Of a DNA stretch of 57,530 nucleotides, positions 1 to 57,530 are shown piece by piece; positions within the stretch are counted from its first letter, which is position 1; every line of letters begins with the position of its first letter. The notes beneath the pieces were generated by a model. It did not search any database. It saw only the letters and a program-made list of their open reading frames with translations, and was not told the DNA's origin. Source of the stretch: Thermoflexus hugenholtzii JAD2 (GTDB lineage: Bacteria; Pseudomonadota; Gammaproteobacteria; Burkholderiales; Burkholderiaceae); assembly GCA_943325205.2 (NCBI GenBank), contig CALPOM020000005.1, positions 1 to 57,530 of the forward strand, in the 5' to 3' direction. Position numbers and translations under genes: made by a program.

Positions 1-753
1 CCTGACCCAGGTCCAGTTACTGCTAACGTGACTTTAGCAAGTGATTATCGCTACAGGGGTATTACCCAGGGTAATTTCCGACCAGCAATACAAGGTGGAT
101 TTGATTACGCCCATGCGAGCGGTTTTTATATTGGCAACTGGAATTCAAGCATTAGTTGGATTAGTGATGGTTACTCAGGAACCTCTCCAGCCCCTTCTGC
201 GCCAATTGAAATGGATTTCTATGGGGGCTATAAAACAGAAGTAGCCGAAGGCGTAACTCTAGACGCTGGGCTCTTACAGTATTACTATGCGTCAAGAAAC
301 ATTCCCAAATATACGTTGTCAGCCTGTAAAACTGCAGGAACTAGAAATGCTTGCGGTATTGATCCAAACACCACGGAAGCTTATTTGGCTGCAACATACC
401 AATTTGCCACGTTGAAGTACTCTTACGCACTGACTGATCTTTTTGGAATTTATGACAGTAAAGGTGCCAGTTATATCGATTTAGCACTGAACTACGATAC
501 CGGTTTTGAGGGTATTACTCTAAATGGGCATGTAGGGAAGCAAATGATCTCAACTAAAACTGATGGGGTTGATTACTCTTACACGGATTGGAAAATCGGT
601 TTAACAAAGGATTTAGGAAATGGCTTAAACGTAGCTGTTGCCTATATAGGAACGAATGCTAAACAGGCGGCATATTATGTTTCTTCCGGCGGAACTAGTA
701 CTAAAAACACTGGCCAAGGCACAGGCTTTATTTCTCTGACTAAAACCTTTTAA
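1..753 (+). CDS. TorF-family putative outer-membrane porin, 5'-truncated by window edge
   Basis: Frame is open from base 1 (PDPGPVTANVTLASDYRYRGITQGN...); N-terminal 'xxSDYxxRGxxQ' motif, beta-strand-rich, C-terminal aromatic residue (TKTF). Confidence 0.8.
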   Translation, partial: PDPGPVTANVTLASDYRYRGITQGNFRPAIQGGFDYAHASGFYIGNWNSSISWISDGYSGTSPAPSAPIEMDFYGGYKTEVAEGVTLDAGLLQYYYASRNIPKYTLSACKTAGTRNACGIDPNTTEAYLAATYQFATLKYSYALTDLFGIYDSKGASYIDLALNYDTGFEGITLNGHVGKQMISTKTDGVDYSYTDWKIGLTKDLGNGLNVAVAYIGTNAKQAAYYVSSGGTSTKNTGQGTGFISLTKTF

Positions 754-1116
<363 letters not shown>

Positions 1117-1132
1117 AAAGGAGCATTAGATT

Positions 1133-2608
1133 ATGAAACATTGGATCAATAAACTCATCGTCTCAAGTGCATTACTTTTTAGTTTGGGTGTGGCTACACT
1201 TGCACCAAACTCTCTTGTATATGCCGCTGATGACAAAGCTGCTCCAGTTGCGGCAGCTTCTGCTGCGCCAGCTGCTGCAGAAGCCCCTGCAGTTCCGGTT
1301 CCAAATAAAGGCGATACTGCTTGGTTGCTAGTTTGTACAGCATTAGTCATCATGATGACAGTACCAGCCCTTGGACTTTTCTATGGGGGCCTAGTACGTA
1401 AGAAAAATATGCTGTCGGTTTTGATGCAATGCTTGGTAGTTTTTTCTTTAATCATGGTTCTCTGGGCTATTTACGGCTACAGTATCGCGTTTACGGAAGG
1501 CAATGCATTTTTTGGAGGATTTGATCGGCTATTTTTAGCTGGAATCACGCCTGAGTCAGTTGCAGCTACTTTTAGTAAAGGCGTTTATGTTCCTGAACTA
1601 GCTTATATGGTATTCCAAGCAGCATTTGCAGCGATTACAGTCTGTTTAATTATTGGAGCTTTTGTCGAACGGATTAAATTTTCTGCAGTTCTCTTGTTTG
1701 CGGTTTTGTGGTTTACATTCAGTTATTTACCAATTGCTCACATGGTTTGGTTCTGGCCTGGCCCTGATGCATTTACCGATGCCGCTGCCGGCGAAAAAGC
1801 CTTGGCAACAGCTGGTTGGTTATTTCAAATGGGAGCACTCGATTTTGCAGGTGGAACGGTGGTTCATATCAACGCAGCGGTTGCGGGCTTGGTTGGTGCA
1901 TACGTTGTTGGCAAGCGTGTTGGTTATGGTCGTGAACCATTTAAGCCACATAGTCTGACTTTAACCATGGTTGGTGCATCTCTACTGTGGGTAGGTTGGT
2001 TTGGTTTTAATGCTGGATCGGCTCTAGAAGCAAATGGGAGCGCTGCACTGGCCTTTGCAAATACTTTAATGGCCACTGCCGCTGCTGTCTTGTCTTGGAT
2101 TTTAGCCGAGTGGGCACTTAAAGGTAAGCCATCTATGTTAGGCGCAGCATCTGGAGCAGTTGCCGGCTTAGTGGCAGTTACCCCAGCAGCAGGATTTGTT
2201 GGGATCATGGGTGCTTTAATTATTGGCTTAATTGCTGGAATACTCTGTTTTTGGGGTGTTACAGGCTTGAAGAAAATGTTAAAGATTGATGACAGTTTGG
2301 ACGTTTTCGGAGTTCATGGTGTTGGTGGTGTAACGGGTGCCATATTGACAGGGGTATTTTGTTCCCCGTCTTTAGGAGGTACAGGGATTTACGATTACGT
2401 TGCTAATGCAGTGGCCCCGGATTATGACATTGCTGCGCAAGTCCTAATCCAACTGCAAGCCGTGGCAACAACCATTGTATGGTCTGGAGTAGTCGCATTT
2501 ATTTGCTACAAAGTAGTGGATGTTTTAGTTGGACTACGAGTTACGGAAGAAGAAGAGCGCGAGGGTTTAGATATTACCTCTCATGGTGAGACTGCTTACG
2601 AGATGTAA
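1133..2608 (+). CDS. amtB: Ammonium transporter with N-terminal signal peptide
   Basis: Amt family hallmarks (DFAGGTVVHINAAVAGLVGAYVVGKR, DSLDVFGVHGVGGVTGAI). Confidence 0.97.
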   Translation: MKHWINKLIVSSALLFSLGVATLAPNSLVYAADDKAAPVAAASAAPAAAEAPAVPVPNKGDTAWLLVCTALVIMMTVPALGLFYGGLVRKKNMLSVLMQCLVVFSLIMVLWAIYGYSIAFTEGNAFFGGFDRLFLAGITPESVAATFSKGVYVPELAYMVFQAAFAAITVCLIIGAFVERIKFSAVLLFAVLWFTFSYLPIAHMVWFWPGPDAFTDAAAGEKALATAGWLFQMGALDFAGGTVVHINAAVAGLVGAYVVGKRVGYGREPFKPHSLTLTMVGASLLWVGWFGFNAGSALEANGSAALAFANTLMATAAAVLSWILAEWALKGKPSMLGAASGAVAGLVAVTPAAGFVGIMGALIIGLIAGILCFWGVTGLKKMLKIDDSLDVFGVHGVGGVTGAILTGVFCSPSLGGTGIYDYVANAVAPDYDIAAQVLIQLQAVATTIVWSGVVAFICYKVVDVLVGLRVTEEEEREGLDITSHGETAYEM

Positions 2609-2628
2609 TTTAAGCCGGTAGTCAATAG

Positions 2629-2658
2629 ATGGGCATCATTAATTGATGCCCATTTTTC
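2629..2658 (+). terminator. Rho-independent terminator downstream of amtB
   Basis: ATGGGCATCA-loop-TGATGCCCAT stem followed by TTTTTC. Confidence 0.75.
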
Positions 2659-2694
2659 ATTTTAGGGCAACATAAATTGATAAAAACACCTATT

Positions 2695-2731
2695 TTGATC
2701 TACTTCCCTAAAAGTTAAATACAATAGAGGA
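2695..2731 (+). promoter_or_regulatory. Putative sigma70 promoter of gshA (TTGATC-N19-TACAAT), -10 ends 6 nt before the ATG
   Basis: TACAAT at 2720-2725, AGAGGA, ATG at 2732. Confidence 0.45.
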
Positions 2732-4024
2732 ATGGTCCCACATTTAATTACCGCCTTAACAGGTCCTTTGCTTGATCTTGAGAAAAAAATTCTTGATGCC
2801 ACACCAACTATCGAGCGTTGGTTTCGGTTGGAATGGCAAGATCACACGCCCCCTTTTTACTGCTCGGTTGACTTGAGAAACTCGGGTTTTAAATTAGCGC
2901 CAGTTGATACGAATTTATTTCCGGGTGGATTTAATAACCTATCCAATGAAATGCTGCCACTTGCGGTGCAAGCGGCAATGGCCTCTATAGAAAAAATTTG
3001 CCCCGAAGCACGTAATTTACTCTTGATACCAGAACGTCATACGAGAAATACTTTTTATTTACAAAATGTCGCTCGCTTAGCGGTAATTTTGAGGCAGACA
3101 GGGCTTAATGTTCGATTAGGAAGTTTGTCCGACGAAATCACTAAACCTACTACCATCGAGTTGCCAGATGGGCAGCGTTTGGTATTAGAGCCACTCAGTC
3201 GAATTGGCTTAAAGGGGCGTCGTTTAGGATTAAAAGATTTTGATCCCTGCGCCATATTACTCAATAATGACTTATCGGCTGGGGTTCCACCTATTTTAAA
3301 GAACTTGCATGAGCAATACGTATTACCCCCCTTACATGCTGGTTGGTCGACACGACGTAAATCGAATCATTTTGCTTGTTACGATGATGTGATCAAAAAG
3401 TTTTCTAAAATTTTAGATATTGATCCTTGGATATTAAACCCCTACTTTGCCACAGTTAAAGATGTGGACTTTAATGCGCGCGTTGGAGAAGAAGAGTTAC
3501 AAGAAACTGCCGCTGGACTTCTTAAAAAAGTGGCTAAAAAATATAAGCAAATGGGCATTAAAGAAAAACCCTACTTAGTTGTGAAGCCAGATGCTGGAAC
3601 ATATGGCATGGGGATTATGACGATTCATGATGCGAGCGAATTAAAAGACTTGAATCGTCGTGAACGTAACAAGATGAGTGTCATCAAAGAAGGTTTAGAG
3701 GTTGCTCATGTGATTATTCAAGAAGGGGTTCACACCTTAGAAAAGATCAATGAGGCAGTTGCTGAGCCAGTGGTGTATATGATTGATCGCTATGTAGTCG
3801 GTGGATTTTACCGAGTGCATACTGGTCGTGGTCCTAATGAGAGTTTGAATGCACCCGGTATGCATTTTGTGCCTTTGGCATTTGAGCAAAATGCCATCCC
3901 TGACATTACCGCCAAGCCTGGCAGTACGATACCCAACCGGTTTTATATTTATGGGGTAGTTGCTCGCTTAGCCTTATTAGCGGCATCAATAGAGTTGGAA
4001 CGTACTGATCCGCATATCGAGTGA
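2732..4024 (+). CDS. gshA: Glutamate--cysteine ligase (beta-proteobacterial/ferrooxidans type)
   Basis: Protein character (WFRLEWQDHTPPFYCSVDLRNSGFKLAPVDTNLFPGGFNNL) and adjacency to gshB. Confidence 0.92.
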   Translation: MVPHLITALTGPLLDLEKKILDATPTIERWFRLEWQDHTPPFYCSVDLRNSGFKLAPVDTNLFPGGFNNLSNEMLPLAVQAAMASIEKICPEARNLLLIPERHTRNTFYLQNVARLAVILRQTGLNVRLGSLSDEITKPTTIELPDGQRLVLEPLSRIGLKGRRLGLKDFDPCAILLNNDLSAGVPPILKNLHEQYVLPPLHAGWSTRRKSNHFACYDDVIKKFSKILDIDPWILNPYFATVKDVDFNARVGEEELQETAAGLLKKVAKKYKQMGIKEKPYLVVKPDAGTYGMGIMTIHDASELKDLNRRERNKMSVIKEGLEVAHVIIQEGVHTLEKINEAVAEPVVYMIDRYVVGGFYRVHTGRGPNESLNAPGMHFVPLAFEQNAIPDITAKPGSTIPNRFYIYGVVARLALLAASIELERTDPHIE

Positions 4025-4977
4025 GTATGATGAAACTTCTGTTCATCGCCGATCCGCTAGAAGATTTGAAGATTGAAAAAGACACAACCCTAGCTATGAT
4101 GATTGCGGGACAAAAAGCAAGTCATGCAATTTATTTTGGCAAAGCGCAAACCCTCCACAGTACAGGAGCTAAAGTCCAAATCCTTGCGCAGCGTTTAGAA
4201 ATCAATTTAACGCAAAGCCCATGGTACAAAATTGTTAGTGAATCGGTCGAAGACCTTGTAAATTTTGACGCAGTCTTAATGCGACAAGACCCACCCTTTT
4301 CAGTTGAGTATTTAACGAATACTTGGCTTCTGTCGCAGGCAGAAAGAGCGGGCGCCAGAGTCTTTAATTCGCCAACAGCACTGCGTGAGCACTCAGAAAA
4401 AGTTGCTATTTTAGAGTTTGCTAAATGGATCACGCCAACCTTGATTACCCGTTCACTAGCGCAGATCAAAGATTTTCATCAGCTACATCAGGATATTGTG
4501 ATTAAGCCGCTGGATGGTATGGGGGGTATGGGTATTTTTCGGGTTGGCCCTGATGGCACTAATTTGGCTAGTATTGTGGAGACTTTAGGCCAAAATGGCG
4601 AACGATCCTTAATGGCCCAGCGATATTTATCAGAAATCAAAGATGGCGATAAGCGCTTATTACTGATCAATGGCAAACCAGTTCCATTCGTTTTGGCAAG
4701 GATTCCTCAAAAAGGTGATATTCGCGGGAATTTAGCGGCCGGCGGTATCGGGCAGGCTAGACCTCTTGGCCCTACAGAAATAGCAATTGCCAATGAACTA
4801 GGACCGGAACTGGTTAGGAGAGGCTTGTTCTTAGTTGGCGTAGATATTATCGGTAGTCACTTAACTGAGATTAATGTAACGAGTCCAACTTGTTTTGTGG
4901 AGATCACTCAACAGACAGGTTTTGATGTGGCTAAATTTTGGTTAGAAGAACTTGAAATGCAAATAATGAGAGGGTAA
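4021..4977 (+). CDS. gshB: Glutathione synthetase
   Basis: MKLLFIADPLEDLKIEKDTTLAMM, ATP-grasp motifs (IVIKPLDGMGGMGIFRV, EINVTSPT). Confidence 0.97.
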   Translation: MSMMKLLFIADPLEDLKIEKDTTLAMMIAGQKASHAIYFGKAQTLHSTGAKVQILAQRLEINLTQSPWYKIVSESVEDLVNFDAVLMRQDPPFSVEYLTNTWLLSQAERAGARVFNSPTALREHSEKVAILEFAKWITPTLITRSLAQIKDFHQLHQDIVIKPLDGMGGMGIFRVGPDGTNLASIVETLGQNGERSLMAQRYLSEIKDGDKRLLLINGKPVPFVLARIPQKGDIRGNLAAGGIGQARPLGPTEIAIANELGPELVRRGLFLVGVDIIGSHLTEINVTSPTCFVEITQQTGFDVAKFWLEELEMQIMRG

Positions 4978-4978
4978 G

Positions 4979-5395
4979 ATGGCTGGGATTTTGATAGTTG
5001 CTCACACGCCAATTGCAAGTGCGATTTTAGAATTCGTGGAGCATGTGTATAGTTCGGTACCAGATCAAGTTTTTGCAGTTGATGTTTCTGCGCATGAAGA
5101 TACCAAATTGATCACTCAAAGACTCCTAGAAAGAATTGAACAAATGCAATCTTCTAGTGAGGTTTTAATTTTGACGGATATTATGGGCGCTACACCATCA
5201 AATGTAGCTAGTAAATTATCTTCATCGGGCTCCACGGGTAAAGTGTTGCAAATTATTACAGGGTTGAATTTACCCATGTTGCTGCGCGCCATTAGTCATC
5301 GTCACGAACCTCTTGATGAGATCGTAGAAAAAGCGCTACAAGGTGGCCAACAAGGAGTTATTCGTATTCGAGACTTATCCAAAGCGATTCCTTAA
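4979..5395 (+). CDS. PTS EIIA component, mannose family
   Basis: MAGILIVAHTPIASAILEFVEHVY; phospho-His context VAHTPIA; ILTDIMGATPSNVA. Confidence 0.93.
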   Translation: MAGILIVAHTPIASAILEFVEHVYSSVPDQVFAVDVSAHEDTKLITQRLLERIEQMQSSSEVLILTDIMGATPSNVASKLSSSGSTGKVLQIITGLNLPMLLRAISHRHEPLDEIVEKALQGGQQGVIRIRDLSKAIP

Positions 5396-5414
5396 TCATT
5401 TCTTAATCCATTTC

Positions 5415-5684
5415 ATGCCAACACAATCAATTACTATTATTAATAAACTTGGGTTGCACGCGCGCGCCTCTGCCAAACTGACCCAACTTGCTGGACAATT
5501 TCCTTGTGAAATTACCCTTGAAAGAAAGGGGCGCCAAATCAATGCAAAAAGTATTATGGGTGTCATGATGTTGGCTGCAGGCATTGGTTCGGAAGTCATT
5601 TTAGAAACGCGTGGCGAAAATGCGGAAGAGGCAATGCAGGCATTAATTGACTTAATTAATGATCGTTTTGGCGAAGGCGAGTAA
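5415..5684 (+). CDS. ptsH: HPr phosphocarrier protein
   Basis: NKLGLHARAS (His15) and INAKSIMGVMML (Ser46); start trimmed from the ORF-track start at 5343 to the ATG at 5415. Confidence 0.95.
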   Translation: MPTQSITIINKLGLHARASAKLTQLAGQFPCEITLERKGRQINAKSIMGVMMLAAGIGSEVILETRGENAEEAMQALIDLINDRFGEGE

Positions 5685-5734
5685 TGCAACGTGCGACTCC
5701 ATATAGAGCTCAAATCTATGCGAGGGTATAGTTA

Positions 5735-7483
5735 ATGAGCTTTGCACTCCATGGACTCTCAGTCTCTAACGGTGTAGCAATTGGCCATGCCTTAACGATT
5801 TCAGCAGCGTCTCTAGATGTAACTCATCAATTTATTGCAAGCGGCTCTGAAGAGCAGGAAGTAGTTCGACTACAGCAGGCATTTGAATTAGCCATGCAAG
5901 AATTACATGATCTAAAAGATCGTTTACCAGAGGATGCCCCAGAAGAGATGAGCGCATTCTTAGATGTGCATCGTTTAATCTTAGAGGATATTGACTTACG
6001 GCAAAAGCCAGAAGCACTTATTTTAAAAAGACGTTATAACGCGGCTTGGGCATTAACGACTGTTTTAGACGAGTTATTACTTGCTTTTGAGGAGATTGAT
6101 GATCCCTATTTAAAAGAGCGCGGAGCAGATTTTCGGCAAGTCATCGAGCGTGTATTGTATGCCCTTAATGGCTCATCGGAATTAAGTTTGGCCCCTTTAT
6201 ATCAGAAGCTAGATCGCCAATCAGCGGATGCAATTATTGTTGCACAAGATATTGCCCCGCATGACATGATGCGTTTTAAAGAACTTAATTTCTGTGCTTT
6301 TGTGACAGACTTTGGTGGAAAAAATTCGCACACTGCTATCGTTGCAAGAAGTCTAGATATACCTGCTGCGGTGGGCGTTAAACATGCTAGCGAGATTATT
6401 CAGCAAGATGACTTATTGATTGTAGACGGGGATAAGGGAATCGTCATTGTTGATCCATCACCGATGATATTAGAGGCTTACCGACAACGTCAGGCAGAAA
6501 TCAAATTTTCTAAAGAACAATTACAGTTATTAAAATACACTCCGACTAAAACTATTGATGGCCAGCAAATTACGCTTATGGCTAATATAGAAACTCCTGA
6601 AGATGCTCCTGATGCATTAGACAGTGGGGCTGTGGGAGTAGGCTTGTATCGCTCCGAATTTTTATTTATGAACCGAAAAGGTGGTTTACCCGAAGAAGAG
6701 GAACAGTACCGCGCCTATGTGAAGACCATTGAGGCGATGTATGGCTTACCTGTTAATATTCGAACCATTGATATTGGGGCAGATAAAAATTTAGATAACG
6801 AAGATCATAAATTATCTTCAAATATTTCACCGCTGGGTTTACGCGGTATTCGCTGGTCATTATCTGAGCCGGAAATATTTTTAACACAACTCCGAGCGAT
6901 ATTGCGTGCATCCGCGCATGGTAAAGCGCAAATATTAATACCCATGTTGGCCCAGGCGCATGAGATTGAGTTAACCTTAGAATTAATTGGCGAAGCCAAA
7001 CGACAGTTAGAGCAGCGCCAGCAAGCCTACAATACAGATATCAAAATCGGGGCGATGATTGAAATTCCGGCCGCAGCTTTGATCATGCCTTTATTTTTAA
7101 AATATTTTGACTTTGTATCAATTGGCACTAATGATTTAATTCAATATACGCTTGGGATTGATCGGGCAGACAATGCAGTGGCTCATTTGTACGACCCGTT
7201 ACATCCGGCAATACTAAAACTGATTTATGACATTATTCAAGCTGCCAAAAAAGAAAATATTCCTGTTTCTGTTTGTGGCGAAATGGCTGGAGATTCCCAA
7301 TTAACTCGGTTATTACTGGCGATGGGCTTAACAGATTTTTCGATGCATTCAAGCCAATTATTAACTGTGAAGCGAGAGATATTAAAGGCTTATATTGCCG
7401 ACTTGACCCAGCAATTGCCACCAATTTTAAGTACCTATGAGCCAGAATTATTAAATGCTTTAGTAACAAATCTCAATAAGTAG
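5735..7483 (+). CDS. ptsI: PTS enzyme I (phosphoenolpyruvate-protein phosphotransferase)
   Basis: GGKNSHTAIVARSLDIPAAVG, SIGTNDLIQYTLGIDR, CGEMAGD. Confidence 0.97.
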   Translation: MSFALHGLSVSNGVAIGHALTISAASLDVTHQFIASGSEEQEVVRLQQAFELAMQELHDLKDRLPEDAPEEMSAFLDVHRLILEDIDLRQKPEALILKRRYNAAWALTTVLDELLLAFEEIDDPYLKERGADFRQVIERVLYALNGSSELSLAPLYQKLDRQSADAIIVAQDIAPHDMMRFKELNFCAFVTDFGGKNSHTAIVARSLDIPAAVGVKHASEIIQQDDLLIVDGDKGIVIVDPSPMILEAYRQRQAEIKFSKEQLQLLKYTPTKTIDGQQITLMANIETPEDAPDALDSGAVGVGLYRSEFLFMNRKGGLPEEEEQYRAYVKTIEAMYGLPVNIRTIDIGADKNLDNEDHKLSSNISPLGLRGIRWSLSEPEIFLTQLRAILRASAHGKAQILIPMLAQAHEIELTLELIGEAKRQLEQRQQAYNTDIKIGAMIEIPAAALIMPLFLKYFDFVSIGTNDLIQYTLGIDRADNAVAHLYDPLHPAILKLIYDIIQAAKKENIPVSVCGEMAGDSQLTRLLLAMGLTDFSMHSSQLLTVKREILKAYIADLTQQLPPILSTYEPELLNALVTNLNK

Positions 7484-7495
7484 TTCGGTATAGAT

Positions 7496-8263
7496 TTAAA
7501 TCGGCAATCGATCCTGACACACTACACAATGCGGATTTCTAGGAAGTTGGATTTGATGCATTTGCGTATGTAGTGCGTCCCAAATACCAAGTTTTCCAAT
7601 CATTGGCGCGCCCGATTCAGTGATCACTTGCAAAGCTTGAGCGGCTTGGATAGAGCCTATGATTCCGACTAGAGGAGAAAATACACCCATACTTGAGCAG
7701 TTTGCTTCTTCAAATGATTCTGCTGGTGAAAACAGGCAAGCATAACAAGGAGAGTCTGCACGGCGCGTATCAAATACTGAAAACTGCCCATCAAACTGAA
7801 TTGCAGCCCCAAAAATTAGAGGTTTACGATGTTTGACGCAAGCCGAATTGATCATTTGTCGGGTTCTAAAATTATCAGTACAGTCAATGACGATAGTGGC
7901 ACTAGGTATCAATTCATCTAATAAGGTGGGGTCTGCTCTTTGATACACCGGGATGACTTCAACATGGGGGTTCAGGCGATTTAACATTGTTTGAGTTGAG
8001 AGCACTTTGGGCTGCCCAATCCGGGGAGTATCGTGCATGATCTGCCGTTGCAAATTGGTCAGATCAACCACATCATCATCAATGATAGTCAGCTTACCAA
8101 TACCAGACGCAACCAGGTAGGGTGCGCACGCGCTTCCAAGTCCACCTGCCCCGATGATCAGGACATGGGCAGCACCAATCTTTTTTTGACCTTCGATACC
8201 GATGGCATCTAAGAGAATATGCCGGGAATACCTTAAAAGTTCTTGATCTTCCATGAAAGCCAA
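7496..8263 (-). CDS. moeB: HesA/MoeB/ThiF family adenylyltransferase
   Basis: RYSRHILLDAIGIEGQKKI, GAGGLGSACAPYL, Zn-binding CxxC pairs. Confidence 0.9.
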   Translation of the reverse strand: MAFMEDQELLRYSRHILLDAIGIEGQKKIGAAHVLIIGAGGLGSACAPYLVASGIGKLTIIDDDVVDLTNLQRQIMHDTPRIGQPKVLSTQTMLNRLNPHVEVIPVYQRADPTLLDELIPSATIVIDCTDNFRTRQMINSACVKHRKPLIFGAAIQFDGQFSVFDTRRADSPCYACLFSPAESFEEANCSSMGVFSPLVGIIGSIQAAQALQVITESGAPMIGKLGIWDALHTQMHQIQLPRNPHCVVCQDRLPI

Positions 8264-8280
8264 GTGGCTAAGCAGACCTA

Positions 8281-9714
8281 TTATTCAAGTTTTGACTTGG
8301 AGCGAATGAAGGTTTGTCCTAACAGATAGGCCTTGGCCTGTTGGAGCATAAAGTCATCCACTGAGCCAAACTCGGGCAGCTTCTTATTCTTTTCTTTGAG
8401 GCGATCTTCAGGAGTCATCAAGGCATTTTTCTCTTCTAATGCTTGGAGTTCAGCCATGCGACGTTTCTCACGATCTGACAAAACTTGATCTTCGGCTTTT
8501 TGTTTATTTTTGAGATGATTCTCGCTATCAATTTCGCGTGTAATTAACACGTCATAGGGGTCACCTTCTGGATTTTGATCTACAGCAATATCCGGCTTGA
8601 TACCATATGCCTGTATTGATCTGCCATTGGGTGTGTAATAGTAGGCAGTTGTTATTTTGAGAGCGGTATCAGAAGTAATTTGACGCACTGTTTGAACCGA
8701 TCCCTTACCAAAGGTAGTTTTACCCATAATCGTTGCACGTTTCAGATCTTGTAATGCGCCTGAAACAATTTCTGAGGCTGACGCAGAATAGGCATTAGTG
8801 AGAACGACTAAGGGGATTTTTTTAAAAATAGCTGGCACATTAGATAGGGCATCGCCGCCCTCGGAAAGACGATAATTAGCAGGTTCAGCTTTATAGACTT
8901 GTTTACTACTAGCTGATTGGCCTTTGGTTGAAACGATCGTCGAGCCTGAAGGTAAAAAAGCTGCAGAAACTCCAACAGCCCCTTGGAGGATGCCACCGCC
9001 ATTATTTCGTAGATCAAGAACAACGCCCTTGATATCAGGGTTTGCTTGATAAGCCTCGGTAAGGCGCTTAGCCAAGTCGGGCACAGTTCTTTCTTGAAAA
9101 CTAGTAATTCGTACCCACAGAATAGCGTTGTCAATGAGCTTGGATTTTACTGATTGGACCTTAATTTCTGCGCGCGTGATAGTGATCGGAAAAGTCCGCT
9201 CCTCAGACTTACGGTAAATTGTGAGTGTAATTTTTGTTCCGGGCGCGCCGCGCATTTTACGTACGGCTTGATCGAGTGTCATGCCGCGGACAGGCTTATC
9301 ATCAAGGCGAGTAATTAAGTCGCCAGATTGAATACCGGCTTTAGCGGCTGGGGAATCCTCAATCGGGTTCATGACTTTAACTAAGCCATCTTCAGAGGAG
9401 ATCTCTATACCAAGGCCTGCAAAACGGCCTTGTGTTTGTTCTTGCATGTCTGAGAAATCTTTTGTATCCAAGAACGCCGAATGGGGGTCAAGACTGTTAA
9501 CCATGCCCTTAACTGCATCGGTTAAAAGTTTTTTATCTTCAATAGGTTCAACGTACTCTCTTTTAACACTTCCAAATACGGAAGTAAATAAGCGAAGTTC
9601 TTCTAGCGGTAAAGCGGCATTTTGTTGAGCTACGGCGGTGACCTGCCAGGTAATAACAACTCCGGCAATAGCACCAATTGCAATGAAGAGGGTATTTTTT
9701 AGTATTGGGCGCAT
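8281..9714 (-). CDS. ctpA: S41 family C-terminal processing peptidase
   Basis: PDZ domain plus S41 catalytic Ser/Lys motif (NAYSASASEIVSGAL...GKTTFGKGSVQ). Confidence 0.93.
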   Translation of the reverse strand: MRPILKNTLFIAIGAIAGVVITWQVTAVAQQNAALPLEELRLFTSVFGSVKREYVEPIEDKKLLTDAVKGMVNSLDPHSAFLDTKDFSDMQEQTQGRFAGLGIEISSEDGLVKVMNPIEDSPAAKAGIQSGDLITRLDDKPVRGMTLDQAVRKMRGAPGTKITLTIYRKSEERTFPITITRAEIKVQSVKSKLIDNAILWVRITSFQERTVPDLAKRLTEAYQANPDIKGVVLDLRNNGGGILQGAVGVSAAFLPSGSTIVSTKGQSASSKQVYKAEPANYRLSEGGDALSNVPAIFKKIPLVVLTNAYSASASEIVSGALQDLKRATIMGKTTFGKGSVQTVRQITSDTALKITTAYYYTPNGRSIQAYGIKPDIAVDQNPEGDPYDVLITREIDSENHLKNKQKAEDQVLSDREKRRMAELQALEEKNALMTPEDRLKEKNKKLPEFGSVDDFMLQQAKAYLLGQTFIRSKSKLE

Positions 9715-9718
9715 GCTC

Positions 9719-10411
9719 TTAATCCAAATAATAGTGTCGTATAGGTTTTAAATTATCGTTCAATTCGTAAATTAATGGGCGCCCGTTGGGAATATTTATA
9801 TCCATAATATCCGTATCAGAGACTTCGTCAAGATATTTAACTATGGCGCGAATGCTGTTTCCATGAGCAGTGATGAGGGGTTTTTTCCCGGCGAGGAGGG
9901 ACGGGGCAATGGATTCATTCCAAAGGGGTAGAACCCGGTGGACGGTATCTTTAAGGCATTCACCACGGGGTATTTCTGCCAAGTTCATTTTTTTATTGTA
10001 CCTAGGATCTAGGTGCAGTTTTTGCTGATCTTCAAGGCTAATTTCAGGGGGGCGAACATCGTACGACCGGCGCCAGATATGAACTTGTTCAGCCCCATAT
10101 TTTTCAGCTGTTTCCGCTTTATTCAGGCCTGCCAAGTTACCATAATGACGCTCATTCAAGCGCCAGTGGTGTACGGTGGGAAGCCACATATAGTCCATCA
10201 CTTGTTGGACCTGCCACAAAGTTTCAATAGCCCTGCGAAGAACTGAGGTATAGGCTAAATCAAAACTAAAGCCGTTAGCAAGCAGTTTTTTACCTGCATC
10301 CCTTGCTTGTTCCTTACCAACAGGGGTTAAATCGACATCAACCCAACCTGTAAAACGATTTTCGAGGTTCCATTTGGACTCCCCATGGCGAATAAGTACT
10401 AACTGTTTCAT
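9719..10411 (-). CDS. gpmA: 2,3-bisphosphoglycerate-dependent phosphoglycerate mutase
   Basis: [27 protein letters not shown]. Confidence 0.97.
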
Positions 10412-10433
10412 AACATCATTCTATAATTGTGAA
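10412..10433. promoter_or_regulatory. Putative compact bidirectional promoter between gpmA (-) and the rhodanese gene (+)
   Basis: 22-bp gap holds TATAAT on + (10422-10427) and TAGAAT on - (10423-10418), each ending exactly 6 nt before its ATG. Confidence 0.5.
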
Positions 10434-10859
10434 ATGGAATTTATAACTAATACAAACAATCTTATCTTATTTGCGATGATGTTAGTCAGTGGGGCGATGC
10501 TATTTGCGCCTGCCCTGCCGGGATTAATTCATGGCAATGCATCTTTAACCCCGGCTGCCGCAACTTTGCTGATTAACCGGAGTAAGGCTTCAATTATAGA
10601 TATTAGACCGTCAGCGGACTTCAAAACTGGGCATTTAGCGAGATCTAAAAACATCCCAGCTGAGCAGTTAACGACGGGCATAAGCCAGTTAGCACTTGAT
10701 AAAACTGTCCCAATTATCTTAATTTGTGGCACGGGTAAGAGTTCCACAGCAATGATTAGTAAGGTGAAAAAATTAGGTCACGAGGATGTTGTGAGCCTGG
10801 AAGGTGGTATTGCGGCTTGGAATCTTGCCGGTTTACCCCTTGTTCGAAATGCTAGTTAA
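10434..10859 (+). CDS. Membrane-anchored rhodanese-like domain protein
   Basis: N-terminal TM segment, rhodanese loop ILICGTGKSSTAM; start trimmed to the ATG at 10434. Confidence 0.88.
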   Translation: MEFITNTNNLILFAMMLVSGAMLFAPALPGLIHGNASLTPAAATLLINRSKASIIDIRPSADFKTGHLARSKNIPAEQLTTGISQLALDKTVPIILICGTGKSSTAMISKVKKLGHEDVVSLEGGIAAWNLAGLPLVRNAS

Positions 10860-10873
10860 TTTGCGGAGAAAAT

Positions 10874-11131
10874 ATGCCTACCGTAGTCATGTATAGTTCA
10901 CAAGTTTGTCCTTATTGCAGAATGGCTGAAAAGCTTTTAGCAAGTAAAGGGGTTCATCAAATTGAAAAAATACTCATTGATTCCGATCCAAAACTACGGG
11001 ATGAAATGATGTCTCGTACTGGCCGAAGAACAGTTCCTCAAATATATATTGACCAAACCCATGTGGGTGGTTTTGATGATTTAGCCGCTTTGGACAAGGC
11101 GGGTGCATTAGACCCTTTGTTGGCAGGATAA
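10874..11131 (+). CDS. grxC: Glutaredoxin 3
   Basis: YSSQVCPYCRMAEKLL...RRTVPQIYID...GGFDDL. Confidence 0.96.
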   Translation: MPTVVMYSSQVCPYCRMAEKLLASKGVHQIEKILIDSDPKLRDEMMSRTGRRTVPQIYIDQTHVGGFDDLAALDKAGALDPLLAG

Positions 11132-11146
11132 TTGCAAAAAAGTGGT

Positions 11147-11203
11147 TTTAATCTGATTTAATCAGATTAAATGGGTCAGATTAAATAAGTCTGATTAACT
11201 AAG
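11147..11203. repeat. 25-bp palindrome followed by three 14-bp tandem units
   Basis: TTTAATCTGATT-T-AATCAGATTAAA at 11147-11171; units TCAGATTAAATGGG (11162), TCAGATTAAATAAG (11176), TCTGATTAACTAAG (11190). Confidence 0.85.
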
Positions 11204-11246
11204 AAAATTAACAGCGAGAAGTATTTTTATTAAGATAGGAATTCCG

Positions 11247-11750
11247 ATGTCGGAAGAGAATACAGAAGTTGCATCAGAAAATAGCAATGCCCCATCTTTT
11301 CAAATTCAAAGGGTGTACTTAAAGGATATTTCACTCGAACAACCCAATGCCCCACAGGTTTTTTTAGTTCAGGGCGAGCCGAACGTCCAAATACAAATCG
11401 ATATTCAGTTTGGGCAATTGCAAGATGGGGTGTATGAAGTGATTGTTTTAGGGAATATTACGACTCGTGTGGAAGATAAAGTCCTATTTTTAATTGAGGC
11501 CCAACAAGCGGGTATCTTTGAGCTAAAGAATATTCCTGCCGAGCAACTAGAGCCTATGCTTGCAATTGCTTGCCCCAATGTTTTATACCCTTATTTAAGA
11601 GCCAACATTGCTGATTTAATTGGGCGTGGGGGTTTTCAGCCGATTCATCTTGCAGAAATTAATTTTCATCAGTTATACGAGCAACGTTTAAATGAGGTCG
11701 CGACCGCATCCAATGCTGATCAAACTTCTGGGATTATTCTCCCCAATTAA
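11247..11750 (+). CDS. secB: Protein-export chaperone SecB
   Basis: FQIQRVYLKDISLEQPNAPQVF; LYPYLRANIADLIGRGGFQPIHLAEINF. Confidence 0.97.
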   Translation: MSEENTEVASENSNAPSFQIQRVYLKDISLEQPNAPQVFLVQGEPNVQIQIDIQFGQLQDGVYEVIVLGNITTRVEDKVLFLIEAQQAGIFELKNIPAEQLEPMLAIACPNVLYPYLRANIADLIGRGGFQPIHLAEINFHQLYEQRLNEVATASNADQTSGIILPN

Positions 11751-11770
11751 AACCTCTGTATGAGTCTGCC

Positions 11771-12799
11771 ATGAACGTAACTATTCTTGGTGGAGGTGCA
11801 TGGGGCAGCGCCATTGCAATTCATTTAGCAAAAAATCATAGCGATAGCAGTATTGAGCTTTGGGTCAGAGATGCTCAGCAAGGCCAGCAGATGCAATTGG
11901 ACCGGGTGAATCAGCGTTATTTACCTGGGGTTTATTTTCCCAAGAATTTAGTTATTTCATCGAAATGGGATGATATTTGGCTTGGGCAAGATCTTACAAA
12001 GCAGTTAATCGTTATAGCAACTCCTCTGGCCGGGCTTGAGCAGACGTGTCAGCATTTAATTCGATCCGGACCAAGTAGTCAACATTGGCTTTGGTTATGC
12101 AAAGGGATTGACCCGCAAACCGGCAAATTACCTCACGAAATAATTACTCAATTACTCAATCAATCGGTTAACTCTGAGATCCAATACGGAGTCTTGTCTG
12201 GACCGAGCTTTGCGATAGAAGTTGCTAAAGGCTTACCTTGTGCGTTAACTGTTGCAAGTCATTTTCCGGATTTAATCAAGAGGACACAGCAACTTTTACA
12301 CCGGGGTTCGATGCGCATTTATGCCAGTGAAGACGTGGTTGGCGTTGAGCTTGGTGGAGCTGTAAAGAATATTTTAGCAATCGCCACAGGTATCGTAGAC
12401 GGCCTTGGTTTAGGTTTAAATGCCAGAGCAGCAGTGATTACTAGGGGGATGGTTGAGATGAGCCGCCTTGGACAAGCCATGGGTGCTCAAGCAGAAACAT
12501 TTTCAGGCCTGGCAGGCCTTGGTGATTTAATACTTACCGCTACCGGTGATTTGTCACGTAATCGGCGAGTGGGTTTAGAGTTGGCTGTAGGAAAAAAATT
12601 ACCAGAAGTTTTGGAAAAGTTAGGGCAAGTTGCTGAAGGGGTACGTTGTGCTCAGGCGGTTTTAAATTTAGCGCGGCAATATGGCGTAGAAATGCCGATC
12701 GTAGCAGCTGTTTGTTCAGTATTATTTGAGCAAGTAGAGCCAGCACAAGCCGTCGCAGCCTTATTAGCCCGGGATCCTAGGCCTGAATCAGGCAGATAA
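11771..12799 (+). CDS. gpsA: NAD(P)-dependent glycerol-3-phosphate dehydrogenase
   Basis: ILGGGAWGSAIAIHLA; GLAGLGDLILTATGDLSRNRRVG. Confidence 0.97.
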   Translation: MNVTILGGGAWGSAIAIHLAKNHSDSSIELWVRDAQQGQQMQLDRVNQRYLPGVYFPKNLVISSKWDDIWLGQDLTKQLIVIATPLAGLEQTCQHLIRSGPSSQHWLWLCKGIDPQTGKLPHEIITQLLNQSVNSEIQYGVLSGPSFAIEVAKGLPCALTVASHFPDLIKRTQQLLHRGSMRIYASEDVVGVELGGAVKNILAIATGIVDGLGLGLNARAAVITRGMVEMSRLGQAMGAQAETFSGLAGLGDLILTATGDLSRNRRVGLELAVGKKLPEVLEKLGQVAEGVRCAQAVLNLARQYGVEMPIVAAVCSVLFEQVEPAQAVAALLARDPRPESGR

Positions 12800-12842
12800 T
12801 TTCAATTATTTTTAGATTTAGGCCTCAATGTATCCTTGATAC

Positions 12843-13313
12843 TTAAACCCCATTTTTAAAACCATGTTGCCGCCAAGCTTCATAAACCACAATGGCTACC
12901 GTATTAGAAAGATTGAGGCTACGACTGTTGGCCATCATGGGTAATCGCCAGTGATTTGGTGATGGGATGGCCTGTCGGACTGCCTGAGGTAAGCCACTTG
13001 TTTCAGAGCCAAAAATGAAATAGTCGCCTTCTGCAAATGGAGCATGAGCGAGTGATTGCGAGGATTTCGTTGTCAGAGCGTGCCATTGGTGCGGTTGAGC
13101 TTCATTTACAGCTACGAACTTGTCCCAATTGGGGTAAGTCTGTAGGTTCGCAAATTCATGGTAGTCGAGTCCTGCGCGTTTTAATTTAGAGCTTTCAAGA
13201 GGAAAGCCTAAGGGCTCTATCAAATGCAAGTTGCAGCCGGTATTGGCACATAAACGAATAATATTTCCTGTATTAGGGGGAATCTCGGGGTGTACTAAAA
13301 CAATATTGAACAT
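12843..13313 (-). CDS. trmL: tRNA (cytidine(34)-2'-O)-methyltransferase
   Basis: [50 protein letters not shown]. Start trimmed to 13313. Confidence 0.95.
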
Positions 13314-14008
13314 TAATTGAACTCCTTCCGGGGGATTCTTACCATCACCCAATTACTGACCCATAGGGCACCTTTTGATTTTAGTGTTTTTGCAAAATGA
13401 TGCAGTAAATACTCTGACTCCATATGGCCAACAACCACGCCAATCCGAAGATGGGAAAGATTGAGATCTGCACGAATGAGGAATGGATTTTGTATTGGGT
13501 TACTCTGCTCCGGGCAATAGGCTTTTTGTAAAGACACCCATTGATTCGCCATGGGCGTTTTGCAAAGGACGGACAGTTTTCTTGTCATTTCTTGGGTGCT
13601 TGAAAACCCACGTTGTGTGGTAAGTTGCGCAGTTTCTGGCAGGGGGATGAGGACATCGACAGGAGGAAAATGGGGTCGAGCAATTTTTTCCCAAGCAAAC
13701 ATTAACCCGGGGAGAAGGCGAAGGGCGCCATGCCGATCAATTTTCATGAGAATAGGCCAAAGGCGGCTATGATTAAATGCTAGGCAATAGCTCGCATCAA
13801 ACCCCCAACGACCAGTTCGGCAACTTTTACAGACCCAGTGATGGCTTGGGGTGGCACAGATCACACACCGAGGCGTTCTACACAGTGAAACTAAAGAATG
13901 TAAACATACAGCGCAAATTGGATCTAATTGTCGAATAGAGCAGATAATACAACTCGTAGGCAGCAAATAGTCCAAAACCGAAGCCACTTTTTTGATGAAT
14001 AACACCAT
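13313..14008 (-). CDS. ComF-family protein with degenerate phosphoribosyltransferase loop
   Basis: N-terminal cysteine pairs (CIIC...CAVC...CVIC...CKSC) and ComF-like architecture; the canonical VDDVMTTG-like loop reads VVGHMESE. Confidence 0.75.
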
Positions 14009-14026
14009 ATATCTTTTTAAATTTGG

Positions 14027-14824
14027 ATGAAGCAGGAAACCGTCAATAAATCCACCAGTACATTCTGGCGATGGCTCAGCCAAGAGCTAACGATCAGAAT
14101 GGAACAAAATTTACCTTTTATACGGGTAGAACCAAAAGCAATTTGTTTGATTGGTGTGCAAAGCCAGAAAGACGTTCAATTACTATATGAACGCTACCCT
14201 ACAGCAAAATTTTCGGTGGATACGCCTTTTAGTAATAGCATTTTAAAAAAGGTTCTTGAATTTTTTCATATCTCGCGGCCCCGGTTACACGTATTGTCCT
14301 TACAAGGGATTGGGCTATTACCAGCACCACCTTTTGATTTTTTATGGGTAAGCGCTTGGCAGGTGTTTTTTGCAAACCAGGTACAGCCCTTTTTAAAACA
14401 ATTGCAAGGATTGTTAAGGGAGGATGGTTTATTGATGATGAGTTATCTAGGGCCTGATACTGCTAAAGAATATCGTCAGATATTCCCTTCGGAGGTTTTT
14501 TTAGGGCTAGACATGCATGATATTGGCGATGCATTAGCAAAAACTGGCTTTGCAGATCCGGTCATGAATATGGAGTATCTCACATTGACCTACGAAAATA
14601 GTCAATTACTTCAGGATGATTTGCAAGCGCTACAAGTGATTCCTGAAAATTTAGATGCGGCGATGCAAAAAACCTTATATGACCAATTAGAGTGCTTAAA
14701 AGAACCCAGAGGATGGTCTCTAACCCTTGAGATTGTTTACGCTCATGCTTGGTTAGGGAGAAAAAGGGAGCCCAATATTACGACTATTCAAGCTAGCGAA
14801 ATCACGATAAAAAATAAAAAATAG
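14027..14824 (+). CDS. BioC-like methyltransferase-fold protein with degenerate SAM motif I
   Basis: FDFLWVSAWQVFFANQVQPFLKQLQGLLREDGLLMMSYLGPDTAKEYRQIF resembles BioC (LxPxGLLxxSxLGPDTxxExR); motif I reads CLIGVQSQKD. Confidence 0.7.
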   Translation: MKQETVNKSTSTFWRWLSQELTIRMEQNLPFIRVEPKAICLIGVQSQKDVQLLYERYPTAKFSVDTPFSNSILKKVLEFFHISRPRLHVLSLQGIGLLPAPPFDFLWVSAWQVFFANQVQPFLKQLQGLLREDGLLMMSYLGPDTAKEYRQIFPSEVFLGLDMHDIGDALAKTGFADPVMNMEYLTLTYENSQLLQDDLQALQVIPENLDAAMQKTLYDQLECLKEPRGWSLTLEIVYAHAWLGRKREPNITTIQASEITIKNKK

Positions 14825-14888
14825 TAAACACTTACATGTCTTTTTGCACATGGGTATTGGCTTGAGCGTCAAAATATCAATTCAACAC

Positions 14889-14894
14889 TATAAT
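14889..14894 (+). promoter_or_regulatory. Candidate -10 (TATAAT) upstream of the cox operon
   Basis: Exact TATAAT about 43 nt upstream of the coxB ATG; Shine-Dalgarno-like AGTAGGAAG before the ATG. The -35 is weak. Confidence 0.4.
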
Positions 14895-14936
14895 ATGCAC
14901 ATAAACAGGAAAAATCTTCAAATTAGTAGGAAGAAT

Positions 14937-16115
14937 ATGAAATTACAATACAGCGCACTTAAAAATTTATCTATTCGTCTAAGAGGCTTAATGGGGAGTT
15001 TTTTAGGGTTATCCCTAAGCCCATTTGCTCTAGCATATAACGATATGCCAGGGGGTCCGGCAGTTCGCCAAATAAACTTCCCAGCCCCGGTTACCAAAAT
15101 CATGGAAGAGATTCATTGGCTGCATTACTTTATGTTGATTTTATGTGTTGTGATTTTTGTGGCGGTATTTGGAGTGATGTTTTATTCGATCTTAAAACAT
15201 CGTAAGTCTCTTGGCCATAAATCGGCATCTTTCCACGAAAGCACAACTGTAGAAATTATTTGGACAATCGTGCCATTTTTAATTGTGATTGGTATGGCCT
15301 TACCGGCTACCAAGACGGTCGTCGCGATGAAAGACACAACGAATGCTGATTTAACAATTAAAGCTACAGGTTATCAGTGGAAGTGGGGTTACGACTATAT
15401 TAAAGGCGAAGGCGAAGGAATTTCTTTCTTATCTACATTGTCCACTTCACGCGAGCAAATTAATAATCAAGTCGAAAAAAGTAATACTTATTTAATGGAA
15501 GTTGACAACGAAGTCGTGGTTCCGGTCAACAAAAAGATCCGGGTCATTTTGACGGCTAATGATGTCATTCATGCTTGGACAGTACAAGGTTTTGGCGTGA
15601 AGCAAGATGCGATACCTGGCTTTGTAAGGGATACCTGGTTCAAAGCAGAAAAGATCGGCACTTATCGTGGTCAGTGCTCTGAACTATGCGGTAAAGAGCA
15701 CGCCTTTATGCCGATTGTTGTTAAAGTGGTTTCGGATGCAGATTATGCAAGTTGGGTAGATAGTAAGAAAAAAGAAATGGCAGCGATGGCAGACGATCCA
15801 TCGAAAGTCTACACACTGGAAGAATCCAAAGAGCGAGGCGCAAAAGTGTATGCCGCTAACTGTTCAGTATGTCATCAGCCAAATGGCCAAGGTGGCGGAG
15901 CGTTTCCAGCTTTAGCAGGATCTAAAGTCGTGAATGGTCCTAAGGAAGGGCAATACGCCATATTGCTAAATGGTAAAAACGCTATGCCAAAGTGGAATAG
16001 TCTGTCGGATACTGAATTGGCAGCTGTCATGACTTATACCAAAAACTCGTGGGGTAATAAATCAGGTGAAGTTATACAACCCAGTGACTTTGTAACAGCT
16101 AGAGCAGCAAAATAA
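14937..16115 (+). CDS. coxB: Cytochrome c oxidase subunit II with C-terminal cytochrome c domain
   Basis: CuA motif GQCSELCGKEHAFM; heme c motif CSVCH. Start trimmed to 14937. Confidence 0.96.
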   Translation: MKLQYSALKNLSIRLRGLMGSFLGLSLSPFALAYNDMPGGPAVRQINFPAPVTKIMEEIHWLHYFMLILCVVIFVAVFGVMFYSILKHRKSLGHKSASFHESTTVEIIWTIVPFLIVIGMALPATKTVVAMKDTTNADLTIKATGYQWKWGYDYIKGEGEGISFLSTLSTSREQINNQVEKSNTYLMEVDNEVVVPVNKKIRVILTANDVIHAWTVQGFGVKQDAIPGFVRDTWFKAEKIGTYRGQCSELCGKEHAFMPIVVKVVSDADYASWVDSKKKEMAAMADDPSKVYTLEESKERGAKVYAANCSVCHQPNGQGGGAFPALAGSKVVNGPKEGQYAILLNGKNAMPKWNSLSDTELAAVMTYTKNSWGNKSGEVIQPSDFVTARAAK

Positions 16116-16165
16116 ATCTATAAACTTTGATACAAATATTGCATATTTAACTATTTGGAGTAGCA

Positions 16166-17761
16166 ATGAGCACTACAACTACACACGATACAGTTCACGG
16201 TCACCATGATCACGCCCACGCGATGCCGCATGGCTGGCGCAGATGGTTGTTTGCAACCAATCATAAAGACATTGGCACGATGTACCTCATTTTCGCCCTA
16301 ATGAATTTATTTGCTGGCGGCACGATGGCTTTACTCATTCGTTTAGAGTTATTTGAGCCTGGTTTGCAATTTATTCGGCCAGAATTTTTCAATCAGTTAA
16401 CTACCATGCATGGTTTGGTAATGGTTTTTGGTGCAATTATGCCCGCCTTCGTGGGATTTGCTAATTTAATGATTCCATTGCAAATTGGTGCCGCAGATAT
16501 GGCTTTTGCGCGGATGAATAATTTTAGTTTTTGGATTATGCCTGTAGCAGCAGCACTCCTATTTGGTTCCTTCCTAGCCCCAGGAGGTGCAACAGCCGCT
16601 GGTTGGACTCTATATGCACCTTTGTCTGTGCAAATGGGCCCTGGCATGGACATGACTATTTTTGCAATACATTTGATGGGTGCCTCTTCGATCATGGGGT
16701 CAATTAATATTATTGTGACGATTTTGAACATGCGCGCTCCTGGCATGTCTTTAATGAAAATGCCGATGTTTTGCTGGACTTGGTTGATTACAGCCTATTT
16801 ATTAATAGCTGTAATGCCTGTTTTGGCTGGAGCTATTACGATGGTTTTAACAGATCGTCATTTTGGAACGAGCTTTTTTTCTGCCGCAGGTGGTGGAGAT
16901 CCTGTGATGTATCAACACATTTTCTGGTTCTTTGGTCACCCAGAGGTTTACATCATGATTCTGCCTGCTTTTGGGATCGTTAGTGAAGTAATACCAACCT
17001 TTGCTAGAAAAAGATTATTTGGTTATAGTTCGATGGTCTATGCCACAGCGTCGATTGCCATACTTTCATTTATTGTTTGGGCGCATCACATGTTTACGAC
17101 TGGTATGCCAGTGACGGGCCAACTCTTCTTTATGTACGCCACGATGCTCATTGCTGTACCGACTGGTGTAAAAGTATTTAACTGGATTGCTACTATGTGG
17201 CGTGGATCGATGACGTTTGAGACACCTATGTTATGGGCGATTGGTTTTATATTTGTGTTCACACTCGGTGGATTTACTGGCTTAATTTGTGCGATGGCTC
17301 CCATTGATATTGGTATTCAAGATACCTATTATGTTGTTGCGCACTTTCATTACGTGCTAGTTGCTGGCTCACTATTTGCGATGTTCTCTGGTTTTTATTA
17401 TTGGGCGCCAAAATGGACTGGTCATATGGTTAACGAAACTCGGGGGAAGATTCACTTTTGGGGTTCAATGATTTTCTTTAACATCACTTTTTTCCCAATG
17501 CATTTTTTAGGTTTGGCTGGAATGCCAAGAAGATATGCTGACTATCCGGTGCAGTTTGCAGATTTCAATGCCATAGCCTCAATTGGTGCCTTAGGATTTG
17601 GTTTATCACAACTATACTTCTTATTGTTTGTTGTTTTACCAACGTACCGTTCGGGTCAAAAAGCGGAAGCCAAATCATGGGAAGGCGCACATGGCTTGGA
17701 GTGGACTGTACCATCACCTGCTCCATTTCATACCTTTGAAACTCCGCCTTTGGTGAAGTAA
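16166..17761 (+). CDS. ctaD: Cytochrome c oxidase subunit I
   Basis: [35 protein letters not shown], heme/CuB ligand context. Confidence 0.98.
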
Positions 17762-17781
17762 TTCATCGGATCATCATTACC

Positions 17782-17898
17782 ATGGACCAACAAAATAAAA
17801 TCCTCTCTGCTAATAAGCGGATGGGATTTACTTTAGTAAGCATTGCGGTTGCCTTTTTTATCGCAATCATCTTAAAAAAAATCGTTTTTCCTGGGTAA
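17782..17898 (+). CDS. Cytochrome oxidase small assembly protein (38 aa, single TM)
   Basis: MDQQNKILSANKRMGFTLVSIAVAFFIAIILKKIVFPG between ctaD and ctaG; below the ORF-track size cutoff. Confidence 0.75.
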   Translation: MDQQNKILSANKRMGFTLVSIAVAFFIAIILKKIVFPG

Positions 17899-17905
17899 GT
17901 AGGGG

Positions 17906-18499
17906 ATGTTTTCAATAGCGACGCTTAACAGACAGATGCTTCTTAAGCTGTTAGTCGTGACTGTTTTTATGTTTTGTTTTGGCTATGCTTTAGTGCCTGC
18001 TTATAAAGCGATTTGTGAGTTGACAGGTCTTAATGTGGTCACTAGTAAAAACGAATATGGTATTAGAGCCTTAGGGGCGACTAAGCCCGTTGAAAATAAC
18101 ACGCAAATAGACTATTCACGAACTGTAACTATTGAATTCGATTCAAATGCTCGTGGGCCCTTTCGATTTCGGCCAGTCAAAAACTTTATCGAAGTCCACC
18201 CTGGCGAGTTAAATCAAATTATCTATGAAGTCGTGAACGAGCAAAATCAAACGATTGTTGCCCAAGCGATTCCCAGTTACGCTCCGAAGATTGCGACCCA
18301 ACATTTTACAAAATTGGAATGTTTTTGTTTTCAACAGCAGTCGCTAGCACCCAAAGAGTCTAGGGAGATGCCAGTCATGTTTGTGATCGACCCTAATCTT
18401 CCGAAGGACGTTAAAACGATTACGCTTTCGTATACTTTTTTTGAAATTCAGAGTGCGCAACCTGTTGTTCGTGGAGAAGTAAAGCCATCAAAAATCTAA
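17906..18499 (+). CDS. ctaG: Cytochrome c oxidase assembly protein CtaG/Cox11
   Basis: N-terminal TM; CFCF copper motif (LECFCFQQQSLAPKE); MPVMFVIDP. Confidence 0.96.
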   Translation: MFSIATLNRQMLLKLLVVTVFMFCFGYALVPAYKAICELTGLNVVTSKNEYGIRALGATKPVENNTQIDYSRTVTIEFDSNARGPFRFRPVKNFIEVHPGELNQIIYEVVNEQNQTIVAQAIPSYAPKIATQHFTKLECFCFQQQSLAPKESREMPVMFVIDPNLPKDVKTITLSYTFFEIQSAQPVVRGEVKPSKI

Positions 18500-18513
18500 G
18501 GAAAATCTTTTAA

Positions 18514-18717
18514 GTGAGTTTATTAAACTTGATAAGTAGTTTTTTTAAATCCATGAGGGCAGTGCTTTGGGGGTTTTTAGGTGTAAGACGGGGTGACGGG
18601 CATCAGGAAGATATGGCTTCCTTGTCTTTTGTTCATGTAATAATTGCTGCTGTTATTGGGGTAATCGGTTTTATGACAATATTGCTTTTAATCGTTCGGG
18701 CAGTATTGGCTAGCTAG
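18514..18717 (+). CDS. DUF2970-like small membrane protein, GTG start
   Basis: Position between ctaG and coxC; single TM; SFFKSMRAVLWGFLGVRRGDGHQED. Confidence 0.75.
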   Translation: MSLLNLISSFFKSMRAVLWGFLGVRRGDGHQEDMASLSFVHVIIAAVIGVIGFMTILLLIVRAVLAS

Positions 18718-18773
18718 TAGACATTGATTAATTTTGTTTCGTAGTTTATTTGTAGATATTTAAGGAGAGCAAC

Positions 18774-19628
18774 ATGTCTTCATCAACGCAACCATACTAC
18801 TATGTGCCTGAGCCATCTCGGCACCCAGTTCGGGCCAGTATTGGCCTACTCGCATTTGGCTTTGGAATGTCCCAGTGGGTAAATGGTGTTGATTGGGGAG
18901 CGTACCTAACTGGCGCTGGTGTCGTTTGGGTTTTATTTGTTCTATACCAATGGTTTGGTGAAGCAATTGCCGAGTCGGAGAGTGGTCGAAATGGGGTAAA
19001 TGTAGACATTTCATACCGCTGGTCAATGAGTTGGTTTATTTTTTCTGAAATTATGTTTTTTGGGGCATTCTTTTCCGCCCTGTTTTACGCTAGAAGTATT
19101 GCCATGCCTTGGTTAGGAAGTATTGATCATCAATTAATCTGGCCTAATTTTGCTGCGAACTGGCCTAATGCCGGCCCAGGGGGCTTGGTAGAGTCTTTTC
19201 AAACGATGGGTCCATGGCCTATTCCAACGATTAATACAGCGATCTTATTAACTTCAGGCTTAACGATTACTTGGGCGCATCATGCTCTCAGAGAAAATAA
19301 TCGTAAACAGGCCATACAAGGTTTAGCACTCACGGTTGCTTTGGGATTCTTATTTGTATGCTTTCAGGTATATGAGTATGTGCACGCCTACAGCGAACTC
19401 AACCTTAAGCTCACATCAGGCATATACGGCTCAACATTTTTTATGTTGACAGGCTTTCACGGCTTTCATGTTACCTTGGGGGCGATTATGCTGGCGGTAG
19501 TTTTAGTGCGTTTAATGAAGGGGCACTTTACTGCTGAAAATCACTTTGGTTTTGAGGGTGCAGCATGGTATTGGCACTTTGTTGACGTGGTTTGGTTAGG
19601 CCTTTATTTGCTTATTTATTGGATGTAG
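18774..19628 (+). CDS. ctaE: Cytochrome c oxidase subunit III
   Basis: YYVPEPSRHPVRASIGL; FTAENHFGFEGAAWYWHFVDVVWLGLYLLIYW. Confidence 0.97.
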   Translation: MSSSTQPYYYVPEPSRHPVRASIGLLAFGFGMSQWVNGVDWGAYLTGAGVVWVLFVLYQWFGEAIAESESGRNGVNVDISYRWSMSWFIFSEIMFFGAFFSALFYARSIAMPWLGSIDHQLIWPNFAANWPNAGPGGLVESFQTMGPWPIPTINTAILLTSGLTITWAHHALRENNRKQAIQGLALTVALGFLFVCFQVYEYVHAYSELNLKLTSGIYGSTFFMLTGFHGFHVTLGAIMLAVVLVRLMKGHFTAENHFGFEGAAWYWHFVDVVWLGLYLLIYWM

Positions 19629-19640
19629 TTTAGAAAATAA

Positions 19641-19671
19641 AAAAACCGCTGTAATCACAGCGGTTTTTTTT
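19641..19671 (+). terminator. Rho-independent terminator after ctaE
   Basis: AAAAACCGCTGTaatcACAGCGGTTTTTTTT. Confidence 0.9.
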
Positions 19672-19683
19672 CGACTTTGCACA

Positions 19684-19893
19684 TCAACTCCCGACTCGAA
19701 TACCCGTGCTCTGAATATATCCAAGGGAATAAGCAACCCAGACCGTAATAAAGAGGAAAATAGATAGACCGATTCTTAAAAATAGAGATCGAACCATATT
19801 AGAGCTAGAGCCTTTATCACGCATCATAAAAAAGAGTGCTGCACCAAGGCTGATTAGGATACCAATAAAAACAATTGGGATTAAGATTTTCAT
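19684..19893 (-). CDS. Twin-TM small protein (DUF2909-like)
   Basis: MKILIPIVFIGILISLGAALFFMMRDKG...; position in cox locus. Confidence 0.75.
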   Translation of the reverse strand: MKILIPIVFIGILISLGAALFFMMRDKGSSSNMVRSLFLRIGLSIFLFITVWVAYSLGYIQSTGIRVGS

Positions 19894-19922
19894 GGATAAA
19901 TTATCGCTGTTTTTTTAAAAGT

Positions 19923-20705
19923 ATGAATAATCCATTAATACATGATATTCGAACTAGGCCGACAGCTTTTATAGCGATGGTATTACTGGTCGTTTTGGGA
20001 GTGCAGCTTGGCATGTGGCAGATTCGACGAGCTGACTATAAAAAGAGCGTAGCTCTAGAAATCCTTGCGAAAGGCCAAGAAAGGCCGATACGGGCTGGGA
20101 TGGACTTGGTTGGAGTAGATGACATGTTCCGACCGATCCAAGCAACAGGTGTTTGGCTTTCTGATCAAGCGATTTGGTTAGCTAACCGTCCACACCCGAA
20201 AGGGCGAGATCCAAAAACTGGCATTACAACAGGGTTTTTTTTGTTGATGCCACTGCAGATTAAAGATAGCCCCAAAGAAATTGTTTGGGTGAATCGGGGG
20301 TGGGCACCAAGAAGTTTTATAGAACGTATGGAAGTACCGGAGGTAATTACTTCTCGTCAAGAGACACACGTAGAGGGTGTGGTATTTGCGCAGGAGGGTA
20401 AAACTTTTGAGTTTTCAAAAGAGGCACCAAAAACACCTACTGATATGGCTTCAGACGGCAGAAAACTGCAAGAGAATATCGATTTGGCTCAAGAGAAGCT
20501 AGAAAATCAATGGGCACAATTATCTTTTGTGATTCGACAAAATCAGGCGGAATTAAAGGATGGCTTGGACCGTCATTGGCCTGCTTCGACTCTCGGTGTT
20601 GAAAAGCATGAAGCTTATGCTGCGCAATGGTTTGGCTTGGCACTCATGACATTTTTATTTTGGGGTTTTACTGGCCTGCGCAAGAGATTTCAATCATTGC
20701 GATAA
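19923..20705 (+). CDS. SURF1 family protein
   Basis: LGVQLGMWQIRRADYK; VNRGWAPR; C-terminal TM (YAAQWFGLALMTFLFWGF). Confidence 0.93.
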   Translation: MNNPLIHDIRTRPTAFIAMVLLVVLGVQLGMWQIRRADYKKSVALEILAKGQERPIRAGMDLVGVDDMFRPIQATGVWLSDQAIWLANRPHPKGRDPKTGITTGFFLLMPLQIKDSPKEIVWVNRGWAPRSFIERMEVPEVITSRQETHVEGVVFAQEGKTFEFSKEAPKTPTDMASDGRKLQENIDLAQEKLENQWAQLSFVIRQNQAELKDGLDRHWPASTLGVEKHEAYAAQWFGLALMTFLFWGFTGLRKRFQSLR

Positions 20706-20730
20706 TAGAGATTTACCGATCAGATAAATT

Positions 20731-21387
20731 ATGCAAAACGACATACCGCTCATACCTGCTAATGCAAGCCAGGAGCAGATTAATGCTCGCACGCAACGTG
20801 GCCGTTGGCAAATGTTTTTAGTGTTGCTTGTTTGTGCGGCACCGGTCATCGCCTCTTATGTGACGTTTTATCTTATTAAACCAACAGGGGGTCAAACTAA
20901 TTATGGTCAATTAGTCTATCCAGTTCAAGAGGCACCCGAGGTGCTATTAAAACCCGAGTTTTATGGTAAGTGGACTTTATTGATGGCAAGGCCTGCGGCC
21001 AATTGTGAGCAGGATGAAAAGGATTGTGCGCAGTTACTTTATTTGATGAGGCAGATTAGAACATCGCTTAATAAGGAAAAAGGTCGTTTGCAGATCATTT
21101 GGTTAAATTTAGATAGTGCAGTGGTTAGCCAAAAATTATTAGATGCCTATGATCCTGAAGTTGCAGGGGTACGTATTATTGTGCTCCCAAGCAGCAAAGA
21201 GGAAAGAGCTGCTGTTGAAGAATGGTTAAATTTAGATAATGCGAAAAATGCAATTCAATTGATTGATCCTCAGGGTAATAGGATGATGCGTTTTGGAACA
21301 GAAAATAATGAGCTTGACTTTAAAAAAATGCGTAAAGATATTGAAAAACTGCTGAAGTGGAATCCCACTGGTAAGTATCGTCAGTAA
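20731..21387 (+). CDS. Cytochrome oxidase-associated TM protein of unknown function
   Basis: Position between SURF1 and ctaA; single TM then thioredoxin-like periplasmic segment. Confidence 0.7.
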   Translation: MQNDIPLIPANASQEQINARTQRGRWQMFLVLLVCAAPVIASYVTFYLIKPTGGQTNYGQLVYPVQEAPEVLLKPEFYGKWTLLMARPAANCEQDEKDCAQLLYLMRQIRTSLNKEKGRLQIIWLNLDSAVVSQKLLDAYDPEVAGVRIIVLPSSKEERAAVEEWLNLDNAKNAIQLIDPQGNRMMRFGTENNELDFKKMRKDIEKLLKWNPTGKYRQ

Positions 21388-21402
21388 GACGCGAGCTCTA
21401 AA

Positions 21403-22524
21403 ATGTCCTTACAGTTAATAATTCAACTCGCAATTATCGCTTTAATCGTCGGCACGATACCGCTTACGTATGCCATGGTCAAAGGAAGTGCCAAAGAATA
21501 TCACCGATTTGTATGGTTAGTATTATTTTGCACGTTTGATTTAATCTTGTTTGGTGCTTTTACGCGTTTAACAGACTCCGGACTGGGTTGTCCGGATTGG
21601 CCGGGATGTTATGGTCATTCAAACCCACTATTAGCTCTGCAGGAGATACAGTTAGCACAAACAGAAATGCCGTTTGGGCCTGTGAGCCTCACGAAGGCAT
21701 GGATCGAAATGCTACACCGCTATTTTGCTAGTGGGGTAGGATTTTTAATTATCGTACTTGTCGTGGTGGCGTGGCTGAAACGGGCAACGCTGGGCCTTCA
21801 GACTTTTTATGGTGCGATGGTTCTATTGATATTAGTTTGCTTGCAAGGTGCATTTGGCGCGTGGACAGTTACCTTGAAGTTACAACCCTTGATTGTTAGT
21901 ATGCACTTATTACTGGCAATGATTTTGGTCATTGGCTTAACGTGCTTGGGGGAGTTTAGTCATTCAGCTCATCAACAAAATTGTGCGTTCAGAAAATCTC
22001 CAAGCTACTCCCTAGGATGGCCAGTCATTTTATTAGTAGTCAGTTTGTGGCAAATATTTTTAGGAGCTTGGGTAAGCACTAACTACGCTGTGCTTGCTTG
22101 CAATGGTTTTCCTTTATGTAATGGTGAGTTGATACCATCCCAAATGGATTTTGAGCATGGCTTTACTTGGTGGCGAGAGCTTGGGAAAACAGCTTCTGGG
22201 GAATATCTTTCAGTTCATGCCCTAACGGCTATTCATTGGGTTCATCGTTTAGGCGCCTTAGTGATTTTACTAACAGTCATTATTTTTTGGGTGATGACAA
22301 AAGCAGAAATATTGAAGGGTGATTTTTTATGGCAAAGCAGATTAACGTTTTGGCGTAAAGCTTTAATGGGCGTTATTTTCTTACAAATTGGCACAGGTTT
22401 ATCGAATGTAGTATTAAATTGGCCGATGATTGCTGCTTTAGCGCATACTGGTGGCGCTGCATTATTAGTTATTTGTGCGACGCAACTCATTTTATTGGCG
22501 CTACCAAAACCGATTGATTCATGA
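21403..22524 (+). CDS. ctaA: Heme A synthase (COX15/CtaA)
   Basis: [36 protein letters not shown]. Confidence 0.96.
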
Positions 22525-23402
22525 CTCTAAGTTTAAATAAAGAATTACCCAAATGGCGTCAATTTTATATTTTGACAAAGCCTAGGGTTACACAACTTGC
22601 GGTATTTTGTGCCGTGATTGGTATGTTTTTAGCCACGCCTGGTATGGTGCCATGGCGCATTTTGTTGGGGGGCTCATTAGGAATTACCTTATTGGCAAGT
22701 GCGGCTTTTGCGGTCAACTGCCTGATTGAACAAAAAGTAGACGCCAAGATGAAGAGAACGGCTTGGAGGCCCTCTGCCACAGGTGAGCTCTCAGTAAAGT
22801 CGATTCTTATTTTTTCTGCCATCTTGGGAGCCTCTGGGATGTTGCTGCTATGGTATTTTGCTAACTCGCTGACGATGTGGTTAACTTTTTTCACTTTTGT
22901 TGGTTATGCCGTGGTTTACACCTGGTTTTTAAAACCAGCTACTTCACAAAATATTGTGATTGGTGGATTATCTGGTGCGATGCCACCAGCTTTAGGTTGG
23001 GCAGCCGTTGCTGATCAAGTTCCACCGGAAGCATGGTTATTAGTTTTAATTATCTTCGTCTGGACGCCGCCGCATTTTTGGGCATTAGCGCTTTACCGAC
23101 GTGAAGACTATGAGAAATCTGGATTACCCATGTTACCGAATACCCATGGCGAAAAGTACACCCTATTACATATTGTGTTGTACACCTTAATCATGTTGGC
23201 AGCATCTTTATTACCTTATGTGTATGGTATGAGTGGGCTGTTATATATGTTCAGCGCCTTAATCCTCGGACTCATATTTTTATATTACACAATTAGGCTT
23301 TACTACCAATATTCGGATTACCTAGCTAAAAAAACATTTCGGTACTCCATTTGGTATTTATCTCTTTTATTTGCAGTACTCTTGATTGATCATTATGTCT
23401 AA
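22521..23402 (+). CDS. ctaB: Protoheme IX farnesyltransferase (heme O synthase)
   Basis: [54 protein letters not shown]. Confidence 0.97.
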
Positions 23403-23994
23403 TGGAATAGTTTCTTGGCTTCTTCGGCAAAGCCTTATCGTACTTTTGCTGAGTCTAATCGGTTGTTCGCAGCAATTCAAATTTAATCATGTTGACATAA
23501 CGGGCTCTAGTTCTTTTTCGCCGAAGTTTGAGTTAGCTGATCATCACGGAAAACTCAGAAAGCTAGAAGACTTTAATGGTAAGGTAGTACTTGTTTTTTT
23601 TGGATTTACGCAATGTCCGGATGTTTGCCCATCGACGATGATCGATTTAAAAAAAACATTAGAAGACTTAGGTTCGAAGGCGGATCAGGTACAAGTACTA
23701 TTTATTACATTAGACCCAGAGCGCGATAGCCAAGAAATTTTATCGGCATATGTTCCTGGCTTTGATCCAAGATTTCTAGGCTTGCGCCCATCGAACAAAG
23801 AGGAGCTCGATCAGATCATCAAATCGTATCGAATTTTTTATCAAAAGGTACCTAATGCGGATAAAACCAGTTATACGATCGACCATACGGCGGCTAGCTT
23901 TGTGATCGATCCAAAGGGTCAACTACGTTTATATGTCAAACATGGTCAAAGTACAGATCTACTGGTGAAGGATATTCAGCAACTCTTACGGTAG
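23395..23994 (+). CDS. SCO1/SenC family copper chaperone lipoprotein
   Basis: Lipobox [34 protein letters not shown]. The exact start among nearby ATGs is uncertain. Confidence 0.94.
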
Positions 23995-24005
23995 AGGAGA
24001 ATTAG

Positions 24006-24041
24006 CGTAATCATGGCCTAAAGCTAGGCTACGCGTTTTTT
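24006..24041 (+). terminator. Imperfect terminator hairpin after the SCO gene
   Basis: GCGTA...GCCTaaagctAGGCTACGC-GTTTTTT, with an asymmetric bulge. Confidence 0.45.
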
Positions 24042-24051
24042 AAAAACTTCT

Positions 24052-24966
24052 TTAAGAGCTAACTAGCAAAGTACGCATTTTTTTAAGCGCCGCCACTTCA
24101 ATTTGTCGAACACGCTCGGCGGAGATATTGAATTTCGCGGCAAGCTCATGGAGGGTCATTGCCTCTTCGCCAGATTGATTGGCTAACCAGCGAGATTGGA
24201 TGATCAATTTACTACGCTCATCTAATTGCTCGATGGCTTTGTTCAGGCCATGCAACTCTAGGTCAAAAGTCTCTTGCTTCATAAGGACTTGAGTTGGTTC
24301 AAGGCGCGAATCAGCCATCCAAGCACCCTGAGCAATATGCTGATCATCATCTTGATCTGGCTCTAGTTGAACGTCTTGCCCACCAAGACGAATTTCCATT
24401 TCTCGAACATCGGAGGCCTTCACATCAAGGGCTTTGGCAAGCGCATCAATTTCTAAAGGGGACATTGCTTGGATATTTGGTTTATTGCTACGAAGATTAA
24501 AGAAAAGCTTACGCTGAGGTTTGGTAGTTGCAACCCGCACTAAACGCCAATTTTTTAAGATGAATTCGTGAATCTCGGCTTTAATCCAATACATTGCATA
24601 AGAAACTAACCGAGTACCTTGGCTCAGATCAAAGCGCTTAACGGCTTTCATGAGACCAATATTGCCTTCCTGAATGAGATCAGCGTGCGGTAGTCCATAG
24701 CCAAGATATTGCCTAGAAACGGAGACGACCAAACGCAGATGGCTCATAATAAGGCGCCTAGCGGCTTCAAGATCGTTATCTTTGGCAAGTCTTTGGGCTA
24801 ACGATATTTCCTCGGAAGCGGTCAACATGGGCATTTGGTTTACCGCGGAGATATAGGACTCCAAGCTGCCCATTCCACCTCTTGGCAAAGAGGGCATTTG
24901 CGGAAGTAAACTTAAAGACCCAGAGGTGCTTTGGTGATCTGAAGTTAAAGAGAGTGCAATCGTCAT
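24052..24966 (-). CDS. rpoH: RNA polymerase heat-shock sigma factor sigma32
   Basis: SHLRLVVSVSRQYLGYGLPHADLIQEGNIGLMKAVKRFD; RpoH-box-like WRLVRVATTKPQRKLFFNLR. Confidence 0.97.
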   Translation of the reverse strand: MTIALSLTSDHQSTSGSLSLLPQMPSLPRGGMGSLESYISAVNQMPMLTASEEISLAQRLAKDNDLEAARRLIMSHLRLVVSVSRQYLGYGLPHADLIQEGNIGLMKAVKRFDLSQGTRLVSYAMYWIKAEIHEFILKNWRLVRVATTKPQRKLFFNLRSNKPNIQAMSPLEIDALAKALDVKASDVREMEIRLGGQDVQLEPDQDDDQHIAQGAWMADSRLEPTQVLMKQETFDLELHGLNKAIEQLDERSKLIIQSRWLANQSGEEAMTLHELAAKFNISAERVRQIEVAALKKMRTLLVSS

Positions 24967-24977
24967 AATTTCTTATT

Positions 24978-25004
24978 TTAGCACTCATTGGAACGGAGTG
25001 CTAA
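24978..25004. promoter_or_regulatory. CIRCE operator (HrcA binding site) upstream of rpoH
   Basis: TTAGCACTC-N9(ATTGGAACG)-GAGTGCTAA, exact match to the CIRCE consensus. Confidence 0.93.
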
Positions 25005-25076
25005 AAATAACTTAGCACGTTATTTTTGACTTATGTAATTGATTTTATTCGATAATTAAATTAAGTTTTACAAGAC

Positions 25077-26000
25077 TTAGTCAGCAAGCAGTTCATGAGC
25101 AAATTGTGCAGCTTGAAAAGCCTGGATTTGCTCTAAGCCCTCTCCGACCCCAATCCCTAAAATGAAGGGCCGGTTCGATTGCTCTAAAAACGCTTGTGCA
25201 ATCGCACAAAGTACCCCACCTTTGGCGGTACCATCCATTTTGGTAATAATCAGACCAGTTAGGGTGATTGCTTCATGGAAAGCCTTTACTTGCGCCAGCG
25301 CATTTTGACCAGTGTTGCCATCAAGAACTAGAACGGTATGATGTGGCGCACTTGGGATAAGCTTTTGGATCACTCGTGAAACCTTTTTAAGTTCCTCCAT
25401 AAGGTGGGCCTGAGTTGCTAGTCGACCAGCCGTATCAATAATTAAGACATCAACCTGCCTAGCAATGGCTGCTCCTATGGCATCATGGGCAACTGTGGCT
25501 GCGTCTCCAGTAGACTGGCTAATTACATCTACCGCATTTTTTTCACCCCACTCGAAAAGCTGTTGTCTAGCAGCAGCACGAAAGGTATCGCCAGCTGCTA
25601 GCAAGACTTTTTTTCCTTGATTTTGAAGGGCAAAACAAAGTTTACCGATAGAAGTGGTTTTACCTGCCCCATTTACCCCAACAATTAACCACACTTCCGG
25701 TGTGTGCACTGAAGTATGTGAAATTAGTGGATTCCTATTAAACTCTAGAGGTAGTAGAAGATTAGTCAGTAAGTTTTCAAGATTTTGTTTCAGGTCTTGA
25801 GCATTTTTAATTTGATTTTTTTTGGCAAGTGTACGTAAGGATTTAATCAGCTTTTCCGTCGCGTGGATACCGACATCAGCTAGTAATAGGGACTCTTCAA
25901 GGGAATCAAATAAAGCCTCATCGACTTGTGTGCGATTAAATAAGGCAGAGAGTGTTTTACGAATTCCGAACATAGATCTCATTTTAAAACGAATATTCAT
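25077..26000 (-). CDS. ftsY: Signal recognition particle receptor FtsY (short form)
   Basis: [44 protein letters not shown]. Confidence 0.96.
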   Translation of the reverse strand: MNIRFKMRSMFGIRKTLSALFNRTQVDEALFDSLEESLLLADVGIHATEKLIKSLRTLAKKNQIKNAQDLKQNLENLLTNLLLPLEFNRNPLISHTSVHTPEVWLIVGVNGAGKTTSIGKLCFALQNQGKKVLLAAGDTFRAAARQQLFEWGEKNAVDVISQSTGDAATVAHDAIGAAIARQVDVLIIDTAGRLATQAHLMEELKKVSRVIQKLIPSAPHHTVLVLDGNTGQNALAQVKAFHEAITLTGLIITKMDGTAKGGVLCAIAQAFLEQSNRPFILGIGVGEGLEQIQAFQAAQFAHELLAD

Positions 26001-26017
26001 AAAGGTATTTATAAACG

Positions 26018-27442
26018 ATGTTTCTAAAACAATTTAATCAACTCGGTACCATTTTTAAGCAAGGTAAAAATATTCTTATATTGTTTATAGGCGTTGGCAT
26101 TTCAAGCCAAGTATTTGCTCAAAAAGCTGCAGAGATTATGCATGAAAAGATTTTAGATAATGGTTTAAAAGTAATTGTTAAAGAAGATCATCGATCGCCA
26201 ACGGTGGCACATATGATTTGGTATAAAACTGGTGCTATTGACGAAAATTATGGTGTGACTGGGGTAGCCCACGTATTGGAGCATATGATGTTTAAGGGGA
26301 CAAAAAATATTGCTTCTGGGGAGTTTTCGAAAAAAATTGCCGCCTTGGGTGGTCGTGAAAATGCTTTTACATCGAGTGATTACACCGCCTACTTTCAGCA
26401 AATAGAAAAATCACACTTACCTGAAATGATGCGCTTAGAGGCGGACCGAATGCATCTACTCAATTTTACGGAAGCAGAATTTCTAAAAGAAATCAAGGTT
26501 GTGATGGAAGAGCGAAGACTTCGCACAGAAGATAAGGCAACGGGTCTTTTATATGAACAGTTTTTAGCGACGGCATTTAACTCTGCGCCAAACCGACATC
26601 CTGTTGTTGGTTGGATGTCTGATTTAAAAAATATGACATATCAAGATGCTAGAGACTGGTATGACCGGTGGTATACACCGAGTAATGCAGTTTTAGTCGT
26701 TGTAGGAGATGTCAATCCACAGGAGGTATTTAGCCTAGCGCAAAAAACTTATGGTCAAGTTCCAAATAAGACATTGCCACTCAGAAAAGTTCAATCAGAA
26801 CCAGAGCAAAGAGGCATGCGGCGCTTTATAGTCAAAGCCCCTGCTGAGAATATTGTTGTGTTTATGGGTTGGAAAGTGCCTAAAATAATCAACGGGGATT
26901 TGGGTCCAATCGAGCCGTTTGCTTTATCTGTTTTATCAGGGATATTAGATGGTAATCAAAATACGCGCCTTAATCGAATTTTAGTAAAACAAAAACGGAT
27001 AAGTTCTGGCGTGGGCGCATCTTACGATGCCGACGCAAGGGGAGAACAGCTCTTTTTTATTTCAGGGACTTTATTAGCAGGAAAAAAGCCGGAGTTATTT
27101 GAGTCAGAAGTAAAGAAGATAATTAGCGATATTGCTAAAAATGGCGTTCAAGCCGCAGAGCTTGAACGGGTTAAAATCGCTGTTACAGCCTCTCAGGTCT
27201 ACAAACGGGATTCAGTTTTTGGGCAAGCCATGGAAATTGGCTCTAGTGAAATGAGTGGACTTTCTTGGAAGAAAATTGATCAAGTAAGTGAGAAAATATT
27301 AGATGTGACTGCAGCACAAGTCCAGGAAGTAGCAAGCAAATATTTCCAGGATGCACAACTTACTGTTGGTATATTAGATCCGCAGCAGATGTCTAAGAAA
27401 AATCCTCTTGGAAGTCAGCCCCCATTCGTTGTTAAGCATTAA
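26018..27442 (+). CDS. M16 family zinc peptidase (active subunit)
   Basis: HVLEHMMFKGT (HxxEH) with signal peptide. Confidence 0.95.
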   Translation: MFLKQFNQLGTIFKQGKNILILFIGVGISSQVFAQKAAEIMHEKILDNGLKVIVKEDHRSPTVAHMIWYKTGAIDENYGVTGVAHVLEHMMFKGTKNIASGEFSKKIAALGGRENAFTSSDYTAYFQQIEKSHLPEMMRLEADRMHLLNFTEAEFLKEIKVVMEERRLRTEDKATGLLYEQFLATAFNSAPNRHPVVGWMSDLKNMTYQDARDWYDRWYTPSNAVLVVVGDVNPQEVFSLAQKTYGQVPNKTLPLRKVQSEPEQRGMRRFIVKAPAENIVVFMGWKVPKIINGDLGPIEPFALSVLSGILDGNQNTRLNRILVKQKRISSGVGASYDADARGEQLFFISGTLLAGKKPELFESEVKKIISDIAKNGVQAAELERVKIAVTASQVYKRDSVFGQAMEIGSSEMSGLSWKKIDQVSEKILDVTAAQVQEVASKYFQDAQLTVGILDPQQMSKKNPLGSQPPFVVKH

Positions 27443-27457
27443 TCAGAGATCAGGAAT

Positions 27458-28813
27458 ATGAATTCAAAGAACTTAGCACCCAGGAACTTGGTCTACATCA
27501 AATTAGTAAGTGTACTTTTGGGTTTATTTTTTGTGCAGTTAGCATCGGCAGCCTTACCAATTCAAAAAATTCCATTATCTTCAGGTGCGCAATTGTATTT
27601 TGTTGAGACCAGGGGGATTCCGATGGTCAATATTGGCATCGACTTTCCAGGCGGGAGTGTGCATGATGCGAAGGGCAAGATTGGCGTTAGTGATTTTACG
27701 GCAGATTTAATGAATAAGGGTTCAAGGATTAGGGGCTCTTTGCAAGATGAGGCCAAAATTGTTGACCGGATATCTGATTTAGGAGCAGCGGTATCATTTC
27801 AATCGGGGAGTGAACTAACGACAGTTCGAATAAAAACGTTAAGTAAGACTGAAATCTTAGATCAGGTTATAGACCATGTCAGCGACATATTAGCTTTTCC
27901 TTTATTTGATGGAAAAGTTTTAGCTAGAGAAAAAACTTTAGAAATTAGTGCCCTTAAGGATAGCGAAACAAAGCCAGAGACAATCCTTGCAAAGCAGTTT
28001 AAGAAAATGATTTATCGGGACCATCCTTTGGCGAATATGTCTACAACAGAGTCCATTTTGCGTATCACTGGAGAGGATTTACGACAATTTCATCAAAAGT
28101 TTTATCGTCCGGGTAGTATGAAAATTTTGATTGTTGGCGATGTTAGCCAAGAAAAAGCGATAGCTATCGCAAATCGTTTAATTGCTAATTTGCCCAAGGG
28201 AACCATCAACTTACCAGAGTTGCCTAAACTGGAACCGCTAGCTCCGGCTAGTTCAAGTCAGCGGGAGGTACGGATTGCTAATCCTGCTCAGCAAGCGCAT
28301 ATCCAAATGGGGATAACGGCTATTCCTAGAAATAGCCCAGATTATTTTCCGTTACTCGTTGGTAATTACGTACTTGGTGGTGGCGGATTTGTTTCCCGTT
28401 TAATGAATGAGGTTCGTGAGAAAAGAGGCCTAGCCTATAGTGTTTATAGTTACTTAAATCCAGGCAAGAGTTCGGGGTTTTTCTCTGCGGCAATGCAAAC
28501 TAAAAAAGACCAAGCTGAAGAGTCTGTGCAATTACTTCGCAAGACGATTCAGGAGTATGTAGAAAATGGCCCAACACCAGAAGAGTTAGTTGCTGCAAAG
28601 AGTAATTTAATCAATGGCTTTCCACTAAGGATCGATAGTAATAGTAAGTTATTAGATAATATTTCATCGATTGCTTGGCATGAATTACCACTCAATACCC
28701 TTGACGAATGGACGAATCAAGTGAATCAAGTAACGCAGCGCGACATTCAAATAGCGCTTAAAAAATACTTAGATATGGATCGCATGGTAACTGTTGTTGT
28801 TGGGGGTCAATGA
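27458..28813 (+). CDS. M16 family peptidase-like protein (no HxxEH)
   Basis: Homologous architecture but GVSDFTADLMNKGS replaces HxxEH; tandem after the active paralogue. Confidence 0.93.
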   Translation: MNSKNLAPRNLVYIKLVSVLLGLFFVQLASAALPIQKIPLSSGAQLYFVETRGIPMVNIGIDFPGGSVHDAKGKIGVSDFTADLMNKGSRIRGSLQDEAKIVDRISDLGAAVSFQSGSELTTVRIKTLSKTEILDQVIDHVSDILAFPLFDGKVLAREKTLEISALKDSETKPETILAKQFKKMIYRDHPLANMSTTESILRITGEDLRQFHQKFYRPGSMKILIVGDVSQEKAIAIANRLIANLPKGTINLPELPKLEPLAPASSSQREVRIANPAQQAHIQMGITAIPRNSPDYFPLLVGNYVLGGGGFVSRLMNEVREKRGLAYSVYSYLNPGKSSGFFSAAMQTKKDQAEESVQLLRKTIQEYVENGPTPEELVAAKSNLINGFPLRIDSNSKLLDNISSIAWHELPLNTLDEWTNQVNQVTQRDIQIALKKYLDMDRMVTVVVGGQ

Positions 28814-29412
28814 AGAAGTTCCCTCCCCCTAAAAAAGTTCGAATTATTGGTGGATTCTGGAGAAGTCGATTAGTCCCCGTAATAGAAGAGGCGGGTCTGC
28901 GACCTAGCACAGATCGTGTTCGGGAAACACTTTTTAATTGGTTGGGGCCTAGTTTAGAGGGTTCTAGGTGCTTAGACTTATTTGCTGGTACTGGAGTTTT
29001 AGGATTAGAGGCCTGCTCCCGAGGGGCTTTGCATGTGACCTTTGTTGAGTCCAATCCAAAGATTTTTTTGAATTTGGAGAAAACGATTGCAACTTTGCAA
29101 CCTCTCCCACCGAATTGCTCGGTTGATTTAAAGAAAATGGATGCTTTTAAATGGCTTCGTATGCAGTCTCAAATCGATTATGATGTGCTCTTTATTGACC
29201 CCCCATTTGACTCTCCAAGTCTACTATTCGATGCATTAAAGATTCTAGGAGAGTTTCATAAAAAGACTCTTAGGACAATAATGTATGTAGAATCCCCTGT
29301 AAGGCTAGAAAATGCAGCTATTTTGAACGATTTGCAGGGTTGGAGTATTGAGCGGCAGTTAGTTGCTGGAGCAGTGAAGGCGTCATTATTAAAACAATTA
29401 GTAAAAGAGTAA
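28810..29412 (+). CDS. rsmD: 16S rRNA (guanine(966)-N2)-methyltransferase
   Basis: RIIGGFWRSRLVPV; DLFAGTGVLGLEACSRGA; FIDPPFDSP. Confidence 0.96.
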   Translation: MKKFPPPKKVRIIGGFWRSRLVPVIEEAGLRPSTDRVRETLFNWLGPSLEGSRCLDLFAGTGVLGLEACSRGALHVTFVESNPKIFLNLEKTIATLQPLPPNCSVDLKKMDAFKWLRMQSQIDYDVLFIDPPFDSPSLLFDALKILGEFHKKTLRTIMYVESPVRLENAAILNDLQGWSIERQLVAGAVKASLLKQLVKE

Positions 29413-29436
29413 CGCATTATATTTTAAGGAGTAAGC

Positions 29437-30197
<761 letters not shown>

Positions 30198-30210
30198 TAA
30201 CTCATGCAAT

Positions 30211-30807
30211 TTAAACTGAAGCCTGGTGTAAGGTTTTCATGGCGCTAGAAGGGTCAGTAGATAGCAATTCTGAAAAAAGAAGACGCGTTTTTTCGATTGA
30301 TTGGTTAATTCGATCAAGATCGAGTTTGGGTGGGCGTTTTAAAACATAACTTGCCACTTCCTGATGGGGTTGACCGGGTTCAACTAATTGGCGAGGGTGA
30401 CCAATGCCCAGCCGAATTCGCCAGAAGTCAAGGGTGCCGAGGTGTTGTTGAATACTTTTTAAGCCATTATGACCACCAGTTCCTCCAGCCCATTTCAGGC
30501 GAACCGTACCGGGCGCCAAATCTAATTCATCGTGTATAACTAAAATATTAGCACTAGGGATTTGATGAAAACGACAAATAGCTCCTACAGCCTCACCACT
30601 CAGATTCATATAGGTAGTTGGTTTTAAACACCAGACATCGTGATTCTGATATTTGCCATGAGCCAGATGGCCTTTGAATTTGGCGTCAGGTGAGAAGTTC
30701 ATATGTAGACTATCTGCAAATTGATCGCAAAGCCAAAACCCAGCATTATGGCGATCATTTTCATGCTCTTTGCCGGGATTGCCTAAGCCAATAATGAGTT
30801 GAATCAT
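30211..30807 (-). CDS. pth: Peptidyl-tRNA hydrolase
   Basis: LIIGLGNPGKEHENDRHNAGFW; KPTTYMNLSGEAV; GGTGGHNGLKSI. Confidence 0.97.
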   Translation of the reverse strand: MIQLIIGLGNPGKEHENDRHNAGFWLCDQFADSLHMNFSPDAKFKGHLAHGKYQNHDVWCLKPTTYMNLSGEAVGAICRFHQIPSANILVIHDELDLAPGTVRLKWAGGTGGHNGLKSIQQHLGTLDFWRIRLGIGHPRQLVEPGQPHQEVASYVLKRPPKLDLDRINQSIEKTRLLFSELLSTDPSSAMKTLHQASV

Positions 30808-31036
30808 GGAGTTACTTATATGCGAAAAGTTAACGCTATAAAAGTCAGCGCTGACAGAGTCAAAAGACCTATTTAGTTAGACCCACACAATTTATTTTAA
30901 GGTCAAACATGGTTGATTGTAGATTGTAATTTCAATATATAGCAACCCTCGGCTAGTATCTTTTTAATCCAAGCTGAAGTAGTTCAAGTGTACTCTGTGA
31001 TACGCTTGATTTTGCCTCTGCGAGCGAGTATGAAGG

Positions 31037-31061
31037 AAAAAACCCGCCTTGGCGGGTTTTG
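31037..31061 (-). terminator. Rho-independent terminator after rplY
   Basis: Minus strand: AAAACCCGCCAAGGCGGGTTTTTTCC. Confidence 0.85.
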
Positions 31062-31096
31062 AAGTACCTTGCAACGTTGCATTAAAAGCTGAGATT

Positions 31097-31741
31097 TTAC
31101 TCTTCTTTATCTTTCACTTTAATCGCAGTTGGAGCAGCAGGGGCTTCAGGGGCGCCAGATGATAATGGCTCAGCTGACACAGACGGCAATCTTGCCACAG
31201 CAACAACCGGGTTATCTTGCTCAACGTGCAAGCTTAATACCACGCCCTTGGGTAGAGTAAGATCTTTTGCATGAATTGAATGACCAACCTCTATTTTGCT
31301 TAAATCGACTTCAATAAATTCAGGTAAATCGGCTGGCAAGCAGGAGATCTCTAAATCATTAAAGACATGATTTACTACACCGCCACCGAGTTTAACGGCT
31401 GGTGATATTTCATCGCCCTTAAAGTGCAGGGGAACACGAACATGAATTTTTTGTTTGGCATCAACTCGTTGGAAGTCAACATGCAAGACAAGTGGTTTAA
31501 AAGGATGCATTTGATAATCGCGCAATAAAGCTTGCTGCACATTACCACCAACCTCAATTTCAAGAATCGAAGCATGAAAAGCTTCTTTTTTGAGGGCATG
31601 AAAAAGGGCATTGTGATCGAGTTCCACTGCTTGCGGTAATTCTGTTCCACCGTAGATGATGCCGGGTGTTTTTCCAGAGTTGCGCAGGCGGCGGCTCGCA
31701 CCAGTGCCCTGTACGCTACGTTCGAAGGCTACAACTTTCAT
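31097..31741 (-). CDS. rplY: 50S ribosomal protein L25/Ctc
   Basis: [49 protein letters not shown]. Confidence 0.97.
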
Positions 31742-31766
31742 GATTTACTCCTAAATAATTAAAATG

Positions 31767-31814
31767 CACTTATTCAAGGAATAAGTGTCCACTCTCCGTT
31801 CGCGACCAAACGGA
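31767..31814. promoter_or_regulatory. Two consecutive hairpins in the prs-rplY intergenic leader
   Basis: CACTTATTC-AAG-GAATAAGTG (31767-31787, perfect 9-bp stem) and TCCGTT-N8-AACGGA (31795-31814). Confidence 0.6.
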
Positions 31815-31851
31815 AAAGTCCTCCATTATATCCTGAAAGCTTCTGTTTTGG

Positions 31852-32808
31852 CTAGTCGTTATCAGAAAACATAGAAATGACCGAGTCGCCTCTACTAATC
31901 CGCAGCAATGTCTCTCCTAGTAGTGGAGCAATGGAGAGAACGCGTATTTTCGGATTGTATTTTGCCGCGTCTTTGAGGGGAATCGTATCTGTTACAACCA
32001 CTTGGTCGAGCTCAGATTCGGAGATACGGCTAATGGCATTGCCTGAGAAGACAGGATGGGTACAGTAGGCCATGACGCTTTTAGCGCCACGCTCTTTGAG
32101 CACTTGGGCGGCTTTGCAAAGGGTTCCACCGGTATCGATCATGTCATCCATGACAACGCACCGGCGATTCTCGACATCTCCAATGACATTCATGACTTCC
32201 GAAAGGTTTGCTTTTGGCCGCCGTTTATCAATAATGGCTAAATCACAGCCGAGTTGTTTAGCTAAAGCTCTAGCTCGTACGACTCCGCCGATATCGGGGG
32301 AGACAACTAATAAGTCACCGGTATTTTTATTTTGGAGATCCGCTAGAAGGACGGGTGAAGCATAAATATTATCCACTGGGATGTCAAAGAATCCTTGAAT
32401 TTGATCAGCATGCAAGTCCATGGTTAAAACACGGCTAATGCCGCTAACCGATTGCAACATATTGGCAACAATTCTGGCAGAAATGGCTACCCGGGCAGAG
32501 CGGGGACGACGATCTTGCCGAGCATAGCCGAAGTAAGGGATCACTGCGGTAATGGTGCCCGCTGATGCGCGTTTAAGAGCATCAATCATGATCATCAGTT
32601 CCATTAAATAATCATTGGTGGGAGCACATGTAGGTTGTAAAACAACGACGTGTTTGCTTCGGACATTTTCTTGAATTTCAACTTGGATTTCCCCATCAGA
32701 GAATTTGCCAACCATGGCTTTGCCAAGTTCAATGCCCATGTAGTCGGTGACGGCTTTAGCTAAAACAGGATTGGCGTTCCCGGTAAAGAGGACCATTGAT
32801 TCACTCAT
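31852..32808 (-). CDS. prs: Ribose-phosphate pyrophosphokinase
   Basis: [44 protein letters not shown]. Start trimmed to 32808. Confidence 0.97.
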
Positions 32809-32927
32809 ATTGACTCCAGGAGAGTTGGAAAAAGGTGTGGGTATGCATACACACAATGTGATACAGGGAGACGGCGATAAAAGCTGGAAAATAATGGGGA
32901 CATTTTCATAGAATGTCAGCTAGGAAT

Positions 32928-33004
32928 TGGCAGAGGAGGAAGGACTCGAACCTTCGGATGCCGGAATCAAAATCCGGTGCCTTAACCAACTTGGCGACTC
33001 CCCT
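32928..33004 (-). tRNA. tRNA-Gln (anticodon UUG), CCA encoded
   Basis: Minus: AGGGGAGTCGCCAAGTTGGTTAAGGCACCGGATTTTGATTCCGGCATCCGAAGGTTCGAGTCCTTCCTCCTCTGCCA folds as a cloverleaf; anticodon TTG. Confidence 0.97.
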
Positions 33005-33008
33005 CTTG

Positions 33009-33890
33009 TTAATTAATGGTAGAAATTAAATTATAAGCCGAGTGTCTAGGTAGACTTCTAACTTTGTATCCCTGCCATCTTTTTGGAAGATTTAGCATGC
33101 AATTCGTCAAACGTTCATGACTGTCAATACTATGAGGAATTTCACAAAATACGGAGCTTCCAGAGCCTGACATCGTGACCTGAGTATCTGGAAAATAATT
33201 TTCTAGCCACTCGATTGCAGTCTTCACTTCCAAAAAATTTCTAACAACAACATCTTGTAAATCATTTTTAAAGAGATTCGCTTCTGGAAATCTCTCTATA
33301 AAGTCAATTATTGTAATCGCTGAGTGATCTCTCGTCAAATATGGGTCGGAAAAAATGGCTTGGGTAGAGATAGCTACGCCAGGATAAATAATTAGATAAT
33401 TCTTTGGAGTCAGATCAATCACTTGGATTTTATCGCCCACACCTTCTACGAAAGCATTGTGCCCCTGGATAAAAAAGGGAACATCCGCACCTAACTGCAA
33501 TCCTAAATGCATCAGAGTTGCTGTTGATAGGTCTAATTCCCAAAGGCGATTAAGCCCAAGTAGAGTACTCGCCGCATCTGAAGAGCCACCGCCTAGGCCT
33601 GCGCCAATCGGAATATTTTTTATGAGATCAATATTGGCGCCCAGAAGAGTCTTCGAGAAAGTTTGAAGTAGCTTGGCAGCACGCACAACTAGATCAGAAT
33701 CGGGAGAAATATTGGGAAGAGGGTTTTGGCGAATAATATCGCCATCTTCTCGCCTACTGAGAATAACCTCATCAGACAAGTCGATTAATTGAAAGACGCT
33801 TTGAAGCAGGTGGTATCCGTCGCTTCTTTGGCCCACAACATGTAAAAATAAATTAATTTTTGCAGGTGCGGTGATGGATAAATTAGTCAT
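33009..33890 (-). CDS. ispE: 4-(cytidine 5'-diphospho)-2-C-methyl-D-erythritol kinase
   Basis: APAKINLFLHVVGQRSDGYHLLQSVFQ; IPIGAGLGGGSSDAAS. Confidence 0.97.
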   Translation of the reverse strand: MTNLSITAPAKINLFLHVVGQRSDGYHLLQSVFQLIDLSDEVILSRREDGDIIRQNPLPNISPDSDLVVRAAKLLQTFSKTLLGANIDLIKNIPIGAGLGGGSSDAASTLLGLNRLWELDLSTATLMHLGLQLGADVPFFIQGHNAFVEGVGDKIQVIDLTPKNYLIIYPGVAISTQAIFSDPYLTRDHSAITIIDFIERFPEANLFKNDLQDVVVRNFLEVKTAIEWLENYFPDTQVTMSGSGSSVFCEIPHSIDSHERLTNCMLNLPKRWQGYKVRSLPRHSAYNLISTIN

Positions 33891-35412
33891 TCAATAAATC
33901 AAAAACTAAACGAATATCAATATCCTGTCCGTCAGTTGAGCGGTTCATATTGAGGCGTTGCAAGGCATTTTTTTCTGTCCAGGTAAAACTAAGTTGCCAG
34001 CCATCTTGCATAATTTCGCTGACTTGGCCTAAGGGATTTCTTTTAATTGTCCCGGGTGAGCCAGCTCGTGTAAATCCAGCTAACCAAGAGGATAGTCCTC
34101 GAGCAGGGATTGGAAGACCAAGCGCATCAAAAACTAATTGGTCAGCATCAACGGCAGTAATCACCTTACCATTTTGCTCTAAGGTTGCAACACTTGGACG
34201 AACTTGAATTTTTGCAATTGAGGTACCAAATGGACCCCTAATTTCCAGCTCATCGTTTAATTGTTCATGGGTCAAGGTGAAGGCGCCTGAGCCACCATTT
34301 TGATTAGAGGCACCGTTAATTTTGACGGCAAAGCGTCCATCCCATTTCTTTTTTTGAGTTTGGATTTTCGGCTCTTGTAAAGTCCATTCGGGATAAAGCC
34401 TTTTTAAGGTATTTTTTAAAACTGGGTGGTTGGCATTGAGAGACTCGGCTTTTTTCCAAATAGCTTTTGCTTCTTCTATTTTTCCAGTAACCCAAAAAAC
34501 CTCCCCTAAATGCGCTCCGACTTCGGCTTCTGGAAGTTTATTAAAACTCTTTTCTAAATATTCAATCGCTAGATCAAACCGACCAAGTCGAAAATAAATC
34601 CATCCAACACTATCTAATATGTATGGGTCTTCGGGAGAGATTTGATGGGCTTTTTCGATCAGCTGTAAAGCTTCATCAAGTCGAATATTTCGATCCGCAA
34701 ACGAATAACCAAGGGCGTTTAGTACACTTGCGTCGTCAGGCTTATTTCTTAATAGCCCACGTAATACAGATTCCATCGTTTTATAGTTACCAGATTTTTC
34801 TTGGCCTAGTGCATATAAAAAAAGTAAATTAGGGTTTTTTGTAAGTGGTTTTAGGCTATCAATGATTGTCGAAAAGGCCAGCAGCGCTTCATCTTGATTG
34901 GGGGCTTTAGAGACGATATTTTGGAGCTGTAATAAAAAAGTATCTTGCTTATCGGTGTTTTGTTTTGCCAGAAAGGCAATGGTTAATTCGACTGATTCTC
35001 GCCACTTATTATTGATCATTAGTAAGGTAATGAGTACTTCTTTTGAAGACGAATCGTTGCTTGGGGATAAATCATCCCACAGTTTTGCAGCCTCTAAAGC
35101 AAATTGGGGGGATTGTGCGGATAATGCCAGCTCCATAGCACGCTGCGCTACCCGGGGATCTTTACTAGAACGCGCAAGGCCTAAAAGAGTTTGATAGGCT
35201 GGCCCGATTTCACCGCGTTGGATCGCGATTTCTGAACTGAGGAATAAATAAATTTGCTCAGCGCGTTGTTGAGCGTTTTTGTCTGCAGCTAGATCTTCTT
35301 CAGCCGATTGCGCATAGGTGATTAACGGCATACTTAAAAGAATACCAAGGCCTAGGCTAATGAAGCAAAAAAAGAATACTTTTCTAAAATGCGCTAAATT
35401 GTGTATTAACAT
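33883..35412 (-). CDS. Fusion: secreted TPR protein (N-terminal) with LolB-like lipoprotein carrier domain (C-terminal)
   Basis: TPR repeats (DDASVLNALGYSFADRNIRLDEALQLIEKAHQISPEDPYILDSVGWIYFRLGRFDLAIEYLEKS) then a LolB-like block from about W357 (WDGRFAVKINGA...SGAFTLTHEQLNDELEIRGPFGTSIAKIQV...LGLPIPARGLSSWLAGF...GW.LSFT). Confidence 0.85.
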   Translation of the reverse strand: MLIHNLAHFRKVFFFCFISLGLGILLSMPLITYAQSAEEDLAADKNAQQRAEQIYLFLSSEIAIQRGEIGPAYQTLLGLARSSKDPRVAQRAMELALSAQSPQFALEAAKLWDDLSPSNDSSSKEVLITLLMINNKWRESVELTIAFLAKQNTDKQDTFLLQLQNIVSKAPNQDEALLAFSTIIDSLKPLTKNPNLLFLYALGQEKSGNYKTMESVLRGLLRNKPDDASVLNALGYSFADRNIRLDEALQLIEKAHQISPEDPYILDSVGWIYFRLGRFDLAIEYLEKSFNKLPEAEVGAHLGEVFWVTGKIEEAKAIWKKAESLNANHPVLKNTLKRLYPEWTLQEPKIQTQKKKWDGRFAVKINGASNQNGGSGAFTLTHEQLNDELEIRGPFGTSIAKIQVRPSVATLEQNGKVITAVDADQLVFDALGLPIPARGLSSWLAGFTRAGSPGTIKRNPLGQVSEIMQDGWQLSFTWTEKNALQRLNMNRSTDGQDIDIRLVFDLLND

Positions 35413-35418
35413 ACACCC

Positions 35419-35430
35419 ATTTTATATAAA
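35419..35430. promoter_or_regulatory. Candidate shared -10 region of divergent TPR-lolB (-) and mutM (+)
   Basis: TTTATATAAA palindrome at 35421-35430; TAAAAT on - (35424-35419) ends 6 nt before the TPR-lolB ATG; TATAAA on + at 35425-35430. Confidence 0.4.
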
Positions 35431-35450
35431 TATCTTAAAACAAGCTTAAT

Positions 35451-36284
35451 ATGCCAGAATTGCCGGAAGTAGAAGTCACCAAGTTAGGCATTGAGCCCTA
35501 TGTAGTTGGTCAAGCAGTAAGTCATCTGATTATTCACGATGGCCGTTTACGCTGGCCTGTTCCGATTCATTTAAAAACAACCTTACAAGGTCAACTATGC
35601 CAAGCAATTCATCGTCGCGGCAAATATTTATTGTTTCAGTTTGAGCACGGTGTACTAATTATTCATTTGGGGATGACCGGTGTTTTGAGAATACAACATC
35701 GCCATGAGGTGCCAAAGAAACACGATCGGGTTGAAATTGTTTTTGATGAATTTTCGCTACGCTTGCATGACCCACGCAAGTTTGGAGCGATTTGGTGGCA
35801 TCCGCGCAGTCAAGGACCGGTAGAGCAGTTACCTATGCTTGCTCGGCTTGGACTTGAGCCATTAGAGGCAAACTTTGCAGGTCAACTAGGGGGTAAGCAC
35901 CTGCATCAGGCATCACGCGGTAGAACAATTGCGATTAAGCAATTTTTACTAGCTGGGCATGCTGTTGTGGGGGTGGGCAATATTTACTGTTCAGAGAGTT
36001 TATTTGATGCAAGGATTAATCCCAAGACAGCAGCAGGTAAGATTTCTGAGGAGCGCTATATGATTTTGGCAGAGTCCATTCGAAAGATATTACAGCGTGC
36101 CATTGCGGCTGGCGGAAGTAGCTTAAAGGATTTCGTAAATAGTCATGGGGAGCCTGGGCATTTTATGATGCAAACCAAGGCTTATGACCGTGCCAACTTA
36201 CCATGTACTATATGCCAGCGACCTATCAAGCAAATTAAGCAAACGGGGCGGTCGACGTTTTACTGCGCAACATGTCAGAAATAA
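35451..36284 (+). CDS. mutM: Formamidopyrimidine-DNA glycosylase
   Basis: MPELPEVEVTKLGIEPYVVGQ; C-terminal zinc finger CTICQRPIKQIKQTGRSTFYCATCQ. Confidence 0.97.
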   Translation: MPELPEVEVTKLGIEPYVVGQAVSHLIIHDGRLRWPVPIHLKTTLQGQLCQAIHRRGKYLLFQFEHGVLIIHLGMTGVLRIQHRHEVPKKHDRVEIVFDEFSLRLHDPRKFGAIWWHPRSQGPVEQLPMLARLGLEPLEANFAGQLGGKHLHQASRGRTIAIKQFLLAGHAVVGVGNIYCSESLFDARINPKTAAGKISEERYMILAESIRKILQRAIAAGGSSLKDFVNSHGEPGHFMMQTKAYDRANLPCTICQRPIKQIKQTGRSTFYCATCQK

Positions 36285-37384
36285 AGTCGTTTGCAAAAAC
36301 ATTAATTATCTGGCAAGGTCAATCAGGACGATCAGGATTGCCTTGGCAAGGGCAAAAGGATCCATATCGAGTTTGGTTATCAGAAATCATGTTGCAACAA
36401 ACACAGGTGCAAACTGTTTGTGAGCGATACCGAATATTTTTAGAGCGATATCCCCATTTAGCATCTCTGGCTCAAGCCTCAGAGGAAGATGTCATGGCGC
36501 TGTGGGCAGGTCTTGGTTATTACACAAGGGCAAGAAATTTATTGCGATGTGCCCAGCAAATTCAACAAAAATATGGCGGTGAATTTCCCAAAGACGCGCT
36601 GACCCTAGCCACCCTTCCTGGGATTGGAAAATCAACCGCCGCAGCTATAGCAGCATTTTGTTTTTTAGAGAGAACAAGTATTTTAGATGCCAATGTAAAA
36701 CGCTTATTCGCGCGCTTATACGGCATTCGTGAACCACTTAATTTGACCAAAACCAATCAACAACTTTGGGGCATTGCGCAACGCGCTTTACCCGTGTCTA
36801 AGGCAGATATGCCTCAATATACCCAAGGACTCATGGATTTTGGGGCAACGGTTTGTAAGCCGTCTAAACCCCGCTGTTTAGAACCAAGTCCGATAAGTCA
36901 TTGCGTATTTCAAACACATTGTCAGGCTTATCGTCAGGGTCAAGTAGATTTGATTCCTAATAAGGTAAAAAAGTCGCAGTCACCCATTGTCTTAAGTGAA
37001 ATGCTTTTGTGTATTGCTCAGGGCAAGGTACTATTAGAAAAAAGGCCCTCTTCAGGTATTTGGGGCGGGTTGTGGTCATTACCCGAAACGAGTTGGCAAC
37101 GCGTGGATCAACTCAAAGAAGGCCAGCGAGCAAAGTCCTCTTTTGAGGATTTTCAGCACATATTGCCAAATCAACTAGAGACAGTCTTTAATCAGGGGCA
37201 ACTCTTTGCCCCCAGAAAGCACCTCTTTACACATAGAACCTTATACTTTAGCGTGCGGGTTCTGCAATTAAAAAAATTACTCCCAAAACTGCCGATACAG
37301 TATGTCTGGCAACCAATTTCTGGTGTCAACCAACTAGGCTTACCAACGCCTGTTAAGCAATTATTAATAGATTTATTGATTTAA
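36272..37384 (+). CDS. mutY: A/G-specific adenine glycosylase with atypical Fe-S cysteine spacing
   Basis: LPWQGQKDPYRVWLSEIMLQQTQVQTV; LPGIGKSTAAAIAAFCF; C-X6-C-X8-C-X5-C. Confidence 0.95.
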   Translation: MSEIKSFAKTLIIWQGQSGRSGLPWQGQKDPYRVWLSEIMLQQTQVQTVCERYRIFLERYPHLASLAQASEEDVMALWAGLGYYTRARNLLRCAQQIQQKYGGEFPKDALTLATLPGIGKSTAAAIAAFCFLERTSILDANVKRLFARLYGIREPLNLTKTNQQLWGIAQRALPVSKADMPQYTQGLMDFGATVCKPSKPRCLEPSPISHCVFQTHCQAYRQGQVDLIPNKVKKSQSPIVLSEMLLCIAQGKVLLEKRPSSGIWGGLWSLPETSWQRVDQLKEGQRAKSSFEDFQHILPNQLETVFNQGQLFAPRKHLFTHRTLYFSVRVLQLKKLLPKLPIQYVWQPISGVNQLGLPTPVKQLLIDLLI

Positions 37385-38274
37385 TGGGGCGATTTATTGT
37401 GCGCGGCAGATAAATCTCGGTGGCGATAGAGGCAATTGATATTTTTAAAAAGATCAGTCTGATTTTTTGAGCAGGATAAAAACAGATGATTAACCATCGC
37501 CACTGAGCGATGTTGGCCTCCGGTGCAACCAACACCAACCGTTAAATAACTCCGACCACTCTTTTGATATTTGGGAAGCCAATTATGAATAAAGAGCAGA
37601 ATATCTTGCCGAAGTTTTTCAAAATCAGGTTGAAGATTTAAAAAGTCCACCACTTCTTGGTCATTGCCGCTGAGATGCCGAAGGGTGTCCTCATAATAGG
37701 GGTTAGGAATACAACGAAGATCGAAAACAAGATCGGCATCCTGCGGTAGACCACTCTTAAAACCAAAGGACTCTAATAAAAGAGTTAATCCTGGCTGGGT
37801 ATTTTCGGTTAGGTCTAGAATCCACTGTCGTAGGGAACTTGATAAAGCATTGCTTGTGTCAATTTGAAGAGCGTTTTCGCTTAAGCTACTTAACATTTGA
37901 CGTTCTAAATCAATGGCATCAATCAGCGATTTTTGTGAATGGTCTAGGTTCTTGGCGGACAGAGGGTGTCTTCGGCGTGTTTCTGAAAAGCGCTTGAGTA
38001 AAGCCTCATTGGTTGCATTTAAAAAGATTAATTGAACGGACAGATGCTTTTTTAACTTAGCAATTATGGTTGGAATTTCTTGGATAGACAGTCCACGCCT
38101 AGCATCAATTGCAACCGCGATATGCTCACTACCAGAGGTTTGTAATGTTTCTACGAGATTTTCTAATAAGCTAACTGGTAGATTATCAACACAATCATAA
38201 CCAGCATCCTCCAAAGCACGTAAAGCAACTGATTTGCCCGAGCCTGAGATACCAGTAATGATGAAAATACTCAT
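37381..38274 (-). CDS. rapZ: RNase adapter protein RapZ
   Basis: ITGISGSGKSVALRALEDAGYDCVDNLP; VGVGCTGGQHRSVAMV. Confidence 0.97.
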   Translation of the reverse strand: MSIFIITGISGSGKSVALRALEDAGYDCVDNLPVSLLENLVETLQTSGSEHIAVAIDARRGLSIQEIPTIIAKLKKHLSVQLIFLNATNEALLKRFSETRRRHPLSAKNLDHSQKSLIDAIDLERQMLSSLSENALQIDTSNALSSSLRQWILDLTENTQPGLTLLLESFGFKSGLPQDADLVFDLRCIPNPYYEDTLRHLSGNDQEVVDFLNLQPDFEKLRQDILLFIHNWLPKYQKSGRSYLTVGVGCTGGQHRSVAMVNHLFLSCSKNQTDLFKNINCLYRHRDLSAAHNKSPH

Positions 38275-38284
38275 AATTAGTCTC

Positions 38285-39247
38285 TTAGTAAGGTTTATCC
38301 ATTTGCATGACTTCGCGCTGTCTCGTTATAAAGTCATCCAGTGTATTGATGCCGCGCAGCTGTAAGATCGTATTTCTGACCGCTGCTTCGACTAAAACAG
38401 CCAAATTACGACCTTCGGCTACTTGTATTTTGACAGTTCGAATGGGTAAGCCTAAAACTTCAATATGCTGAGAGTCGATTGGTAGACGCTCAAATTCTTC
38501 AGAATTTCTACGAATTAGTTGTACGATCAGTCGAAGCTTTAGTTTTCGGCGAACTGCTGTTTCGCCAAAAATTGTACGAATATCTAATAAGCCAAGACCC
38601 CGAACTTCTAACAGATCACGCAAAATTTTGGGGCAGCGTCCCTCAATATAGTCAGGACCTAAACGAGAAAAATCAACTGCATCATCTGCTACTAGGCCAT
38701 GACCACGCGAAATGAGTTCAAGTCCAAGCTCACTTTTGCCAAGTCCTGATTCACCAGTTAAGAGCACACCAAGTCCTAAAATATCCATAAAGACGCCGTG
38801 CATGGTAATTTTGGGGGCACCAATCTTCGTTAAATAGAGTCTTAAGTGATCGATCACTTCCGCTGCAGGGGCTGGTGTAACAAATAGTGGGGTTGATGAT
38901 CGTTGGCAGTACAACTTGAGTTCATCATTTGGTTCTTGGCCGTCAGCAATAATGAAACAGGGCGGATTCATACTCATTAGGTCGATCAATTGGTGCCGAA
39001 GCTGGGCTTTTTGCAGGCGGTTTAAATAAGTGATTTCGGCTTCGCCGCAAATCTGCAAACGGCTGGGATGGATTAAATTGAGATGCCCAACCAAATCTGA
39101 GGACGAGGAGGCTAGTTTGACTACTTCAACATCAAAACAACGATCTGCACCCTCTTCGCCGGTCACCCAATGTAGTTTTAGCTCTTCGAAATTTTGATCA
39201 AAAATATGTTGTGCACTAACACCATCAAGTGACAATTGTTGCGTCAT
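38285..39247 (-). CDS. hprK: HPr(Ser) kinase/phosphorylase
   Basis: [50 protein letters not shown]. Confidence 0.97.
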
Positions 39248-39250
39248 TTG

Positions 39251-39709
39251 TTAATTCGCCTGACCTGCCATTACTGTTCGTAAAGCAACAGTTGTATTCG
39301 CTTCACGTAATTGCACTCTTTTTAACTTATCAGCTAGGATTTGAGCAATTTCTGAAAGAAGATCTAAATGTTTTTGTGTCGCTAATTCAGGTACTAGTAA
39401 AAAGATCACAATATCAACTGCTATTTGATCCGAAGTCTTAAAGTCAATACCGTTTAACAAACGATAAAAACTAATGATGGGCTCTTTTAGCCCTTTTAGA
39501 CGGCCGTGAGGGATAGCAACACCTACCCCAAGTCCTGTTGAGCCTAGTTTTTCACGATCTTGTAAACACTCGGTAATATTTTGTTTATTTAACTGTGTGT
39601 TTTGGGATGAGAAATGTGAACTCGCCAAATGAAATAATTCATCAATATCATTGACCGCAACGTCAAGGTAAATTTGATTGGTCGGTAATAACAAGGCGAG
39701 TTCATTCAT
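39251..39709 (-). CDS. ptsN: PTS EIIA-Ntr
   Basis: LGSTGLGVGVAIPHGRLKGL. Confidence 0.96.
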   Translation of the reverse strand: MNELALLLPTNQIYLDVAVNDIDELFHLASSHFSSQNTQLNKQNITECLQDREKLGSTGLGVGVAIPHGRLKGLKEPIISFYRLLNGIDFKTSDQIAVDIVIFLLVPELATQKHLDLLSEIAQILADKLKRVQLREANTTVALRTVMAGQAN

Positions 39710-39716
39710 AAACCTA

Positions 39717-40073
39717 TTATAGGTTCAACCCAGCAAGATTGTCTAACTTGTATTTTGGATGTAAAGGTAGGTGGTGATTCTTAGTCCTTTCTTTCAGTTT
39801 CAGAATCTGTTTATCCAATTTTTGGACAGCGGCATCAATTGCCAAGTAGAGATCTTGATGATGGGCTTGCGCAAATAAATCTTTACCTAGGATATGAATA
39901 CTGAGTTCAGCTGTTTGCCGGTGTTCTTTTTCTTGTGCCTTATCAACCAGAAGGGAGGCATTGATTTGAATAATTTCGTGAAAATGCTTTTTAATCAGTT
40001 CTAACTTGTCGTTTAAATGTGCTTTGATGGCGGCAGTAACTTCTAAATGGTGGCTGTGAATAATAATTTTCAT
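39717..40073 (-). CDS. hpf: Ribosome hibernation promoting factor
   Basis: MKIIIHSHHLEVTAAIKAHLNDKLELIKKHF; DLYLAIDAAVQKLDKQILKLKERTKNH. Confidence 0.94.
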   Translation of the reverse strand: MKIIIHSHHLEVTAAIKAHLNDKLELIKKHFHEIIQINASLLVDKAQEKEHRQTAELSIHILGKDLFAQAHHQDLYLAIDAAVQKLDKQILKLKERTKNHHLPLHPKYKLDNLAGLNL

Positions 40074-40212
40074 ACACTCTCCCAAAAGCGTTAAGGTGAA
40101 GAAAAATCAGAAATATCTAGCAAGAAGGCCTGATTTTCCAAGATAACTACACTTCTAGAGTAGCAGTCATTTTCTAAAAAGCCAAGGGCTAGGAATAAAA
40201 AAGAGTATTTTT

Positions 40213-40968
40213 TTACATTCTAAAATTTTCGCCAAGATAAACCCTACGGACACTATCATTTTCGATAATTTCGCTTGGCAAACCTTGGGCAAGTACGGTA
40301 CCATCATTGATGATGTATGCATGATCACAAATCCCGAGGGTTTCGCGAACATTATGATCCGTGATCAATACTCCGATATTACGCTCAGTTAAAAATCGAA
40401 TAATTCGTTGAATTTCACCAACTGCGATGGGATCTACGCCAGCGAACGGCTCATCTAGTAGGATAAATTTGGGGTTAGTTGCTAATGCTCGAGCGATTTC
40501 GACTCGCCGCCGTTCTCCGCCAGAAAGTGATAGCGCTGGATTGTTACGCAGATGAGAAATTTGTAATTCATCTAATAACTCATTGAGACGCGCGTTAATA
40601 GCACTGCGTGTTAGACGCTGACCACTGCTGGTGATTTGGAGTTCTAGAACAGCTTTGATGTTCTCGGAAACAGAAAGCTTTCTAAAAATAGAAGCTTCTT
40701 GGGGTAGATACGATAAACCCATTTTGGAACGTTCGTGAATCGGTAAGCCACTAATCAGTTGGTTATCTAAGGTAATACGCCCTTTGTCTGCTGGTATGAG
40801 ACCTACAATCATATAAAAAGAAGTTGTTTTACCCGCTCCATTTGGGCCTAAAAGGCCAACAATCTCGCCAGTTTTTACTTCCAGCGCCACGTCTTTGACA
40901 ACCATGCGTTTGCCGTAGGTCTTTTGCAGACCTGTTGCGATTAAAGAGGATAGATTGGAAGATTGCAC
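40213..40968 (-). CDS. lptB: LPS export ABC transporter ATP-binding protein
   Basis: [51 protein letters not shown]. Confidence 0.97.
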
Positions 40969-40980
40969 GAGGTGAATGTT

Positions 40981-41592
40981 TTAGGGGGTATTTTTTAATT
41001 CTACGGATACTTGGTTTTTGGAACTCATCACAGATTTAACTGGTTTTGGAGGGGGTGCTCCCAAAGATTCTTTTTTGATGGAGGGATTTTCAGAAGGAAC
41101 TTTTAAAAGGGACAAGGCGATATATTTTTCAGTATAGAGATCATACTCAATTTTTTCGGCAACGAGTTTATCTTTCCAAGTACTTAAATTTTTTCGAAGA
41201 GTATATGCTTGACCAGAAATTAACAGCATGTCTGTTTTTGCCTCATAGATAATTAACTCGCCCTCACCATAGATAAATTCAATTTTAGGACCATCTAATT
41301 GCTGTGTAAATTGAGCAAGTTCCTTAGAGTTTCCAATCACGGAAATCTTTTGATATCCCTCTGGATCAACCACGATAACTGCTTTATCTCCTTGGACTAG
41401 CATACTACCCTTAGTGATTTTGACATTACCCGTCAAGATATACTCTTGGGAGACATCATTAAAGTCGGCCGCATCAGAAGATAGTTTCGTTGCTTGCTCT
41501 TTATCTGACTTCAGAGCAAGGCTTGGAAGGCTGATGAATAAGCAATTAGTTGCTAGCACGAGTACTAGAAAGTATTTTTTAAATAAAACCAT
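40981..41592 (-). CDS. lptA: LPS transport periplasmic protein LptA
   Basis: Signal peptide plus OstA-like fold (YILTGNVKITKGSMLVQGDKAVI); position between lptB and lptC. Confidence 0.92.
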   Translation of the reverse strand: MVLFKKYFLVLVLATNCLFISLPSLALKSDKEQATKLSSDAADFNDVSQEYILTGNVKITKGSMLVQGDKAVIVVDPEGYQKISVIGNSKELAQFTQQLDGPKIEFIYGEGELIIYEAKTDMLLISGQAYTLRKNLSTWKDKLVAEKIEYDLYTEKYIALSLLKVPSENPSIKKESLGAPPPKPVKSVMSSKNQVSVELKNTP

Positions 41593-42248
41593 TACCGCAA
41601 GGAGTTCCGATTCGTATCACTAGCAGCAATTGAGCCTTTAACATCGCCGCGCATCGATATAGACTGATCTATATTGTTATAAACCGCTCCTTGACTGGCT
41701 GTCATGACGGATTCTCCGCGCTCGATAAGGACTGGTAAATGTGTAATGAGACGGTCTTCATTCACAAAAACTTTTAAATAGTTAGAGCTCAGTAGGAGTG
41801 ATGGATCAATAACTGCCCCAGTTGTTCCTAATTGTTGGGGTCGGGAAACCTCGGCTTGATCAAATAATTCTACGATATCTAGATCGCCATTAATTTGGCC
41901 AGTCTTTGCTTGAATCGTCAGGGGTGGAGATTTCGAATTAAATAAGCGTAGCCGAGGAACCTTGACATCGATGGACGCGTCGTCAGCATAGTGCTTAAAC
42001 TCTTTACCTAATAGTCGATATTTTGTTGAGCCGTCTAAATTCAGAACCGTGAGTTTAGCATTGATAAAAATATAGTCTGGCTCATGCTTTTTTTTGGCCG
42101 GTGTCAGCAAGGCTTCATCTTGCGTATTTTTCTGTAAAAACCAAAATGAGACAAGGGTCAGCCCTGCCATGATAAAAAGAGGTACTAAGCGAATACCTAG
42201 AGTAACTATCAAGTCACGAGCACTCAATAGTGCGGCGGGCAATCTCAT
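41592..42248 (-). CDS. lptC: LPS export protein LptC
   Basis: Single TM; HEPDYIFINAKLTVLNLDGSTKYRLLGKEFKHYADD. Confidence 0.92.
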   Translation of the reverse strand: MRLPAALLSARDLIVTLGIRLVPLFIMAGLTLVSFWFLQKNTQDEALLTPAKKKHEPDYIFINAKLTVLNLDGSTKYRLLGKEFKHYADDASIDVKVPRLRLFNSKSPPLTIQAKTGQINGDLDIVELFDQAEVSRPQQLGTTGAVIDPSLLLSSNYLKVFVNEDRLITHLPVLIERGESVMTASQGAVYNNIDQSISMRGDVKGSIAASDTNRNSLR

Positions 42249-42808
42249 TGGAAGGATTCAAGAAGCAGTTTGTTATAGCAATCTTGTGCTCGTAAGATCA
42301 AGTCACAAACCTCTCTAACAGCACCTTGACCACCGTTGCGGGCACAGATGTAATGTGCGATCTTTTTAACTTCGTCATGCGCTTGCGCTGGACAGGCTGC
42401 TAAACCAACTTGTTTCAGTACACCCAAATCAGGCCAATCATCCCCTATTGCCGCACATTGCTTGGGAGTTAATTGTAAGTCTTGAAGAAGTGTGTGTAAA
42501 ACCAGGGTCTTTTTTTCAACGCCTAAAAAGATATGCTCTAAACCCAAACTTTGGGCGCGCTTTTGAACCATCTCAGATTTTCTACCTGAGATGATGGCAC
42601 ATTTGAGTCCAATACTTTGGAGCATTTTTAAACCATGTCCATCAAGACTATCAAATACCTTGAGATGTTCAAGACCATCTGCACTAATAAATAAGGATCC
42701 ATCAGTCAGGACACCATCAACATCGAGGATGAGTAGTTTAATCTGTTGAGCCTTCTCTATTGCCTGTGGAAATCGTTCAAGAGAATTTGTTAGGAAAGTA
42801 TTGGCCAA
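42245..42808 (-). CDS. kdsC: KDO-8-phosphate phosphatase (HAD family)
   Basis: IKLLILDVDGVLTDGSLFISADGLEHLKVFDSLDGHGLKML. Confidence 0.95.
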   Translation of the reverse strand: MANTFLTNSLERFPQAIEKAQQIKLLILDVDGVLTDGSLFISADGLEHLKVFDSLDGHGLKMLQSIGLKCAIISGRKSEMVQKRAQSLGLEHIFLGVEKKTLVLHTLLQDLQLTPKQCAAIGDDWPDLGVLKQVGLAACPAQAHDEVKKIAHYICARNGGQGAVREVCDLILRAQDCYNKLLLESFQ

Positions 42809-42817
42809 CTGGGCACC

Positions 42818-43813
42818 TTAAATAATTTTGGAGGCAAGAAGATCATGCATGCTAAGAACACCTTCTAATTTACCATGCGCATCGACCACTAGTAGATGAT
42901 TGATCCGAAAACGTTCCATGATTTCGACAGCTTGAGCTGCCAGAATATCTTTGGAGATATTTCGTGGATGATGGGTCATGACATCCTGGAGATGAACCCC
43001 TTCTAGTGATAGGGATTTTTCGAGCATACGGCGCAGGTCACCATCTGTAAAAATTCCTTGTACTTGTTCTTGATCATCAATAATTACGGTCATGCCAAGG
43101 CGTTTTTTTGAGATTTCAAAAAGAGCTTCTTTTATATTTGCGTTGACATGGGTGATGGGGATATCTGCCCCACTTCTCATGACGTCTTTGACATGGGTGA
43201 GTAGTCTACGACCTAGGCTGCCACCAGGATGAGAGCGGGCGAAGTCATCGGCGCGAAAGTCACGCGCGTCTAAAAGAACGATTGCTAGAGCGTCTCCTAG
43301 AGCCAGCGTAGCGGTTGTACTAGTAGTGGGTGCAAGGTTGAAGGGGCAGGCTTCTTTTTCAATACCCACATCTAAATGCACATCGGCGAGTTTGGCTAGG
43401 GTGGAGGATGAATTACCTGTCATCGCAATTAATTTGGCCCCCATGCGTTTGATTTGGGGAACGATGGTTAGCAGTTCTAAAGTTTCGCCAGAATAAGACA
43501 ATGCCAGAAAGATATCAGTTTGTTGAATCATTCCTAAGTCGCCATGACTTGCTTCCGCTGGATGCACAAAAAATGCGGGCGTACCTGTTGAAGCGAAAGT
43601 GGCAGCAATTTTATTGGCGATGTGCCCAGATTTACCCATACCAGATACTACAACGCGGCCGGTACATGGGAGAATGAGTTCAATGGCAGATAAAAATGCT
43701 TGTCCGTGAATTTCTTGATCTAGACGAAGTCGCAGTTGATCAATACCAGTACTTTCAATTTGTAGGGTATTTTTCGCTAAATCCAAGAATTTTTTATTTT
43801 GTTTTACTATCAT
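42818..43813 (-). CDS. kdsD: D-arabinose-5-phosphate isomerase (KpsF/GutQ)
   Basis: GMGKSGHIANKIAATFASTGTPAFFVHPAEASHGDLGM; C-terminal CBS domains. Start trimmed to 43813. Confidence 0.95.
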   Translation of the reverse strand: MIVKQNKKFLDLAKNTLQIESTGIDQLRLRLDQEIHGQAFLSAIELILPCTGRVVVSGMGKSGHIANKIAATFASTGTPAFFVHPAEASHGDLGMIQQTDIFLALSYSGETLELLTIVPQIKRMGAKLIAMTGNSSSTLAKLADVHLDVGIEKEACPFNLAPTTSTTATLALGDALAIVLLDARDFRADDFARSHPGGSLGRRLLTHVKDVMRSGADIPITHVNANIKEALFEISKKRLGMTVIIDDQEQVQGIFTDGDLRRMLEKSLSLEGVHLQDVMTHHPRNISKDILAAQAVEIMERFRINHLLVVDAHGKLEGVLSMHDLLASKII

Positions 43814-43818
43814 AGTAA
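43804..43818. repeat. Perfect palindrome TTACTAT-C-ATAGTAA over the kdsD start codon
   Basis: 7-1-7 symmetry in the 12-bp divergent gap. Confidence 0.6.
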
Positions 43819-43825
43819 TAAGTAT

Positions 43826-45829
43826 ATGCCCTCTATCTTGCAAATCACTCTGACTTTACTTGCCTCTGCTCTAGGTGGAGTTTTGCTATCGAGAATTTTA
43901 AACTTACCTCCTATATTAGGTTATTTAGTTGTTGGCTTATTGATTGGCCCAAATGCAGCCAATTTAGCACCAGACAGCGATACAGTAAAGAATTTAGCTG
44001 AATTTGGCGTAGTCTTTTTGATGTTCTCAATTGGCTTGGAGTTTAATCTAGCCAAACTCAAGTCTATGCGCCAGATCGTCTTTCGGTTTGGTGCCAGTCA
44101 AGTATTTTTAACGATGTTACTCACTATTCCAGCCGGGTACTTATTGCGGTTTTTAATACCCTTACCAATGCCCTGGCACGTGCTTTTTGCTTTAGGTGGA
44201 GCAGTTGCGATGTCATCAACAGCGATTGTTATTAAGGCATTATCGGAGAGAGGCGAATTAGATACCGAGCATGGCAAAAATGTCATTGGCGTATTACTAT
44301 TCCAGGATTTAGTGGTTATTCTCTTATTAATTTTGATACCTTCGCTGGGAAAAAATCCGGGCGATATTGCTTTGGCACTCACTTTAGCAAGTATTAAAGT
44401 CACGGTTGCACTCACTTTAATTTTCATTGTTGGTCAAAAGTTATTTAGCTCCTGGTTTCGGGTAGTGGCTAATTTTCGATCGCAAGAATTGTTCATGCTC
44501 AATGTATTGCTAGTTTCGATTGGCATGGCTGGCCTGACGGAACATTTTGGATTGTCTATGGCCCTAGGGGCTTTTATGGCCGGGATGCTGATTGCTGAGA
44601 CGCCCTACCGCCATCAGGTGGAGCAAAGTATTGAGTCATTTAGAGACATTTTATTAGGGCTCTTCTTTATTACCGTTGGTATGTTAGTGGATTTTCAGGT
44701 GGTTTTGCGAGATTTCCATTTAGTATTATTTTTATTCTTTGGCGCGCTCGCCTTGAAGTTCGTGATTATTACTGGCTTAGCAAAGCGCTTTGGCTCTTCA
44801 ACCGGCGTGGCTTTGCGAACGGGCTTGTGTTTAACCCAGGCTGGTGAGTTTGGTTTTGTCTTAATTAATCAATTAGACAGTCTCGATTGGATCGATCCTG
44901 ATTTGTCACAAGCGGTGATGGCCGCAATGCTTTTATCCATGTTAGTTGCCCCAATCTTAATTCAATATAGCGATCGGATTGTTTTAAGATTTTCTCGTAA
45001 CGAATGGTTGACTCAGTCTGTTCAACTAACCAAGATAGTGACGCAGACCATACAGCATGATCAACACGTCATTATTTGTGGTTTTGGTATTACTGGACAG
45101 CACGTGGCCAACTTACTCGAGCAAGAGGATATCCGCTACGTTGCCTTAGACGCAGATCCTGACCGTGTGCAAGAGGCCAGTGATGCAGGTAAATCAGTCG
45201 TTTATGGCGCCTACGGAGTAAAAGGGCTCATTGCTGCAGGCATTGCAAGAGCGAAGGTTGTTGTCATCGCATTTAATCATATTGAAGAGTCAGCGCACTT
45301 AATTAAGCAGATTGAGGAGCTACACCCTGGCATTGCAATTATTGTTCGGGCGAGTGATGACAGTGATTTGGAGTTATTACAAAAAGCTGGGGCAACACAG
45401 GTGATCCCTGAAAAAATAGAAGGAGGGCTGATGTTAGCGGCGCATACTTTAAGCGTTCTTGGAGTTCCGATTCGCAGGGTGATGCGACGTATTACCGAGG
45501 CGCGTGAAAATCGGTATGGTAAGCTCAAAGGTCACTTTCCTAGCGCTGAAGAAGATGACGGCGATAGCCCAGAGTCTATTCGATTACATACAATTCGACT
45601 GGGACCAAATATGCGCGGCATTAATCAGACCTTATCATTTATCGAACAAACTGGGGCTGTTGTGCAGAGTTTGAGGCGCAAAGAAAATAAAATGGCGGCG
45701 ACTTTTAAGCAGATTATTTTAGAGCCCAATGTAGTCATACAGGAAGACGATATCTTAGTTCTTCTAGGTAATATGGCCTCACTTGAGGCCGCCGAAAAAC
45801 TAATCACCAAGCCGAGCAAAAACTTATAA
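43826..45829 (+). CDS. CPA2-family K+/H+ antiporter with TrkA-N domain (Kef/YbaL-like)
   Basis: Multiple TMs; [32 protein letters not shown]; TrkA-C-like tail. Start trimmed to 43826. Confidence 0.94.
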
Positions 45830-48679
45830 AAGAGGTTTGAGATATTTACCGGTAAAACTATCTTTTGATTTAACTACTGTTTCTGGGCTACCCTGAGCAA
45901 TTATTAAGCCACCTCCAAAGCCACCTTCTGGACCCATATCGATCAGCCAATCGGCTGTTTTAAGCACATCCAGATTGTGTTCAATAATTAAGATCGTATT
46001 ACCTTGTTTTCGTAAGGAATGAATTACTTCCAGAAGTAATTGGATATCTTGAAAATGAAGTCCAGTAGTGGGTTCATCCAAAATATACAGTGTGCGACCC
46101 GTATCTCGTTTGGATAGCTCAAGGGATAGTTTGACCCGTTGGGCTTCTCCCCCTGAAAGAGTTGTAGCGCTTTGACCTAGTTTGACATAGCCTAGCCCAA
46201 CATCTAAAAGCGTTTTGAGTTTGCGGCGAACAATCGGTACTGCTTCAAAGAATTCATGTGCGATTTCGATAGTCATCGACAGAATTTCATGAATATTTTT
46301 ACCTTTATAGCGAATATCCAGTGTTTCACGGTTATAGCGTTTGCCGTGACAGACATCGCAGGGCACATAGACATCTGGTAGGAAATGCATTTCAACTTTA
46401 ATCATCCCATCACCTTCGCAGGTATCACAACGCCCACCTTTGACATTAAAGGAGAATCGACCTGTTTCGTAACCCCGCTCACGAGCCGCGGGTACGCCCG
46501 CAAATAATTCTCGAATGGGCGTAAAAAGGCCAGTATAGGTAGCTGGATTCGAGCGGGGTGTTCGACCAATTGGCGACTGATCCACACTAATAATTTTATC
46601 GAAGTGCTCTAAACCATCGATCGATTCATAAGGCGCAGGTTCGGCTGATGAGCCATATAAATGCTGAGCTACAACATGATGTAGGGTGTCATTAATGAGA
46701 GTCGACTTACCTGAGCCTGACACACCACTAATACAAGTTAAAAGACCGACTGGAATTTTGGCGGTGACATTCTTGAGGTTATTTCCTGTGGCACCTTTGA
46801 TGGTAATCCAACGACCATCGGGTTTAAGGCGGTTTAGTGGCACGGCAATTTTCTTTTTGCCAGATAAGTACTCACCTGTTAAAGAATTCGGATTATTTTC
46901 AATTTCAGTAGGCGTACCCTGCGCCACAATTTGACCACCATGCACACCAGCACCTGGGCCGATATCAATTACATAGTTTGATGCACGAATCATTTCTTCA
47001 TCGTGCTCCACTACTAGAACGGAATTACCCAAATCGCGCAGATGTACCAGCGTTTTAATCAGCCGATCGTTGTCGCGTTGATGCAGACCAATAGAGGGCT
47101 CATCTAAAACATACATCACTCCAGTCAGACCAGAGCCTATTTGTGATGCTAGCCGAATCCTTTGAGACTCGCCTCCTGATAAAGTATCTGCACTTCGGTC
47201 TAGGGATAAATAGCCAAGGCCAACATCATTGAGAAATTTTAAGCGGGCGGAAATTTCTTTAACGATTTTGTCGGCAATTTCTCGTTTAATACCTTTGAGT
47301 TCAAGATCACAAAAGTACTCATAAGCAGCTTTTAGGGGAAGATTACTTACTTCGAAAATTGCCCGACTAAAAGAGCCCTCACCGACTTTGACATGTCGGG
47401 CTTCTTTACGAAGTCGGCTGCCTTGACAGTCAGGGCATAGTTTGACATTTTGATAACGCGCCAGTTCCTCGCGGATTGCCATCGAGTCTGTTTCCCGATA
47501 TCGTCTTTCGAAGTTAGAAATAATTCCTTCAAAGGTATGTGGTTTGATGACTGGCAGACCTTTTTCATTAAGATATTCAAAAGGAATTTTGGTTGCGCCG
47601 GAGCCGTACAGAATCAGATCTTGCGCTTTTTGCGGAAGACTCTCAAAGGGTTTTTCGATATCGAATTTTGCAAATTTAGCAATATTTTGCAGCATCCGAA
47701 AATAAAATTGATTACGCCGATCCCAGCCTTTGATTGCTCCGGAAGCAAGAGATAATTCACTATGAGCAACTATGCGTTTTGGGTCAAAGAAGGAAATATG
47801 ACCAAGGCCATCACAAGTCGGGCAGGCTCCCATTGGATTATTGAACGAGAAGAGGCGCGGCTCTAATTCTTGCAAGGCAAAGGAGCAGATTGGACAGGCA
47901 AACTTATTAGAGAATAAGGATTCTTTACCAGAATCCATATCCACAGCGAGGGCCCGTCCATCAGCTAATCGAAGCGCTGTTTCGAGCGATTCTGCCAACC
48001 GTTGTTTTATATCTGCTTTGACTTTAATACGATCAACGACGACTTCGATAGAATGTTTTTCATTTTTCTTCAGGGTGGGTAAATCTTCCACTTCAAAGAC
48101 TTTTGCTTTGGCCGTGTGGGTAGTGCCGCCTCCCGAACGAATTCGAAAGCGCACAAAACCTTGTGATTGCAAATCCTCAAAAAAATCGACAAACTCGCCT
48201 TTGCGATTGCTAACAACAGGAGCCAAAATGAGTAATTTAGTATCTTCAGGCAAACCCAAAATATGGTCGACCATTTGGGCAACACTTTGTGCTTCGAGGG
48301 GAAGGCCATGCTCTGGGCAATGGGGTGTACCTGCGCGCGCAAAAAGGAGGCGTAAATAATCATGAATCTCTGTCACTGTTCCGACGGTCGATCGTGGATT
48401 ATGGCTAGTGGCTTTTTGTTCAATAGAAATAGCTGGCGAAAGACCCTCAATGGAATCAACATCAGGCTTGTCCATGAGTTGTAAGAATTGTCTGGCATAG
48501 GCTGAGAGGGACTCGACATAACGTCTTTGACCCTCTGCATAAAGGGTATCAAATGCGAGCGAGCTTTTACCTGATCCAGACAGTCCCGTGATCACCACAA
48601 GTTGATTACGGGGAATATCCAGATTGATATTTTTGAGGTTGTGGGTGCGAGCACCCCTAATTTTTATAGTTTCGTTCAT
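45824..48679 (-). CDS. uvrA: Excinuclease ABC subunit A
   Basis: [62 protein letters not shown]; full 951 aa. Confidence 0.99.
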
Positions 48680-48715
48680 AATTATTGACTTAACCCATTA
48701 ATATAGCCCTTTCTT

Positions 48716-49921
48716 ATGAATCCTTCAGAACTTCGTGCATCTTTAGCCTTATCCAGCATTTTTGCCTTGCGTATGTTAGGCCTATTTCTGATTTTGCCAA
48801 TTTTTAGTTTGCACGCCAAAGGCTTGCCTGACGGGGATAACGCCACTTTAGTAGGTTTAACTATGGGTATTTATGGGATGGTACAGGCTTTTTTTCATAT
48901 TCCCTTAGGATTACTTTCAGATCGCTATGGTCGGCGAGTGATTGTGGCATTTGGCTTGTCACTTTTCATTATTGGGGCATTAATTGCCGCCTCCCATGAT
49001 GATTTATGGTGGATTATGTTTGGCAGGGCCATTCAGGGGGCCGGGGCCATTTCAGCAGCGATCTCAGCTTGGGTTGCTGACTTGACGCGCGAAGAGGTAA
49101 GAACGAGGGCCATGGCGCTCATTGGCGGTAGTATTGCGATCAGTTTTGCTTTATCCGTAGTAATTGCTACGCCCCTGTACCATGCCTTAGGTATGCCGGG
49201 TATTTTTTGGATGATGGCCATATTAGGATGTATTTCACTGTGGGTAGCCTTGCAATTTGTACCAACAGCAAGCATGCCGGTGTTGAGCGCCCCAAATGGT
49301 GTTCGTGGTCATCTAAATCAACTCAAGAAGGTATTTCAAAATCCTGAACTCGTCCGTTTGAACATTGGTGTATTGGTTCTGCATACGTCCCAAGTCGCAT
49401 TATTTTTAGTGATTCCAAGGCTTTTAGATGAAGTAGGCTTACCGATAGCAGATCATTGGCTCGTTTATTTATCCGTTTTAGTAGCATCTTTAATCATTAT
49501 GATGCCAATGATGATGCAAGCAGAGCGTAAGAATCGCTTAGCTTTACTGGTGAAAGTTTCTATAGGCTTGATGTGCTGCGCTCAACTATATTTTGCTGTA
49601 GTCTTAATCGGACAGTGGAGTAGTATTTTGAACCTCTGCGTGGGACTTTTAATCTTTTTTATTGGTTTTAATTTATTAGAAGCTCTACAACCATCATTAG
49701 TGTCAAGATATGCTGGAGAAAATCGTGGTGCAGGGCTTGGTATTTACAATACAACTATGTCAATAGGGTTGTTTTTGGGTGGTATTTTGGGTGGTTGGTT
49801 ATACGGCAGTTGGGGGCCTAACTCGATCTTTTATGTAGACATTGGCTTATTAATGGGGTGGCTTATAATTGCTCTTGGAATGACAGAACTCCCCAAAAAA
49901 ACTAACTCCTTAAAAATATAA
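48716..49921 (+). CDS. MFS transporter (YajR-like)
   Basis: 12-TM MFS pattern; GLLSDRYGRRVIVAFGL. Confidence 0.93.
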   Translation: MNPSELRASLALSSIFALRMLGLFLILPIFSLHAKGLPDGDNATLVGLTMGIYGMVQAFFHIPLGLLSDRYGRRVIVAFGLSLFIIGALIAASHDDLWWIMFGRAIQGAGAISAAISAWVADLTREEVRTRAMALIGGSIAISFALSVVIATPLYHALGMPGIFWMMAILGCISLWVALQFVPTASMPVLSAPNGVRGHLNQLKKVFQNPELVRLNIGVLVLHTSQVALFLVIPRLLDEVGLPIADHWLVYLSVLVASLIIMMPMMMQAERKNRLALLVKVSIGLMCCAQLYFAVVLIGQWSSILNLCVGLLIFFIGFNLLEALQPSLVSRYAGENRGAGLGIYNTTMSIGLFLGGILGGWLYGSWGPNSIFYVDIGLLMGWLIIALGMTELPKKTNSLKI

Positions 49922-49941
49922 GGGTTATGGGGCTTGGATCT

Positions 49942-49969
49942 TTGATTGCAAAAGTACGTTCATTAAAAT
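49942..49969 (+). promoter_or_regulatory. Candidate sigma70 promoter for ssb
   Basis: TTGATT-N16-TAAAAT, 47 nt upstream of the ssb ATG. Confidence 0.45.
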
Positions 49970-50015
49970 ATTTGTGTAGCTGAATGTTCAGCGCATACTC
50001 ATAGGGGAGATTAGC

Positions 50016-50465
50016 ATGGCATCTGTAAACAAAGTAATTATCGTTGGTAACATTGGGCGCGATCCGGAAACGCGTTATTTACCGAGTGGCGACGCTCTGA
50101 CTAATATTTCTGTTGCAACATCTGATAAGTACAAAGACAAGGCAACAGGTGAGATGAAAGAGAGTACGGAGTGGCACCGGATTACATTTTTTGGCAAATT
50201 AGCTGAAATCGCGGGTCAGTACTTAAAAAAGGGTTCACAGGTATATGTCGAAGGGCGTTTAAGAACACGTAAATGGACTGACCAGGCAGGTGTTGAAAAA
50301 TACACAACAGAAATTGTCGCTGACTCCATGCAAATGTTGGGTTCACGCATGGGGGATAACAATGCTGGCTCTTCGAATATGAACTCTACAAATAAAGAGC
50401 GCAGCGAAAGTCATGCTGCACCGAGTTCGAGCTTGGGCGCTATGGATGACGATATTCCTTTTTAA
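50016..50465 (+). CDS. ssb: Single-stranded DNA-binding protein
   Basis: [36 protein letters not shown]; acidic tip MDDDIPF. Confidence 0.98.
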
Positions 50466-50495
50466 CGACTGATAATTCGTTGTTCCAAAAGGTCG

Positions 50496-50717
50496 CTAAA
50501 AAGGGTCAAAAAAAGCATCATCTTCATCAGTAAAAATAAACGTGGAGTCTCCCTCAAGGGGGGGAGAACTAGCCCAAGAAGTCGCTGAAGAAGTGGCAGA
50601 ATTCAACCCTCCCAATCCATTACGGACTGGTTTGAATGAAATCTCACGAATCAACTCCAAATGGATCTCGCTAAAGAACTTCAGATGGTGTACCGCGCCA
50701 TGATGCGTCTTGTGCAA
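50496..50717 (-). CDS. Small uncharacterised ORF (possible), acidic phenylalanine-ended tail
   Basis: 73-aa ORF in an otherwise empty 387-bp gap; C-terminus TDEDDAFFDPF. Coding status unproven. Confidence 0.25.
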   Translation of the reverse strand: MHKTHHGAVHHLKFFSEIHLELIREISFKPVRNGLGGLNSATSSATSWASSPPLEGDSTFIFTDEDDAFFDPF

Positions 50718-50761
50718 TAGACTTCTTGTTCAGTTCAAGTCGGTAACAGAAAAAAGATTCA

Positions 50762-50791
50762 TTGATAGATTTACAATCAGTAGGTTATACT
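50762..50791 (+). promoter_or_regulatory. Sigma70 promoter for the TctC-family gene
   Basis: TTGATA-N18-TATACT, 61 nt upstream of the ATG; SD GGGAG present. Confidence 0.6.
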
Positions 50792-50852
50792 AAAAATTAG
50801 AATAAATGTTGGGACAGCACCGCACTGACCCAATTACAAATAGGGAGCAAAG

Positions 50853-51830
50853 ATGAAAATAAACGGCGTCTTTCTAGTGACCCAGTGTTTGTTGAGCTTT
50901 TTATTTGTCAATGTGGGGCAGGCTCAAACCAAGGATGCTTTCCCAAATAAACCGTTAAAAATTATTGTGACTTACCCGGCCGGAGGGCCAACCGACGCAG
51001 TTGCTAGAATCCTAGCGCCACGCTTATCTATTCGGTTTGGTCAGACTGTCATTGTCGAAAATAAAAGTGGAGCAGCCGGTAATATTGGAACTCTAGAGGT
51101 TGTACGTTCAAACCCGGATGGCTATACCGTTGGCCTGATTGCGCCCACCTTATCTGTCAACCCAAGCCTTTACAGCAAGATGAGTTTTGATACATTTAAA
51201 GATTTGGTAGGGATTACCCAGCATGTCGGTTTGCAATATGCCCTCATTACGAATAAAAACTTTCCTGCTAAAAATGCTGCTGAATTTGTCGCATTAGCAA
51301 AGTCATCAGCCAAGCCACTCAGTTATGGAACCTGGGGGATTGGTTCGCATGCGCATTTAGCAGGCGCTTTACTGGCACAAAAATTAGGTGTAGAAATGTT
51401 ACATGTTCCCTACAAGGGTGCTGCACCAGCGATGCAGGACTTAATTGGGGGCCAGTTTGACTTTATGTTTGACTCAGTAGCATCGTCTATTCCCCAGATT
51501 AAGGGGGGTAATGTCAAGGTGCTTGCGCTTTCGGGAACTTATCCAATTACAAGTTTACCCAGTGTGCCCTCTTTAGGTCAGACAGTTCAAGGATTTGATG
51601 TGATTGGTTGGCAGGGTATTGTGGCGCCAGCCAAAACACCGCCGGCAATCATTGACAGGTGGTATAGCGAGTTGGCCGCGGTTTTAAGGGAGCCTGAAAT
51701 CGAGTCTAAGTTAAATGATATTGGGCTAACGGTAGTCGCTAGTAAGCCACAGGAATTTAACCAATTTATCGTTTCTGAATTTAAAAAATACGAGGCAATT
51801 ATTAAGGCGGCTGGAATCGTTGGGGAATAG
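50853..51830 (+). CDS. Tripartite tricarboxylate transporter substrate-binding protein (TctC/Bug family)
   Basis: FPNKPLKIIVTYPAGGPTDAVARILAPRLSIRFGQTVIVENKSGAAGNIG. Confidence 0.96.
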   Translation: MKINGVFLVTQCLLSFLFVNVGQAQTKDAFPNKPLKIIVTYPAGGPTDAVARILAPRLSIRFGQTVIVENKSGAAGNIGTLEVVRSNPDGYTVGLIAPTLSVNPSLYSKMSFDTFKDLVGITQHVGLQYALITNKNFPAKNAAEFVALAKSSAKPLSYGTWGIGSHAHLAGALLAQKLGVEMLHVPYKGAAPAMQDLIGGQFDFMFDSVASSIPQIKGGNVKVLALSGTYPITSLPSVPSLGQTVQGFDVIGWQGIVAPAKTPPAIIDRWYSELAAVLREPEIESKLNDIGLTVVASKPQEFNQFIVSEFKKYEAIIKAAGIVGE

Positions 51831-51834
51831 GAAG

Positions 51835-52695
51835 TTATTGCCTTGGGAGTCGATGATTCTCTGGCCAAGGGCCGCTACTGTTCGTCCGGAAGGGGTTAAT
51901 ATCAACCCCTCCGCGCCTTGTATAGCGGGCATAAACAGTTAATTTACTCGGTCGACATTGTGCCGTTATTTCACAAAATATTTTTTCAACGCAATGCTCA
52001 TGGAATTCTTGGTGATGTCTAAAAGAAATGAGGTAACGCAATAAGCCCTCTTGGGCAATTTGTGGCCCAGCATAGTCAATGAAAATAGTTGCCCAGTCCG
52101 GCTGACCTGTTACTGGACAATTCGAACGCAGTAGATTGGAAAAAAGGACCTCTGTAACTGGGGCAGATTGAAAATCAGCGCTCAACCAAAGAAGGTTGGG
52201 GGTATCACTTGGATTAATTTCTAAGTCGAGTCGGTCTAGGCAAGTTCCCATCGGTTGGGTTAACCGAACATGGCGCCAATCATCTGGACTTATTAATTGA
52301 ACTTGCACGGGCGCTTGAGCGACCGTACTTAAATCTTTTGTTATGAGGGCATGAACTTCGGTAATAGAGCCGACTTGTAAATAGTTAAGACTATTGAGAT
52401 AGAGTTTGAGGGATTTCGATTCAAAAATAGCGGGGGAGTTTGCGGGTACTTGGATTTTGGCAATAGCTAATTCAGGCTTGGCGCGCTTACCTAGCCAACT
52501 GACTTCATAGGCATTCCAAATATCAACGCCCATAAAGAGGGGTTGCTGGGGATTAAAGCCAAGTAATTGCGACCTATTCGTAGATCGTAGAATTGGAAAG
52601 AGTGATTCTGGACTATAACTCGTGGGGTTATCAGAAACTTTTCCTAGCGGAGCAAAAAGTAAGTTTGCGTTTGAGGGCGATTGATTCTTAGACAT
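51835..52695 (-). CDS. queF: NADPH-dependent 7-cyano-7-deazaguanine reductase
   Basis: LLRSNCPVTGQPDWATIFIDYAGPQIAQEGLLRYLISFRHHQEFHEHCVEKI. Confidence 0.96.
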   Translation of the reverse strand: MSKNQSPSNANLLFAPLGKVSDNPTSYSPESLFPILRSTNRSQLLGFNPQQPLFMGVDIWNAYEVSWLGKRAKPELAIAKIQVPANSPAIFESKSLKLYLNSLNYLQVGSITEVHALITKDLSTVAQAPVQVQLISPDDWRHVRLTQPMGTCLDRLDLEINPSDTPNLLWLSADFQSAPVTEVLFSNLLRSNCPVTGQPDWATIFIDYAGPQIAQEGLLRYLISFRHHQEFHEHCVEKIFCEITAQCRPSKLTVYARYTRRGGVDINPFRTNSSGPWPENHRLPRQ

Positions 52696-53607
52696 TTAGG
52701 ACCCTTTGGGGGCGTTCGATATACCAAACATTACTTGTCCAGTAGGCGCCACTTCGGAGGCTTTCATACAGTGACCTGTTTGGTCATCAAAAAAGAAATC
52801 AGGTTCAAACTCGCGTAAAAAATCGGATTTATCTAAACCGCCAAGAAACATCGCCTCGTCAACGGTAATCCCCCAGCTCATGAGAGTGCGAATGGCTCGT
52901 TCATGGGCTGGCGCGGATCTGGCTGTCACGAGAGCGGTTCGAATCGACATGGGTGAGTCGGCAGCAGAGCTTTGCAGAAGTTGGAGAGCTTCGAGTAATG
53001 GTTTAAAGGGGCCAGGTGGAAGGGGTGTCTTTGCAAAGTTCGTTTCATGTGCTACAAAAGCATCTAAACCATGTGTTTGAAAAATCCGCTCAGACTCATC
53101 CGAAAACAAAACAGCATCTCCATCAAAAGCAATCCGTATTTCACAGGGGTTGGTTTGGGCTGATTTATTCGATTGTGGGTACACCAAAGCCGCCGGAAAA
53201 CCTGCTTGCAAGGTTTCTCGCACGTCGTGCTCATTGGCGGACAAAAATAAATTTGCACGCAGTGACCGGAGGTAATGGTAGGGTGGGCGACCCCTTGTAA
53301 AAACGCCCCGTTCCAGTTTAAGCCCAGCGTGCTCGGCTGATCTAAAAACGCGTAGCCCACTGACTGGATCGTTTCGAGACAGGATGACAACTTCCACGCG
53401 CGCATTGTCGGTGGTATTAAAACGTAGTAACTTTTCGACTAAAGCAAAGGCAACTCCAGCTTTTGCAGGTAGGGCTAAACGATCCTGTTGGAGCTGCATA
53501 TAGGCACTATCGTTAGTGGCCTCAAAAACACGATTTTCTTCTTCAAAATCAAATAGCGCACGCGAAGATATTGCTACGACTAGTTTACCGGTTAGCGTGA
53601 AGCCCAT
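52696..53607 (-). CDS. 5'-nucleotidase (NT5C1-like family)
   Basis: LVVAISSRALFDFEEENRVFE; RIAFDGDAVLFSDESERIFQTHGLDAFVAHE; GGLDKSDFLREFEPDFFFDDQTGHC. Confidence 0.93.
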   Translation of the reverse strand: MGFTLTGKLVVAISSRALFDFEEENRVFEATNDSAYMQLQQDRLALPAKAGVAFALVEKLLRFNTTDNARVEVVILSRNDPVSGLRVFRSAEHAGLKLERGVFTRGRPPYHYLRSLRANLFLSANEHDVRETLQAGFPAALVYPQSNKSAQTNPCEIRIAFDGDAVLFSDESERIFQTHGLDAFVAHETNFAKTPLPPGPFKPLLEALQLLQSSAADSPMSIRTALVTARSAPAHERAIRTLMSWGITVDEAMFLGGLDKSDFLREFEPDFFFDDQTGHCMKASEVAPTGQVMFGISNAPKGS

Positions 53608-53610
53608 AGC

Positions 53611-55131
53611 TTATTTTAAAAAGAGTTGGTAAGCTGGGTGCGCGCTTTCGTCCCAGTGTCGATAGTTCGTCGTCTTTAGAAACTCTTTAAAAGCTTTTTT
53701 ATCTTCCTGAGGAACTTGCATTCCAACTAAAATTTTGCCATAGTCCGCGCCGTGGTTACGGTAATGAAACAAACTAATATTCCAATTTGGTGACATGGCG
53801 TTTAAGAATTTCATGAGGGCCCCTGGACGCTCAGGAAATTCAAAGCGATACAGTAATTCGTTATGAGCTAGGATTGAGCGGCCACCAACCATGTGGCGTA
53901 AATGTGACTTGGCTAGTTCATCACTAGTTAAGTCTGTAGTAGCAAAACCCGCAGTTGAAAATTCTTTGGCGATAGTTGCACTATCACTTATTTTATTGGT
54001 GGCGATCCCAAGAAAAATATGGGCTTTATTTGCGTCGGCAATACGGTAATTAAATTCTGTGACGCTTCGTTTGCCGATGAGGGTACAAAAGCGTTTAAAC
54101 GAGCCACGCTCTTCGGGAATCGTGACTGCAAAAACAGCCTCTTTATATTCACCGACATCCGCTCTTTCTGCCACGAACCGAAGACGACTAAAGTTCATAT
54201 TCGCACCACAGGCAACACTGATGAAGGTTTTTTGGGTACATTTTTCGCGATCTACATAAGCTTTCATCCCAGCAATTGCTAATGCGCCTGCAGGTTCAAG
54301 AATACTTCTTGTATCTGCAAAGACGTCATTAATCGCGGCACAAATGGCGTCCGTATCAACGGTAATGATTTCATCTACCACCGTCTTACACAGGCGAAAA
54401 GTCTCTTTGCCGACTAGTTTGACCGCCGTACCATCTGAAAATAGTCCAACTTCTTTTAACTCAACCCGCTTGCCGGCCGCAAGGGATCTGCGCATGGCAT
54501 CTGAATCAACTGTTTGGACGCCAATAATCTGAATTTCTGGGCGAACTGCTTTGATGTAAGCTCCGATACCTGCAATCAGACCGCCACCACCAATAGCCAC
54601 AAAAATAGCGTCAATTGGGCCTTGATATTGGCGCAGTATTTCCATCGCAATCGTACCTTGGCCTGCGATTACATCTGGGTCATCAAAAGGGTGTACAAAG
54701 GTTAATTGCTGATTCTCTTTCAGCGCGATAGCATGGTCATAAGCATCGTTATACGATTCACCATGGAGAACGATTTTTACCCATTTCCCACCACGCTCTT
54801 TAACCGCATCGATTTTGACTTTTGGCGTCGTTGTGGGCATCACAATAATGGCTTGACATTGTAGTTTCGCAGCACCCATGGCAACACCTTGGGCGTGGTT
54901 GCCAGCAGAGGCCGCAATGACCCCATGAAGCAGCTCTTGTGGACTTAAATGCGCCATTTTGTTGTAGGCGCCACGTAATTTGAAAGAAAATACGGGTTGA
55001 TTATCCTCACGCTTTAATAAAACATGGTTATTTAGCCGATTTGACAGTTGTGGCGCAAGTTGTAACTCAGTTTCCCGGGCAACATCGTACACTTTAGCGT
55101 TGAGTATTTTTCTGAGATATTCTTTTGGCAT
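53611..55131 (-). CDS. ilvA: Threonine ammonia-lyase, biosynthetic
   Basis: LKREDNQPVFSFKLRGAYNKM (PLP Lys); SAGNHAQGVA; two C-terminal ACT-like domains. Confidence 0.97.
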   Translation of the reverse strand: MPKEYLRKILNAKVYDVARETELQLAPQLSNRLNNHVLLKREDNQPVFSFKLRGAYNKMAHLSPQELLHGVIAASAGNHAQGVAMGAAKLQCQAIIVMPTTTPKVKIDAVKERGGKWVKIVLHGESYNDAYDHAIALKENQQLTFVHPFDDPDVIAGQGTIAMEILRQYQGPIDAIFVAIGGGGLIAGIGAYIKAVRPEIQIIGVQTVDSDAMRRSLAAGKRVELKEVGLFSDGTAVKLVGKETFRLCKTVVDEIITVDTDAICAAINDVFADTRSILEPAGALAIAGMKAYVDREKCTQKTFISVACGANMNFSRLRFVAERADVGEYKEAVFAVTIPEERGSFKRFCTLIGKRSVTEFNYRIADANKAHIFLGIATNKISDSATIAKEFSTAGFATTDLTSDELAKSHLRHMVGGRSILAHNELLYRFEFPERPGALMKFLNAMSPNWNISLFHYRNHGADYGKILVGMQVPQEDKKAFKEFLKTTNYRHWDESAHPAYQLFLK

Positions 55132-55202
55132 AGCAGAAGATTAGCACGAGCAAGGCTGTTAAAGAACTAATTATAGTTGTTACATCAGTTAAAGAGAGGG
55201 TT

Positions 55203-55676
55203 ATGGAAGCCAGTTTACAGATGCTGTTTAGTTGGTTAGCTATGCCTTCAGTTGGGCTTCCCGCGCTTGGGTTAGTCGCGTTTTTAGCGGCCACATTTTT
55301 ACCAGTTGGCGCAGAACCCTTCTTATTAGGTTATTTAGAATTAGTTCCAGAAGATTTTTGGTGGGCCATTTTAGTAGCCACCATTGGCAATACGCTGGGT
55401 GGTCTTTTTACCTATTGGATGGGATTTGCTGGGCGGAATTTTTTAGAGGCAAGGCGCAAAGGGTCAAAGAAGCGGGATCTGAGGGTCTTAGTCTGGTTAG
55501 AAAAGTTTGGGCCAAAAACACTATTATTTTCATGGGTGCCGGTGATTGGTGATGCGATTGCTGGTTTAGCTGGCTGGGTCAGGTTGCCTCTATTGCCCTG
55601 TGCGGCTTATATGCTGATTGGTAAAACAGCCAGATATGTTCTGATAGCTTATCTTTATATGGCTTTTAAGCCATAG
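55203..55676 (+). CDS. YqaA family membrane protein (DedA/VTT-related)
   Basis: GNTLGGLFTYWMGFAGRNFLEARR; FSWVPVIGDAIAGLAGWVRLP; SD AGAGAGGG. Confidence 0.85.
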   Translation: MEASLQMLFSWLAMPSVGLPALGLVAFLAATFLPVGAEPFLLGYLELVPEDFWWAILVATIGNTLGGLFTYWMGFAGRNFLEARRKGSKKRDLRVLVWLEKFGPKTLLFSWVPVIGDAIAGLAGWVRLPLLPCAAYMLIGKTARYVLIAYLYMAFKP

Positions 55677-55785
55677 TTAGATCTTTTTAAACGCTAAAAT
55701 TTAAAAAAAGTTTAAAACGAGAAACTACAACAATTTGGCAAAGAATTGCCCCCTCAATTAGAATAGGCTTTTAGACGAAATATTT

Positions 55786-57530
55786 ATGAACGCCCCCCTG
55801 CCTATTCAATCCCCGAGGGAAATCGCAAGCCTCAAATCTAGATTGCGAGAAATTCCTTACAATTACACCTCATTTTCAGATCGAGAAATCGTTATTCGAC
55901 TGTTGGGTGATGAGGCGTGGAATATTTTGGTGCAATTGCGGGAGGAACGCAGAACTGGCCGATCGGCCAGAATGCTGTATGAGGTTCTTGGAGATATTTG
56001 GGTTGTGCAAAGAAATCCATACTTACAAGATGACCTCTTAGATAACCCCAGAAGGTTAAATTCATTAATTGAAGCCCTATGGCATCGGCTTGGTGAAGTA
56101 GAAAAGCGTATCACGAAAGATTCACCCAATCAGGTAGGGCAACTGCTTGCAGCAGCAAGACTTGCTGTGCAGAGTTTTGCAACAGAATTTTCTAAGGCAA
56201 AAGAGTTGCGTTTGCGCACGAGCAAAATTCTTGGAAAGATAACGGCTAAGGACAATATAGCTTTTGATGGTTTTGCTCGAGTTGCGCATGTAACCGATGC
56301 AACGGATTGGCGAGTGGAGTATCCGTTTGTTGTTTTAACGCCGGATACGGAGTTCGAGATTCCAGCGATGGTCAAAGCCTGTATTGAGCTAGGTTTAACA
56401 ATTATTCCGCGGGGAGGTGGAACAGGTTATACCGGCGGAGCAATCCCGTTAACCCCTTTTTCGGCAGTGATTAATACTGAAAAATTAGAGACCTTATCGC
56501 CAGTAGAGGTCAAAAAGATTCCGGGTGTGGCGCACGAGGTGGCAACGATCTTTTCTGAAGCAGGAGTAGTAACTAAAAGAGTGTCTGACGCCGCCGAGAA
56601 GTCTGGCCTAGTTTTTGCTGTTGATCCAACCTCCGCAGAAGCGAGCTGTATTGGTGGCAATATCGCCATGAATGCCGGTGGTAAAAAGGCCGTGTTGTGG
56701 GGTACTGCACTTGATAATTTATTGTGGTGGAGGATGGTTGACCCACAGGGCAACTGGTTAGAAGTTCAGCGGATGGATCATAACTTAAGCAAGATTCACG
56801 ATGCTTTAGTTGCCACGTTTGAATTAGTTTGGTCAGATGGCAGTAAACCCCCAGGTCAAAGTATCCTCAAGCAAGAGACACTAGTTATTGATGGCCATCG
56901 ATTTAGAAAAACTGGTCTTGGAAAAGATGTTACTGATAAGTTTTTATCGGGATTACCAGGTATTCAAAAAGAGGGTTGTGATGGATTTATAACTAGTGCG
57001 CGTTGGGTCTTGCACCGCATGCCAAAGGAAGTCAGAACGGTCTGCCTAGAATTTTTTGGTCAAGCGCGAGACGCTATTCCTAGTATTGTAGAAATCAAGA
57101 ATTATTTAGATGAGCAAACGAAAAAAGGTGGGGCGGTATTAGCTGGTCTAGAGCATTTAGACGAAAAGTATTTAAAAGCTGTTGGATACGCCACTAAATC
57201 CAAGCGTAATGTATTACCTAAAATGGTTTTAGTAGGAGATATTGTTGGTGATGATGCCAATTTAGTAGCGATAGCTGCTAGCGAGGTAATTCGGATTGCT
57301 AATAATCGCGTTGGGGAGGGGTTTATTGCTATTAGTCCAGAAGCGAGGAAGAAATTCTGGTTAGACCGAGCCCGGACGGCAGCGATTGCAAAACACACCA
57401 ATGCCTTTAAGATCAATGAAGACGTCGTTATTCCTCTGCCGCGGATGGGAGAATATACCGACGGTATTGAAGCGATCAATATTGAATTATCTTTAAAAAA
57501 TAAGTTATTACTTTTAGATGCTTTAGAGGA
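55786..57530 (+). CDS. DUF3683/FAD-linked oxidoreductase, 3'-truncated by window edge
   Basis: ATG at 55786 opens a frame running off the window: [41 protein letters not shown]...[17 protein letters not shown] (FAD_binding_4 signature). Absent from the ORF track because no stop falls in the window. Confidence 0.9.

Follow-up and report, generated by a model that had tools for sequence, protein, structure and literature searches.

Throughout one genus of bacteria of the freshwater type, which genome size, G+C and gene content mark as probably Polynucleobacter, the receptor LolB is encoded as the C-terminal domain of a longer protein, which begins with a TPR part resembling LbcA and carries no strict lipobox. 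We consider it probable that a single ancestral deletion joined the adjacent genes lbcA and lolB in this genus, and that the product is a soluble or peripheral, bifunctional periplasmic protein, with both functions predicted here from sequence. The fusion was studied in a stretch of 57,530 nucleotides, hereafter the window, in which the ORF occupies positions 33883–35412 of the reverse strand and encodes 509 amino acids from an ATG start.

All coordinates within the ORF refer to the reverse strand. A Sec signal peptide of the signal-peptidase-I type, read from the sequence and without a lipobox (residues 1–34; 35311–35412), is followed by an LbcA-like TPR domain, shorter than the separate LbcA (residues 45–340; 34393–35280), a linker (residues 341–356; 34345–34392) in place of the stop codon that ends a separate TPR gene and of lolB's own signal peptide, lipobox and tether, and the LolB domain (residues 357–505; 33898–34344). 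The latter contains the protruding hook of LolB, RGPFGTS (residues 392–398; 34219–34239), in which Phe395 aligns with Leu68 of E. coli LolB. For residue numbering we used what we take to be the E. coli LolB sequence, and the hook and Trp117 were confirmed by alignment to PDB entries. The original prediction of a single 509-residue ORF with N-terminal TPRs and a C-terminal LolB holds, with the start of the LolB domain moved from about residue 350 to 357.

Profile searches recovered both parts on this ORF, as had been anticipated. Over residues 358–505 the Pfam LolB family PF03550 scored 79.1 bits (E 4.6e-22), above its cut-off of 23.7, and several TPR families of Pfam matched at about residues 194–295. 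The NCBIfam equivalog for LolB, TIGR00548, scored 40.5 bits, below its cut-off of 59.6, thus the domain is a divergent LolB; its PDB matches were the LolB proteins of E. coli, X. campestris and others. The AlphaFold2 model, made from an alignment of three sequences, was confident for the TPR part and left the LolB domain unresolved (pLDDT 25–45). Foldseek searches with this model returned matches to the TPR part only, with LbcA at rank 1.

The fused gene sits in a conserved neighbourhood. Its stop overlaps by 8 bases with ispE (33009–33890, reverse strand), beyond which lie tRNA-Gln (TTG) (32928–33004) and prs (31852–32856), both also on the reverse strand, while the conserved neighbour mutM (35451–36284, forward strand) diverges from it. 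The order mutM / TPR-lolB-ispE-prs is common to the fused and the separate states.

A sequencing or assembly error could in principle have merged two separate genes, since the window comes from a draft genome of 206 contigs, and a read-through of this kind, caused by a short tandem duplication, is present in one other genome (L180, described below). The junction, for which re-reading of positions 34350–34400 had been proposed, corresponds to the linker at 34345–34392. TPR and LolB share one frame in 96/96 same-genus loci examined, the window's locus included, with the same segment lost in each and many of the genomes in single contigs. Almost all of the same-genus open frames measure 487–546 aa, and a few end early at contig ends. 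A contig scan with the fusion protein found the same open fusion in two other MAGs at 97–98% identity. Because the fusion recurs throughout the genus and in these two MAGs, a frameshift or sequencing error at the junction is excluded. Purifying selection also acts on both sides of the junction: over 27 pairs the median dN/dS values of the TPR part (0.031) and LolB (0.034) show the two domains to be under equal purifying selection at about 0.03, compared with 0.10 in the linker and 0.25 in the signal peptide. Taken with the 96 loci, this leaves a merging error with a practically negligible probability.

The expectation that related beta-proteobacteria carry a TPR gene followed by a separate lolB agreed with what was seen in the other genera examined, where the two are separate ORFs. 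Across 21 further genera of the family, which is very probably the Burkholderiaceae, lolB is a gene of its own, nearly always directly behind an LbcA-like TPR gene, and the two often overlap in TGATG. Every clear LolB in the other Burkholderiaceae genera checked has a lipobox of the LxxC type; in the separate protein the lipoprotein signal peptide closes with a lipobox resembling L[AST][GAS]C, and a tether of about 15–35 residues comes next. In the fusion, the LbcA part reaches its usual end (...TLKRL) and passes through a linker of about 10–16 residues into WDGRF, which forms the first strand of LolB. Nothing is left of the stop codon of the TPR gene, nor of lolB's signal peptide, lipobox and tether. 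On a tree of the TPR parts, 30 fused sequences fall on one side of a single branch with a support of 100/100, which is in keeping with the fusion having arisen once. The ancestral deletion would have taken away lbcA's stop codon and, on the lolB side, the signal peptide, the lipobox and the flexible tether.

We also screened for fusions outside the genus. The list comprised 150 genomes from the order and 300 from the family; the 20 loci in which LolB lay within a long open frame were inspected, and none held a comparable fusion. Only in L180 did TPR and LolB share a frame, and the other loci were overlapping frames in GC-rich DNA. In L180 (G211 contig 81) a tandem duplication of about 36 bp or more at the 3' end of lbcA shifts the frame, such that TPR and a lolB with an intact lipobox (LAGC) are read as one; this is either a natural read-through or an assembly error, and the duplication shows how easily the two frames are joined. 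Two genomes of about 1.2 Mb from another genus (L143 and L149, genus g8) have a lipobox-bearing lolB beside ispE and prs, and no LbcA-like TPR gene was found within the 6 kb examined, so LbcA seems to have been lost in these small genomes. In a third genome of the family, 99% complete, the sole LolB-like match was very weak (L158; G118 contig 17, 15353–15571; E 0.001) and the stretch examined held no LbcA-like ORF; its LolB is possibly highly divergent or lost.

The fusion is the only LolB found where it occurs. Exactly one LolB was counted in 97 of 101 same-genus genomes, and all 79 genomes that were at least 90% complete had one; in single-contig genomes of the genus with 99–100% completeness, the fusion is this only LolB. 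A second lolB, raised earlier as something to look for, was not found in the window's genome (93.8% complete) even at E ≤ 10, and at the same threshold no credible second copy appeared in 12 genomes of the genus, most of them closed. Since the fusion is the sole LolB-family protein found, the last step of lipoprotein transport uses either an unanchored LolB or no LolB. The remaining Lol route in the window's genome comprises one LolA, one LolF-type transporter and a Pal with an LGAC lipobox, hence outer-membrane lipoproteins are made and need delivery.

The absence of a lipobox at the N-terminus, noted originally for the window's protein, extends to the genus. The window's protein starts with a Sec signal peptide (...MPLITYAQ); its sole cysteine, Cys16, lies within VFFFC and is not a lipobox. 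A strict lipobox was found in 0 of 95 distinct fused proteins, and 64 of the 95 have no cysteine at all, so lipidation of the Lgt type is impossible in those 64. A loose PROSITE-style pattern matched three fused proteins, and a small clade (L092, L111 and L123) has a loose ASAC; these occurrences are scattered, and in most of these proteins an AxA-like site lies downstream. LbcA-like proteins encoded separately in the family (TPR genes of L129–L157) likewise have signal-peptidase-I signals without a lipobox, therefore the fusion retained the export signal of the soluble partner and gave up the lipid of LolB. In Burkholderiaceae with such a lipobox-less LbcA, CtpA may be untethered from the outer membrane. 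Alternative starts of the window's ORF were considered and rejected as sources of a lipobox: upstream, the previous in-frame stop leaves only three more codons (NGC) before the ATG, and starting internally would deprive LolB of a signal altogether.

The receptor is very probably soluble, or anchored otherwise than by lipid, as the original prediction had proposed and as the absent lipobox and cysteine suggest. How far LolB is free in the periplasm is where a further explanation, which otherwise overlaps with ours, differs: LolB could be held at the outer membrane by an uncleaved signal or by TPRs binding an outer-membrane or peptidoglycan protein, or be released by proteolysis of the linker. 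LbcA of P. aeruginosa does bind outer-membrane lipoprotein substrates (PMC11021448), CtpA slowly degrades LbcA in vitro, and within the mature protein constraint is weakest in the linker. Against this explanation, a simple pattern count placed a signal-peptidase-I-like site after the hydrophobic core in 91 of the 95 fused proteins, and no second signal or anchor-like segment was seen in the linker. Such a localisation or release strikes us as less likely than not. We favour a protein that would be exported by the LbcA signal peptide and cleaved by signal peptidase I, the mature form being soluble or merely peripherally membrane-bound, with two working ends.

The TPR part, left unnamed in the original prediction, is identified by its alignments as LbcA, the activating adaptor of CtpA, a protease connected with the cell wall. 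Its best PDB match by sequence is LbcA (PA4667) of P. aeruginosa (8sxe_C, E 6.9e-45), and the alignment falls into two stretches, one over the N-terminal adaptor region that binds CtpA and one over the C-terminal TPRs. The fusion lacks LbcA's middle TPRs; separate LbcA-like proteins of the family are about 200 residues longer. An H1-like helix, RAEQIYLFLSSEIAIQR (residues 50–66; 35215–35265, reverse strand), is the equivalent of the CtpA-binding helix of LbcA, as judged by alignment to 8sxe_C with interface residues taken from PMC11021448, and the contacts that H1 makes with CtpA are conserved. In P. aeruginosa, changing LbcA Leu57 or Val87 to Lys abolishes CtpA activity (PMC11021448); these residues align with Leu58 and Val88 of the window's protein, and across the genus the positions are Leu and Leu/Ile/Val, respectively. 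The predicted partner is encoded in the same window (8281–9714, reverse strand; 477 aa). No other S41 protease gene was found in this genome, and a single such protease was counted in 51 of 51 genomes. The partner is a CtpA rather than a Prc: it matches P. aeruginosa CtpA with E 3e-105 and conserves the NDR residues L41, L43, L46 and F49. Given this homology and the conserved interface, the N-terminal part would bind and activate CtpA and present substrates to it.

In the LolB half, the residue at the position of E. coli Leu68 in the hook is hydrophobic (V/M/I/L/F) in 95/95 fused proteins, and W443, the counterpart of E. coli W117, is likewise conserved in 95/95. The position of E. coli Trp52 is Leu in all 95 (residue 380 of the window's protein; 34273–34275), therefore the lipid pocket is changed; separate LolBs of the family mostly retain Trp here. 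In E. coli, the W52P substitution makes LolB defective as a lipid receptor (PMC10368991). One reading of this loss is that the domain is no longer an insertase, that LolA is bifunctional as is known in Caulobacter (PMC11784454), and that the LolB fold now serves LbcA and CtpA, e.g., by presenting acylated lipoproteins for degradation, given that the substrates of LbcA-CtpA in P. aeruginosa include outer-membrane lipoproteins (PMC6050968, PMC11021448). However, the hook and W117 are conserved and the whole domain is strongly constrained, so we hold this reading to be improbable. We prefer a LolB domain that would receive acylated cargo from LolA and insert it into the outer membrane via its hydrophobic hook.

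By its usual description, LolB is a lipoprotein of the outer membrane, where its anchor ensures delivery to the correct membrane, and the original prediction asked how LolA cargo could be inserted without it. Insertion as such is no deep puzzle, because engineered soluble LolB works: F. johnsoniae LolB1 C17G fully complements a deletion (PMC11885536), E. coli LolB, according to the same paper, likewise manages without its lipid anchor, and a review lists the anchor as dispensable for several lipoproteins, engineered soluble LolB included (PMC11784454). The part of the puzzle that stands is membrane selectivity, as anchor-less mLolB in E. coli leads to lipoproteins mislocalised to the inner membrane (PMC10368991). 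Candidates for selectivity without an anchor are the binding of outer-membrane or peptidoglycan proteins by the TPRs, the pocket altered from Trp52 to Leu, and tolerated mislocalisation. A more speculative idea, to which we attach a low probability, is that the fusion couples the delivery of lipoproteins to the turnover of lipoproteins or cell-wall hydrolases, with cargo that the LolB domain receives from LolA either inserted into the outer membrane or, in the case of CtpA substrates like a peptidoglycan endopeptidase, passed directly to the attached LbcA-CtpA. If true, one soluble protein would choose between placement and destruction.

What is new is the combination of lbcA and lolB and the natural loss of the anchor, the separate parts being already known. 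The open literature yielded neither a description of a LolB fusion nor one of a LolB that is unlipidated in nature, most subscription papers lying outside this coverage. A whole genus with an unanchored LolB as its sole LolB offers a natural test case for what engineered constructs have shown, and selectivity without an anchor becomes testable in nature. The fusion also unites lipoprotein insertion and the proteolytic adaptor of LbcA-CtpA in a single polypeptide. This suggests that the two genes stand together in the conserved lbcA-lolB operon because they are functionally linked, and not by chance alone.

Compared with known systems, the fusion shares with LolB of E. coli and P. aeruginosa the family (PF03550), a hydrophobic hook with a P-x-G core, W117, and the presence of LolA and LolF in the genome, but it has no lipobox or tether, is joined to LbcA and has Leu for Trp52. 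LbcA (PA4667) of P. aeruginosa likewise stands in an operon, lbcA-lolB-ipk, and the residues of the CtpA-binding helix and a CtpA orthologue are found here too; however, that protein is an outer-membrane lipoprotein, lipidated at Cys17 (PMC11021448), with 11 TPRs and apart from LolB, whereas the protein here lacks the lipid, is about 200 residues shorter and is joined to LolB. Engineered soluble LolB, i.e., E. coli mLolB and F. johnsoniae LolB1 C17G, resembles the fusion in the lipid-free export via signal peptidase I that is predicted for the latter, yet these are artificial single-domain variants that function in the laboratory, and the fusion is the natural sole copy in its genus. The bifunctional LolA of Caulobacter is a case of outer-membrane lipoprotein insertion without an anchored LolB, although there the LolA chaperone does both jobs, while a true LolB domain remains in the fusion. 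Finally, NlpI-Prc of E. coli also pairs a TPR adaptor with a C-terminal-processing protease, but it has no sequence homology (PMC6050968) and no link to LolB.
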